DNA of 64,000 nt from Cyclina sinensis (Eukaryota; Mollusca; Bivalvia; Venerida; Veneridae): positions 24,798,977-24,862,976 of the forward strand of contig JAAONU010000010.1 in the NCBI GenBank assembly GCA_012932295.1. The letters are read 5' to 3'. Below are positions 1 through 64,000 of this stretch, piece by piece; positions within the stretch are counted from its first letter, which is position 1, and every line of letters begins with the position of its first letter. The notes beneath the pieces are model-generated. The model saw only the letters and a list, made by a program, of their open reading frames with translations. It ran no database searches and was not told the origin of the DNA. A program made the translations under genes and the position numbers.

Positions 1-413
1 TTCTTAATATACTGCAATAAAATAAAATAAATACCTAAGAACACATGGTACAGTATTGCAGTTTACTCGCAGATTCTTACCACTTATTCTCTTACTTGAA
101 TCTCTATCGCTTACTTAACCCATGAATGCCTAGCGTCCACAGGCAAACAGTGCAGACCCTGATCAGACACCTCAATACGCGGCTTGTGATCAGGGTTTCC
201 ACTAAATGACTTACTTTCCTAATTAGAATGAAATTTAAAAAAAATAAATATTTATATACCAGAAACACTTTCAATTGAAAGTGGACTCGTCTTACTAACA
301 CGGATGGTATAATCCATTGGACATAAATGGGTTAAGTCATTACACTAAACACAAAAAAATCTGGCCATTCAAAAACCCTTTTTTTTATTATACACGTAGT
401 TTTACATTTATAG

Positions 414-846
414 ATCGGTCGACCGATTGGATAGGACATCGGACAGCCCGCTATCAACGCTCCCTTTTGATGACAAGTATTTTCATTCGATATCAGCCCC
501 TACAAGTGCTACACTGAATGGTCGCCCGCTAACACAGTTGTTACATAGCAACGCACAGTCTAGTGCGCGGGCACCCAACTATGACACTAGGTCCCTCTCT
601 AGTTCGGTGATTATGTCATGCAATCCAGAAAGCCATGAATACTCATTACCGAGATATTACTTGCAAACTGCAAGACAAACAGACTACCCTTACTCCTTGT
701 CTCAGGAACCGGAACACGTGTACACTGATCCACATGGGCATGCTCGGTTTACGGCCTCACCGACTGAGGGCAATGTTTTTATAAATGATGCTTTCGCAGA
801 AGAATTTCCGTCACGTGACTATAGAGCTAACTGGGAAAATGAGTAA
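414..846 (+). CDS. Last coding exon of an unrecognised gene
   Basis: An open frame runs from a possible acceptor (…atttatag at 404-413) to TAA at 844-846, giving about 143 residues. There is no ATG near its start: the frame is open through TTG at 427 back to the AG, so I read it as a 3'-terminal exon entered in phase 2 rather than a whole gene. The product is hydrophilic, rich in Ser, Tyr, Pro and Asp, with no cysteine cluster, no membrane segment and an acidic end (…RANWENE). It resembles a disordered cytoplasmic tail with several Tyr-containing short motifs (YSLP, YYLQ, YTDPH). Codon use is balanced, unlike the surrounding AT-rich DNA, which supports coding. The family is not recognised, and upstream exons lie outside the window or were not seen. 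Confidence 0.55.
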
Positions 847-2095
847 GATGTGGTTTTTTTCTGCATGTTATTATGCTGTAAAAAGTTTCGAGTCCATTTG
901 AAGGATGTATCAAGAAATATCATTTCCTTTAAAAACGAATTAACGCATTTCAGTTTTAAGGTTATTAAGTATGGATGATTTCTTTAGTTGCTCGTGTTGC
1001 TCATAAAAAATGATTTTATCTTATCAAAACTTGCCTCTTTTTGTTGATTGATAATTTCTATTTAATGATATACTTATATTTTCTTTTCTTTTCTTTTCTT
1101 TTCAGTATAAATTCCCAACAAGCAAGGTTGCCTTCTTTACACCTTCCATCTACACTTCCGGTATATTCTTCCGACAACAGAACTACTTTTTAGTAATGTG
1201 TTAGTGTATGTTGATAAGGAGTTTCCACAAAAAGTGTTTCAAGATATCCCCTGTATATAAGTTTATTTCCTCCGATACTGAAGAGCATAACAGACTAATT
1301 TTTTATTATGTGTCTTTTGTATTCATCAGACAGCGAGTGTCCTTCTCTCTAATGGACTACTTTCTTGCACTCCAAAGGTGGATTTATAACCTTACATATG
1401 CATTTTATGAAGATGTGTAAGATTCTTGAAAGGACATGGCATAAGTTCAACGTACATAATATTTCAGCCCCTTGCTAACTTGCCATGAAGGTGAACACAA
1501 GCAGATAGTTGCTGGGCATATAGAGCTTTAACATAAAAGCACGTTGTCAATTTATAAGAAAATGCGAAATATATGAGAGAACTGAATTACAAAATTAACA
1601 AATACAAAATTTCACTTGCTAGTTTTCAGTTTTGGTTAAACTTCATTTTGCTGTCTCTGTTTGACAAGGGGATAACAAAAACAAAAGCTTTAGAAACAAA
1701 TTTTATCTGAATTCATAATGTTTTTCATTTAGAAATCTCCATTCATTTAATAAAAACATGCAAAGCTTATTCGGCTGCCATTGTATGAACAAGATATGCC
1801 CAAGAAAGGACAGAATCATCACGTGATATATAACAAGAGTTGTTCAATTTTACGTCTATATATGCATCATCCAATCAAAACAGAAGTTCCTGAAATAAAG
1901 TAGAAAATAACGTTTTGTAACAGAAATTTCAATATTCTGTTTGACAGAAGAAAAAAGAAACTTGTAGTTTTTTAGCATTATTAAAGATTGTTAACTTAAT
2001 TCAGTTAAGATTAAAGGAATTTCTTGAATGTGAATATTGTTCTGCAACAGCGAATATTTTGGAAATTGCAAGTAAATGTAATAGACTGAACAAAC
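847..2095. other. 3' UTR and intergenic stretch
   Basis: AT-rich sequence with no convincing exon. It holds a pyrimidine tract (CTTTT repeated) ending in TTTTCAG near 1080-1104 that looks like a splice acceptor, but the frames behind it are short. Any 3' UTR of the + strand gene would lie here. Confidence 0.4.
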
Positions 2096-2302
2096 CTTTG
2101 CAGTCGCACACAGTGCATTTACTGCCATCTTGTTGTACAGAAGGTGTCTCGATGCATGTCACTGGACAAACTCTATCATTCGATATAACACATGGATCTT
2201 TGACTTTGTGATACCGGATGTTATTTACTTCTATCACATCCGGCGGAAGTGAAGTTGTATGACGAGACGCCATTGTTGGATCAGGCGTTGTTTCCCACTT
2301 TA
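2096..2302 (-). CDS. Antistasin-like domain exon (sixth module)
   Basis: Minus-strand exon with acceptor …TTCTGCAG before 2302 and donor CAAAG|GTTTG at 2096. It is 207 nt and symmetric phase 1-1. It encodes a Thr/Pro linker (ETTPDPT) followed by a six-cysteine module with spacing C-x7-C-x3-C-x12-C-x2-C-x-C, ending CTVCDCK. This matches the C-terminal cysteine pattern of antistasin-type serine protease inhibitor domains. If the donor is not used, the frame runs on about 30 residues (GLFSLLH…) to a stop at 2001, so it could also be a terminal exon. It lies downstream of the exon at 2653-2808 in transcript order. Extracellular location is expected from the disulfide pattern, but no signal peptide exon was found in the window. 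Confidence 0.72.
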
Positions 2303-2652
2303 CTGCAGAAATGGAAAATGCAAACGTTTATTACTTAAAGTATGCGCTTTTCCTCAACCGAAATTAACAAAATTATTTACAGCCGATTTTAAAAAAGATT
2401 CATCTTACTTTTGGTATTTTTAAAATCACGTTTCAGTTTATATTAATCTAAGACATCTTTTTAGAACGAGAGACCAAATACTTACCTCGCAATTTATTTT
2501 TCAGACAAAAACAAAAACTTCCTTAACATATCACCTCCGTTGCAAATCCTTGGAAAAAGTATTATGTACGAAAATTCCTCTGATCCGATTTTGACTGGCA
2601 TAGAACTAACGTTAGAATTTTCTCAATTTGAAGTATTTTCAAATCTAACTAC

Positions 2653-2808
2653 CATAATCGTCTTTGTTGCTGCAGACACAGAAATCACAAGTTATGTCCC
2701 CTTTTAATTGTAATACGGAACACTTGACGGAACAAAATCTATCCTCGAGACGACATGGATTGACAGGGGCCACATAATCCACAGGCCGGAAAGCCTCGCA
2801 AGTTAACA
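2653..2808 (-). CDS. Antistasin-like domain exon (fifth module)
   Basis: Minus-strand exon bounded by TTTTCAG (before 2808) and donor TTATG|GTAGTT at 2653. It is 156 nt and phase 1-1, so it can be spliced in or out without changing frame. The product has six cysteines spaced C-x6-C-x3-C-x10-C-x2-C-x-C (from CRLEDRFC to CDFCVC). The Gly and Asp normally found in the middle of the antistasin core are only partly kept (QLKGDITC). If the donor is skipped, a TAG follows within three codons. Phase and cysteine spacing match the neighbouring modules, which is the main evidence that it is a true exon. Confidence 0.68.
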
Positions 2809-3832
2809 CTGAAAATGTCATGGAAGATTTTATGTAATTCGAACATTATATGATGTTTTAGACATTCATTTTTAGAACAAAGTATTCTCGTAAGTAGGTC
2901 TTTAAAAAGTCATAACATTTTTTTAAAAATACTCGGAAAAGGTCTTTATATCGGTAAAAACTGCTTTTCATTCAGTCAAAAGTAACCTGTCAACGCAGCC
3001 AATATCCGTAATATGAATGTTAATTACAACTCGGCAAAGTGTAAAAAAATATAAAGAATCAAAAGGGGGAAATGACAGATCAAACTAACCTTCTAAAATA
3101 AGAGCAAACACTCTGAGCTTATAATTCATTTTTCTTAAAACTTTACCATCTATAATAATTCTTAAGCACTGAATGTCACAATGAAGTTAAATGCTAACAC
3201 ATATCATTTTCCTAATGAAATGTATCTAACAATTAATGTATCATAATCCACTTTTTTCTTATCAAAAGTTAAGGAAGAGAAGTGATGAATTTCAAAACAT
3301 TTGTAATTTGTACGAAATATTCCATTCATTAGGTTTAAATCAGTTCCTTATCTTATCAACAAAGTAAGACACGAAGTTCATGCTCTTGTTAGATGACGTC
3401 ATCGGAAACGTCTATTTATAGATATACTATAATACGCTAAAGAACATCAAATTACCCCAAAGAGTATTCACTGATATCATTTTTAAAGATTGCGTCCTTG
3501 CATTCCTTGTTACTGTTTCCTTTCTTTATTTTAGTAAGTGACCTTAGAGACCCTTTAAACTTTTTATGGTCAAGAAATGATTTAATTTCTATTTTCTATA
3601 TCTTTTATTCATTAGCAAACAATGCATTACTGACTTGATATCGTGAGCAATGATAAGTTTACCTCTTTACCCCTTTTGGACTGTCTAATATTTATTTACT
3701 GATGGAAATTCCAGGCGATGAGTCAGTGGCCAATTGAAAGGTTTCGACCTCATTGATGCAGAAACATTTTTGCAGTGATGTCACGATAAGAAGCAACAAT
3801 AAGAGAAACAATGCGCATTATTTATTTTAAAG

Positions 3833-4008
3833 TCAATTTTCGCAAGCACAGAGAGGGCAGCCTTGTGAATCAGTTTTGTAGCCATTGTTACATATAATTG
3901 CACAGTCAAAGATTCCTGGACATGCAGTCACGTGATCCGTTACTATTGGAATGGTGTTTGTAGTGGGTGGGGCAGACGAAAACTTTCCAGGGGGGTCTGT
4001 AGCGTCAA
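3833..4008 (-). CDS. Antistasin-like domain exon with stop (fourth module)
   Basis: Minus-strand exon after acceptor TGTTTCAG (before 4008), entered in phase 1 like its neighbours. It has a Pro/Thr linker (SSAPPTTNTIP) and then a very typical antistasin core, C-x5-C-x3-C-x10-C-x2-C-x-C, including NGYKTDSQGC and PLCAC. Two codons after the last cysteine comes TGA (3833-3835), and no usable GT donor is seen before it, so this reads as a 3'-terminal coding exon. Two further antistasin exons lie downstream on the same strand. They would therefore belong to an alternative transcript that skips this exon, or to a separate gene. The core is closest in sequence to the exon at 4389-4649 (GYKTDDQSCPLC), suggesting tandem exon duplication. 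Confidence 0.78.
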
Positions 4009-4388
4009 CTGAAACACAGTTTAAGAGGTTACAAAATCAAAAAGAACCTTAAAAACATGTACTTACAGACTGGCACACACGTTAAAAGTATCTGGTGGCT
4101 ATCATGTTTCGATTGTTACAATACATACACATTATTATTATTGAGACAAAGTATCATCACTGTATGATAAAGAAAAAAATGCAAACAAAATTTTAAAATA
4201 AATTCTGCAACATCCATGCTCATTTCAAATAAAGGGATAAAAAAATCACTCAGTAACAGTAAATGTAGTCATTAACAGGATATCTGGCTTTTTACTGTTT
4301 CAGAATGGACATGTTGATACTTATTACTCGAACACACCATCACAATACCTGTACATCTATTTTCCATAGTAACTATTATTTAAATTAC

Positions 4389-4649
4389 CTGGGGTATCGA
4401 TCATTGCTCCAGACAAACATTCACATAATGGGCAGCTTTGGTCATCGGTCTTGTAACCATAGTCACACACTTTCGTACAATAAAACGTATCGAAGCATGA
4501 ACGCATTCTCTTGGTTGTTGTACTTGGCGCATGCGTAATAATTATAGGCCTTGTGATTGGCTGGAAATTTGTTTGAGTGTTTGTTACAGAAGGTTTCAGT
4601 GTGGTTGAAACCGTATGTCCGTTCAGTGTCTGTATGTAGGCCACCAGCT
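4389..4649 (-). CDS. Antistasin-like domain exon (third module)
   Basis: Minus-strand exon between acceptor GTTTCAACAG and donor CCCCAG|GTAATT. It is 261 nt and phase 1-1. Residues 1-50 form a Thr/Pro/Ile-rich linker of mucin type (TLKPSVTNTQTN, HAPSTTTK). The rest is an antistasin core with spacing C-x5-C-x3-C-x10-C-x2-C-x-C (CFDTFYC to CPLCEC). A short tail (LSGAMIDTP) links to the next exon. Antistasin-type domains inhibit trypsin-like serine proteases. The reactive-site loop cannot be assigned with confidence here. Confidence 0.78.
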
Positions 4650-4997
4650 CTGTTGAAACAGGTAAAGAAATATGACACACTTATCTTGCAGGTTTGTCTG
4701 TTAAATTAACAGTTTCTCACTTCAGAACGAAACAAATTATTGTGCAGCGGAGTTAACGAACATCTTGTTGCAATATTTTCTTTTATTACCCCAACTTATT
4801 ATCTTGCTAACATGTGTGATTTTCGACGCGCTGAAATCCACTTTAAATATCAATGAACTAGTACACATAAATCAACACTTTTGACGAAACTTTTGAGTAA
4901 TTTTCACACATCATACTGCTCTATCGCATCGCCCCTCATGAATTATTAAAAAAAGATTTCTTAGAAAAACAATTGAAGAAAAGCGTTATCTGCAAAC

Positions 4998-5252
4998 CAT
5001 TTCCGCACAGGCATTTAATGCAACCGTTGCTGTCTGCTATTCTTTCGCACCATGGCTGGGGCACGGGGCAAGTTGTTGGTGCTGGACGACAAGACTGACC
5101 CTGTTTCTGGGCACTTCCTGTCATTGGTGATTGGCCTCCTGTCAAGCCTGGGAACATTTGAGCCATCTGACCCATGGGATTCATACCCATTGGGCTCATA
5201 CCACCGCTCATTGGGTTCATGCCACCCATAACGTTCATCCCTGTTTGAAACA
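4998..5252 (-). CDS. Met/Gly-rich linker plus antistasin-like domain exon (second module)
   Basis: Minus-strand exon between acceptor AATTACCAG and donor GGAAATG|GTTTGC. It is 255 nt and phase 1-1. The first ~45 residues are an unusual Met/Gly/Pro/Asn repeat (MGGMNPMSGGMSPMG…), then Gln/Gly-rich sequence. After that comes a six-cysteine module, C-x6-C-x6-C-x8-C-x2-C-x-C (CRPAPTTC … CIKCLC). The widened second spacing carries a Pro-rich PVPQPW insert. Such low-complexity Met/Gly linkers are seen in extracellular matrix and shell-type proteins, but assigning a function from that would be speculation. Decayed copies of this exon are found at about 49165-49250 and 63620-63730. Confidence 0.78.
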
Positions 5253-5735
5253 CTGGTAATTATATAACAAACAAATAACATGTTAGAGTACGAACACATT
5301 TGATTTAGTGTTTACTGATGACCACGATGTCGCAACGTTCATATGAAAATATTTCATTCAGTGCTTTTAATAGACATTCAATAACCAAAAAATGGTCTAC
5401 AAATTCCTAAAATGATCCATTTGAAAATGTACGCAAGGCAGCAAGGACAAGTTTTTAAGTGTTTAGGTTTAATGTTTTATTTATTGTTTCACTCCTTAAA
5501 CAGTGCTTCGGAACATATGTAATTTCTATGCTGCTGTCATGGAAATATTTCTCTTCAGATGTTTTCTTAAGATGGTCTATATCAAATCACGACTACGAGC
5601 AGATGACTCACATTTGACAACCGTCGTGAATTTAATTGACAAAGTCATGAAAATATACACCAATTGTATGCAACACAATGTTCTGCAGTGTATTTTGTAC
5701 AAAAAATATAGGCACTTTTGATTATAAAACTATAC

Positions 5736-5897
5736 CCCCTGTGTTACAATGACATGCCACACATCCGTTTTCATCAACACTTCTGCCGCACCACGGTGCA
5801 CAGGAAATCATTCTTGAAGCACATCCGGTAGCGTTTGTGTTATTTCCGGTTCCGGTGCCACCGTTCATTAATGCAGAAAATGGATTTGGAAATTGTG
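5736..5897 (-). CDS. Antistasin-like domain exon (first module in window)
   Basis: Minus-strand exon between acceptor ATACTTCCAG and donor CAGGGG|GTATAG. It is 162 nt and phase 1-1. A Gly/Asn/Thr linker with possible N-glycosylation sites (GTGNNTNATG) precedes a core spaced C-x6-C-x3-C-x8-C-x2-C-x-C (CASRMISC, CAPWC, DENGCVACHC). The DENGC stretch corresponds to the DxxGC motif of antistasin repeats. No earlier exon of this gene was identified between 5900 and 16000. The start codon and signal peptide are probably further upstream. Confidence 0.75.
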
Positions 5898-6347
5898 CTG
5901 GAAGTATATTAAAATCATCGCAGTAAGCAAATTGAATGTATTCTGTTTAAGTGTATGTGTAATACATTGGCGAAAAACGGAAGGAAACAGACATGTTTGA
6001 AACAGTATTGCATTTGTTTCATCTTACATGTGTCTATGGAATGAAACCTGCTTGCAGACAGGTATCATTTTGATGTAGGGTTGTTTGAGGTGTGAGATAT
6101 ACCTTGGGTATTACATTTACTATAAAACCTTTAGCAAAACGTTTGTTTCATCGTATATAAATTAGTTCTGACAACGTCTGTCATTTTATTAACTAATTAT
6201 AATAAAAATGCAACACTCTCTGTTTGGTTCAAATGCTTATATAAAAAAATAAGATACCAAAATTACATTTCCACTTATAGTGACATAAATACATATTGCA
6301 CTGGAGAAAGGACATATCATTTTAGTTTGAACGACAATCCGCGTCCT

Positions 6348-6704
6348 TATCACGGAAGTATTTAAGTAGCTTAACATATAAAAGAGCGAACAGGTTGATA
6401 TCACGGAATTATATAAGTAGCTTCACATATAAAAGAGCGAACAGGTTGATATCACGGAAGTATATAAGTAGCTTGACATATAAAAGAGCGAACAGGTTGA
6501 TATCACGGAAGTATATAAGTAGCTTGACATATAAAAGAGCGAACAGGTTGATATCACGGAAGTATATAAGTAGCTTGACATATAAAAGAGCGAACAGGTT
6601 GATATCACGGAAGTATATAAGTAGCTTAACATATGAAAGAGCGAACAGGTTGATATCACGGAAGTATATAAGTAGCTTAGCATATAAAAGAGCAAACAGG
6701 TAGA
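6348..6704. repeat. 51-bp minisatellite, 7 copies
   Basis: The unit starting tatcacggaagtatataagt recurs at 6348, 6399, 6450, 6501, 6552, 6603 and 6654, with only a few substitutions between copies. Because 51 is a multiple of three, the array is open in several frames and yields spurious repetitive ORFs on both strands. Confidence 0.95.
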
Positions 6705-7682
6705 AACGGTTAGGTACCATTTTACTTTCATTAGCATTTCTTTATTTTTAACTAAGTTTTTAATAAAGTGTAAAGAATCTTGGTGTAGCACAGTGTTTTC
6801 TCTTGGAAGCAATCTGAGGCTTAAAAAAATCTTTCTACATTTTAGCTGAAAAATTAGCACCACTTAGTAACGCGTTCAGTTCCTTGTTTTCAAAATTGTT
6901 GATAAAAAGTTAATACTTAACTGAAACAACTGGTAATCTTGAAAATATCTAGTATTGATTGTCCGATATATTTTACTAATATGTCTACTATATTGTTGTG
7001 ATATGTTCTAGTAATAGAAACAAAACAAAAATTACCAGTCACTGTTCCATATATCAGTAGACATAAAAACACACAACGTAAGGTCGCCATCTTTGTTCTT
7101 TATGGTGAACTTTGGACGGTTTTTATCATTGTTTGATAATTGACAATAAGGACATCTTAATCGACACCTGCCCTTTTGTCTTTGGACTTCCGGTCGCCTG
7201 ATTGCCTTCTTCATGAAACGATTACATACTTAAATCATTTTAACTTTATCTTGGATTAATTCGTGTTATATTTTGTCTTGAAAGATACGTTAAGGCATCT
7301 TTCATTTTTTTCTCATCGAAAAATGAAAGGGGAAAAAAAAGCGAAATCGCTCATGAGCGGTGTATTAAAAAAACCAAAGTTTTTTTTGCCTTCTAAATTT
7401 CTTAAATTTTAGTAAGGTTATCTTTTGTAAGTACGACTTAGACTTGCTTATTTGATTGTGATTTAGTTGATCAATATATACATTAATGCTCTTTTTTCCT
7501 CTGTCTACTTTCCTCTGAGTGTTTTTGGGAGGCTGTGTTTTTGACTGTTTTATTTTTCCTGACAAGCGTTTTTCACTTCTGTTTTTCAAAATATGTTTAA
7601 TCGTGACCTTAATTTTTTTTTATTTTATGTGGAAACGATATATATCAGGCAAAAAACCCAGAGACTGCGATATATAGGAAGT
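6705..7682. other. No gene seen
   Basis: AT-rich sequence between two minisatellites. Short ORFs on the minus strand (for example 7032-7214) have Cys pairs but no splice support and no recognisable family. Confidence 0.4.
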
Positions 7683-8012
7683 GAGCAGTAGCAGTAATAG
7701 CTGTAGCAGTAAACAAAACGTGAAGTTGGGAGTAAAAGTAACTGCAGTAGCAGTAAGCAAAACGTGAAGTCGACAGTAGCAGAAACAACAGAAGCAGTAA
7801 AGAAAACGTGAAGTTGGCAGTAGCAGTAAAAGCAGTAACAGTAAGCAAAACGTGAAGTCGGCAGTAGCAGAAACAACAGAAGCAGTAAAGAAAACGTGAA
7901 GTTGGGAGTAGCAGTAACAACAGTAGCAGTAACCAAAACGTGAAGTTGACAGTAGCAGTAACAGCAACTACTGCCAACATCACGTTTGATTTAATTTCTA
8001 CTGCCAACTTCC
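7683..8012. repeat. 44-bp minisatellite ending in inverted copies
   Basis: The motif acgtgaagt recurs at 7718, 7762, 7806, 7850, 7894 and 7938, an exact 44-bp period, each unit filled with agcagtaa-type triplets. After 7965 the sequence switches to the reverse complement (actgccaacatcacgttt, then tactgccaacttcc), so the right end folds back on the array. Confidence 0.9.
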
Positions 8013-8029
8013 TATTAGTGAGACGGCAT

Positions 8030-8760
8030 TTTAGATGCCATGGCAACCAGAATGGTGCAGGAATTCATTTTTCTTATATAATATTGAAAGCCGATCATCC
8101 AGCAGGATCATTGCTGTTAAGTGTTATTGCAACTGACCTTATGCTTTAGAGAAGATTTTATTTTTTCCTATAAGATCTATGCAAAATGAAGTGACAGCTA
8201 AGGTGGGCCAGTTTTGATCCTGGAGCTATGGCATATATGATATATGTAGAGGTCTACTATATAAATAATGCTTTTAAAAAAAATTCCTAGCTCTTTGCCT
8301 AAACAGAACTATTTTTTTCCTTTCAGATGCCATGGCGACCATAGATCTGAATGAAATTTAATTTTTCGTACAATCTAGAAAGAGAACCATCAAATGACCA
8401 TAGATTTTGAAATCTTTTCCTGTAACAGTTTATACAAAGTGAAGTGACCCCCTACGGCAGGGCTAATTCTGACCACCCGCCTGGTACGATTTTGGCATAG
8501 GTCCACTAGATGATTCTACATACCAGAACCTTAGCTTTACGCCTTTCGTTTTCAGACAAAAATATCTTGAATGTTTTTTTTTCTATTCAGCTGTCATGGC
8601 AACACGAATTATGCATGTGATTCCATTTATCATATAATTTTAAATGGATTCCATTTATCATATAATTTTAAATGGATACCATCCAAAGAACATTTATGTG
8701 AAGGTTTCTTTTGCATTAAGCCAAGTGGTATAGGAGGAGATACTCTATTTGATTAACGTA
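8030..8760 (+). repeat. Degenerate interspersed repeat, about 3 units of 270-290 bp
   Basis: The motif atgccatggcaacc and relatives occur at about 8034, 8327 and 8594, followed by gaagtgac, a ccagttttgatcctggagct-like box and gaggtctacta. These boxes match the unit of the array at 26870-28115, so this is an older copy of the same family. A 28-bp direct duplication (ggattccatttatcatataa…) sits at about 8639-8695. Confidence 0.6.
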
Positions 8761-9900
8761 CATTTTCAAGATACGCCTTGAAAAGTTTGATGGGGATTGG
8801 TTTCAAGTTGTTAAAATTTAGGAAAATACTAGTTGATAGACATTGTCAACAGCTCATTGTGCAAGATATCCCTATAAGAAATTGGGTTTTAACAAAATAC
8901 GAAATACTCTTTTCACAAACGTGTTTTATTGATTACAAAAGATATGTAAAAAGGAGTTTACTTTTAAATAATCAAGCAATAACATATCAATATCCTTTCT
9001 CAGTGATAAGGTAAGGCCTTTATTTACAATGACTTACAACAGTTTTGCATTTGACAATCAATATAAAAGTAAAGATATTATATTTAAAACTGTCAAACAT
9101 ATACAATATGTGCCAGTTTCAAAAGACCTAAAATACATGTACCAAAAACTTGCTACTAGTGCAAATCTCACAAAATCTCGTGGCAAGTAGATAAAATTTC
9201 ACAAAATCTATCTTGCATTATATATCAAATATCTTCAAAACTACTCAAATCTTATGATAACAAATTGTATCATGCATTGATTTCAACAAAATGATACCTC
9301 ACATATCAAATTCGAACGATAACTGTAAAACAAAAGTTTATACAAAGAAAATGCCCCTATCTTCCAATGAATGTGTGAAATACGTCCGTATATCCTCATT
9401 CTGTCCAAATTAAAATCAGAATTTCTACAATACATTCAGTATTTTCACAGTAAAACATTCCTTTTTTAGATTTTATGTTTCTAAAATATAATAATGATCA
9501 TCATCTGTTATGGACAAATGTTAACTTGTCATGTGCTTAAACATTGTTTTTCATTGGCTCATAATGACATTTTAATATGATATATGTTAAATCTTCTCAG
9601 TTTTGATCAGTTACAAAGAAACCCAAAAAAAGACGTATTTAATTTCACAGAAAAAAATGTTTGTTCCTTGGAAATTACAGCACATTCTATTTAGTATCAA
9701 TATTAACAAAGATATTCAGGCATCCATGCCGTTCCGTATCTCAAAACACATTTTTACAATCTTGTAATTACGTTAGAGGAACAAAAAGTATGTGCACTGA
9801 ATGTCCCACACCAGCAGATACATTTACTTTAAACAAAATACTCTTTTATCATCTATATACAAAATATAAAACAGACAAGAAGCGCCGCAATGCGACGAAA
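8761..9900. other. AT-rich stretch, no gene seen
   Basis: No splice-supported exon was found; the short ORFs at 8778-9014 and 9661-9927 have no recognisable features. Confidence 0.4.
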
Positions 9901-11219
9901 ACCAGGTTTTCAACGACCAAGTATTGATGTGACAGGAATTAGGAAGAAATATGGCAGTGAAGTAAAAATGGTGCTGTTATTTTGGTACCAACACAGAAAG
10001 TTGGTTTCAATAGTTCAAAATAAAAATAAATCAGATACCTGAGTAGCAATGCCAGGCTGTATTTTCATGTAAGCTACACACACGCCAAGCTGAGTATCAA
10101 TAGGTCAAAGTGTGCTGAAGTTATTGAGTAGAAGCTGAAAATTCTATTGTAAGCAAGTGACCTTGACCTTGCTCCCAGATATCATAATAGCAATCCCAAG
10201 CTGCATCTTAATATAAGCTACCCACACAGCAAGTTTGGTGTCAACAGGTCAACGCAAACTCAAGTTATTAGGTGAAAACTGAATTTCTTTTTTAAAGCAA
10301 CAGTGACCATGACCTTGTTCACAGACACCTGGGTAGCAATGCCAAGTTGCATCTTGATATCAGCTACCAAAATACTAAATTGAGTGTCAATAGGTCTAAG
10401 CAAACTAAAGTTATTGAGCGGAAACTTAATTTCTTTTTTTAGCAACAGTGACCTTGACCATGACCACAGACACCTGGGTAGCAATCCCAAGCTGCCTCTT
10501 AATATAAGCTACCCATATACCAAGTTTAGCATCCATAGACCAAAGCAAACTAAAGTTACTGAGCAGAAACTGAATTTCTATTTTTAGCAACAGTGAATTA
10601 GACCTTGATCACAGACATCTGGGTAGCAATGACAAGCTGCCTCTTGATATAAGCTACCAATACACCAAGTTTGGGGTCAATAGGTCAAAACAAACTCAAG
10701 TTATTGAGCGGAAACTGAATTTCTATTTTTAGCAACAGTGACCTTGACCTTGATCACAGACATCTGGGTAGCAATGCTAAGCTGCCCCTTGATATAAGCT
10801 ACCCATACACCAAGATTGGGGTCAATAGGTCAAAGCAAACTCAAGTTATTGAGCGGAAACTGAATTTCTATTTTAAACAACAGTGACCTTGACCTTGATC
10901 ACAGACACCTGGGTAGCAATCCCAAGCTGTCCCTTGATATAAGCTACTCATATACCAAGTTTGGGGTCAATAGGTCAAAGCAAACTCAAGTTATTGAGCG
11001 GAAACTGAATTTGTTTTTTTAGCAACAGTGACCTTGACCTTGATCACAGACACCTGGGAAGCAATCCCAAGCTGCCTCTTGATATAAGCTACCCATACAC
11101 CAAGTTTGGCATCAATAGGCCAAAGTAAACTCAAGTTATTGAGCGGAAACCAAAAGTTGACGCCCGCACGCCCGCCGACTTCAGCATTACAATAACCAGG
11201 TTTTCGTTGAAAACCTGGT
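9901..11219. mobile_element. Nonautonomous element with 15-bp terminal inverted repeats
   Basis: accaggttttcaacg at 9901-9915 is the exact inverse of cgttgaaaacctggt at 11205-11219. The right end is also a local hairpin (aaccaggttttc gtt gaaaacctggtt), and the left end overlaps a gaaaacc-a-ggttttc palindrome. The inside is almost wholly the tandem array listed next, followed by a GC-rich cgcccgcacgcccgccgac box. There is no ORF for a transposase and no clear target-site duplication. Confidence 0.65.
10140..11155 (+). repeat. ~146-bp tandem repeat, 7 copies
   Basis: The box gaccttgacc recurs at about 10159, 10304, 10450, 10594, 10740, 10884 and 11030 (spacing 144-146). Each unit also contains gggtagcaat, a polypurine gataagctacc, gtcaataggtcaaa and ttattgagcggaaac boxes. 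Confidence 0.92.
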
Positions 11220-11386
11220 TAAAAATGGTTTGCAAATATTCAACATTGCATGCAAATCATACGGTAGAATAATTATATTCCCATCTCAGTAATACAACAC
11301 AGTCCTGCTATCTTCTTTCAGTCAATGGGAGGTAACCTTTACATACAAACTGATCCAAATAAGGTAAAATTGATGTGCATATTATG

Positions 11387-12022
11387 GTAACCTGTACATA
11401 TATACATATCAATGAGTCAATGACAATCTACATAATATGACAGTCAGGGGTGTAACCTGTACATATATACATATCAATGAGTCAATGACAATCTACATAA
11501 TATGACAGTCAGGGGTGTAACCTGTACATATATACATATCAATGAGTCAATGACAATCTACATAATATGACAGTCAGGGGTGTAACCTGTACATATATAC
11601 ATATCAATGAGTCAATGACAATCTACATAATATGACAGTCAGGGGTGTAACCTGTACATATATACATATCAATGAGTCAATGACAATCTACATAATATGA
11701 CAGTCAGGGGTGTAACCTGTACATATATACATATCAATGAGTCAATGACAATCTACATATATGACAGTCAGGGGTGTAACCTGTACATATATACATATCA
11801 ATGAGTCAATGACAATCTACATAATATGACAGTCAGGGGTGTAACCTGTACATATATACATATCAATGAGCCAATGACAATATACATATATGACAGTCAG
11901 GGGTGTAGCCTGTACATATATACATATCAATGAGTCAATGACAATCTACATATATGACAGTCAGGGGTGTAACCTGTACATATATACATATCAATGAGTC
12001 AATGACAATCTACATAATATGA
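11387..12022. repeat. 65-bp satellite array, about 10 copies
   Basis: Units start gtaacctgtacatatatac at 11387, 11452, 11517, 11582, 11647 and 11712, and then 11775, where a 2-bp deletion gives a 63-bp variant (acatatatgac in place of acataatatgac). Copies are nearly identical, implying recent expansion or homogenisation. Confidence 0.95.
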
Positions 12023-12083
12023 AGTAAAACAACTGCACCTGACCCATTAAGTCTATAAATACCTTCACATAGATATTCTAAAC

Positions 12084-12357
12084 CAGGGGCGGATCCAAAA
12101 TTTCAGGTTGAGGTGTTGGGGGGCGGGGGGGGGGCGGAAAATGTTCGTCCTAATTTGTGTCCGTTTTCTACCTCATTTTAATGGTTGTGCTTAAGCTAGA
12201 GTATACTGATTTTGCAATATCACAAGGGCCTCTGATTAGTCAATTCAATGTTGAACAATAAATTATACATTATTTAAAGACATATTCAAAATAGACCTAC
12301 AATAATATCTATGGTTCGGGAATTTTAGGAGGGGTAGGGGGGCCTGGATCCGCTAGT
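12084..12357. mobile_element. Short element with hAT-like CAGGGGCGGATCC end
   Basis: Starts caggggcggatcc at 12084 and ends ggatccgctag near 12357, giving imperfect terminal inverted repeats (…GCGGATCC). G-runs follow the left end and precede the right end. It is about 270 bp and has no coding capacity. The end sequence resembles the 14067-15126 element. Confidence 0.55.
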
Positions 12358-12359
12358 AT

Positions 12360-14066
12360 ATACAATGATTTTAACACGAAATATCATAATTACAAAAAAA
12401 ATATAATGGATTTTCAAACAATGGTTTTTCACAAATGAAGATCTATACAACATTTAGCAATAAGTGAGCAGCAATGTTATAATAAGAGTTAACTGCTCTT
12501 ACTACAAAAATATGATTTCTGAGGTAAATTTATTGCAACTAACATTTTAAACATCACAAAATGGAAAAACAATAACATCGCACGGTATTTCTTTGGTACA
12601 TATATGCTTTAACAAAAGATTTTTCACTATTTCATGTGTGTTTATTTGGTAAAACTGATAGCTTGTTCGCATAGCAACTGGTTAAAGCTATCACATGTTA
12701 CAACATTGCTTAACACATCAGATATCATACAACTGTTTCGCAATTAAACGGAAGGTAAATCTCCCAATCTACTAAATCGTATATACAAAAAATACACAGT
12801 CAATGCGTAAGTTGTTTACATCACAGGAAAACAGGCATTCGGACATCTATTATAGTATTGACATACAGGTAGTGAATTGAAAATCAGCAAAAAAATGCAA
12901 AATTTCTTATCCTCTTCTAATGCAACGTATAAATAAATTACTTCAAGTAGAAACTTTGTCTTACATAAAAAATAAATCTTATTTTGTATTAAATTTCTTA
13001 AATACCATAACTATGGCAACAGGTTATGGAAAAAAAATTTTCCCTTACATAAAGTATGTTTTCAGATAAAAGGCAATGTTGACTAATCATGCAAATAGCA
13101 AACATAGTTGTATATGATTTGATACATTGAAAATGTATAGATTTGTTTTAATGACATATCTGGAATTCAAAGATAACAAATACTTTCTTAGCCAATAACC
13201 TTAGAGACAACATTTCAACAACTTAAGGCTTGTCACAAAATGTTAAGAAACAACAGTTTTGAAACATTTATGTTCCTTTTAAACATGATATTATAATAAA
13301 TCTCTTTTATGTAGGAATCTAAAATTTTCAAACATTAATCTAGAGGTATCATTTGTTTGTTACAAGTAATAATAAAATTTAGTATGCCCAAATGCCTGTT
13401 TCCCGGTGACCTATGACATATACATGTGTCTTGTATAACAAATACGGAAAATACAGTTAATATGTATTTTTTTTCTATTACAACAAATGTTCCAAATGAC
13501 ATACATATTTACATAAATATACTTTGTTCACAGCTAACATCACTTTTAAATATTGTGTTTTTTATCACCTCTTTATTAGACTAACTTCAATAATTTACAA
13601 CTCTGCATTCAAGTCTTCAATGTCTAGTTCCTACAACTCCACATTCAAGTCTTTAATGTCTGGTTCCTACAACCCCACATTTAAGTCCTTAATGTCTGGT
13701 TCCTACAACGCCACATTCAAGTCTTTAATGTCTGGTTCCTACAACTCCACATTTAAGTCTTTGATGACTAGTTTCATTATCCCAGTAAAATTGTTCACCA
13801 CTTCACAAGTTCAAAATTCTTCATTACTTCAAACTTTACTAATTTATAAATTTGTATCATTTACTCTTTCACCTATCTATTCATACAATTATGACATTTA
13901 CTCATACCAGCCATATGTTTTAAGGATATCTCATGTAATTTTTTAATTCAAACATTTTACAAGTTTGGTTCTATCCAGGGAGGTAATCAGAAACATTCAT
14001 GATTAAGAACCGTAAGTATTAAGGAATGAAACATTTCGTTTTTTACACTTACACGCTAACTTTGAT
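12360..14066. other. AT-rich stretch, no gene seen
   Basis: No splice-supported exon; the only structure is the 36-bp array listed separately. Confidence 0.4.
13594..13775 (+). repeat. 36-bp minisatellite, about 5 copies
   Basis: The unit tctggttcctacaactccac… attttaagtctttaatg repeats with a 36-bp period. Being a multiple of three, it yields an artificial SGSYNxTFKSLM-type repeated peptide that has no start or splice support. Confidence 0.85.
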
Positions 14067-15126
14067 CAGGGCCGGATCCAGAAATTTCTGACTGGGGGGG
14101 CTTGGGGGAAGGTACGGAAGGGGGTAACCCCCTTCCGTAGGGGGGGTTTGGGGGGGCATCCCCCAAGAAAATTTTTAACAAAAGGTGGAGTAAATGGCTC
14201 ATTTTGGTGCATTTTAGGCATATAAATATAATGAAATTTGTGTGAGAATTTAAAAGAAATATACTGGTATTCTTTGAAATGTTCAACTAAAGCAAAAAAA
14301 CTTTTTTTCATTTTATATTTATAAAGTCCCCTGAAACAAATAATTTATCAATAAATTAATTGGCATAACAAATAACATTGTCATCACATTATCCAATCTC
14401 CTCGCAGTGATCTCCCCATCATTCTTTGGAAAGATCTCTGCAGACACGGGTTAACCTTAGCTGGATTTCAGCTGGTTAGTTTAGTAACAGTTGGAATTGC
14501 ATTGATTAAACATGCCTGGCTGTAATGAAATTTTTTTTAAAAATGTAACTTGAAAAAAAGTTTAAAATTTTGTTTATTTACTTTCGACCATCATCACGTG
14601 ACATGACTGTCGGCAGTGATTACTGTACTGAAAGTATAGAAGGGAAGTAACCGCTGTGTGGAGTTTGCACCATTCGGAACACCTCGGGCGACTTCAATTA
14701 GTCTTTATACCAAGTTTTCGGAAAAAGCCAAGTGGTTACCACTTTAGTTTGCACAATATCATCAGGCAACTGATCATGGTCAGCAGACGCTCATTTAACA
14801 ACTTTATCAAATACGTCAAGGTTACTAGACGCTTGAAAACTATACATCATGATCAGTCTGGAGAACTCTCGGATAATCCGTGCCACCGAATATACGGTAT
14901 ATTGTGTAATATACACGGCTATAAAGTTGCGAACTCGTTATCAGTTGTTACGCAATATTGCATGACCATTGCAAATTGAAAGGTTGACTGTGTTTCTGTT
15001 ACGAGGTGAAAAGAGCTGAAAAAAATGTTTTAGAGTCTTTAAAAATAAGCCCTTTTATTTTTTTTACAAACGGGCCAGCTGGGGGGGCTTGGGCCCTTTA
15101 AGCCCCCCCCGGTAAATCCGTGCCTG
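14067..15126. mobile_element. Nonautonomous hAT-like element, 1.06 kb
   Basis: Left end CAGGGCCGGATCCAGAAATT at 14067; right end …aaatccgtgcctg at 15126, the inverse complement of CAGGCACGGATTT. Both ends continue into matching G-rich/C-rich blocks (gggggggcttggg; aagccccccc). The 107-codon + strand ORF inside (14656-14979) has no recognisable transposase motif. hAT assignment rests on the CAGG…CCTG type ends; no exact 8-bp duplication was seen. Confidence 0.6.
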
Positions 15127-16430
15127 TTGATTGACATTCACATCGTTCATCATACTCTAAAATTTGACTGGTGTAAACATGTAAATTTAGTAATCATTAA
15201 TTGGTTTCCTAATTTCTCGAATTAAATGTCTTAAGTCAAGATACTTTATTTCTTGTACAGTGATTCAAAAATCAGATTTCTTCATAACAATTGGCAAATA
15301 CGGGTCTTGAGCATATGTAACAAATCGAATATAATCATAATTTTCAAACTGAACTTACATTCGTCATGTGCCAAATATAACTGTTAAACCTAATTAAAGT
15401 TGTCTAGTTTTCATTGGAATGACACTGCTAACAACAACACTGTTAATTTGAACTGATGACATTTTATGTAGATTCTACTTCAAATGCATGCACTTGACAG
15501 TTACACGTGCCTATTGATTTGTGACATCCCGAACAGTTTATAAATTGTGTGACATTGTGTGACATTTAGTGACCTCCTAACAAAGGATTTTCAGTTTTGT
15601 ATTGGATGATGATTTTGTTGCCGTCTCTTTCATCAAAGAACAATATACAGGCAGTACGTAAGTGGTAGATTTTCCTGAAAAAAGTAAGTAAGATATTCAT
15701 AGAAAATGTATTTTAACAGAATACAAATTTTAAAAAAAAAGTTAAAATCTGCATTTGTTTAAAACAATGAGATTTTACCATTCAAGCTGAACTCTGTCAG
15801 CACTATGGTTTAGAGGCCACAGGGGAGAACTGAAACTTCAAATTACAGTACAACTTGCTCTTAATGACATATAATTATAACGACATTCGTAGCATACCAA
15901 CATATATGTCCAGTTCCGATTTATTCACATTCAGTATTCATAACTTGCCATATCTAACAACCTCCCATAACCAACATTACCAACTAGTCCCAATGAGTGT
16001 CGTTACAGACAAGTTTTACTGTATAATTCTATCTTTAACATGGAAACCTATCTCTGGGTTTCACAAGAATGAAGAAGTAAAGTCACATTTCCAACATAGA
16101 CATTTCATATAGATGTAATAATACGTATGGATTATGGACACATAAAGAATTTTAGGTTGTGAATTCAATTTTTTTTTTAATCACATTTGTCTTGTTCAAA
16201 AGTAACTGAGATTCATTCATAATATCTCAGATTAGTAATTTAACTATAAACATGCTATTCCTTTACAATAAATAAGGTAAAGATATGCACTTCTAATCAA
16301 GAACAAAATGCAAAGAGGTATTACCTGAGACAGAAAGGGTATCAGCTCTTGCAGATGTTTAATACAGCATTGCCGTGTTATCTGTGGGTTCTGGTACTAC
16401 ATGCCAGGTTCCATGTGGACCGTTGGTGGT
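15127..16430. other. Probable 3' flank of the minus-strand gene; nothing coding seen
   Basis: AT-rich, with scattered polyadenylation-like TTTATT motifs on the + strand. No exon with good splice sites was found. Confidence 0.35.
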
Positions 16431-16439
16431 TTAGCACTC

Positions 16440-16660
16440 ATTTCCGCAGTATAATAATCATGTCCATAGTTTCCAGGCACCGTTTAAGTTTGGTAAAATT
16501 AAGTTTACCAACCTGTAACAGTCAAAGTCATATCAGGTGATCAATTTACCTAACAATCATTCCTGTGAAGAACCAGTAATTGACTCCTATTATCCATCGG
16601 AAACTGCCAACTTTGGTAATGTTCCATTGCGGAGCTCAAACCCAGGGCCATAAATCATGA
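16440..16660 (-). mobile_element. Degenerate tRNA-headed SINE fragment
   Basis: Shares aatttacctaacaatc, ttcct…gaagaaccag and a gagctcaaaccc (inverted box B) block with the fragment at 30390-30500, so both are copies of one minus-strand SINE family. Confidence 0.5.
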
Positions 16661-16884
16661 GAAGCAACTGTAAGTAAACCATGGAAAAACAAACCATCCT
16701 CTGGATCAATAACTGGAGTATGAACTTATTGAGCTGATTGGCATTTTAAGATAAAATCAAAGCAAGACAATGGTTAACAAGATTTACAAAAGGAAAACAA
16801 AATGTAACAATTACTTTAACAAGATGTTCAAATATTAAAAGATTACAGAACAGGCTATACATTAAAAATGAAAATTATAATATG

Positions 16885-17059
16885 CTACAGCACATAATTA
16901 ATCTCAACACCAGACAGCAAAGTAATTCTGCAAGCTTCAATCTTGAATTTGGCTCTCTGTCTGTAGACTTCCTGCTGGTCTTTGATCACAGAGTACTTAG
17001 ACGATTTATAGGCGGAATGTATCTTGTAGTGTAATTCTGCAAGATGCAAGTCAGATGTC
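16885..17059 (-). CDS. Terminal coding exon, unknown minus-strand gene
   Basis: After acceptor TCTTTTTTAAG the frame is open for 57 codons and ends in TAG at 16885-16887. The product is charged and looks coding (starts TSDLHLAELHYKIHS, contains VIKDQQEVYRQRAKFK, ends SGVEINYVL). Entry is phase 2, which does not match the phase-0 donor of the exon at 17375, so a further exon or a base error lies between. An alternative phase-0 acceptor near 17210 (ATATTAACAG) gives only 14 codons to a stop. The family is not recognised. Confidence 0.55.
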
Positions 17060-17374
17060 CTTAAAAAAGAGATTTTGTTTATGAAATAAATTTTAAGTTT
17101 GAATGATTATACCGTCGAACATATTACGGTGTTGATTTCAGATGGGCAGTAATTTATTTGTGAAGGCCCAAGGCCATGCCTTTCCTTTTCAAAATTTGCT
17201 GTTAATATAGATAAAAAGAATAACAGAAGCACTGTATACATTCTGCAGTATTAAAGAATAACTCTGAATTCATATTACTGTAAACATTTACATAAAATTA
17301 AAATCTTGGTATGATTGGATTAAGGGGCAAAATGCTGAAATAAAACACTGGAATTTACAAGCATCAAATCTTAC

Positions 17375-17460
17375 CAGATACGTGAGTCTCAAGTGACATG
17401 AGATCCCTTTCTGGGTAAGTACGGCTGTCAGAGAATCTAGCTGTCTCTTCTCATTTGGCT
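17375..17460 (-). CDS. Internal exon, unknown minus-strand gene
   Basis: 86-nt exon bounded by acceptor GATGTTAG and a strong donor TATCTG|GTAAGA. It is phase 1 in and phase 0 out and is open in only one frame (PNEKRQLDSLTAVLTQKGI then SCHLRLTYL). Its entry phase fits the donor of the exon at 19167-19241, the join creating a Glu codon. This phase match and the good donor are the main support. No known domain is visible. Confidence 0.55.
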
Positions 17461-17961
17461 CTAACATCCCCTAGCATGCTAACTCTATATCCAGTATACA
17501 CCAGATCCTCTCTGTCAGTTTACCTCATCATTACGTTTTCCATTTATACAGTTCGACAGCCCGGAATGTATGTCAACACTACTTTTTATCAGATTCTGGG
17601 TTGCTAACATCTGTAAAGTAGTGTACAATTTGATAAAATCAGCACTACTTTTTAAATTCAACTGTATGTCTACACTAGTTTTTATCAGATTCTGGGTTGC
17701 TTACCTCTGTAAAATAGAGCACAATTTGATATAAAATCAGCACTACTTTTTAAATTCAAATAATATATACAATATTGCACAGGTGTGGTCCGAATTTTAC
17801 AGGAACATGTTACAAGTTCCGTGAACGTTTACAATCTTGGTTCTAAAATCAGAGAATCTATACTCTTTGTTCATGATCATGGTCACCACAGAATTAAGAA
17901 GGGATCTCAGCACTACAAAACAAGAACACAATTTTCTATATACAGGAACATTAATAAGAAC

Positions 17962-18976
17962 TAGAACTGTGTCCATAGGACACGGATGCCCCCACTATGC
18001 ATAAGTGCTCATAAACAAGAGCATGTATATTCTGTATGTAAGATTTAGGTGGGGAACAATTTTTTTCTGTAGTTGCAAATGAATTGAGGTGTTTTGTATA
18101 TTATTAATGCTGTCCTTTTATTTCAAAATTAGATATTTTATACTGAAACAAGGGCTGTCGGATGGACAGCACGCTTGACTATTCTTAGTGCTTGAAGGTA
18201 TAATAAAAGCCTGAAATAAAAGATTTTTCAAAGTCTTAAAAGGGGAATAACTAATAAAAATGCTTAACAGAGTTATGGGCCTTGATGGAATGACACAGTC
18301 TACGGCCAAGTTTGAACCAAGTATCTGCAGTAGAAAGGGAAGAAATAGTGAAAATGAGAAGCTTTCCCTGAAACTTTAACCCGATAGCCATGCCGCAAGT
18401 ACAATAGACCTCCTTATTCTTTGAATAGTCGACATAAAAATGTTGTAAATATTTATGTACCATGAGGAATCACATTAGCGAAGACGAAGAAAGAGACATA
18501 CAAGTAATTACATGTTGCTGATATTAAAGTAAGCAGGTAAAATTTAAAAAATGTTACACATGAAAGTTAACTACAGATTAAAGTATAGAAACCCCAGGTG
18601 TGTCAGGTCCCGTAAAAACATTACCCTTCTTTTACTATCATCTACACATTAAGGTTGTTCATCCCTGAAAGTTTAAGCAACATCTGCCATCCGGTTTATG
18701 AAGTGTTGCGTTCACAAATTTATATGACTATATGGTATATAGTGAAAAAATCAACAAAGGGCCATAATTCCGTTAAATTTGGTCGAAGCAAAAATTCCTT
18801 TCTTTACTTCCATCTACACATTAAGGTTGTTTATCCCTGAAAGTTTAAGCAAAATCTGCCATCCGGTTTAAGAGGAGCTGCGTTCACAAAATTTCGGGAC
18901 ATATGTACGTACAGACGTACGGACTGACGGACAAGTGCAACGCTATATGCTCCCACTTTGTGGGAGCCTAAAAATT
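17962..18976. mobile_element. Interspersed repeat with two internal ~163-bp units
   Basis: Starts actgtgtccataggacacgg atgcccccac and ends tatgctcccactttgtggga. Two direct units (catctacacattaaggttgt…) begin near 18641 and 18811. Near its end is a gtacagacgtacggactgac run. This layout (boxed ends, internal tandem units, ACGGAC run) recurs in several elements of the window. It lies in an intron of the 16885-22672 gene. Confidence 0.6.
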
Positions 18977-19166
18977 GTAAAAAAGCTTCAATCCTATCAC
19001 CTTGTATTTTCACAGATTAATTGAAAAGCTTGCTTATTACGTTCATTTAAAATCTTGAAAGGCACAACCCATGCTCCAACAGAGATTAAACCATAAACTG
19101 TCAGAATCCAGGGCAAACACTTTTAACAAGCTCACAAGGCCCAAAAATACATCTTAAGTCACTCAC

Positions 19167-19241
19167 CAACCAGCTTTACAGTGGGAGAAGAATTTACATT
19201 CTTAATTCTGGTGCAGATATCAGCTTGCAATTCTTCAAGAT
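19167..19241 (-). CDS. Internal exon, unknown minus-strand gene
   Basis: 75-nt exon with a very good donor (GGTTG|GTGAGT) and a weaker acceptor (TATGTTGAG). It is read in phase 1-1 as a 24-residue amphipathic-looking stretch (LEELQADICTRIKNV then NSSPTVKLV). The exit phase fits the exon at 17375-17460. The entry phase does not fit the phase-0 donor at 19717, so one exon between may be missing. Uncertain acceptor. Confidence 0.45.
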
Positions 19242-19716
19242 CTCAACATACATAGAACACTGGCTTGTTTTTCGCAACTGGTCCTTGGTAACGTACAGAA
19301 AAACACTAAATGAACATACAATGTCATAATATATAATATAAGGGTGGTCTGGTTTGTATGCATTTCAACTTTCTATCAATGGCAAAGGTTTGTGAGATGG
19401 GAGTTTCTTTCTCGAAATGATATTTTTTCAAAGATTCACGTATAGTTTGATGCATGCATTTTATCATTTCTTATCATTATTATTACTATTGCTTTTTTGT
19501 AATGTTCTGGCTGATTTCATGAGTTAGGATTTTTTATATGTTTTGTATTTTGTCTAAAAAGTAGATTTAAAATTAATAAACCCTCAGTTTTCGGTCTCTA
19601 AGATCTAAGGCAAGTACTTATGTCAACACCCTTCTATCATTTATGCTGCTTAAGAAAACAATATCAATATTATTTTACTCAACAATTTTGATACAAACAT
19701 TTAAAATGCAACTTAC

Positions 19717-19789
19717 AGATTTATTATATGAAATAACAGCTATATTGGATTGGAGCTCTCCACCAAAACCTGTTGATATCTGAGACTTC
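19717..19789 (-). CDS. Internal exon, unknown minus-strand gene
   Basis: 73-nt exon following a T-rich tract and acceptor CATTTAG, ending at donor AAATCT|GTAAGT, a near-perfect U1 match. It is open only in the frame KSQISTGFGGELQSN then IAVISYNKS (phase 2 in, 0 out). The upstream frame stays open through the T tract, but the TTTTTTTTTTCCATTTAG sequence is more likely intron. No family is recognised. Confidence 0.5.
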
Positions 19790-19984
19790 CTAAATGGAAA
19801 AAAAAAACAAGTGCCGGTCGAACCGATGCTCCCCGAATAGGTTTTGGACACAGAATAGTGTGTCCATAAAGTCTTTGCCGAATTCAGCATAAAGATATCA
19901 TGATATTGGTAGTTGCTGAAAAAGGTTAAAACTGTTTAAATATGCAATGAAGAATGTAAGACAGTTACCATTTTATTCTTTAGT

Positions 19985-20935
19985 TTTCTATCACTCAGAC
20001 TGTGGCGGTCCTATCCAGACAGTGTCATGGTCACTGAAGTACCGGTAGGCTGGTGACAGGTAAACCAGAGGTTCTGTCTTCAAGTTTGTATATGCTTGGT
20101 CAAGAGTAGAACAAGTCTTGCAGGTTGGAGAGTCCACTATGCTGTGTAAGGATTTACTTTGTAGAGTGACACAGCTGAAGTCCCAAAGAATGATCAGGCG
20201 TTGATCAGGTGGAATACGAGATATCGTATGATCTATACGCCTGGATATTGCATTCTTATTTCCATCTGGTCAGGTGCACAGTAAACCAACACGAGATACA
20301 GTGTTTGCTGTTAAATTTCCATCCTCACCAATAGAAGGTCAGCATGCACTGATGTTGAAGCTTCGAGGCATGTTGACTCAAAGTTGGTGTTCACATAGGC
20401 AAGAACTCCTCCAGCTCGTTTATGTGATCTGTCCTGCCGAAATGGACGCATACCTTGTATCTCTGGTGTTTTGTTTCTCTTAAGTCATGTCTCAGTGAAA
20501 CAAAGTAGATCAGCTAAGCTAAAGTCATGACTGGCCCTGATATTCTGTACATGTTTTACAACTGATCGCACATTCTGAAGCGCAATAGAAAGAAGGTTTG
20601 ATGGCTTTGTGATGACTGGGTGTTGTGGAATTTTGAACATTTTGTTGTTCATCTTATGAAGTGTGTCAGTACTGTCTTTGTTGGCTCTGATCTTCTTTTT
20701 ATCAAACTTGGTTATAAAGAATTCACCGAGATATGTAACACGACTGAGTGCTACATAACACTGTCCATCACTGAATCGACCTACTATACTTTCAACACAC
20801 TTGGACAATGTCATACCTTGAGTTTTGTGCATTGTACATGCCTAGTATAGACAAAGTGGGAACTGTGGAACTCTGATGACTCCACATGTTCTGGTTCGAA
20901 TATGCACTTCATTTTTGAATATAGGAGTTCCACCT
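19985..20935 (-). pseudogene. Decayed Helitron-type helicase plus APE-like endonuclease
   Basis: The minus-strand translation in order gives: the end of a Pif1-like SF1 helicase (VPQFPLC, an in-frame TAG at about 20846, then MHKTQGMTLSK, GQCYVALSRVT at 20700-20830); an APE/exonuclease-III-like endonuclease start (ALQNVRSV, ADLLCFTET at 20485-20600) with TGA where Trp is expected; AGGVLAYVN (near 20390); and its end (STLDQAYTN, SPAYRYFSDHDTVWIG near 20000-20110). The order helicase then endonuclease is characteristic of Helitron2/Helentron-type proteins. Stops and frameshifts show that it is dead. The replication-initiator (HUH) and helicase N-terminal parts are absent. It sits in an intron of the unknown minus-strand gene. 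Confidence 0.75.
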
Positions 20936-20984
20936 GGGTATTTTCAGGCTATTTGAGGGAATTTTAAGCGACTTTGCTGACCAC

Positions 20985-21835
20985 ATTTTTGTTGAAAAAA
21001 AATAAAGGGCAGTAACTCAAAAGTTATGAAGCGGAGGATTAAAGGTTTTATGCATTTTACTTCTTCTCAATAAGATCTATCTACCCACGATGTTTCTTGT
21101 TGATACCTCTTGTAGTTTCAGAGTTATGTCCCGGACAAAGTTCAAAGTATAAAAAATGAAAAAAGGGCAATAACTCCGAAATTAGACAAGGCAGACTTAA
21201 GGTTCATATGCACTGCTATTCAACTTAGTGAGATCTATCTACCTACAAAGTTTCTTGTTGATACCTCTTGTAGTTGTAGAGTTATGTCCCGGACAAAGTT
21301 CAAAGGGTAAAAATGAAAAAAGGGCAATAACTAAAAAATAAGGCAAGGTAGAGTTTCGGTTCATATGCACTGCACTTCTACTCAATGAGATCTATCTACC
21401 TACAAAGTTTTTTGTTGATACCTCTTGTAGTTTCAGAGTTATGTCCCGGACAAAGTTCAAAGTATAAAAAAATGAAAAAAAGGCAATAACTCCGAAACTA
21501 GACAAGGCAGAGTTACGGTTCATATGCACTGCACCTCTACTCAATGAGATCTATCTACCTACAAAGTTTTTTGTTGATACCTCTTGTAGTTTCAGAGTTA
21601 TGTCCTGGACAAAGTTCAAAAAAAAAGAAGAAAAAAAAAGGCAATAACTCCGAAATTAGACAAGGCAGAGTTACGGTTCATATGCACTGCACTTCAACAC
21701 AATGAGATCTATCTACCTACAAAGTTTCTGGTTGATACTTCTTGTAGTTTCAGAGTTATGTCCCGGACAAGTAAATGCGGACGGACAGACGGACGGACAA
21801 AGCGGCAACTATATGTTCTCCTTTCGGAAGGTATA
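20985..21835. repeat. ~157-bp tandem repeat, 5 copies, with GGACGGAC terminus
   Basis: The box gtcccggacaaagttcaaa recurs at 21129, 21286, 21443, 21602 and 21760. Units contain gggcaataactc, gatctatctacctac and tgatacctcttgtag. The array ends in cggacggacagacggacgga and a ctcctttcggaaggtata box. Confidence 0.93.
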
Positions 21836-22095
21836 AAAACATGTTTTGAAAATAGTATTTATTTTCCATAACATGTAACTAGATTGAATTTCCCAGAAAA
21901 TAAGATTCATTCCAATAGTACTAAAAACTTTCTCAAAAAACTTTGTGCTATCTTAGCACAAAGACCATTAAACTACATTCTATTATATTTTCCTTTCTGC
22001 AACTTTCAAATAATCAACCAACATTACACTCAAATTTCGCACAGCCGAAGGAATAAGATTTAAACAAGCATGCCAGTTTGTGCACTTCAACTTAC

Positions 22096-22249
22096 CTTTG
22101 AATAATTCACTATGTTTATTAGTGCCTCATTGCCCAAGATGTTTCCCTCTGATTCAATGAGAAGCTTTAGGATAAAGTCTGCTATAGCCTTTGTCTGGTT
22201 CTTGTCTATTTTTAGGTATCCCATTTCTGTTTTAGTGCTGCTTTTGTCA
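22096..22249 (-). CDS. Second coding exon, unknown minus-strand gene
   Basis: 154-nt exon with strong splice sites (acceptor ACATTTTCTAG, donor CAAAG|GTAAGT), phase 2 in and 0 out. It encodes 51 residues that form a likely helical segment (DKNQTKAIADFILKLLIESE, GNILGNEALINIVN). Its single entry base completes the split Asn codon left by the exon at 22591. This makes the first two exons the best-supported part of the gene. No domain is recognised; a small all-helical protein is the most that can be said. Confidence 0.72.
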
Positions 22250-22590
22250 CTAGAAAATGTTAAAGAAAACAAAATTGATTTAATAACACACCATGACTTT
22301 GTTTTATTGCATTTTTTTTTCATTTCAATCTGACTTGATTTTTAAAGTTAAAATGCTCATTATGCAAGGGAGATAACTATTCATCATACCATTACAAAGC
22401 GAAAATAACCTTCATTGGAAAAAATCAATGAGCATAGAATTATGATATTACAGACTTCTTGATACAACTTAAAGCTGCTTGTTCACAGACTTTGGGTCAA
22501 AATTAATATTTCTCAAAAAGCTGTTCAAAGTGACTATAGCATAATAATACCAAAAACTACATCAAATATAACGAACATTAGTCTTCTTAC

Positions 22591-22672
22591 TTTATCAAGT
22601 AGTTGGTAAACACTTCACGTTGACAGTATGGGTTGGACATCTTAAGGATAACACAGAACTGAAGATTCTAGA
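22591..22672 (-). CDS. First coding exon, unknown minus-strand gene
   Basis: Acceptor AGTTTCAG precedes a 32-nt untranslated stretch, then ATG at 22640-22638 opens 16 codons (MSNPYCQREVFTNYLI) plus two bases to donor ATAAA|GTAAGA. The ATG is the first in the exon. The phase-2 donor joins exactly to the exon at 22096-22249. A non-coding first exon probably lies near 23170-23250, where a GCAG|GTAATA donor is visible on the minus strand. Confidence 0.62.
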
Positions 22673-23639
22673 CTGAAACTATACATGTTGCTGTCTCCAA
22701 ATTAGATCTGGAATATATTAAAAGATATCAATGGTTCAGTTTCACATAAATTAAAACATAAAACAAAATGAAATTCATGCTATTTAATGAAGAATCAATT
22801 TGTGAGCTTTCAATGGTTACAAAACAGTTGCTATTAAATAAAGAAACAAATATCTCATTATCACATTTCCCTTTTGATATGTGCTTTTTACTTAATTCTC
22901 TCAAGAAATCAGTGTCTTTCTTTCCATAATAAGTAGGACTTATTTCAACTCTGATAATGTTTACCACAAATTGATTTTAAGATATTTTGTCAATTTTGTA
23001 TATATGTTTTTTGCATTCTTAAAACTGAGAACATTACACCGTCTTCACGTCTTTCGATATAACACAAATAAAACCGCACACCAATGATTTCTTCAAAATT
23101 ATGGGAGATCAATTCGCTTTTTACAATTTTAGACAAACAAAGGCATAATTAAATCTAAACAAAAATATTACCTGCATGAAAGTCTGCATCTGAAAGTCTG
23201 GTTCTATGGCTGAATAGAGGAGTTCACTTTCATGTAGTATCAACATTCTAAAACTGGTTCAATTCTCCTGATTACAAAGGAAGTACAGATCTGTTATCTT
23301 CATATTCTTCAAATCATTCTAAGCATTAACATGTGTTCATTTGCACTTGGCTATTATATAAACAAACGTCAGGGGTTGAACATTGATCAGAAATGTCTAT
23401 ATTATGATTGACCAGATGTTAAATAATGTTCTAGCTCTATTCTTTATACAAGTAAAACATTATTCTAGCTCTATTCTGTAGACACGTAAGGCTTTTGAAA
23501 TTCAGGCAGTCTAAGCAGGAACTAACTTTAACTTGTACAAACGGAATATTATTTACACAAACCAAATATTTTTATCATTCTTTTTCCTGACCATTTTCTT
23601 ATTTCAATGATATATTTTAGCTTGCACTAAGGTTATAAT

Positions 23640-23912
23640 GGTTTGGTTTATTAGGGTTTAATGCCATTTTAACAGCTAAGGTCATATTCCGGCGGTCAGT
23701 CCACCTAACCAGTGTTCCTGGGTATCCAACCAGTTTACTAACCAGTTTCTCCGCAAATGACTACTTCCTCACTTGCTTCAGAGGTGAGGGACAAATGTTC
23801 TATAGATGAAAATATCATGGAGAAATTTTGCCGGCCCTAATGGGGATTGAACTGGGATCGTCAAGTTTGAAAATCCAATGGTCTACCGATTGAGCTAACC
23901 TGGCCGGCTGCT
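23640..23912 (-). mobile_element. tRNA-derived SINE
   Basis: Read on the minus strand from 23912, the head is tRNA-like (gccggccaggttagctcaat, box A TTAGCTCAATCGG; box B AGTTCAATCCC about 45 nt on), closed by ccctaatgggg/ggccggc pairing sequence. A non-tRNA body follows to about 23640. The strand follows the Pol III promoter direction. Confidence 0.75.
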
Positions 23913-24354
23913 AAGGTTATACATACCAAATTAAAACACTGCAACATCAAGTCAAGCTATCATTAACTTACCTTGTGGATTAATCATGAATGGCCATTTT
24001 CTACCTATCTTCACCAGGACAGCATTAATGTGATGATTTCATTTTTGTCACATATTCCCACACTGGGCTGGTTAAGTTAAATAATCATCCCAAACATAGT
24101 TTTCACTGTATCTGAAAGTTAATAACAAAATATAAATACCAACTTTTTGAACAGGGAAACAATCTCACAAGTCATACAGCAGATTGCTGATCTGTAAATA
24201 AACAGAATCCTAATCTAGTACAGTTTATAATCTAAATCAGTCAAATACTCTGCTCTGAAAACAATATTCAATCAGTTTATTGACAGGAAGTTAAGCTATC
24301 GCAAATGACAAAAGGTAAAAAAGGTAAAATAATAATAAAACAGGAGATGTTTGT

Positions 24355-25110
24355 GAAACACTTATGCCCCCCTGGCAGTATACATTATGGGCAATGTACA
24401 TGGAAATGAAATTTACCTTTTGAACTTAAAATCAATAGGGGTTATCTACAGGTACTATCTGAGATGCATCAACCTTTCAAGTATGACACGTCTTAGCTAA
24501 AACTAGACCTAGATTTTCTTATGATAAATCTGTATACCAAATTTTATTTCAGTATGTGCAACATCTGCAAAGAAAATGAACGGAAACTGCAAATAATAGG
24601 AGTATTTCCGAAGTCCAAGGGGCATAACTCTGTCAAAAATTGCTCAATCGTACCAAAAACTGAACTTGATCTAGATATTCTTATGATTAATCTGTATACT
24701 AAATTTCATTTCGGTATGTGCAATCTCTGCGAAGAAAATGAACGGAAACTGCAAAAAAATGGAATTTTTCTAAGTCCAAGGGGCATAACTTTGTCAAAAA
24801 TTGCTTGATCAAACCCAAAACAGAACTTGACCTAGATGTTCTTATGATAAATCTGTTTACCAAAATTTATTTCAGTATGTGCAATCTCTGCGAAGAAAAT
24901 GAACGGAAACTGTTGACTGTTGGTGGAAATACAGACAGACCAACAGACAGCAGCAAAGCAATATGCCCTCCCTTTTTCAAAGGTCGGCATAAAGAACAAG
25001 CGCTGTGTTCAAAAAAATGTCATGCCCCCGGCACGGCCTCAAAATTCTAAAAGTTTTGTGACAGACAGACAGACCAAAAACAATATGCCCTCCCTCTTGG
25101 GGCATAGAAA
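24355..25110 (+). mobile_element. Tandem-unit element, ~160-bp units ×3
   Basis: Starts near gaaacacttatgcccccctg and ends tatgccctccctcttggggc. Internal units share cttgacctagat…cttatgat (24518, 24684, 24841), gcgaagaaaatgaacggaaa and tccaaggggcataact. A cagacagacc run precedes the end. The three + strand ORFs across it are made of the repeat and are not genes. Confidence 0.7.
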
Positions 25111-25869
25111 CAAATGGTGCATAGAAAGAGCTAAAATGGTCAATAGAAAATCAAAACAAAGCAAATGTTTTCACAATAATTGTTTTTAAATTGACAGCAG
25201 CATTAAAGAGCTTTACATTAAATTCTGAATGAGTATTTTAAGTATGCATTTTTTTTCTTACCACTTTTTGAAAAGTAGGGAACCTTGACCACTGGCAATG
25301 ATACTGCGCATACTTTAAGGTCACTATATATCACCATCATTTGTCACAAAATAATTTCACTCCATAATTTTTGAAGAAAGGACATCTTCCTACAGAACGA
25401 TTAATGTCAATGGATCTAGCTGAAGTACAAAGAAGAATCTCATATATTTTTCACATCAAAACAGTTAAGTGATGTAAATATGACAAGATACATATCTGAA
25501 ATCTGAATTTGAGAAATTTTACCCAAAGTACTGTTTTCTTAAAGTTGATCAATTTATGCACTATATAAAACATACAAGACACTCTTTAATACAAATCAAT
25601 TCACAGAGTAAGCAGAATAAGCTTTTACATCTACTTTGTTCTCCTCCGCTTAAATGTGAACTATCTTCCTAGATAAAACAGACTTTTGAATATATAGGAT
25701 GCTGGAAGTAGAGAGTACTATTTCAAATGTTAAAATTTGTTAAATTGGTCAAAAAAGTAAAAACTGGTGTAAATACTCACTTAATTCAAAATGTTAAACA
25801 CGAGTAGTTAAAGCACTGTTGTTGCATGTCAATTGTAACAGGGTCACTTTTTAGGGTCTTGTATTTATG

Positions 25870-26835
25870 GTAAAAACAAGTGGGCAATGATGGCCCTAAA
25901 TCGCTCACCTGAGTCTCATTGCTCATGTTACAAATATCATTATTGGTTTTTATAGGTGCAAGTTTGAAAGCTTTGCAATAAGTTTGAAGACTCTGGGTGA
26001 AATGGTACTTAATTCTTTTAGCAGAAGTAGTTTTACTCTACAGGTCCCAGTGACTTTGACCTTTGACCTACAGTCCCCAAAAACAATAGGGTTCTTCTAA
26101 TATAATTACCCTATAAAGTTTGAAGGTTCTGGGTGTAATGATACTCCAGTTACTGAGAAGAAATAGTTTTCACTCTACAGGTCCCTGTGACCTTGACTTT
26201 TGACCTACTGACCCTAAAAATGATTGTTCTTTTACTGAGTAAAGACAATCATCCTATGAAGTGTGAAGGCACTGGGTAAAATGGTACTCCAGTTACTGAG
26301 CAGAAACAGTTTTACTCTACAGGTCCCTGTGAACCTAACCTTTGACCTATGGACTCAAAAACAATAGAGTTCTTCTAATACAATTATCCCTTAAAGTTTG
26401 AAGGCTCTGAGTGTAATGGTGCTACAGTTACTCTGCAGAAATAGTTTTCACTCTACAGGTCCCTGTGACCCTGACCTTTGACATACTAGCCCCAAAAACA
26501 ACATGGTTCTTCTATTTCGTAAAAGCAATCATCCTATGAAGTTTGGAGGCTCTGGGCGAAATGGTAATCCTGTTATTGAGTGGAAATGGTTTTCACTCTA
26601 GAGGTCCCTCTGACCTTGACCTTTGACCTACTGACTCAAAACACAAAAGGGATTATTTGTACTCAATAAGGGCAATAACCCTGTGAAGTTTGAAGGCTTT
26701 GGGTCAACTGGTACTCAAGTAATTGAAAGGAAACGAAGTGTGAAAGACAGACAGACAAACAGACACCCATGGACAAGGCAAAAACAATATGTCTCCATCA
26801 GAAGGGCAGGGTTGGGGTGGAGACATAACAATGAA
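25870..26835 (+). mobile_element. Tandem-unit element, ~140-bp units ×5
   Basis: Begins aagtgggcaatgatggccct and ctcacctgag. Units carry caggtccctgtgaccttgac at about 26041, 26178, 26320, 26457 and 26601, with aagtttgaaggctctgggt and ccagttactgagcag boxes. Ends with gaaagacagacagacaaac and catcagaagggcagggttgg. Confidence 0.75.
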
Positions 26836-26869
26836 CAATTGAAGGTATAGCCCTTGGTGTTTCAGAGCA

Positions 26870-28115
26870 GCAGATTTTTTAAGTTTTCCCTATAAAAATC
26901 CTTGTGTAAAATCAAATGATCCCCCGGGTGGGGCCAGTTTTAACCCCAGGGTCATGATTTGAACAAACTTGGAAGAGGTCTACTAGACAATGCTGCACAC
27001 CAAATATCTAAACTCTAGGCAATGTGGTTTCTGACAAGAAGATTTTAAAATCTTTTCCTATATATAATTACTCTATGTAAAACATGTGCGAGGCCTTTTT
27101 GACCCAGGGGCTATGATTTGAACAAACTCGGTAGAGGTCCAGTAGAAAATGCTGTACACCAAATATCTAAACTCTAGGCCTTGTGGTATCTGAAAAGAAG
27201 ATTTTTAAAATTTTTCCTATATAACTCTATATAAAACATGTGACCCCTGGGGCGGGGCCATTTTTGACCCAGGAGCCATGATTTGAACAAACTTGGTAGA
27301 AGTCCACTGGACAATACTGCATACCAAATATCTAAACTCTAGGCCTTGCAGTTTTTGATAAGAAAATTTTTTCAAGTTTTTCCTATATAACTCTATGTAA
27401 AACATTTGACCCCTGAGGCTTGGCCATTTTTGACCCAGGAGCCATGATTTGAACAAACTTGGTAGAGGTCCACTGGACAATGCTGCATACCAAATATCTA
27501 AACTCTAGGCCTTGCAGTTTCTGACAACAAGATTTTTTCAAGTTTTTCCTATATAACTCTATGTAAAACATGTGACTTCCAGGGCTTGGCCATTTTTGAC
27601 CCAGGATCCATGATTTGAACAAACTTGGTAAAGGTCCACTGGACAATGCTGCACACCAAATATCTAAACTCTAGGCCTTGTAGTTTCTGACAAGAAGATT
27701 TTTAAGTTTTCCCTATATAACTCTATGTAAAATCAATTGACCCCTGGGGTGGGTCAGTTTTGCCCCACGGTCATAATTTGAACAAACTTGGTAGAGGTTC
27801 ACTAGATGATGCTTCATACCAAATATCTAAGCTCCAGGCTCTTTGGTTTCGGAGAAGATTTTTAAAGATCCAACTTTTAAAATCTAATTTTAGCTCCAGT
27901 GAACCAGAAATGCAATGGACCAGAACCATTTGAACAATCTTGGTAGAGCTTCATGCAAGGAATATCCAAGGAAAGTTTTATTTAATTTGGCCCTTTGGTT
28001 TCAGAGAAGATGTCATTTGGATGAAAAGTTGAAGACGGATGGACGGACGGATGGACGACGGACAAAGACTGATCAGAAAAGCTCATCCTGAGCACTTTGT
28101 GCTCAGGTGAGCTAA
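26870..28115 (+). mobile_element. Tandem-unit element, ~165-bp units ×6
   Basis: The box caaatatctaaactctaggc recurs at about 27002, 27161, 27326, 27492, 27658 and 27821, with tgacccaggagccatgattt, gaacaaacttggtagaggtc and ttcctatataactctatgta. Ends in gacggatggacggacggatg and a ctcatcctgagcactttgtg / ctcaggtgagct inverted pair. The minus-strand 87-codon ORFs (27217-27646) are repeat-derived. Confidence 0.85.
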
Positions 28116-28768
28116 ATACAACACGTTGTTCTCTCTAAGGTATATAGTCCAGCCAGATGATTCATCTGTCAAAACATACTCCCAAATAATACAAATCAAA
28201 AGCACTGGAGATACTCAGGTATTCGGCTGATAAAACTAGTCTACATGCAGGTTCTTACCGTCATTTATTGCTGTGTAATATCGGATCATTCCGAAAAAAA
28301 AAAACTTCACACAAAGTATATAACTGGAATCTGATGTTCATGAACACTAATTGATATTTCATTAATAGTTTCACACAGACTTCTGAAGTGTATATCAGCC
28401 CTGAAAACAACAACAAAGAAACCGAATTAATAAAAGATCAAAGTCTGGTGCAGGTTTAATGAAAAATAAACATTGTTCCGATACAATGGGTATGCTATGA
28501 GAATGCTTTTCTTTAATTACTTCCACAAAACTTATGACAAAAGTTCTACCTACTGTCCTAAACAGTTTTTCATTTATATATAAGTTTTTGGACAATAATT
28601 AGCATGTTAGTTGTCGATCTCCCTTGAATACACTGTACTAATAAAATATTAGATAATCAGATTCTACTTAAAAAAAATGTACAGTAATATAAATATAACT
28701 TAGGAGAAACAGATCTAACATGGTAGATTATGTAGTAAAAACATGAATAGTCTGACTTACTTGGCCAG

Positions 28769-28847
28769 TTAGTGGAAGGAACTGCAAACCTCAAAGTTGA
28801 CTGAATACTGGCGGCTGACTCTTTTTTCTATGTCGGTGCAGTAGGAA
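28769..28847 (-). CDS. Terminal coding exon of second unknown gene
   Basis: After acceptor TTATTTCTAG the phase-2 frame encodes SYCTDIEKRVSRQYS, VNFEVCSSFH and TAA at 28769-28771. It joins in phase to the donor at 30033, giving GCRF-SYC across the join. A good donor (GGCCAA|GTAAGT) follows eight bases past the stop. The stretch 28761-28847 may therefore instead be a 5' non-coding exon of the next gene downstream (start at 22640). Phase agreement favours coding, but weakly. Confidence 0.38.
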
Positions 28848-30032
28848 CTAGAAATAACAATAAACTTTTTATCATCAGGTGGAATTGATTAAATGTAAGA
28901 CATATATTTGATAAAATTGAAACATTTCGACACTGAGGCAGAAAAAGAAAATAATCCAAACACTTTGAAACCAAGAATATAAACGCAGCGTTAAATAGAA
29001 ATCTGACAATTATGAAGCCTTACTAGTTTTACTGGATGTGTTAGTGAGAATATGAAACTAACCCCAGTTGCACAACCTGCCTCACTGATATCTGAATATC
29101 TGCCCAAGAACTATCTGTCTAACTACGTATTTATTGTTGTTACCAGTTGCCCAAATAACTGACAGTCCTGAAGAGTGTACATGTAGCTATACTTTAATTA
29201 ACATCAGGGGCATAGTCCAAGAGACAAAAGGGCTCTCTACGTTCTTTTATAAGCCCGGTGCATAGCACTAATATAATAGTCAACTGTATAATATATCAGC
29301 CGAAAGACAATCAAGTAGTGTGTATCAGACTCCAAACACCTGAAATACAAGTCAAGCACCTTAACACTTCACCACGGATCCACACATTTGCTATGAATAG
29401 TTTACCAGGCAACATCTCGTGATAAGAAAATATTAACAAAATGACTACAAGTAACATATTAATATAAGTATGAACACTTAAACATGTACAAATGTACTCG
29501 TCAAATGGCTTCGTAAACAATCAATAATCAATACATGTTATTTAGGAAAAGAATGCAAATACTGTTAAGAATTTACATCTTGTATTTTGAACGCATTCCT
29601 GCACAGGAAACTGTACCTAGAATGTTTGCTGAACGGGCATGCAACTCTTTCATGGCACATGCAACCTTTAATGGTAGGTACTCTCCCTTGGAATTAATCC
29701 CTGGCTGTATTCAGCCAAATCAGCATAACATTCACAAAAACAATACTATTATTGCAGAATATACTGAGTAATATCTCTTTTCATATTGGAAATATGTATA
29801 CAAATTTAAAAAGCCACATAAATGCCGGTAAAGCTACGAAATATTTTCCCTTGAGAACAAGAATGGGTGGAGTAAGAGCCACCAACTGCCTTGACACGCT
29901 CAATATTTTCAGATAAAAAATAAAACAGAACCCTAGCATAATAAAAGGAGGTTTGCTTATATTATTACCAATACAGTGTAGCTGACCACAGGCTCAGTGC
30001 AACCAAAAAATGAACTGGAAAAGTTTGCTTAC

Positions 30033-30139
30033 AATCGGCAACCAACATCGTGTTTTGACCTTTTTGCGAAGATAAAATTCTGACCAATGTTGTTGTCATC
30101 TACCTTGGGTCCGTATCCGGCACCTACAAGAAGATTGTC
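30033..30139 (-). CDS. Internal exon of second unknown gene
   Basis: Minus-strand exon with donor CGATT|GTAAGC and two possible acceptors: GATTTACAG (start 30139, phase 0, DNLLVGAGYGPKV…) or CTTCTTGTAG (start 30123, phase 1). The second is in phase with the exon at 31069-31136 and would read ANTG-AGYGPKVDDNNIGQN then FIFAKRSKHDVGC. Gly-rich, with no known motif recognised. The good coding frame and phase-2 donor argue for a real exon. Confidence 0.5.
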
Positions 30140-30389
30140 CTGTAAATCATGTTTTAAGATGACAGAGAAAAAATGGTTTTATTGTAACAACAAAATGTTT
30201 GCACTTAAAGAAATGATAATCCTAAGTATGATTTTAATTTATCGAAAGGACCGACTGACCAACTGACGTGACCATATGGAATGTAAACAAAATCAATGGT
30301 TTTTATTACAAAATATAAAAAAAACATTGTAAGTGATTTATTGGTTTTAAGATAGTTAAATGCCCTCTAACAGTAAAACCATATCTCGA

Positions 30390-30500
30390 GTTGACAATTT
30401 ACCTAACAATCGTTCCTCGGAAGAACCAGAATTAGACATTTACTGGGGCTCGAACCCATGACCATCAAAAAGTGAGAGGTAAAGCAATCTGAAGACAGGC
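30390..30500 (-). mobile_element. tRNA-headed SINE fragment
   Basis: Minus strand contains atgggttcgagcccc (box B) and shares its flank with the fragment at 16440-16660. It lies in the intron between the exons at 30033 and 31069. Confidence 0.55.
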
Positions 30501-30767
30501 AATTTTTCAACCATTGTCCTGGGAGATGTCCTGTAAGAAAATAAATTGGAAGCATGAATAAATAAAGGTAGTGAGAGAAAACAAAAATAGGCAGAACATG
30601 TTTTAGGCTTTTATGGAGTATGAAGCCAAAGCCTTAAAATGTCTATAATATAAAAAATTTTTTTTTCAAGTTCCTTTATATTTTGTTTCAGTTAACCATA
30701 TGTGACCCTCTCTTGAATAATTCTGGTAAAGGTAAACATTATCATTTATCAAGTAAATAATACATAC

Positions 30768-30808
30768 CAGGGCTTTAATTTACATTGTAAATGTAAATTA
30801 AAGCCCTG
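30768..30808. repeat. Perfect 19-bp palindrome with 3-nt loop
   Basis: cagggctttaatttacatt (30768-30786), gta, then its exact reverse complement (30790-30808). The CAGGG start recalls the hAT-like ends elsewhere in the window, so this may be two element termini fused without an interior. Confidence 0.9.
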
Positions 30809-31068
30809 TACATACTAAGTATCATAAGTCTGTTTAATGGTTTCTGACAAGTACATCTTTAAAGAGTTTGTCTAAAATTGTCTACAGATGTTAAACACTG
30901 ACTGCTGAATACAGTTTAATTTATATCAACTAACCTATGTTATGTTGGATTTTATTCTTATATATCTCCTATGTTTGCAAAGATGGAATGACTTCTGGAT
31001 AAAATAGAAAATAAAAACAAACAACTAAACAAACAGAAATCTACAGCTGATAATAAAATCAAACTTAC

Positions 31069-31136
31069 CTGTATTGGCAAATATCCTAATTCCATAAATC
31101 TGTTTGTTCATCACAGCACCAACTAAACAGTTCCTG
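31069..31136 (-). CDS. First visible exon of second unknown gene
   Basis: 68-nt exon between acceptor ACATTTATTAG and donor AATACAG|GTAAGT (perfect consensus), read as RNCLVGAVMNKQIYG then IRIFANTG, phase 2 in and 1 out. It contains an in-frame ATG, so it could also hold the start (MNKQIYGIRIF…). It lies only 140 bp downstream of the stop of the NACHT exon on the same strand, so it is either the start of the next gene or part of a transcript that bypasses the NACHT exon. Confidence 0.5.
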
Positions 31137-31278
31137 CTAATAAATGTTTGTTTATATCTGTATTACAGTGGTTATATGCAGTTAAATTATTTATACACAA
31201 AAAAATATGTCAAAACTATTTACACATGTGTAGAAATTTCAGCATAATGACGTCATATGATTGAACAGTTTTGTTTAT

Positions 31279-33770
31279 TTAATGTTCTCCTTTGATTGTT
31301 TTAAACTGAAATGTTTTGCTGCCAAAACTGTCCTCCTCCAGTTCCTTCAGCATCCTAAACTGTGATGATGTTTTTATTTTGTGTATCTGTCTTCTAAATT
31401 CTTCCCCAGGTTTTATTTCACAGTCCTTTATTTCTACTAAAACAGATTGGGGTAGTTCTTGTATCAGGTCAACTAGCTGACGCAATGATGAAGCCGCCAT
31501 TGTCACTTCGTACAACACAACATGTGTATTTCCAGGTAGGTTGCTGTCTGCTGCAGGATAATTTCTTAACTTCAACACAGGATCTGGGTCATATAACCAC
31601 GCTAGCTTACACTTCTCTAGTATGGCAAGGTTGATTTCTATTTCTGTCACAGGTATTCCACACAGTGATAACGTTCTAAGTTGTGAGTGTTGAAGTAATT
31701 CCAGTCTGCTCTCAGGACAGGGAGGCCACCCGTGGTCAGTACAGTGTAAGATCTCCAGCTTAATCTTTCGTAAACACTTTGTCCTGGATCTAGATATATA
31801 ATTATAGAACTCTGTCAACTCGCTGTGACTGAGTGAACACAAGCTGATATCTATCACTTCTAACTTGTTTAAACTTGTGACTTCCTTACACGGTAAACGA
31901 GACAAGTCTGAACTTGAACTAGATAAATATAAACATTTAACAGACGTTTTCAGTAGTACAGCAATATCATTGTCAAAGTCTCCACGGTACAATACTTTCT
32001 CCAGGTTGTCTAGACGAGTCAATGAGAAATAATCAATAACTTCACGTGTACTCTTGTAAGGTGTCTCATCCATGTCTATATAAACTGACTTAATATTTTG
32101 TTGATTTCGTGTTGTCAGGAGGCGGAGATTTTTGCGGTATTGTTCTTGTTTACATCTGTAACTAATAAAAACATCTTCAATACACAAACTGGCTTGATTT
32201 TCTTGTGACATTTCTTTACAACAAGAAACCCATAGGTCCTGGTATTCTTTTAGTGGATGATAATATACCCTTTCTACTGAACTCCTATATTTATGGGTTA
32301 TTTCATCATCATTTAAGATTTTAACCAACTCCTGTGAAATCAAAGATAACATGTCTGCATTGATGCCGCTAATAAACAGAAGAATTTTTGATATTTCCAG
32401 AATGTCTTTAATACATTTACATTTTGATTTCACAGTTTCTAATACTGAAGATTGATCAATAGAGGAACTCATGTATAGTGCCGCGAAATATTCCTGTATT
32501 GATTTATGTGAGAAAAATATTTTTCGTGTCTGTTTACACAATTTAGTATCATCTTTAGTTTGTGTTACAAGTCCTGTTTTAAGGCAGAAATCTAAACTCT
32601 CTTTCAGATATTGCTTTGCTACAGAGACGTGAAATACAAGAATATTTTCCTCTTTTGTTTCCCGGAATAACGTATGAAAAGCAAGCTCTCCTAAAGACAT
32701 GAGAAGCGAGTAAAACTTTACACAGTTTTCAAGTTCACTGAAACAATGAGAGATATCGCCTTGGGGATATGCTGGCATATGTGGAAGCTCTTTGTTCGTG
32801 TATTTCACTACAGTTCTTGCAAGCATCAGTTCGACAATATTGCTGTATAATTCAGAGAGAGTATTTCCTAGATTTTTGTTGTCACACCATAGACATAGCA
32901 TGAACATTAGCAGTATTGGAATTACTGCTAATTCCGGCACACGTTTTTTTTCCAGATCTGAATTAAAGTTATCTACTTTCTTTCTCAAGATGTCTTTATC
33001 TTTCTCGCCACTAACATGTGATATAAACGACTCTTTTAATTTGTCCTCTGATGTCTGGTTAAGCCCAGTAATTTCAAGTTTCTGTTCAATCTGGCTTGCG
33101 TTTATGCCACCCACGCTTAATTTCCAAGGTCGGGTGGTAGTCAGCACTGTAGTAGTTTCTCGGGCGGCCCTGTGTGGGATAAATTTATCCGCCCTTGTAC
33201 AGTTGTTTGCAGGGTGTTCCCATTCGTCTAGACCATCCAGTATTACCAAACATCTTTCTTTATTCAGGACATTTTCTAAATCCGTCTTATTATATCCTGT
33301 ATGCCCAAATCTTGGAAAGAGCTGGTTGAAAATCATATCTTCAACTGAACATTCGCTGGAACTGTCTCTTAGTAACACTAGAAAAACGAAATCGAATCCG
33401 CTCAAAATTTCAATTTCTTCGTCTGAGAAGTGGTTTTTATCCTCGTCCTGTGGATCCTTAGATTGACACCATGTTAACGCCAGTCTCTTGCTAAAAGATG
33501 TTTTGCCTAAACCTGCATCTGCCATTAAATAAATTTCTTTGTAAGAGTTTCGATGCTTCTTGTTTTCCTCGTATTTGTACAATATATTGCAGAATGGAAC
33601 CTTTGTTTTTTCTTCTTTCCCACCACCAATATTTCTTTTGACGTTCACAGAATGTATATCTGGCATAACATAGAATTTTAGGAGAGAGATATCTTCCTCT
33701 TCAATCATTGGCGACAATTGAATGGTAGCGTACTGTTGTCTGTAGGTGGCCTTCAAATCGTTCCTTAGAT
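31279..33770 (-). CDS. NACHT-domain (NLR-like) receptor, main exon
   Basis: A single 2492-nt exon follows acceptor ATACATTTTAG and is entered in phase 1. It gives 829 residues to TAA at 31279; no ATG lies at its start (the first codon of the long ORF is TTG), so an upstream exon supplies the N terminus. Numbering from the TTG: a pre-NACHT region (1-70); Walker A ADAGLGKTS (79-87; the first Gly of GxxGxGK is Ala); Walker B CLVILDGLDEW (169-179); sensor-1-like VLTTTRPW (204-211); a helical/winged-helix part ending in FSHKSIQEYFAALY (415-428), typical of animal NACHT proteins; then a C-terminal ~400 residues with weak leucine-rich periodicity (LNKLEVIDISLCSLS, LRTLSLCGIPV). NACHT proteins are cytosolic STAND ATPases that oligomerise on sensing infection or damage. 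No effector domain is visible in this exon. Confidence 0.92.
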
Positions 33771-34075
33771 CTAAAATGTATGAAAAAAAGAATTATAAGC
33801 TTGATGTGTTGAACAATCTATCATACACTAAACGATTTGCAATTCAAGCTCTGAATAAGTTATAAAAGAGTTATGTAAAAACAACAACAACTTCAACATG
33901 ACTAACCTACATCATTAATAGTTTAATACATGTACTTCATTATTAAATATGTTGAGAAAACGCTTTACGAATATATACATGAATAAAGGTCATACACTCA
34001 AGCAGACGGATTATTTGAAAGCTGTCATTATGGTTATTTCAACTATAAAAACACTGGCACTGTATAGACTCTTAC

Positions 34076-34116
34076 CACAGGAACTTGTAACTGTCGGAAC
34101 ACACATTCCTGCTAGA
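34076..34116 (-). CDS. Probable small upstream exon of the NACHT gene
   Basis: A 41-nt segment lies between acceptor TTGCTTCATAG and donor CCTGTG|GTAAGA on the minus strand. Its donor is phase 1, as the 33770 acceptor requires, and the join reads …TVTSSC-D-LRNDLKATY. It contains ATG at 34106-34104 in that frame, so it may be the start (MCVPTVTSSC…) or a linker exon after an N-terminal effector domain. Evidence is splice signals and phase only. Confidence 0.45.
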
Positions 34117-35715
34117 CTATGAAGCAAAATATACTTATGTGATACACAATTTTCTAAGTGTAGGCTAAAGCTCACATATGAAAATATTTTCACAAGTGCG
34201 AAGAAGCGCTAGCGACGACAGAAAATACCATTATTAATGTTATTTAACGTCTTTTGCACAATCAGTACTTTGATATTTGTGGCTTCTAATGTCCCATTGG
34301 CTTCTTCAAATAACAGTATATCCTAGTATGATTTCACAAATGTAAACTTTAACTGATTTAACTAATTTCGGCTTGCGAACCTCTTTTTATTTTTTATTTT
34401 ACATTCGATGGCGGCAATTTCAAAAATCTGACACCCACAAGGGAAAGAAAATATCTTGCCGGGACTGAAACAATCGTCCATCTCGCCCCCACCTACCCCT
34501 CTCCCCTCCCCCCTACCGCACCCCACCAACCCTTTACGTTTAGGCTTTTACCACTAGGCTACGGAGGTAGTAAGTACGCCATGTCTATAACATAGAACAC
34601 CCTTTCACATTTGTTTCATGGTTTCAGGTCCCTGTGTATAGTTGAAATGTTACAATAAATCGTGTCAATTTCAGTATATCCCCTGTCTATACAAGATATA
34701 TGTGTCGGCTATGATATGCTCGACAAAAATTGAACATTGACTTCTTAAAAATGAAAACAATTATATGGAGTTGACATAGTTATCGAAAAATGACATAAAG
34801 AGATCGGACGATTGTTGACGTTATGTTTCATAGAATAAAATCAACCATATAGAACTAACATCAGTGGTTATTATATATTGTATTTTCTAGAAAAGTCTAG
34901 AAACGTTCTCTAGAAATATTTCATCAGTCTGTTTCTATTCATAAATAATAGTGTCTAAACTCTGGTTTTCAACCTGACAACGAGAACCGACATTGCCAGA
35001 TCTTGCAGGCTATTTAATAATTTATGCAAGATAAGTACCAAAAGTCCAAGGCAAGTGAATTCTAACACTGTGTTTTAATACACATCTTGAACCGTTTGGG
35101 TAGTAAGGAAAGAATCATTTGAATTGATACTTTTCACAATTCTGTTGCGTTTTCGGTTGTTCAATTTTAACAGGTTTTGGACCAGAAACACACATTGACA
35201 AACTTTCTTTCTACATACGATACCAAGCATAACAACCTAATTTACCTGCACTCAATAGATTTGTCCCTAGTGCGACTAGATGTTAAAGATAATGCAATGA
35301 AAGTGCGGGGAAAAATCTCAACTGTAACACGAATATTACAGAAATTTAGAAATTAATATTTGTATAAAATCTCTGTCAGTAGATTTAATCAGCGGATAGA
35401 AATAACAGTCAAATCAACCCATTAAAATCACAAATATACAAACATATTTAGAGTTTGTTTCTTTTTTTCAGTCTTCCTTATACAGGATCGTCTTTATTTC
35501 CTTGTTTCCGACACTCTTTCTAACTTTGCTATTTCAGTATCTTTCATAATTGTTAAAAACTCCATCCATCCGTAGTGAATGAACGAATAAACTAACAAAT
35601 AAATGACTAAGTGTAAGAAATTGTATCCATTTTCCATTACTAAATTGGTCTAGTACACTTTTCTTGTGACGGATTCGCTCGGCATTGTATATATACATTC
35701 ACATATATACGTATA
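34117..35715. other. Intron or upstream region of the NACHT gene
   Basis: No exon with both splice sites was recognised. A C-rich stretch (34480-34530) and AT-rich sequence fill it. Confidence 0.35.
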
Positions 35716-36172
35716 TATTTAAAGCGACTGACTCACAGAATTTTGCTGAATTGTTTTTTCTTTAAAATTTAAGAGAACTAGTCTTAATTTACTATGAAAA
35801 AAAAGCATAATATTATGCTTCTATACACCATGAAAACTGAAAAAAAGTTTCGACTTAACCAGGATTCGAACCCACGACCTTTCGGTTAGTAAAATATAGA
35901 ACGACGATCTAGACCACTTAGCCACAGCGCCTAACTTTAGCATTGCGTCAAAATTAATGTTATAACTAAAGTATTTACCCCGTGACTAACATGACTAACG
36001 TGGTATTTTTTTTTACCGATAAAAGTGTGTAAAACTTTATATTTTGATGTTTTTCTCCGTATCAAAAAATGAATCGGTAACTTAGTTTAAATATGTTCTT
36101 CACAATTGCAGCAAAAATTTCATTTCTTTTTTTTCCATCGTCGGCCCATCTGTGAGTCAGTCGCTTTAATAC
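35716..36172. mobile_element. MITE with TTAA flanks and internal tRNA-like segment
   Basis: TTAA then agcgactgactcacag at the left (about 35719-35738) is matched exactly inverted by ctgtgagtcagtcgct then TTAA at the right (36150-36169). TTAA target duplications are typical of piggyBac-type insertion, although the ends lack the usual CCC start. A tRNA-like segment on the minus strand (about 35935-35855) has gtggctaagtggtctaga (box A) and gtgggttcgaatcc (box B) but no pairing acceptor stem. Confidence 0.7.
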
Positions 36173-36196
36173 ATATACATATATATATATATATTT
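36170..36196. repeat. AT microsatellite
   Basis: Alternating ta run (acatatatatatatatat) beside the right end of the MITE. Confidence 0.9.
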
Positions 36197-36296
36197 CCAA
36201 ATTCACCTTACTGTTCCACATTGCCGCTCTACATCGCAACGCAGGAACGACAACACTTGAAAAACAAATAGTCTAACTCTGCTCAGAGTTACTTAC

Positions 36297-36400
36297 CTTG
36301 TATCAATTATGGGGTCTCGCGGAAAGAAAAGGTAAGTGAAGAAAGATTGAATAGCATAACAGAAATTACCATGTTTTCGCCTCTAATAAAGTACACGGAC
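36297..36400 (-). other. Possible 5' non-coding exon of the NACHT gene
   Basis: A strong minus-strand donor (ATACAAG|GTAAGTAAC at 36297) is preceded by sequence without a long frame. Position and strand would suit a first exon. Support is the donor alone. Confidence 0.25.
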
Positions 36401-37985
36401 GCTTTATTATTCCGTTCAGCTTGAACACATTTTGTCTTCTACAAATTATTTGCTAATAAATAGCAACCAATAAAAACTGAAAGCGGAATGCTACCATTCG
36501 GTGCCTGCGCCCACCACTCCGTTTCACCTCCTTCCACCTTCACCTCCCCCTCCCCGACATCGCCCCCCCACACACACACAAAGAAAATGAAAAAAAAAAT
36601 GATTGTGTATTCACTGATCATTCAAGAGGAAAAATAATAAACAGATTACCAATATTTAACAGACCGATATCTGAAAATAGTAAAAAATGCTAAGTCTGTA
36701 GAGAGAAATATAAAAACGAAAGGAATTAATTTAACAGTGAAAAATCAAGGCACTGAAGGCACTGAATTTGTTTTGGATACGGAACCAGTAATCAGCGTTG
36801 CCAATATAAAATTTGTCTTCCTTCCATTTTGCAGAAAGGTTTTTTAAAAGTGTTCATATCTGGCTGATCCTATAAGAGACTGAATACTCCTCTACATACT
36901 GCAAAACTTTTATGCACCTGTATACTCGGTATTGAACTTTGAATACTGCCATTGTCCTAACGAAAAAAACTCACACATGTCACTTTTTCATTAGAGTATT
37001 ATGTAGTTTCATGTTAATACATGATATTGCCTTGAAGTTATGAACAATAATAAAATATAATAAATTAAAACGGACATTAATTGTTAAATTATGCATAAGA
37101 ACGTCATGGTTCGTTGCACTTTCTCTTTGAGATTTATCAAAGTGAGAAATTGTAAGTTGATATATCCAATACTTTTAAGAGATTCACCGACCATAAATTA
37201 AGGATGTAAAATCACAAAGGGCAATTACTGCAAAATTATTCATAAGAAAGTTGTGGTTGTTGGACAGTGTGATCTCCTCGGTAAGATATATCCATCTTTG
37301 TAAGCAAGTATGATAAAGTACAAAGGGGAATTACCCTAAAATTATGCAAAAGAGATTTATATTTATTCAATAAGATCTATCCATCTGTCGTTTCATCAAA
37401 GTTCCAAGTTGATACCGCCAATACTCTTTGAATTATGTCCTCGACAAATAACCCAACCAGGCAGTTAGCTGGTCAAGTTTATTCAAGTATGCCCCCTCCC
37501 CTTCCTTACCTGTGTGGGAGGTTGGCGGGTAGGGTATAATGAAATTGGAAATGAATCCAAGTAGTTATTGTCTAAGATCAGGTGTATGAAATTGAAATAC
37601 TAGACATTTAATGTGAGTGTACAAATCAGTATCTATAAGTAACCAAATTGCAGCCAGAGAATATTGTATTTAATGGTTTTTAGGTCAGCCAATACATTAC
37701 TACGTGTGCTTAAGTAATAAATCTGATATTTATATTACCTAGAGACTCTCAGTTTTACAGATATGTAAATAATTATAATTATTTGCCTGAGAGGAATTTC
37801 TTTTATGAAGCTCCTAAAAATAGCATTACTGATGCCACAAAATAAGGTCGTACGAGAAAATCCGGAAATCATGTGGAAAGGCTATAAGCAGTACCGTAAC
37901 AATATGTTGTTACACCATTTTTAATTTAAATTATGTTAATTTAAAAATTCATGTATTTTTAACAGAATTAAAAGTCCAGCAAGCC
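36401..37985. other. Intergenic, with degenerate tandem-unit repeat
   Basis: No gene seen. 37060-37450 contains diverged ~100-bp related blocks (gggcaattac, atgcataagaa, gatctatccatct) resembling the gggcaataactc units at 20985-21835. Confidence 0.4.
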
Positions 37986-37989
37986 TTTA

Positions 37990-39667
37990 TTTAAAATCCC
38001 TTATACAATTTTATCATTGCATCAGAGTCGATAAAACCTTAACATCATTTTATAAGAGAAGACAAAACCCTTACCATCATTTGATCAGACTGGACAAACC
38101 TCTTATACCATTTTATCAGAGTGGACAAAACCCCTTATATCATTTTTAGCAGAGTGGGCAATATCCCTTACATCATTTTATCAGATGGACAAAACGCCTA
38201 ACATCATTTCATCAGAGAAGACAAAACTCCTTACATCATTTTATCATAATAGACAAAACAGCTAACATCATTTCGTAAGACTGTACAAAAAAGTACATCA
38301 TTTCATCAGACTGGACAAAACCCCTAACATCATTTTATCAGAGAATACAAATCCTCTAACATCATTACATCATAGCGAAACAAACACTACCATCATTTTA
38401 TTAGAGCGGACAAACCCCTAACATCATTTTATCAGAGTAGAAGGAACCACTAACATCATTTGATAAGACTTGACAAAACCCCTGACATCATTTTATCAGT
38501 GTGGACAAAACCTCTCACATCATTTCATCAGAGTGGACAAAACTCCTGTCATCATTTTATCAGATAAGACAAAACCCCTAACATTTTTTATAAGAGTGGA
38601 CCAAACCCCAAACATCATTTTATCAGAGTGGACAAAACTGCTTACATCATTTCATAGACTGGACAAAACCTCGTACATCATTTCATCAGACTGGACAAAA
38701 CCCCTTACATCATTTCATCAGACTGGACAAAACCCCTTACATCATTTCATCAGAATGGGCAAAACCCCTTACATCATTTCATCATAGCGAAAAAAAAGCC
38801 TAACATTATTTCATTAGAGTAGACAAACCCCTTACATCAATTCAATATACTGGACAAAACCCCTTACATCATTCTATAAGAGTAGACAAAACCCCTTACA
38901 TCATTTTATCAGAGTGGACAAAACGCTTTCATCATATTATCAGATCGGACAAAGTCCCTTACATCATTAAATATAGTGGACAAAACCCCTAACATCATTT
39001 TATCAGAGTGGACAAAATCTTTCATCACATTATCAGAGTGGACAAAACTCCTTACATCATTTAAACAGAATGGACAAAATTCTTACATCATTTTATTATA
39101 GTGGTCAAAACCCCTAACATCATTTTTTTCAGAGTGGACAAAAACCCTTTCATCATTTTATTATAGTTGACAAAACCCCTAACATCATTTTATCGGAGTG
39201 GACAATACCTCTCACATAATTTTTTCAGAGTAGACAAAACCCCTTACATCATTTCATCTGAGTGGACAAAACTTCTTACTACATTACATCATAGCGAAAA
39301 AACCCTAACATTATTTTATTAGAGTAGTCAAACCCTAAGATCATATAATCAGAGTGTATAAACCACTAACATCATTTCATCAGAGTAAACAAACCCGTAC
39401 ATCATTTCATCAGAGTGGACAAACCCCCAAACATCATTTGATAGAGGGAACAAATCCCATACATCATTTTATTAATGTAGACAAACCTCTAACTTCATTT
39501 CATCAGAGTGGACAAAATTCCTTACATCATTTTATCAGGGTGGACAAACCCCAAATATTATTTTATTAGAGTGAAAAAACCCCTAGGATTATTTTAAAGA
39601 GTGGACGAACCCCCTTACATCATTCTATCAGAGTGGACAAAATCCCGTTCATCATTTTATCAGAGTG
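37990..39667. repeat. ~33-bp minisatellite, about 50 diverged copies
   Basis: The unit approximates acatcattttatcagagtgg acaaaaccccttt with frequent substitutions and 1-2 base indels. It runs uninterrupted from about 37990 into the N gap. ORFs across it (for example 38470-38787) are repeat artefacts. Confidence 0.95.
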
Positions 39668-39767
39668 NNNNNNNNNNNNNNNNNNNNNNNNNNNNNNNNN
39701 NNNNNNNNNNNNNNNNNNNNNNNNNNNNNNNNNNNNNNNNNNNNNNNNNNNNNNNNNNNNNNNNNNN
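39668..39767. other. Assembly gap (100 N)
   Basis: Exactly 100 N, the conventional size for a gap of unknown length. It begins inside the 33-bp array and ends at the first base of a segmental repeat unit. Confidence 0.98.
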
Positions 39768-41830
39768 CCGTACTCACGTGAAAGATATAATCACTCCTCG
39801 TACCAGTTACTAATCAAGACAGTAAATATATCTATGATACAACCTTCGATATGAAAAAATTGGACGTCAGACTGACTGAATTAAAAGACGCGTCAGGTGG
39901 TTTATATGACAACTTATCACTGTAAACAAAAAGAACGGACATTACCTCTTCACAGTAGCAAATGTATAACTGTAAAACAACAACAACAACACTAACAAAT
40001 AACAATAAAAATAACAGAGAAGTTTAGGTTTACCTGTATTTATGCAGGACGGGTCTATTATAAGATATAAGAGACAAGCTGCACATCATGAAAATTATCA
40101 AACAACGTCAGTTTTCTATTGTTACAGGAGTTCTCATTATTGTTTTCATTTCCTATTCGTAAGTTGATAAACGAAAAAAAAAAAAAAAACTCGCACCCAG
40201 TTTATATGGCAGCACAATCAAATAGGGAGAAAAGTCAATCTAGGTATCTGTTAAATGAATTATACGCTCTAATATGAGATAATAGCTGGCTTAACAAGAT
40301 CGCATGCATTGGTAAAAATACATTATGACAAGGTTGTTTTTGCTGTATTCAGTAATTGTGACATTGAAAATTCTCTCAAGTATCTCAATGATAACTCATT
40401 AGTAACACTATTATCATTTAAGTACGCTTAACTTTATTGTTAGAGCTACATGACTTAGATTTGACAACTTAAATTTTATTTGAAATCCGTTAAATATATT
40501 ATTCAGTAATATTATGAACACTTTTTAAAGGTTTGTTTCTCATAGAAGTTATATAACATATAATTTCATAATTAAATTGACTTCCGTAAAATTTACGAAG
40601 TGGGCAAGAAATATGGACGACCTCTGAACATGCTTAATGTAACCTTGGATATGCAGAATGTAGTTGTATGCAACACATTGACTTAATGTGATTAACATTT
40701 CTATCAACTTATTTCAAATTCCTTTCATGCATGACAAAGTTATAGCCAAACAATACCATCCGACCGACATGGTGATTCCTATATACTTCTTCAAAACTTT
40801 GTTTCTGGGGGTTTAAAAAAACTGTCCCGGTGTACAAAGGGCTATAAAAACGCGAAGCTTAAGACAACTGAACAGGTGCCTTTGTTGAGCAAAACTATTA
40901 CATTAGACAAATATTGCTCAGCATATTCATATATGCTTCAATAAAACGCTTTTACAATAGTGGAATATATTGTTTACAAGAACAATAAATAGAAATGTAT
41001 ATAATCTCTGTTAAGTCGATGGAAAAATAATAAACATTAGATAAAACACTGCACTTGTTTCATTGTTTAACTTCCAGTTGTTTGTTTAAACAACTGATTT
41101 TGTTCACATCTATCTATTATATAATAGATATACATTTTTTTTGCTGAAGCTCCTGTCTAAAAGAAGTTTTACTATTTTAAAGCTTTTCTTTTTTATAAAT
41201 ATTCAGATTGCCTGATGGTTTTCCTCTTTTTTAAGTAAGTCTTCTTACAAATCATTCGATTCATATTGTGAATATTCCATTTTGCATCTTCAGTATAACT
41301 GTAATGCACGTAGAATAGGTCTGTTATTAGATAATATTTATATATGCTGTTTCGCTTGAGATTTTGAGTCTTTATTCTTGTTATCAATAGCGCTATGCTT
41401 TGTTTCGTTCTGATTATGTAGACATTGACATGTACATCTCTATTTCATGCAGACGTATATTGTGTTTATGTTGATGACGGTGAAATGATTTTCAACCAGT
41501 GCACGTGTTTGAACAAGGGAGGCCCGTTTACGAAAGCTCACTATTTTTATCTTATACCCACCGTCTGCATAATCTAAATAGGTACTTGTTTAAAGATAAA
41601 TATTGATAATTTCATATTTGTACCTAAACAGGTTAAATACATCAATGGATCAGGAGATAATGAAAATCGGTTAACATTGAAATGCAATAACTTCGCAACA
41701 TTAATTAGGGATAGACATGTTGAAGAGGCATACTCTTTGGAGCACTCTATTGCATTCAAAGTTATATATTTTTGAATACTAATAAACCAATCATTATCCA
41801 TTGTCCAGGTGACAGCAAAATTGATTCTCG
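39768..41830. repeat. Segmental repeat, copy 1
   Basis: Matches 45505-48435 in order: ccgtactcacgtgaaagat, aattaaaagacgcgtcaggt, tttatgcaggacgggtctat, tggcttaacaag, aatatggacgacctct, tattcagattgcctgatggt and gtacttgtttaaagataaat. Shorter than copy 3, with several internal deletions. A 16-base A run lies at about 40175. No gene seen. Confidence 0.8.
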
Positions 41831-41907
41831 TTCAGATGCGTAATTATTTGATCACTCAGGCCTACGGCCCTCGTGATTAAATTAATACGCATCTTTGCTG
41901 TCACCGT
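41805..41907. repeat. Fold-back element, ~100 bp
   Basis: ggtgacagcaaa… at the left pairs with tttgctgtcacc at the right, and gatgcgtaattattt…gatcac pairs with gtgattaaattaatacgcatc, around a loop with caggcctacggccct. It is absent from the matching place of copy 3 (about 48435). Confidence 0.75.
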
Positions 41908-41995
41908 GCTATATTTGACGGTAGAACACTCAAACTTAAAATCTATTTCCTAATTAATTTCAAAATCAAACTAAATTTCGTAAAACTTAGGGAGC

Positions 41996-42856
41996 TAAAC
42001 AAATTAACAAAACTAACAAATACCTCCTAAGGTGTAAATTATCTTCATCCAATCTTTGTGATTTCTGCAACATGAATATAGAAACGACAAAACACCTATT
42101 CTGGGAATGCCAGTATGTACAGAATTTCTGGACAGAATTTAATCAATTTCTAAATTTAAAAAATATAAATTACACAATTAATTTTAAGGATATATCTTTT
42201 GGAATAATGGATAACTTTTTACAAAATGATACACTAGCAACTAATTTTATAATCATGCTAGCTAAATATTTTATTTTCAAGATGAAACTAAAAAATATCA
42301 TTCCACATATAGAACAATTTAAAAACTATTTAAATCAAAGGATTACAACAGAGAGAGAAATAGCAATATTTAAAAATAAGCTAGATAAACATAATTTGAA
42401 ATGGTTAAAATTCATTAGAGCATAACATACCTAATCTGAAAAGATCAAAAATTCATTAGAGCATAAAGATACCTAATGTACAGAAAAAAAATGTATTCCT
42501 TATTTTTGGAAGCGATATTACTATCCCCCTTTTCTATTTTTTTTCTCGAACGAGCATTTAAATTTAAATATTTGACATCACTCCCCCTACTTTTCAATTT
42601 ATTATAAAATCCACTTGATATACATAAATATTTTAAAAACAGACAAAAACACTTAAAATATAAAAAAAATATTCAAGTTTACACATGTAAACAATAACCG
42701 ATGTAACAAATGATAAATTATAATGTTTTTGTTTTTTTTGTTGTTTGTTTTTCTTTAAATAGCATAGTGTACAATAGCATATGTTATATGTATTATGTGT
42801 ATTGTGGAATAAACGGGGTTACCCGTATGGGGCCTCAAAAAAAAAAAAAAAAAAAA
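41996..42856 (+). mobile_element. 5'-truncated LINE with target-site duplication
   Basis: Flanked by direct copies of aaaacttagggagc (41982-41995 and about 42857-42870), with a ~22-base A tail before the right copy. From 41997 to 42425 it encodes the C-terminal 142 residues of a non-LTR reverse-transcriptase protein, with a CCHC-like knuckle (LCDFCN … TTKHLFWEC) and a basic helical tail. The 3' UTR runs to gttacccgtatggggcctca. The knuckle and following tail are typical of LINE ORF2 ends. No reverse-transcriptase core remains. Confidence 0.88.
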
Positions 42857-43529
42857 AAAACTTAGGGAGCGGAAAAAAATATGGACGACCTCTTAATGTA
42901 ACAATGGCCTTTATCGTATGTAAAATGTATTTGTATGCAATATTTTGAGTTAATATAATTAACATTTGTATCAACTTATTTCAAATTCCTTTCATGCTAG
43001 ACAAAGTTATAGCCAAACAATACCACCCGACCGACATGGTGATTCCTAAATACCCGTTCAAAACTTTGTTTCTGGGGTATAATAGAAGTGCCCCAGTGTC
43101 CAAAGGGCTATAAAAATGCGTAGCTTAAGAGAACTGGTCACTTTGTTGACCATAACTATTACATTAAAACATATTGCTCAGCATCTTCATATAGATTACT
43201 ACAATCAAACAGTTTTACAATAGTAGAATAAATTGTTTACAAGAACAATAAATAGAAATGCATCTTATCTCTATTAGATTGAAGAACAGTTGATAAATCT
43301 AAGAAAAAACTTTGCACTAGTTGGATTGTTTAACCAATCTGACTGAAGTACTGTTCACGATCTCTCTACAAGCGTAGCAATTTTTAGGAGATGATTTTAA
43401 TCAGATTAATTGTTTAACTTTCAATTGGTTAAACAAATGATTTTGTTCACATCTATCATAATAAATGTACCCTTTTTGCTGAAGTTCTTGTCTTAAAGAA
43501 GTTTGACTGTTTTATAGCTTTCACTTTTT

Positions 43530-44400
43530 ATGCCCCCACTAATGAAGTTTAGGGGGTGGGGGAGGGGTATAAAGAAGTGAGCTTGTCGGTCGGTCTGTCG
43601 GTCAGTCCATTTCATTGTTTCAGGATGATAACTCTTGAAGGAGTCAATGGATTGTAATAATTTTTTAGTAAACAAGTGTAACATCATAAAATACAGGTGA
43701 AGTTTGAATTTGGCCGCAGACCGCTATTTTTATAGAGTTATGGCCCCTTTTCATCTTCAGTTATGAAAAAAAAAATTCCGGACGATAACTCTTGAAGGAG
43801 TCAACGGATTGTAATATTGTTTAGCACACAGGTGCAACATCATAAAATACAGATGAAGTTTGAATTTGGGCTCAGACCACTAAATTTTTACAGAGCTATG
43901 GCACCTTTTCATCTTCAGTTTTGCACACACAAAAATGGTTTCCAGACGATTACTCTTTAAGGAGTCATTGGATTGTAATAATTTTTAGTACACCTGTGAA
44001 ACAGCTTAAAATACAGGTCAAGTTTGAATTTATGTTCAGACCACTACATTTTTACAGAGTTACGACCCCTTTTCATCTTCAATTTTACACAAAAATTGGT
44101 TTACACATGATAATCCTTTAAGAAGTCACTGGGTTGAAATTGTTTTCAGTACATAGATGAAACAACATTAAGTACAGGTCGAGTTTGAATCTGGATTCAG
44201 ACCACTTAAAATTTACACAGTTATTTTCATCTGTTATTTTACAAAGAGATGGTTTCCAGATGATAACTCTTTAAGGAGTCAATGGATTGTAATTATATTT
44301 TGTACTTAAATCTAACATCATTAAAAACAAGTTGATTTCAAATTTGGGCACAGACCACTAAATGTTTACATAGTTTAAGTTTATTTTCATTCTACCAGTT
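43530..44400. repeat. ~157-bp tandem repeat, 5 copies
   Basis: Head tttatgcccccactaatgaa and a ggtcggtctgtcggtcagtc run are followed by units with aactcttgaaggagtcaatg, ggattgtaat (43650, 43806, 43971, …) and aagtttgaatttgggctcag. A matching block with 3-4 units lies at 47165-47720 in copy 3. Confidence 0.88.
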
Positions 44401-47164
44401 TCAAAGTTGTTTTGGTGATTTAAAATCTTGCTTGATACAATTATCTGTACAATGTTTTGTTTTTTTCACTAGAGAAAATTTCTTTTTAGATGTTTCTCTT
44501 TGCCACAAAAGAAATGCCCGACTCCATCAAGGACATCAGTTGGGTATTTATCGCTTTCAGCGATAGCTCTAGTTTATTAATATTCAGATTGCCTGATGGT
44601 TTTCCTCTTTTTAAAGTAAGTCTTCTTACAAATCATTTTCAATTAATATTGTGAGTATACTATTTTGCTCGTAGAATAGGTCTGTTGCTCACAATATTAA
44701 CATTCAAGCACTCTTAACTTTAATGTATTGCTGAACAATTCTTTAAAGATTATCGTCATGCCACAACTGTTCTACGATTGGTAAGTATGAGACTTTATTG
44801 TTGCAATCAATGGTATCACAATGTCACAACATTCATAAGGACACACAGAATGAACACATTCATAAATAACTTACAATCGTGACCAAATCTGAAATGTTTG
44901 CCAGTTTATAGAATCAAAATATATTTATTTCAATAATTAAGTGTATTTATGAATGTCTTTCATGAAGTTGTTATATTACCTTAATAAGTTTACCTTAAAA
45001 ATGATTTATTGCAAAATGCGCATGGTAATATTTGGCTATTTGCTGAAAAGTTAACAATTACTTATGTTATTATCAATGATATATAAATTGGTCGAAGGAA
45101 GAAATATAAACTGTCCCATTTTAATGAAAGTGTACTCTTCCTAACAAAATGTTGATAAAAACTGAATAACCCGTTCTCACGTGAAGGGTTACATCACTCT
45201 TCGTAACAGTTACCAATCAGTACAGTTTATCTTTCTAAGTTATAACATTCAATATGGTGAATTGGACGTTAGACTGGCTGAATTAAAAGACACGTCGATT
45301 AACAAGTCGGGCGTTGTTTAAACGGAATATAATGATATGTTGTTTGACATATTTTATAATATGACTCGATTATGATGTGCCTACAATCATTTATCTTTTA
45401 AAAATGATAATTAAAGAAAACTTAAGTTAGCTAAATAAAAAAATACATAGAAAATGTCCCTGTTTAATAACCTTTTACTCTTCTACATACAAATACTAAC
45501 TGACCCGTACTCACGTGAAAGATTTAATCACTCCTCGTACCAGTTACTAATCAATACAGTAAATATATCTAAGATACAACCTTCGATATGAAAAATGATT
45601 GGACTGAATTAAAAGACACGTCAGGTGGTTTATATAACAACGTATCACTGTAAACAAAAAGAACGGAAACATACCTCTTCACAGTAGCCAATGTATAACT
45701 GTAAAACAACAACAAAAACACTAACAAAAACAAATAACAGAGAAGTTTAGGTTCACCTGTATATATGCAGGACGGGTCTATTATAAGATATAGGACTCAA
45801 GTTGCACATCATGAAAATTATCAAACAACGTCAGTTTTCTATTATTATGGGGGGTTCTCATTACTGTTTTCATTTCCTATTCGTTTGTTGATAAACGAAA
45901 AAAACAAAAACAAACTCTCACCCAGTTTAAATGGCAGCACAATCATATAGGTAGAAAAGTCCATCTAGGTATCTGTTAAATGAATTATACGCTCTAATAT
46001 GAGATAATAACTGGCTTAACAAGGGCGCATGCATTGGTTACAATGCTTTTTGGAAGATCATCTGTATAAAAGAGTGAGTTACAACATATGAAAAATGAAT
46101 TGGTTGGAAAGACCGTCATTATAATCATGTTGAAATTGTCTTTTACAGCAAATCAAAAGCATTCAGATATATCAGTAGGAGAAATTTAAACTAAAAAGGA
46201 TGTAATGGGGAATTGTAAGAATGTTTCTTATATTTCTTTGCTTAACAGGACGGTGTTAACGTTATCATTAAAAAATTTCGCTTGATTTAAACGGAAATGA
46301 TACAAATACGTTATGACACGGTTGTTGCTGTATTCAGTAATTTTGACATTGAAAATGTTCTCAGGTATCTCAATACTAACTCATATTGACAGTATTATCA
46401 TTCAAGTGCTCTTAACTTTATTGTTAGAGTTACATGAATAAAGAGTTGACAACTTAAATTTTCGTTAAAATCTGTTAACTATATTATTCAATATGAACAA
46501 GTTTTTAGAAGATTTGTTTCTCATAGAAGTTTTAAAACATATTAATTTCAAAATAAAAATAACTTTCATAAAACTTACGGAGCGGACAAAAAATATGGAC
46601 GACCTCTTAATGTAACCTTGGCCCTTTATGGTATGCACAATGTTCGTATGCAACACCTTGACTTAATGTGATTAACATTTGTATCTACTCATTTCAAATT
46701 CCCTTCACGCATGACACTGTTATAACCAAACAATACCACCCGACCGACATGATGATTCCTATACACCCTTTCAAAACTTTGTTTCTATGGGAATAATAAA
46801 AATGCCCCGTTGCCCAAATGACTATGAAAACGCGTAGCTTAAGACAGCTGGTGCCCTTGTTGAGCATAACTATTAGATTAGAAAAAAAATATTGCTTAGC
46901 ATATTCATAAATGTTTCAACAATCAAACAGTTTTACAATAGCTGAATATACTCGTATTGTTTACAAGAACAATAAATAGAAATGCATCTAATCTCTGTTA
47001 AATCGATGACAATTTAATAAACCTTTGACAAAACATTGCACTAGTTTGATTGTTTAACGTTCAAATGTTCAGGCTAATGATTTTGTTCACATCTAACATA
47101 ATAAATGTACCCGTTTTGCTTAAGTTCTTGTCTTAAAGAAGTTTTACTATTTTATAGCTTTCTC

Positions 47165-47720
47165 ATTTTATACCCATCACAAACGAAGTGTTTAAGGTTG
47201 GGGTGGTTATATAGGATTGAACTTGTCGGACGGTCGGTCTGTTGGTCCTTCGATCAGTCCATTTCATGGTTTCTGGATGATAACTATTGAAGGAGTCAGT
47301 GGATTATAATAATGTTTAGTACACAGGGGTAACATCATAAAATACAGGTCAAGTTTGAATTTGGGCTCAGACCACTAAAGCTTTACAGATTTATGGCCCC
47401 TTTTCATTTTCAGTTTTACAAAAATAAATGGTTTCCAGACGACAACTCTTTAAAGAGTCATTGGACTGTAATAATTTTCAGTAAACCTGTGTTGCATCTT
47501 AAAGTACAAGTCAAGTTCGAATTTGGGTTCAGAACACTGCAGTTATACAGAGTTATGGCCCATTTTCATCTTAAGTTTTGCAAAACAAATCATTTCCAGA
47601 TGATTACTGTTTAATGAGTCAATGGACTGAAAGTATTTTAGGTACACAGATGTAACATCATTAAATACAGATGGAGTTCGAATTAGACCACTAAATGTTT
47701 ACATAGTTTTGGTTTCTTTT
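47165..47720. repeat. ~150-bp tandem units inside copy 3
   Basis: Same family as 43530-44400 (gtcggacggtcggtctgttg head; gaaggagtcagtgg, aagtttgaatttgggctcag units). Confidence 0.8.
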
Positions 47721-49149
47721 TACTGCACCAGTTTCAAACTTGATAAAATTGCCTTTAATTTCTCTTAAAATGTTTCTTTTTGCACGAAAAGTAATTACTG
47801 TCTCCATCAAGGACATCATTGGGTGTATTAATCTCATTCAGCAATAGCTGTAGTTATAAATATTCAGATTGCCTGACGGTTTTCCTCTTTTTAAGTAAGT
47901 CTTCTTACAAATCATTCGATTAACATGATTAATATCGTGAGTATTTAATTTGAAATCTTCAGTATAACTGTAATGCACGTAAAATGGTCTGTTGCTAACT
48001 TAAATAATATTTTTTGCTGTTTTGCGCTGAATATGTAGACATTGATATGTACATCTCTATTTCATGCATACTTATGTTGTATATATGTTGATGACGGTGC
48101 AGCGATTTTCAACCAGCGCACGTGTTTGACCAAGAGAGACCAGTTTACAATATAGAACAAGTCAAATCGCTTTATCACAGACCACCGTCTACATAATCTA
48201 AATAGGTACTTGTGTACAGATAAATATTGATAATTTCATCTTTGTACCTGAACAGGTTAAATACATGATTGAACCGGAGATGACGAAAATCGGTTAACAT
48301 TGAAATGCAATAACTACACAACATTAGATCTAGATACACATGTTAACAAGGTCTACCCTTAAGATTTGAAGCACACAATGCATTCTAAGTTAGACATTAT
48401 TGAATACTAATTAACCAACCATTTTCCATTGTCAAGGTGTCAGTAAAAACTGAATATGACATAGCAAATGAATGTATCAATATAATGTTTCTTATAAGTG
48501 GCTGTATTTGTATGTTTTTTGGAAAATGGCGCATTCTCTTTTCTTTTGAATATAACGTGTGTTTTGCCTACATGCTTTAAGAGAACAATTGAAAGTGTAT
48601 TCTTCCAAACAGAATCACATAAATTTCATGTCATACAGAATATGCTCAGGAAATACGCATGTAGTGCATCACCCGTATTTCGGATAATTTCATATTTTTT
48701 TTGTTTGAGATATTACTGTGTTTCTTAATTCACTGGATAAAAAAAAAAACATATGATATTAGCAATTATGATATATTTAATGATAATTTAATTGTTGAAT
48801 AATAAGATATTGATATAGTTAACCTTCAAACATTATTAAGTATATGTCACCAGAGCTTGATAAGGTAAAGCATATTGTTATTCTTCTCAGATGTTTATCA
48901 ATTTCTTTCTTTCTGTTTAAAGTTCCTCTCCTTTTTAATATGAAACCAGTCAAACTAAAACGAACTGTAGAGGGAATATTGATAATTAAATAATGACAAT
49001 GATATTTTTTAGGAAAGATGAACTAGTCTAAAAACGTTTAATTTCAATACAATTCCATTAAGAAATATAGAATTAAGTACATCCTATTACACGTAGTCTG
49101 AAAATATATGCTAAAGATGGACTGATTGAAAATAAAATACTCTCAAACC

Positions 49150-49260
49150 ATTTACACACCCATTGCTGTTTGTAATTCTCTTACACAATGGCAAGGCTCT
49201 GGACAGGTTGTTGATGACTATACCTGTTTCTGGACACTTATGTTTAATTGCAACTGAGAC
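49150..49260 (-). pseudogene. Relic of an antistasin-like exon
   Basis: + strand cttacacaatggcaaggctc … aggttgttg … acctgtttctggacactt aligns with 5040-5115 (tctttcgcaccatggctggg … aagttgttgg … ccctgtttctgggcactt), with a short deletion in the middle. No open frame survives. It occupies the same place in the unit as the relic at 63620. Confidence 0.6.
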
Positions 49261-49520
49261 TTTTACATGTGGCAGAATCTGACACATAGGGCTCGGCTTA
49301 ATATTTCTTCCAATAGACCATAACTAGCATTATAATTTTGGAGATTGGGGTATCTAGAAGACGTACAGAAAACACATTACAAGATCTGTTTTTTCTCACA
49401 TGACTCACATGAGTCGGTAGTATAATCCATGGCTTTTCCATATATTCTACTACTTCTCTTTCATATGAGCATTTTATTTTTTATAGCAGAATATGACCAA
49501 CTAAGACTCGATGGCTGGAG

Positions 49521-52121
49521 GAATGGATTGATGAAAGTTATTTCACAAAATAATTTAAGAATATTCTTTTTTTGTAATATTAAACAACATTTGGTAAGAG
49601 TGTAGATTTATATTTCTAATTACATGTTACCAAAACCTTATTAATACTAGTAAGTGAAAGTAGCAGCGAATGCGCTTTATAGATAACAATTTTATTCGTA
49701 CATATGGAGTTTTAACGTAACGCATTCTCAACAAATACGCTATTCATTTTTTGCTTCATGTAACATATTAGGTATTTATTTTACAGTATTTTACAAGATT
49801 TGACAAACTTCGTTTGTTATCTAAAGGGTGACAGGTTAACTGGATATCTGATATAGCCTTGACACACTACATACAGTTCATGCTGTCATAACATGCAAGA
49901 AGATAATGTTTGCCTAACTTAATACATCGAAATTCACACATTTATTTAGGGAGCTTTTCAAACGAATATAGAATCAAGAAATAAACAAGTGTTTTAATAG
50001 CGAGCTTTAAAAATGTCTAATACGTGCAAAGATTTAAACGACTTTGCATGCAGAATGAATATAAACTTTTAATTTCAAGGATTACTTATTATTTCTTCGG
50101 TTAACTATATTCGTTTTGAAAGGCCCCCTCGCGTTATGAAAATACCGAACTAGAAGCATTGTTACAGATAGATAAATCGTAGATAATTTGTTCAATTCAC
50201 CCTTTCTTTTGGTTTGTCTGCAGTATTTGCATTCTTTGTATCATTTCGTAAATCGTAAATTTCATATATTGTTATTTCATGCTTTATACTTTATACTGAG
50301 ATGTAATGTGTAATTATGTCATACTGTTTGCATTTACCATTTGTATGTTTTATTATTCCAGAAAATTTTCCTCTATCTTGAATATTTGCTGTTGACGTAT
50401 TATATCAGTTATCAGATGACAGTTGTCAGACACATGAAAGAGGACGAAGAGCTACTTTGACACTAACCACAACAGATTATTGTTTTACAGCTGATTAGTT
50501 TCTTTTTATTATCATTATTTTTTTCATGATTATCAGGTTTTATTCACCACAAGGTGTCAACATTGAAGAAAGAGAAATAATGAGATAAGGTGACACTTAG
50601 ATTGCAAATGCATACGTTGAACTTGGATATATATTTTGCTCTTCCTTATTTATGCTGTCCCCACGAGATAATTACTCGTTCGTTCTTATCAGTTATTAAG
50701 TTGTAGAGACTACATAGAGAACGACATGTGCAATTTAAACGAATATTTTTCATTGAAAACAAATAGCGCAATAAAAACGAGTAGTGTTCGAAAAAAACAA
50801 TGGTGCAATAAAATAAGTCGTAAGAACGAGTTAGTGAAGTCGAAGGACCGAGATAGCAAGCTATTGCGTTACACTATTGTGTTTCAAGCAGTACTTTTTT
50901 TGTTTATACTGCACTTCTCTTTATTTTCAAGTCGTTCCCATGAGATACTTTCTCGAGGGAAACAGTTACTAAGCCGTAGATCCTTCCAATGTGAATACGT
51001 AGTTTTCAGTGCCATCTTGAATACACGACATGCGTACTTGTTTACTTGCATAGATCAATAAATAGGTTACAAAAGCATCTTTCAGGGTAACTTCTTGCCA
51101 AATAAATACATTCATATTATGGCATTTCCTGTTTTCAAGTTTACTTGTTTTGGGACAAAAATATGTTTGAAAAATACTTCACTTTATTTTACATGAATGT
51201 GCGGTGTTAGATGTTACTTTGATTAACAGATTAATATAAGGAAACTCTCTATATTAACATTTTTTTATCAAAATGGCTGACATTTTTCGCAAATTTTTAA
51301 TTCGACATGCGCATTCCCCTTTGACATGCACATTTTTTCTAGTATGGAATCTTTCGCGGTATTTTCTCAAGACATGCGATGCGTTACCCCTACTGCTGCT
51401 AGCTCTTCCTAGAAAAGATGAGGTACAATAAGCTGCAAACTTTCATGATTCTATCATGAGAACAAATACAATAATGCTTGAGAGAATTTGGTTTGTTATA
51501 AGCTAAGATTCCTTTACAGTGATACATGCCAAGAACTACCAGGACTTCATCTCAAATTTAATAAAATGTTCTTTCGAAGTGAGTTATTTCGAATTGAATT
51601 ATTTATAATTATAAAATATACAATGTATATTATTGTTTTTCATTTTACCCCACTTGGTCAAAGACCAAGCTCACAGGGTCATGTACAACAGAATAAGTTT
51701 TCAAATAAAAAATAATGAACAACTGATTTCAATATAAAATGTCAGACAGCATGGCATCATAATACAAATAAAACATACATGAAATTAACAATAAATAAGA
51801 GCATTATGAATTACACATATCCAGCCTTGCCAAGCAACATTATATATAGTAAGGATAACACAAAAAAGAGTTTGTGAAAACTATTATTTCCATTTTGGTT
51901 TCTTGAAGTATATTATGTGTGGCATAAGAAGACATCACAGGACTTAAAACAAAGATATCTCATAATTGAAAGACTAAGTAATTTTGTAACAAAAATAATT
52001 CGCAAAACAAATACTAGTTTTGAATACTGTCTCAAACATGCCCCTTACAGAACTATAAGTAAATTATAAAATTAGTAATCAATTAAATAGATAAAATTTT
52101 CCTTAGCAACGAGTTTAAAGT
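49521..52121. other. Unique AT-rich stretch, no gene seen
   Basis: The longest frame (50726-51061, 111 codons) is basic with one hydrophobic segment (VLFLFILHFSLFS) but has no recognisable family and no clear promoter or splice context. A partial inverted repeat pairs actcgttcgttctta (about 50668) with taagaacgagt (about 50820). Confidence 0.35.
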
Positions 52122-52830
52122 TTATGTATGATCTTGAGTCCCTAATATGCTGTGGTAATTCATTCCACAAACAGCATCCACTATATGGAAACAACCATTT
52201 CCCGAAACCGTTGACCTTGGGGATAGACAAACGACAACTCTCTGTGAAGTAACACCCAGATTATCGGCATTTCTTGTAGCTTTCACCCTGAACCGTGTGT
52301 TGTGACTTTGTACAGGCAAAAATTTCCCTTCGGTACAAAGGGGCGCAATTGGAATGAATATTAAAAACATGACACTGTGATCTGAAATCAACTCTGCTAG
52401 CCAACGGTAACCATGTCAAAAATGAAAACTGCTCTTTACCGATATGAGCTCTAGGTTCAAGGTTCAAGGTTCAACACAAATCTAATACGTTTATTTTCTT
52501 GGTAACCTGTAAATTGTTTCTGAGAGTCTGGGTTGGTTATCGAATAAAACCACACAGTCGATGCATAACCAAAATGGCATTGAGCGATAGCCTTGACACG
52601 TAATTTCTTAGTATGAAAATTCAGAAAATCTCTTTTCCTGTTGAGAAACTTAAGCCTAGGGTTAACCTTTTTGATAACTGACATTGTCATGGATTCAAAG
52701 GACAAACTTTGGTCTATGGTTGCACCTAGATATTTGACCGACTCCTTAGAATGAATCTTATGACCTTTACATGTAATATTAAGGGAATACTGAGATTTGA
52801 GCTTGGAATGAGATCCAAACAGAACAGATT
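52122..52830 (-). pseudogene. Decayed non-LTR reverse-transcriptase C-terminus
   Basis: The minus strand from about 52830 reads TESVLFGSHSKLKS, VKYLGATIDQSLSFES, LKFLNRKRDFL, QCHFGYAS, IRFVLNLEPRAHIGKEQFSF, then two frameshifts (near 52460 and 52300) and a degraded CCLWNSLP-like end. The VKYLG and LKFLYR motifs after the palm are characteristic of CR1/Jockey-type LINE proteins. The frame changes show that it is inactive, and the 5' part of the element is not present here. Confidence 0.82.
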
Positions 52831-54770
52831 CAGTGTGTTATATATTTGTTATATGCAGTTTGAATTTCAGTTTGATTCAGACAATTATCTTATATTGAAA
52901 TAAATCTATCTATCTTATTTTACAGAATAGATAAAAAATGTAAGTGGATAAATGTTTTCTGCTCACTTGGTCAAAGAAAAAGCTTATGTGAGGTCAAAGA
53001 GCCGAGGTTTGCATAAATTTTCATAATCACCTGTTAATAAAAATAACTTGGTTTCACGACAAAAGTTATGTTTATGTTTTGATAATCCTAAGTATTTTTT
53101 CCGCAATTATTTTAGTCTTTAGCTAGTTATATTTGCATATGTTATTATGCCGTTTTAGTTTATACACTTTTGAAATAACTTAACTCGTAATCAAATGTGG
53201 TAAAACAAAAATTCCGGGAAAACCTGTTTAGGAAGATGTTAGATAAACTGGAAATATATAAACATGCACATCATTTTAAAAGCAATACTCATTTGTTAAG
53301 CTTGTGAAACATAATCAAAATGTACGTGTAGTTGACTGTAATCAACGTAGTAACGTAGATAAAGTATGCAATAAATGGTTACAAAACGTTCACCAGAGGA
53401 CAAACAAAACAAATATAATCAGGAATAACTAACAAGCATGACCATATCTGAAATACATTTGTACCTGCCTCATTATATAAACAAAATATATTTAACTCAA
53501 CAATTAACTTTGTTTGTTTGCCTTTAATGGAGATATAATATTACCCTAATAAGTTTAACTAAAAATGATTGATTGCAAAGTGTGCAAGTTAATATTTTGG
53601 CTATTGATCAGAATGCTAACAGACACCAACGTTTTATTTGTAACAGTATATTTACTAGGTGGAGGAAGGAAAAATAAACTGTCCCAGTTGAATGATTTTT
53701 TACTCTTCCTAATGAATGTGGATACATACGTATTTAACATGACCTGTTCTGACGTGAAATATTAAATTGCTCAGTTATTAATAAGTACAGTTTATTTAGT
53801 TAAGCTATATAGCCTTCGATATAAAAATTGTACGTTAGACTGGCTGAATTAAAAGACACATCGATTAATATGACGGTTGTCGGTAAAAAAAATATTTATT
53901 TTCTTTAAAGATATTCAATTATATGTTGTTTGACATTTATTTTATTACAAGACCCATTCGTGTATAATTGTATATAAAACGAAATTTTATTTCGCTTCGA
54001 GATGCAAACAATCACTCATATACAATATTTTTAATGATAAATAAAGTAATCTAAAGTTAACTAGACAATGTTTTATACAAAGAAAATGTCCCTGTTTATT
54101 GACGTTTTACTCTTCTACATAAAAATATAAATATTAAATGACCCGTACTGACATAAGACTCACCGTACCAAATACTAATCAAGGCAGTGAATTTATCTAA
54201 AATTGAAAAAATAGACGTTAAATTGGTTGACTAATGGAGCGGACAAGAAATATTGACGACCTCTTAGTGTAAACTAGGCCTTTGAGAAATGCAAAATGAA
54301 GTTGTATTTGTATGCAGCACATGGACTCAATGTGGTCAACATGTGTATCAACTTATTTCGAACTCCTTCAATGCATTTCAAAATTATAGACAAAATTATC
54401 AGTGAACTGACCATCCGACCGACATGGTGATTCCTATAAACCCTTCAAAACTTTGTTTTTTTAAGTTTAATAATAGAAACCTGGTGTCCAAAGGATTAGA
54501 TAAACGCCTAGCTTAAGACAACAGTCGATTTTGTTGATAACCTATTACATTCAAAAAATAATGCTCAGCATATTCATATGGATTTGTACAATGAAAACGG
54601 TTGACAATAATTGAGCATAATGTTTACAAGAACAGTTAATAGAGTAACATTTTTTTAAATCGATGAAATTTTAATAAACCATAGATCAAACATTGCTCAA
54701 ATATCTCATTGTTTAAATTTAAGTTGTTCAAACAATTGTTTTTGTACAAATTTATCAATTGTATATTAAT

Positions 54771-54782
54771 ATATTATTATTA

Positions 54783-54819
<37 letters not shown>

Positions 54820-54820
54820 C
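54771..54820. repeat. ATT microsatellite
   Basis: About 15 att triplets interrupted once by atc. Confidence 0.95.
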
Positions 54821-55249
54821 TTAGAATAGGTTTGTTGCTAACAGATATGTTATTAGGTAATATATGTTTATGCTGTTTGCCTTAAGATTGTGAGTCTTTT
54901 TATTGTCATCATTAAGCCCATGCTTTGTTTCGTTCCGAATAAATAGATGTCATCTCATGCACAGTTCTATTTCATGCGTGCTGAGAGTGTACATAATTAT
55001 GTTGATAAGGATGAACAAAAATTCAACCAGTGCACCCGTTTGGCCGAGTGAGATCAGTTTACAATATAAAACAACTCAAATCGCAATTATTTATCAAACT
55101 CCACTGACAACGTCGTATAATCAAAGCGGTGAAAACGCTGAAGTTGTTCGGTACTGATCTCAGACAAAGATTTAAAACCCCACAGTCCTTGAAGAAACAA
55201 CGTTTGTTAAGCAAATTGACTGACTTCAAAACCAATCATTTTACAATTG

Positions 55250-56110
55250 TAGCTAGATAAATTCTGAAGGTTAAAGACCCTTGATCAAAGGGTTTTGAGG
55301 TATTGGTCAGATCGGTAACTATTTAGCTTTGTGTAAAATTTGACAAAATAATAGGGGTCATCAACTATTCTATAATTTTGAAAGCTGTAACTATATAGAC
55401 ATACAGTTAAAGACAAATAGTTGTCAAATAATAGAGTGTAAATGATTCTAAAGATTTAGGTCACTATGACCTTGACCTTTGACACACTGACCCTAATATA
55501 TAAAAGGGGTCATCCACTCAATGTGAGCAATCATGATGTAAAGTTTGAAGTCTATACAAACATGATTGTAAAGTTACATTGCGGAAATGGTTTTCAATGT
55601 TTAGGTCTATATGACCTTGACCTTTTACCCACTGACCCAAAAATCAATAAGAATCATTCACTCAATGTGTGCAACCATTATACGAATTTTGAAATCAATA
55701 TAACAAATGGTTGTCGAGTTACAGAGTGTAAATGATTCTAAACATTTAGGTCACTGTGACCTTGACCTTTGAAATACTGACCACAAAATATATAGGGGTC
55801 ATCCACTTAATGTATGCAATCAAGATATAAAATTTGAAGTCTCTATAACACATGATTGTCAAGTTATATGGCGGAAATGGTTTTCAATTTTAAGGTCTGT
55901 GTTACCTTGACCTTTGAGCTATTGACTCCAAAATCAATAGGAGTCATTCACTCAAAGTGGGCAATGATCACATAAAGGTAAAAGACTATAAGCCACTTAA
56001 TACTCAAGTTATCCTCCAGAAGACAAATTGCTAACGTACGGACGGACAGACGGACGGACGGACGCCTTGGACCATAACATAATATGCCTCCTTCGGGCAT
56101 ATAAAAATAG
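55250..56110 (+). mobile_element. Tandem-unit element, ~146-bp units ×4
   Basis: Units carry tgaccttgacctttgacaca (about 55469, 55615, 55758, 55905), ggggtcatccactcaatgtg and tggcggaaatggttttcaat. Ends gacggacggacggac and tatgcctccttcgggcatat. The ORF at 55466-55735 is repeat-derived. Confidence 0.8.
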
Positions 56111-56649
56111 ATTAACATAACTACTGCAATTACTGATAAACTGATTACTGATTCTCTGTTAAATATGTTGTAGTAAACAAATTTACTTCATGAATTTGAA
56201 CACTGATGTGTCATTAATTCTATTCTTGATAAAAGTTGTATCTTTCTATGTTGACAAAGTAAACTTATGTAAAAGAAAGTAAAGGGACAAAAAACAGCTT
56301 TATCTTGAATATATAGTTTGTCCTTATAACTAGATTACAGTAAAAATCAAATACTGTCCCAAATGAAACAAATGTAACAAACATAGTTTAAAACATAAAT
56401 TAAACACTTTATACTCATTTTAGATAAATGAAATGTGATGTATTTGGCTAAATTGAATGATATCAATATTAGCATACAACGTATTTCCTTTTTTTGCATT
56501 TATAAAAGAATAAAACTGTCATTGCTGCAGTTAAAATTACTGATTCGAAGGTAAATATATCTACTTATTTTTACATGTTGCAGCAGAAGTTATCGTTTAG
56601 GATTAAATGTCATTTTCAGTCATGTGTAATGATATAAAAACATATGACA

Positions 56650-56960
56650 GTCCAGGCCCTTTTAATCTATCTATTTTAGTTTATTTATTGTTAGTACTGC
56701 TTGCCCATGTGACTGAATCCCCTGCAGGAATTAGTTATTTTAAGTTGAGGGGGATAGTGCAACATACAGAAAGCATCCAATTCCAGAAACACCTCTGGTT
56801 CTTTAGTAGGCTCAGTGTAAAGCACTGATACATGGGACCTCGGTTTAACATCACATCTGAAAGACAATAAGTAATATTAGTGGAGGAGCAGGGGATAAAA
56901 CTTGCGACCCCTGGGTTACCAGTCCAGCGTGTAACTACTGGACCACTGATCTGCTCCCTC
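56650..56960 (-). mobile_element. tRNA-derived SINE
   Basis: The minus-strand head starting at about 56958 (gagcagatcagtggtccagt, box A-like; cccaggggtcgcaagttt, degenerate box B) is followed by a body with ttgtctttcagatgtgatgt and aaccgaggtcccatgtatc, a conserved-looking central block. The 73-codon + strand ORF over it is not a gene. Confidence 0.62.
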
Positions 56961-57089
56961 AGGCTCGGTTACTGTACTTCTGAATTAAAACCGCAATTAT
57001 TTTAGGACAATACATAATTAGATCAATTTACAACTTTAATTGATTACCATTAAATGCATACATTGGATTAATCTATCAATTATCATAAA

Positions 57090-57262
57090 ATAAGGGCTGT
57101 AGTGTCCTGGGTGAAGTGTCTGGAAAAAAATGTCTCGGATTGAACTGTCTGATAGCCTTGTCAACTCTATATAATTTATGTGTGGGGTTTTGTCTGCTCT
57201 GTAAAAATCAAGGTAAAACAACGGAGTGGGATTTTGTCCGTGTGGGGTTCTGTCCAACAATC
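57090..57262. repeat. GTGGGGTTTTGTC-type short repeat
   Basis: Contains gtgtggggttttgtc, gagtgggattttgtcc and gtgtggggttctgtcc. Inverted, these resemble the ggacaaaacccc core of the 37990-39667 array, so a shared origin is possible. Confidence 0.45.
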
Positions 57263-58137
57263 TACTGTGTAAGGTATGTTATTTTTTAATGTAAAAGATT
57301 CGTTACAGTTATTGAACTTGTCAAACAATATTGACTTCTTTTTCACCATTTGGTTTGTTTTTCATACTCTTCCAAAGACGATTAAATTATATGATATTTT
57401 CAATATTAAAATAACATCAAATAAACTCACCTAACATCATCATTTCTCCTTGACTTCCCTGACTAAAAACAGACAGTTTCAATCGGACAAGAACCGGAAA
57501 CGTAGTATTTGCTCGTCTGGTTCCCGGCCTCAAGTCTTAATATGCTTGTTTACCGTTTACATCATTTGTTCGACGCGGATGTAGACATTTAAAATCCGAT
57601 CGAAACAATTGTTTTAGTGTATTTATACTAAATACTTCATTTCTTGCGCTATAAATATTGGCATGTTAGTATTATTCAAATAGAAATAAAAAACATTTAC
57701 CTCAGACAGCATGCGAGAAAACTCGCGATTTTATTAACCGATTCACGCTTGAAAAAAAAGTAGTATCCGTACCAAAAAATGCTGGAATACCGTTTTGTAT
57801 ATTGTTTACTTGATTTGTTCGTACCTCACAACTAAAAAGGTACTTGTATCAAAATAAATCTTGATAACTTTATTTTTTTACTTATACATGTTAAACATAT
57901 GATGGATCCGGAGATCATGAAAATCGGTTAACACTGAAATGCAATAAATACACAACTTTTTATCGGGATATATAGGTTTATTTTTAGAATAGAAATTTAT
58001 ATTTTCTTTTGAATACAACTTTTCTTCTGCCTATATGCTTTAAGAGAACAACTGAATGTGTATTCTTCCAGTATACAGTATCACAAAAATTTCATGTCAT
58101 AGACAATAAGCTCAAGAAATACTACCCTTTTTCTTAA

Positions 58138-58162
58138 TTCTCTCTCTCTCTCTCTCTCTCTC
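58138..58162. repeat. TC microsatellite
   Basis: About 11 tc repeats at the exact left junction of the LINE insertion into copy 4. Confidence 0.9.
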
Positions 58163-58678
58163 ATGTTTTGCATCGTAGTTTGATGTGTTTTGGCATTATT
58201 GATAATAAGTGTATTTGAGAGAATTTGGACCATATGAAAGGAATAAGACTGATATTTGTCAGTTACCTCCCTTGACAAGAAGACATGTCAAACCGGTCGA
58301 AACAAAATTTAATTAACTAACAAAGAAGAACGCTTTAAAAAAGCTTGAAATTTCAAAGGGAGGATACAAACAGATTTGGAACAATTTTATTCGGTTTATT
58401 CAGCAAAATTTAAAATTTTAAAGCTTTTACCTGCATTTTTACGTGGAGTCAGTACAATCCAGACGCTTTAATCAAATTCAATCAGCTGATGTCAGCGAGA
58501 AGCTTATTACTGGATATATGACAAAGCATTTGAGATACACTGATTTTCGTAAACAACATGTAAATATCAACAACTTCTATAAAACTTTTTATTTTCAGTG
58601 TGATTATAACAAGTGTATGCCACATATCTCAGTGGACGAGGTATTTCTTAAACTCAGATCATGCTACTAGCTCATTAA

Positions 58679-59134
58679 TTGAAAAAACAACTCGGTAATA
58701 ATAGAAATAGATTATATTATTCCTGTACTGGAGCTGAACAACTTAAATGCAACTTCTCCTGGACATTTCAGGGATCTCAGATAACTGTTCTACATCAAAT
58801 ATTACACCACACCCAGCATACAAGGAGGAATATATCGATACCAATTGACTGTTGTTTTTGTTTAAAGCTATTGATTTTACAGCTTTCTGGAGACATTGCC
58901 CTTAACCCAGGACCCATTAAATTTCCCTGTGGCGGTTGTTTCAGACCTGTAGCTTCAAACCACCGTGCAGTGTTCTGCGAGGCATGCTACCTGTGGTACA
59001 AATTAACCATAACATCAGTCAGTTTAAAGAAGAAGTTCTACAACTCTGTATTTCTTTTCTTTCGGTGGCACATCAATAGTGCTACTATTTCAGTGAGCAA
59101 ATACACCAAATTAGGTAACGATGACGAACCCTGA
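58679..59134 (+). pseudogene. LINE PHD-finger region
   Basis: The frame carries LQLSGDIALNPGPIKFPCGG, CFRPVASN and AVFCEACYLWYK. The C-x2-C … C-x2-C-x2-W pattern after a SGDI-LNPGP motif is the zinc-finger (PHD-like) module found at the start of many mollusc CR1-type ORF2 proteins. The frame ends 50 residues later, before the endonuclease, so a frameshift or stop has broken the protein. Confidence 0.75.
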
Positions 59135-59299
59135 CTGTGCGGTAAATGTGACACATTTCATTTTAATGACTCATTCTTCGAACACAACATTAGCATAGTC
59201 ATTTCATTTCAATCGGACTATGAAGACAGTGACATTCCGGCTATTTTTGATGAACTTACAGAAATCAAAAAAGAAAATCCAAATAAATTCACATGTGCA

Positions 59300-60226
59300 T
59301 ATAAACATTAACAGTTTAAAGAACACATTTGATTTTTAAGAGAAATTCTTATTAAAAATATGGTTGATATCTTATTTATTGTAGAAACAAAACTAGATTT
59401 TTCTTTTCCGGATGCACAATGGCAGGTAAACGCTTACCATTTATGGCGAGCTGACATAACTGACAATGGTGGTGGGGTTGCAATGTATTTAAGGTCCGAC
59501 ATGTTGGAGATAGAAAATCATATCTAGAATTTACAGATATATAATCCATATGTATAGAGGTAATCTTAAACAAAGAGAAATGGCTTTTGATGGGGGCGTT
59601 TAAACCTCTATCTATGTCTAATGAAACGTTTGAACAAAACTGTATGACAACTTTAGATAAATGTTGTTCTAAATATGATGACTATGTCTTGCTAGGAGAT
59701 TAAAATTTTCATTTACTTGATCCATCAAAATGTGCTCCTTTAAATGATATTATTGATGTTTTAACTTGTCTAGTCTAATTAAGAAGGCTACTTGTTTTTT
59801 ACTAAAAATGGTGTACAATCTCTTCTGGATGAAATTTTAACTAATAGTCATTCGTCTTTTGGGAAAGTATGTAATCTTAATAGTGGACTGAGTGATGTGC
59901 ACAATTTGATTGCATTTCAATTAAAAGATGAGGCTAAAAGAAAAAAATCAAACTGGATTAACTACAGGTCTTTTAAAATTTTTGAAACTAAAAAGTTTAA
60001 TGAGGACATACAGGCAAGTTTATCAAAATTAAGCCAGGATACTGTAAATTTAAATTTAGCATATACAAACTTTAGCAAAACTTTTATGGAAGTCGCAGAC
60101 AAACATGCTCCTTTAAAACGCAAACGTTCAATGGATCAGTCAGTACCATATATGAATGAAACCTTAAAACAGGCCATATATAAGAAACGCATGTTACAAA
60201 ATATATATAATAAATACAAAACTTAA
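59300..60226 (+). pseudogene. LINE endonuclease and linker region
   Basis: Motifs in separate frames: VDILFIVETKLDFSFP (59360-59410, Glu of the active site), WRADITDNGGGVAMYLRSD (59450-59500), LLGD (59690, followed by a stop where Phe-Asn is expected), and GLSDVHNLI (59884-59915, where SDHH is expected, so a catalytic His position is altered). The last open part (59792-60226) is the EN-RT linker with KHAPLKRKR. APE-type endonucleases nick the target for reverse transcription. Confidence 0.78.
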
Positions 60227-60692
60227 AAAAACTGGAAAAAATACCTTTAACAAAGAAATCTTGTAACAAGCCTTAAAAGAAAATCGATAAATAAATATTT
60301 TTTTAAGAAAGATGTGTGGGTGGATGTAAAAATAAATCATTTTGACCTACTGTTAAACCTTTCATAACAAATAGAGGTACTATTATGAAAAACGATACAA
60401 TTTTATGTGAAAAAGATACTCTAGTAAGTGATCAATCCAAGATGTAAGATAGTTTTAATGATTTTTTGTACATGTTGCTAAGGACATTGGTGCTGACTCG
60501 ATACCAATTAACGACAATCATCCTAGCCTTAATTCTATGAGTAAGAATCTCAAATCTGATAAAAAAAACAACTAAACTTTCAACCTGTAAATAACTCCTT
60601 CATTAGTAAACAGATTGATAAATTATCATCTAAAAAGCAACAGGTCAAGATGGCATATATGCTAAACTTTAAAATATTCTTAACCTTCAGTC

Positions 60693-60935
60693 GTGGAACA
60701 TATTACAGATATGGTTAATCTGAGTTTCCAGTCATCGTTTTTTTTCCCCGACAGTCTTAAAACAGCTAAGGTAGTTCCGGTCCATAAGAAAAATAATACT
60801 CTTGATAAAGGTAATTATAGACCGGTTAGTATCCTTCCAATTGTGTCTAAAATCTTCGAATGGTCTATTTATACCCAGCTAACGGATTTTTTCAATGACC
60901 ATTTTAATACTTATGTATCTGCTTTTAGACCATCG
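60693..60935 (+). pseudogene. LINE reverse transcriptase, 5' part
   Basis: The frame encodes FPDSLKTAKVVPVHKK (RT motif 1 region), GNYRPVSILPIVSKIFE (motif 2a) and VSAFRPS, which breaks off at TCG just before TGTAGCC at 60936, the edge of the inserted element. The rest resumes at 61353. Confidence 0.85.
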
Positions 60936-61081
60936 TGTAGCCGGGTACAGGTTTATAGGTGATAAATCGATAAGGCAGGACCGTGTGGCTTGGTAACTCA
61001 GTCGGTGGAGTGTCCGCCCTGTAAGCGGAAGGCCCTGGGTTCGAGTCCCGGTCGAGCCACGATTTTTCACCACCTGTTACA
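60936..61081 (+). repeat. Left LTR (146 bp) of the TRIM-like element
   Basis: TG…CA ends. The first ~50 bp (tgtagccgggtacaggttta … aaggcagg) and the last ~22 bp are identical to the right LTR. Contains the tRNA-like segment 60987-61059. Confidence 0.88.
60987..61059 (+). other. tRNA-like cloverleaf inside the left LTR
   Basis: A canonical 73-nt layout: acceptor ggcttgg/tcgagcc (7 bp with two G-U), ta, D stem actc/gagt (perfect) around agtcggtg, anticodon stem tccgc/gcgga (perfect) with loop cctgtaa, variable aggcc, T stem ctggg/cccgg with loop ttcgagt, discriminator a. Box A taactcagtcgg and box B ggttcgagtcc are intact. The loop would give anticodon UGU (Thr) but has C at position 33 where tRNAs have U. 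It lies wholly inside an LTR and is duplicated in the right LTR, so I do not call it a tRNA gene. Confidence 0.8.
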
Positions 61082-61206
61082 TTTGGCGCCCAACGTAAAT
61101 AACCTACGTTATAATTTGGCTACTGCTTTGGCACCTCGAGAATGTTTCACAATATTCTCTGTGACTCTGAGAATTTGGGACGAATTCTAAATTTGGAGGG
61201 GGTATA
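61082..61206 (+). other. Internal region of the TRIM-like element
   Basis: 125 bp with PBS (61084-61096) and purine tract. aacgtaaataacctacgtt (61091-61109) can form a small hairpin just past the PBS. No coding capacity. Confidence 0.8.
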
Positions 61207-61352
61207 TGTAGCCGGGTACAGGTTTATAGGTGATAAATCGATAAGGCAGGACCGTGTGGCTTGGTAACTCAGTTGATGGAGTGTCCGACCTGTAAGAGGA
61301 AGGCCCTGGGTTCGAGTCCCGGTCGTGCCACAATTTTTCACCACCTGTTACA
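61207..61352 (+). repeat. Right LTR (146 bp) of the TRIM-like element
   Basis: Same ends as the left LTR. The tRNA-like segment (61258-61330) has changes that weaken the anticodon stem (tccga/gagga) and one change in the acceptor strand (tcgtgcc). Confidence 0.88.
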
Positions 61353-61800
61353 AACGCACTCTACTTAAAATTACTGAAGACTGGAAAAGATCTCTGGATG
61401 ATAATAAATATGTGGCAGCTATCCTAATGGATCTGTCAAAAGCCTTTGACTGCCTACCCCAGGGCCTACTGCTCATGAAACTTAGATGTTATGGGGTCTC
61501 TGATCAAGCCATAGATTTATTAACTAACTATTTAACAAATAGGAAACAATACGTCAAACTTTGTTCAAATTTAAGTTCTTTTAAATATATTAACACGGGG
61601 GTTCCTCAAAGTTCTATCTTAGGCCCTGTATTATTTAACATATTTATAAATGAATGTTTGATTTTGTACATTTCTGTGATCTTTATAATTATGCAGATGA
61701 CAACACTCTATCATGCAGTGATACAAATACTGACAATTTTGTTGAATATTTAGAGTCTGACAGTCAGTCACTAATAAAATGGCTTTCGGACAATCATATG
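61353..61800 (+). pseudogene. LINE reverse transcriptase, 3' part
   Basis: The frame resumes as TLLKITEDWKRSLDDNK, then AAILMDLSKAFDCLPQGLLL (motif A, catalytic Asp in DLSKAFD), GVPQSSILGPVLFNIFIN (motif B region). A frameshift near 61660 is followed by LYNYADDNTLSC (61682-61720), the YADD catalytic box, in the next frame, then SLIKWLSDNHMKANPD. The catalytic residues are kept but the frame is broken. Confidence 0.88.
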
Positions 61801-62149
61801 AAAGCAAACCCGGACTAATTCCAAGCCATTGCTATCGGTAAAAAAATAGGGATCAAACTATAAGCTTTATGTAAATGGTAGTACAGTCCCATGTGATTAA
61901 TCTGTTAAACTTCTAGGGGTAACCTTTGATATTAAACTCACATTTAATAAATGTATTTCTAACATTTGTAAAAAAGCCTCAAAACAACTCAACGTGCTAA
62001 AGAAAATAGGTAAAAATAAATGAAGGCTAGGGAAAATGAACATATATTACTCATTTATACTATCAAACTTTAATTACTGCCCTCTCACCTGGCACTTCTG
62101 TTGAGAAACGTATACCAAAAAACTAGAGAAAATTCAAGAAAGAGCACTA

Positions 62150-62521
62150 CGATTCATTTATGATGACTACCAATCAGACTATATCTCACTTTTAATACAG
62201 TCTAAATTACCAAATTTAAAACTAAGACGAATCAGAACTATACCACTTGTAATGCACAAAATCATTTATAAAAGAGGACCATCGTATCTACATGATCGTG
62301 TTAATATAAAAACTCATTCTTTCAATTTTAGGTATAAAAATGAAGCCATCATTCCTCAGGTAAGAACTATCAGTTATGGCAGCAACTCTTTTCGTTCCTA
62401 TGCACCAAAACTTTGGAATTTACTTCCCCAACACCTCAGACTGGAAGTGAATTATGATCAGTTTAAAAGCTTAATTGCTGCACGGAATGGAGAAAATAGC
62501 TCATGTACGTTCTGCCAATAA
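62150..62521 (+). pseudogene. LINE ORF2 C-terminus
   Basis: RALRFIYDDYQSDY (about 62140) and then MHKIIYKRGPSYLHD, FRYKNEAIIPQVRT, FRSYAPKLWNLLPQHLR (62252-62500), the usual end of CR1-type ORF2 proteins, stopping at TAA 62519-62521. Confidence 0.82.
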
Positions 62522-63195
62522 ACCCGCATTATAGTTTAGCTCCATCTCTAGTTTTGTTTTCTGTTTGTTTTCTTTGTATGCTTACCTGTCTTTTCAGCTG
62601 CTTGTTTCCCATTTGGCTTGAATTTTTGTTTAGGCTTCATATACAATTTTTGTGTTCTGTGAGGAGGCTTCTGAACAGTTCTTCCCAAATCTGATTTGGA
62701 CGATATTCGCTTTTAAGACTTGTGGACACACTCTTGTGTTCCTTTACATTTTCAGTATCTTATTTTATTTTCTCTTAAAGCAGTTCTTCTTAGGACTAGG
62801 TCAATATTAGCAGACTCCACACAACTTTTAAACTTTATAATTTATTTTAGTTTTTATGAATGAGTTTTAATGTGTACGGTCAGTTTTATTTATATATTAT
62901 TTATTTACTAATAAGTATAGGAAATTGAATGTTATCTCTAGCATGTCAAACTATTATTTATTTTATTATTCTATTATAAAGCTATTAATGACTATATCCC
63001 ACACTTATTAGAATTAGTTTAACCAGCAATACCATTTGTCTTTCAAAGATTTTCATAATGTTGGATTATGTGCTTTTTTATGTGTTTCATGTTTACATGT
63101 ATGTATGTCGGTCAAAAAGCTATACATGTACATAGCTTATTTTTGTGATATATTTTATATGTATACCGACAATAAATAAATTTTGATTTGATTTG

Positions 63196-64000
63196 ATTTT
63201 AAGAAAATAGATACGAAATTAGCAATTCTGGTTTCCTTCTTTAATGATAATTCAATTATTGAACAATAATGATAATCGTCAATCTTCAATATTATTAGTC
63301 GTTTTTTAAGCACTAACTTTATTTAATGTCACCAGAGCTTGACAAGATAAAACATATTGTTATTCTTCTCAGATGTATATTGATTTCTTTCTTTCAGTTT
63401 AAAGTTCCTCTCCTCTATAGTATGAAACCTGTCAACTTAAAAGGAACTATAAAGTTAATATTGGCAATAAATAATGAATCTTTCTATGAAAAATGAATTA
63501 TTCTAAAAACGTTTTATTTCAATATAATTACAATTAGAAATATAAAATTAAGTAGAGCTTACTACACGTAGTCTAAAAGAATATGCTAACAATTGACAGA
63601 TTGAAAATAAAATTTACACACCTGTTTGTTTCTGTAATTATCTTACACAATTGCGTGGGCTCCGAACAGATTGTTGTTGCAGAGTTCTAAGACTTAACCT
63701 GTTTCTGGACACTTCTGTTTAATTGCAACTACAACTGAGACTTATACATGTGACAGAATCTGACACATAGCGCTCGGCTTAATATTTCTTCCAAAAGACT
63801 ATCATTAGCATTATAATTTTGGGGATTGAGGTATCTAGCAGACGTACAGAAAACGCACTACATCAGCTGTTGTTCTCACATGACTACATAAAATAGGAGT
63901 CGGTAGTATAATCCATCGCTTTTCCATATAGTCTACTTCATCTCTTTCATATGAGACGTTTATTTTTTATAGCAGAAGATGAAACAATTATGATTCGATG
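63196..64000. repeat. Segmental repeat, copy 4 (right part)
   Basis: Resumes the match to copy 3 at attagcaatt (48760; 63213) and continues through gtcaccagagcttgacaaga, tcctctcct, acacgtagtct, the antistasin relic and gagtcggtagtataatccat to the window end (49510). Confidence 0.82.
63615..63735 (-). pseudogene. Relic of an antistasin-like exon
   Basis: 63641-63714 aligns without gaps to 5041-5114, about two thirds identical by eye, including cctgtttctgg and cacttc. The minus-strand translation SVQKQVKS then stop, then NSATTICSEPTQLCK parallels SAQKQGQSC, RPAPTTC and PQPWCER of the live exon. The first cysteine codon is replaced by a stop. Orientation is the same as in the 5 kb gene. Confidence 0.68.

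Follow-up and report, generated by a model that had tools for sequence, protein, structure and literature searches.

Features of the locus

The window analysed here is a stretch of 64,000 nucleotides from the genome of the clam Cyclina sinensis. On its minus strand, positions 31282 to 33789 contain an 836-residue open frame with a NACHT domain and many relatives in venerid clams; among the 120 matches listed for this protein, Mercenaria mercenaria and Ruditapes philippinarum are the organisms named, and their entries head the list. Tandem arrays with a unit of about 145-166 bp occupy positions 10032-11150, 21059-21770, 24501-24912, 26872-27867, 43617-44375, 47266-47684 and 55413-55976. A decayed LINE (59333-62521) exhibits pieces of an endonuclease and of a reverse transcriptase, and is interrupted by the element described below. 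Upstream of the interruption the LINE matches positions 2-47 of RVT_1 (20.8 bits, below the curated cut-off), and downstream positions 63-142 (37.2 bits).

The interrupting sequence, from position 60936 to 61352, is a complete TRIM, and its two direct repeats exhibit 96% identity to each other (Table 1). The first-pass annotation of this DNA had described 146-bp repeats with TG...CA ends, a PBS 2 bp inward of the first repeat, a purine tract and a total length of 417 bp, all of which we confirmed on the sequence. The PBS is complementary to what we take to be tRNA-Lys. The same annotation had placed a tRNA-like unit with box A and box B in each LTR. This stands in so far as Rfam detects a tRNA in both LTRs, above its gathering score of 29, and box B is present in both. 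However, the 3' unit is damaged, ARAGORN calls the 5' unit alone, and box A of both LTRs deviates from the usual tRNA promoter consensus, against which the two boxes were judged.

Table 1. Features of the TRIM and of its borders in the window
Feature	Positions	Strand	Remarks
Left target duplication, ATCG	60932..60935	+	1 mismatch to the right copy
5' LTR, TGTAGC...GTTACA	60936..61081	+	146 bp
tRNA-like unit of 5' LTR, tRNA-Thr(TGT)	60987..61059	+	cloverleaf intact; Rfam 58.4 bits; ARAGORN 60987-61060
Box A of 5' LTR, TAACTCAGTCGG	60994..61005	+	one base off the usual TRGY start
Box B of 5' LTR	61038..61048	+	intact against the usual consensus
T5 tract of 5' LTR, downstream of tRNA-like unit	61063..61067	+	putative (leaky) Pol III terminator
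Interior	61082..61206	+	125 bp
PBS, TGGCGCCCAACGT	61084..61096	+	tRNA-Lys type; 2 bp (TT) inside LTR end
Purine tract, GGAGGGGG	61195..61202	+	followed by TATA (4-base gap), then 3' LTR
3' LTR	61207..61352	+	146 bp
tRNA-like unit of 3' LTR	61258..61330	+	several pairs broken; Rfam 35.7 bits; no ARAGORN call
Box A of 3' LTR, TAACTCAGTTGA	61265..61276	+	degraded
Box B of 3' LTR	61309..61319	+	intact against the usual consensus
T5 tract of 3' LTR	61334..61338	+	putative transcript end
Right target duplication, AACG	61353..61356	+	3/4 bases as in the left copy

A dispersed family with LTR-type insertion borders

The first genome search with the window element yielded 48 matches. Since 40 of the 1094 first-look candidates were scored, this number is a lower bound, and it rules out a single-copy artefact. 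Thirty-nine fetched loci together with the window copy constitute the first set of what we call family A. Simple two-LTR copies account for 34 of the 40; the others (L009, L024, L031, L033, L040 and L041) have extra LTRs or are cut. An exact 4-bp target duplication flanks 25 of the 34 two-LTR copies and is absent from nine, and 30/34 are flanked by duplications with at most one mismatch. In a control with shuffled pairing of the flanks (2000 shuffles), 4-bp duplications numbered 1.17 on average and 6 at the maximum. Duplications of 3 bp were found once among the 34 copies and those of 5 or 6 bp never. Three loci (L013, L018, L021) have the same left flank and almost the same right one; they look like a single insertion that was copied, so that the non-redundant count is 23/32. 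Five further two-LTR copies of family A came from a search with the LTR, one with an exact duplication (L058), three with one mismatch (L052, L060, L081) and one with three (L061); L052 and L058 have their flanks in common.

Some loci of family A hold three or four LTRs in tandem. Among the 3-LTR forms, L009 and L033 exhibit exact duplications, and L024 and L040 do not. Six solo LTRs were found, five with an exact duplication and one with a single mismatch. The two LTRs of a copy differ at 0-10 of 146 positions and are identical at eight of 35 loci (two of the 35 pairs being taken from longer arrays). This low divergence points to a recent movement of the family. As the copies are young, their likeness to one another is a poor indicator of selection.

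We also searched the genome for the junction itself, a T5 followed by 3-25 bases, TTACA, two bases and the PBS. This pattern occurs 300 times, places with six T being counted twice (four such among the 100 rows listed), and its backward control does not occur. The window element is a member of a dispersed mobile family with LTR-type insertion borders. The first-pass annotation had predicted many copies, target duplications of 4-6 bp and solo LTRs; copies, 4-bp duplications and solo LTRs were all found, and the TRIM anatomy that it had proposed is upheld by the duplications, the PBS, the purine tract and the 300 junctions.

The tRNA-like unit and the T5 tract in family A

Applied to 84 LTRs of family A, ARAGORN called tRNA-Thr(tgt) in 76 and a tRNA of other or uncertain type in three, and made no call in five. 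All 21 pairs of the cloverleaf are present in 57 of the 84. Every one of them has exactly one T5, at LTR positions 128-132 in our column table. Pattern fits in 78 family A LTRs were obtained for box B in 71, for box A in 65 and for T5 in 77. Runs of four or more T were found in a single one of 43 family A interiors. Nevertheless, 25% of the dinucleotide shuffles likewise leave the stretch from one T5 to the other free of T4; the absence of T4 could therefore be due to chance and is by itself no proof, and we dropped T4 avoidance as an argument for Pol III.

A related family without the cloverleaf

The search with the family A LTR also led to a second family, B, first met at C58 (L056/L057), C8 (L075/L076) and C6 (L078). 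Its element has LTRs of 141 bp and an interior of 113 bp, of which the first 22 bases are identical to those of family A. In family A the LTR ends, the PBS and the purine tract are fixed features. The LTR of family B gave 1964 first-look candidates in the genome and that of family A 1188; of the 1964, 40 were scored, and candidates are not to be equated with confirmed copies. Exact 4-bp duplications flank 25 of the 30 fetched family B loci. By reading of the flanks, these loci represent 24 insertions, 19 of them with exact duplications.

ARAGORN called no tRNA in any of 37 distinct family B LTRs, and Rfam found none in the single locus scanned; family B is thus tied to the Helenus class discussed below through its homology to family A only. 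On average 8.8 of the 21 cloverleaf pairs are kept in family B, compared with 20.5 in 21 sampled sequences of family A. Box B is nevertheless found in 35 of the 37 LTRs and a T5 or longer tract in 34, so both of these signals have survived the loss of the cloverleaf. Only one of the 37 LTRs fits the box A pattern, and 36 contain a T4 near LTR position 51 that might stop Pol III. The poor fit to box A and this T4 argue against a simple Pol III reading of family B.

Comparison with known TRIMs

The first-pass annotation knew of no named family with such a layout. This was mistaken, since such TRIMs had received the name Helenus in a survey of 2024 (Kojima; PMC10886601), and the class of the window element was thus already known. 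In the parts of that survey on which we draw here, Helenus, of the TRIMp3 group, comprises TRIMs with tRNA-derived sequence in the LTRs, a PBS, a purine tract and, in animals, 4-bp target duplications. Like family A, Helenus elements carry tRNA-derived boxes A and B in each LTR and have solo LTRs; tandem arrays are described in one Helenus family, and some bivalve families are readable as tRNA-Thr. tRNA-Lys is among the PBS types of bivalve Helenus and is the type of family A. The length of family A (417 bp) falls within the 311-1263 bp of Helenus and under the TRIM limit of 1000 bp. The difference lies in the host. The 51 bivalve families, seven of which can encode tRNA-Thr, belong to five orders of Pteriomorphia (PMC10886601), whereas Cyclina is a venerid, within Heteroconchia. 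That survey searched genomes related to those with known families, and its parts used here contain no statement of a fruitless search in heterodonts (PMC10886601). Family A is assigned to Helenus by its layout and by the traits that the survey describes. Our search of the open-licence literature on Helenus retrotransposons returned the 2024 survey and a meeting report, and nothing further.

Other TRIMs resemble family A in part. The plant TRIM Cassandra also harbors the sequence of a Pol III gene in its LTR, occurs in tandem forms and is described as having a conserved promoter and terminator (PMC10886601, PMC7215508), but it carries 5S rRNA instead of tRNA and a methionine PBS. Ajax of nemerteans is, as described, an animal TRIM with a Pol III-type sequence in its LTR, but with a 5S fragment, 5-bp duplications and a tRNA-Leu PBS (PMC10886601). 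The Rfam scan of the window element finds tRNA alone and no 5S rRNA, which rules out identity with Cassandra or Ajax; the earlier analogy with Cassandra, with tRNA in place of 5S, holds. The biv-TRIM of bivalves (Satovic 2019, PMC6934838) is found in venerid clams among others and has solo and tandem forms. Its repeats of 202-218 bp and inner part of 77-80 bp, against 146 and 125 bp in the window element, rule out identity; it is described as having no clear PBS, and the portions of that report used here make no mention of a tRNA unit in the repeat.

Proposed transcription and replication

We hold it highly probable that the window element is a Helenus-type TRIM, which has no room for gag/pol, carries tRNA-derived sequence in its LTRs, and would depend on a Pol III transcript, priming by tRNA-Lys and helper enzymes acting in trans. 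Judging from its sequence, the family would be transcribed by Pol III as follows. Transcription would start at the 5' tRNA-like unit, read through the first T5 part of the time and stop at the T5 of the 3' LTR. The predicted RNA of about 350 nt would have an 81-nt repeat (from the tRNA-like unit to T5) at each end. As the same T5 signal would be passed once and obeyed once, it must be leaky. tRNA-Lys would then prime at the PBS, the 81-nt terminal repeat would carry the first strand transfer, and the purine tract would prime the second strand. Enzymes of some LTR retrotransposon, probably Gypsy-like, would copy the element and integrate it in trans. One problem for such a template is that an intact cloverleaf should invite cleavage of the full RNA by RNase P and RNase Z; family B, without the cloverleaf, would avoid these cuts. 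There is a precedent in Cassandra, in which transcription is described as starting in the 5' LTR and stopping in the 3' LTR (PMC10886601), and read-through of inner LTRs is presumed for its arrays (PMC7215508). For Helenus itself, the Pol III promoter is likewise a putative one in Kojima's survey, and the origin proposed is the insertion of a SINE into a TRIM's LTR (PMC10886601); the first-pass annotation had suggested a possible intermediate between SINE and LTR element. The mechanism that it proposed, that of a Pol III-transcribable LTR element, is plausible.

The most serious alternative, which we judge rather unlikely, is that Pol II transcribes the TRIM; the template would then have its promoter elsewhere, and the tRNA-like unit would act as a passenger or an insulator. 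Pol II is the polymerase of typical LTR elements, and a TTTATA lies about 30 bp upstream of the tRNA-like unit. Family B, moreover, has lost the cloverleaf and the box A pattern, yet exhibits the larger number of (unconfirmed) first-look candidates. On the other hand, family B mostly retained box B and T5, and T5 occupies the place of a possible R/U5 border, adjoining U5 and the PBS.

A mobile tRNA-Thr gene, with LTRs that give the host a working tRNA and an element that spreads as a carrier of tRNA genes, is improbable. The frequent tRNA-Thr calls and complete cloverleafs of family A are in its favor, as are the seven bivalve families able to encode tRNA-Thr, although Kojima thought such a function unlikely (PMC10886601). 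Young copies, however, keep any sequence, and the cloverleaf is missing from family B.

A SINE with a tRNA head, or an array of such tRNA-headed units with the interior as spacer, might account for the tRNA-like unit with its two boxes and for the rows of three or four LTRs, but we give it almost no credence: the hallmarks of a tRNA-derived SINE are a single tRNA head, a tail and variable duplications, whereas two LTRs with LTR ends at both borders, a PBS, a purine tract and duplications fixed at 4 bp rule out the SINE, and these duplications, exact also in two 3-LTR forms, and the borders of the solo LTRs rule out the array.

Chimeric and inverted insertions

Four loci are mixtures of families A and B, three of them between exact 4-bp duplications. 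L075 exhibits the order LTR_A, B interior, LTR_B, A interior, LTR_A (flanks CATA/CATA). L078 exhibits the order LTR_A, TT, LTR_B, B interior, LTR_B (flanks TTAG/TTAG), as would result from the joining of an unprocessed U5 end to a U3 end. The mixture L056/L057 is also inverted (flanks TGAA/TGAA). The fourth, L110, is truncated on the left and lacks a duplication.

Inverted copies have the U3 terminus at both outer ends. Exact duplications flank four of five such loci, namely L056/L057, L089 (GTTG/GTTG), L116 (CATT/CATT) and L122 (CTAT/CTAT), compared with none of 20 cross pairs; the flanks of L119 (GTAG/GTTC) are not exact. At the centre of L116, L119 and L122 lies TT followed by TGGCGCCCAACGTGG, and at that of L089 lie 23 other bases. 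L031 is a sixth inverted structure. At G000:C3:35823363-35823526, two T5-U5-PBS junctions lie on opposite strands, 130 bp apart, and probably represent another inverted copy.

The occurrence of chimeras and inverted copies between exact 4-bp duplications suggests a shared machinery and an aberrant route of reverse transcription. For the inverted copies, plus-strand strong-stop DNA may copy part of the tRNA-Lys primer and then be elongated along a plus-sense LTR; the resulting molecule, bounded by U3 at either side, would be integrated with an ordinary 4-bp duplication. Most of the primer-like PBS tails behind this reading came from loci picked for such tails. As far as these searches show, the host branch, family B and the chimeric and inverted insertions are new; the literature on odd products of reverse transcription was covered at the level of a search listing, and we do not claim the inverted forms as unreported.

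Possible traces of the primer and the search for a helper

At loci not chosen for their tail, the PBS ends in AACGTAAAT in 35 of 41 family A interiors, in AACGTGGGA in two and in one-base variants in four; family B exhibits AACGTAAAT in 18/18. After the addition of loci picked for GG, tails of the GG type amount to 7/46 in family A (five GGGA, two GGGG) and 1/19 in family B. The GG might have been copied from the tRNA-Lys primer. This reading is weak, since the search pattern that found L116, L119 and L122 itself demands GG, and the two tail states could be subfamilies.

The pattern of an LTR end followed by the PBS with GG occurs at 31 places in the genome, of which 20 were looked at. The interior is complete at six; ten depart from the family sequence just past the PBS, and four match neither LTR A nor LTR B along the LTR. 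L120, L121, L126, L128 and L132 consist of an LTR, TT and 15-17 bases of the PBS, followed by unrelated DNA, with no 3' LTR within at least 670 bases downstream; L124, read over a shorter stretch, resembles them in layout. At L130 (G000:C17:4814143), which has no match to LTR A or B, the LTR end is followed by about 36 nt that resemble the reverse complement of a tRNA 3' half with CCA, presumably that of tRNA-Lys, as if the primer had been copied beyond the usual stop.

L114, L115 and L127 have TTACA ends and the family PBS and match neither LTR A nor LTR B. The two such places on C1, LTR-type repeats at L134/L135 (G000:C1:64820700-64826500), are 98% alike over 801 bp; L127 resembles these repeats for 50 bp at the PBS only. 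No Pfam domain was found in the one 2-kb piece scanned between the two C1 repeats, in its three plus-strand frames. None of the places looked at yielded an autonomous helper; mobilization by a Gypsy element with the same PBS, a trait ascribed to Helenus, may apply in Cyclina, where the helper would probably be a Gypsy-like LTR retrotransposon.

Implications

The Helenus class, known from one survey of 2024, is here confirmed from single copies with their target duplications and placed in a venerid clam. For genome annotation, this implies that tRNA finders will report family A LTRs as tRNA-Thr genes, as they do for 76 of the 84 LTRs. If the Helenus elements of Pteriomorphia and of Cyclina represent one lineage, its origin is older than the divergence of these branches, or a transfer took place between them.

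A wider reading is possible, though we put it forward with considerable doubt: Helenus would be present in both great branches of bivalves, and in Cyclina a family with a full cloverleaf and a family with a promoter remnant would share one reverse-transcription machine, which would also make inverted cDNAs, so that the genome would preserve, in this family, a record of the primer step and of strand transfers that failed. Young, high-copy families with chimeras and inversions offer an entry to the question of how a Pol III transcript may become a substrate for the enzymes of an LTR retrotransposon.
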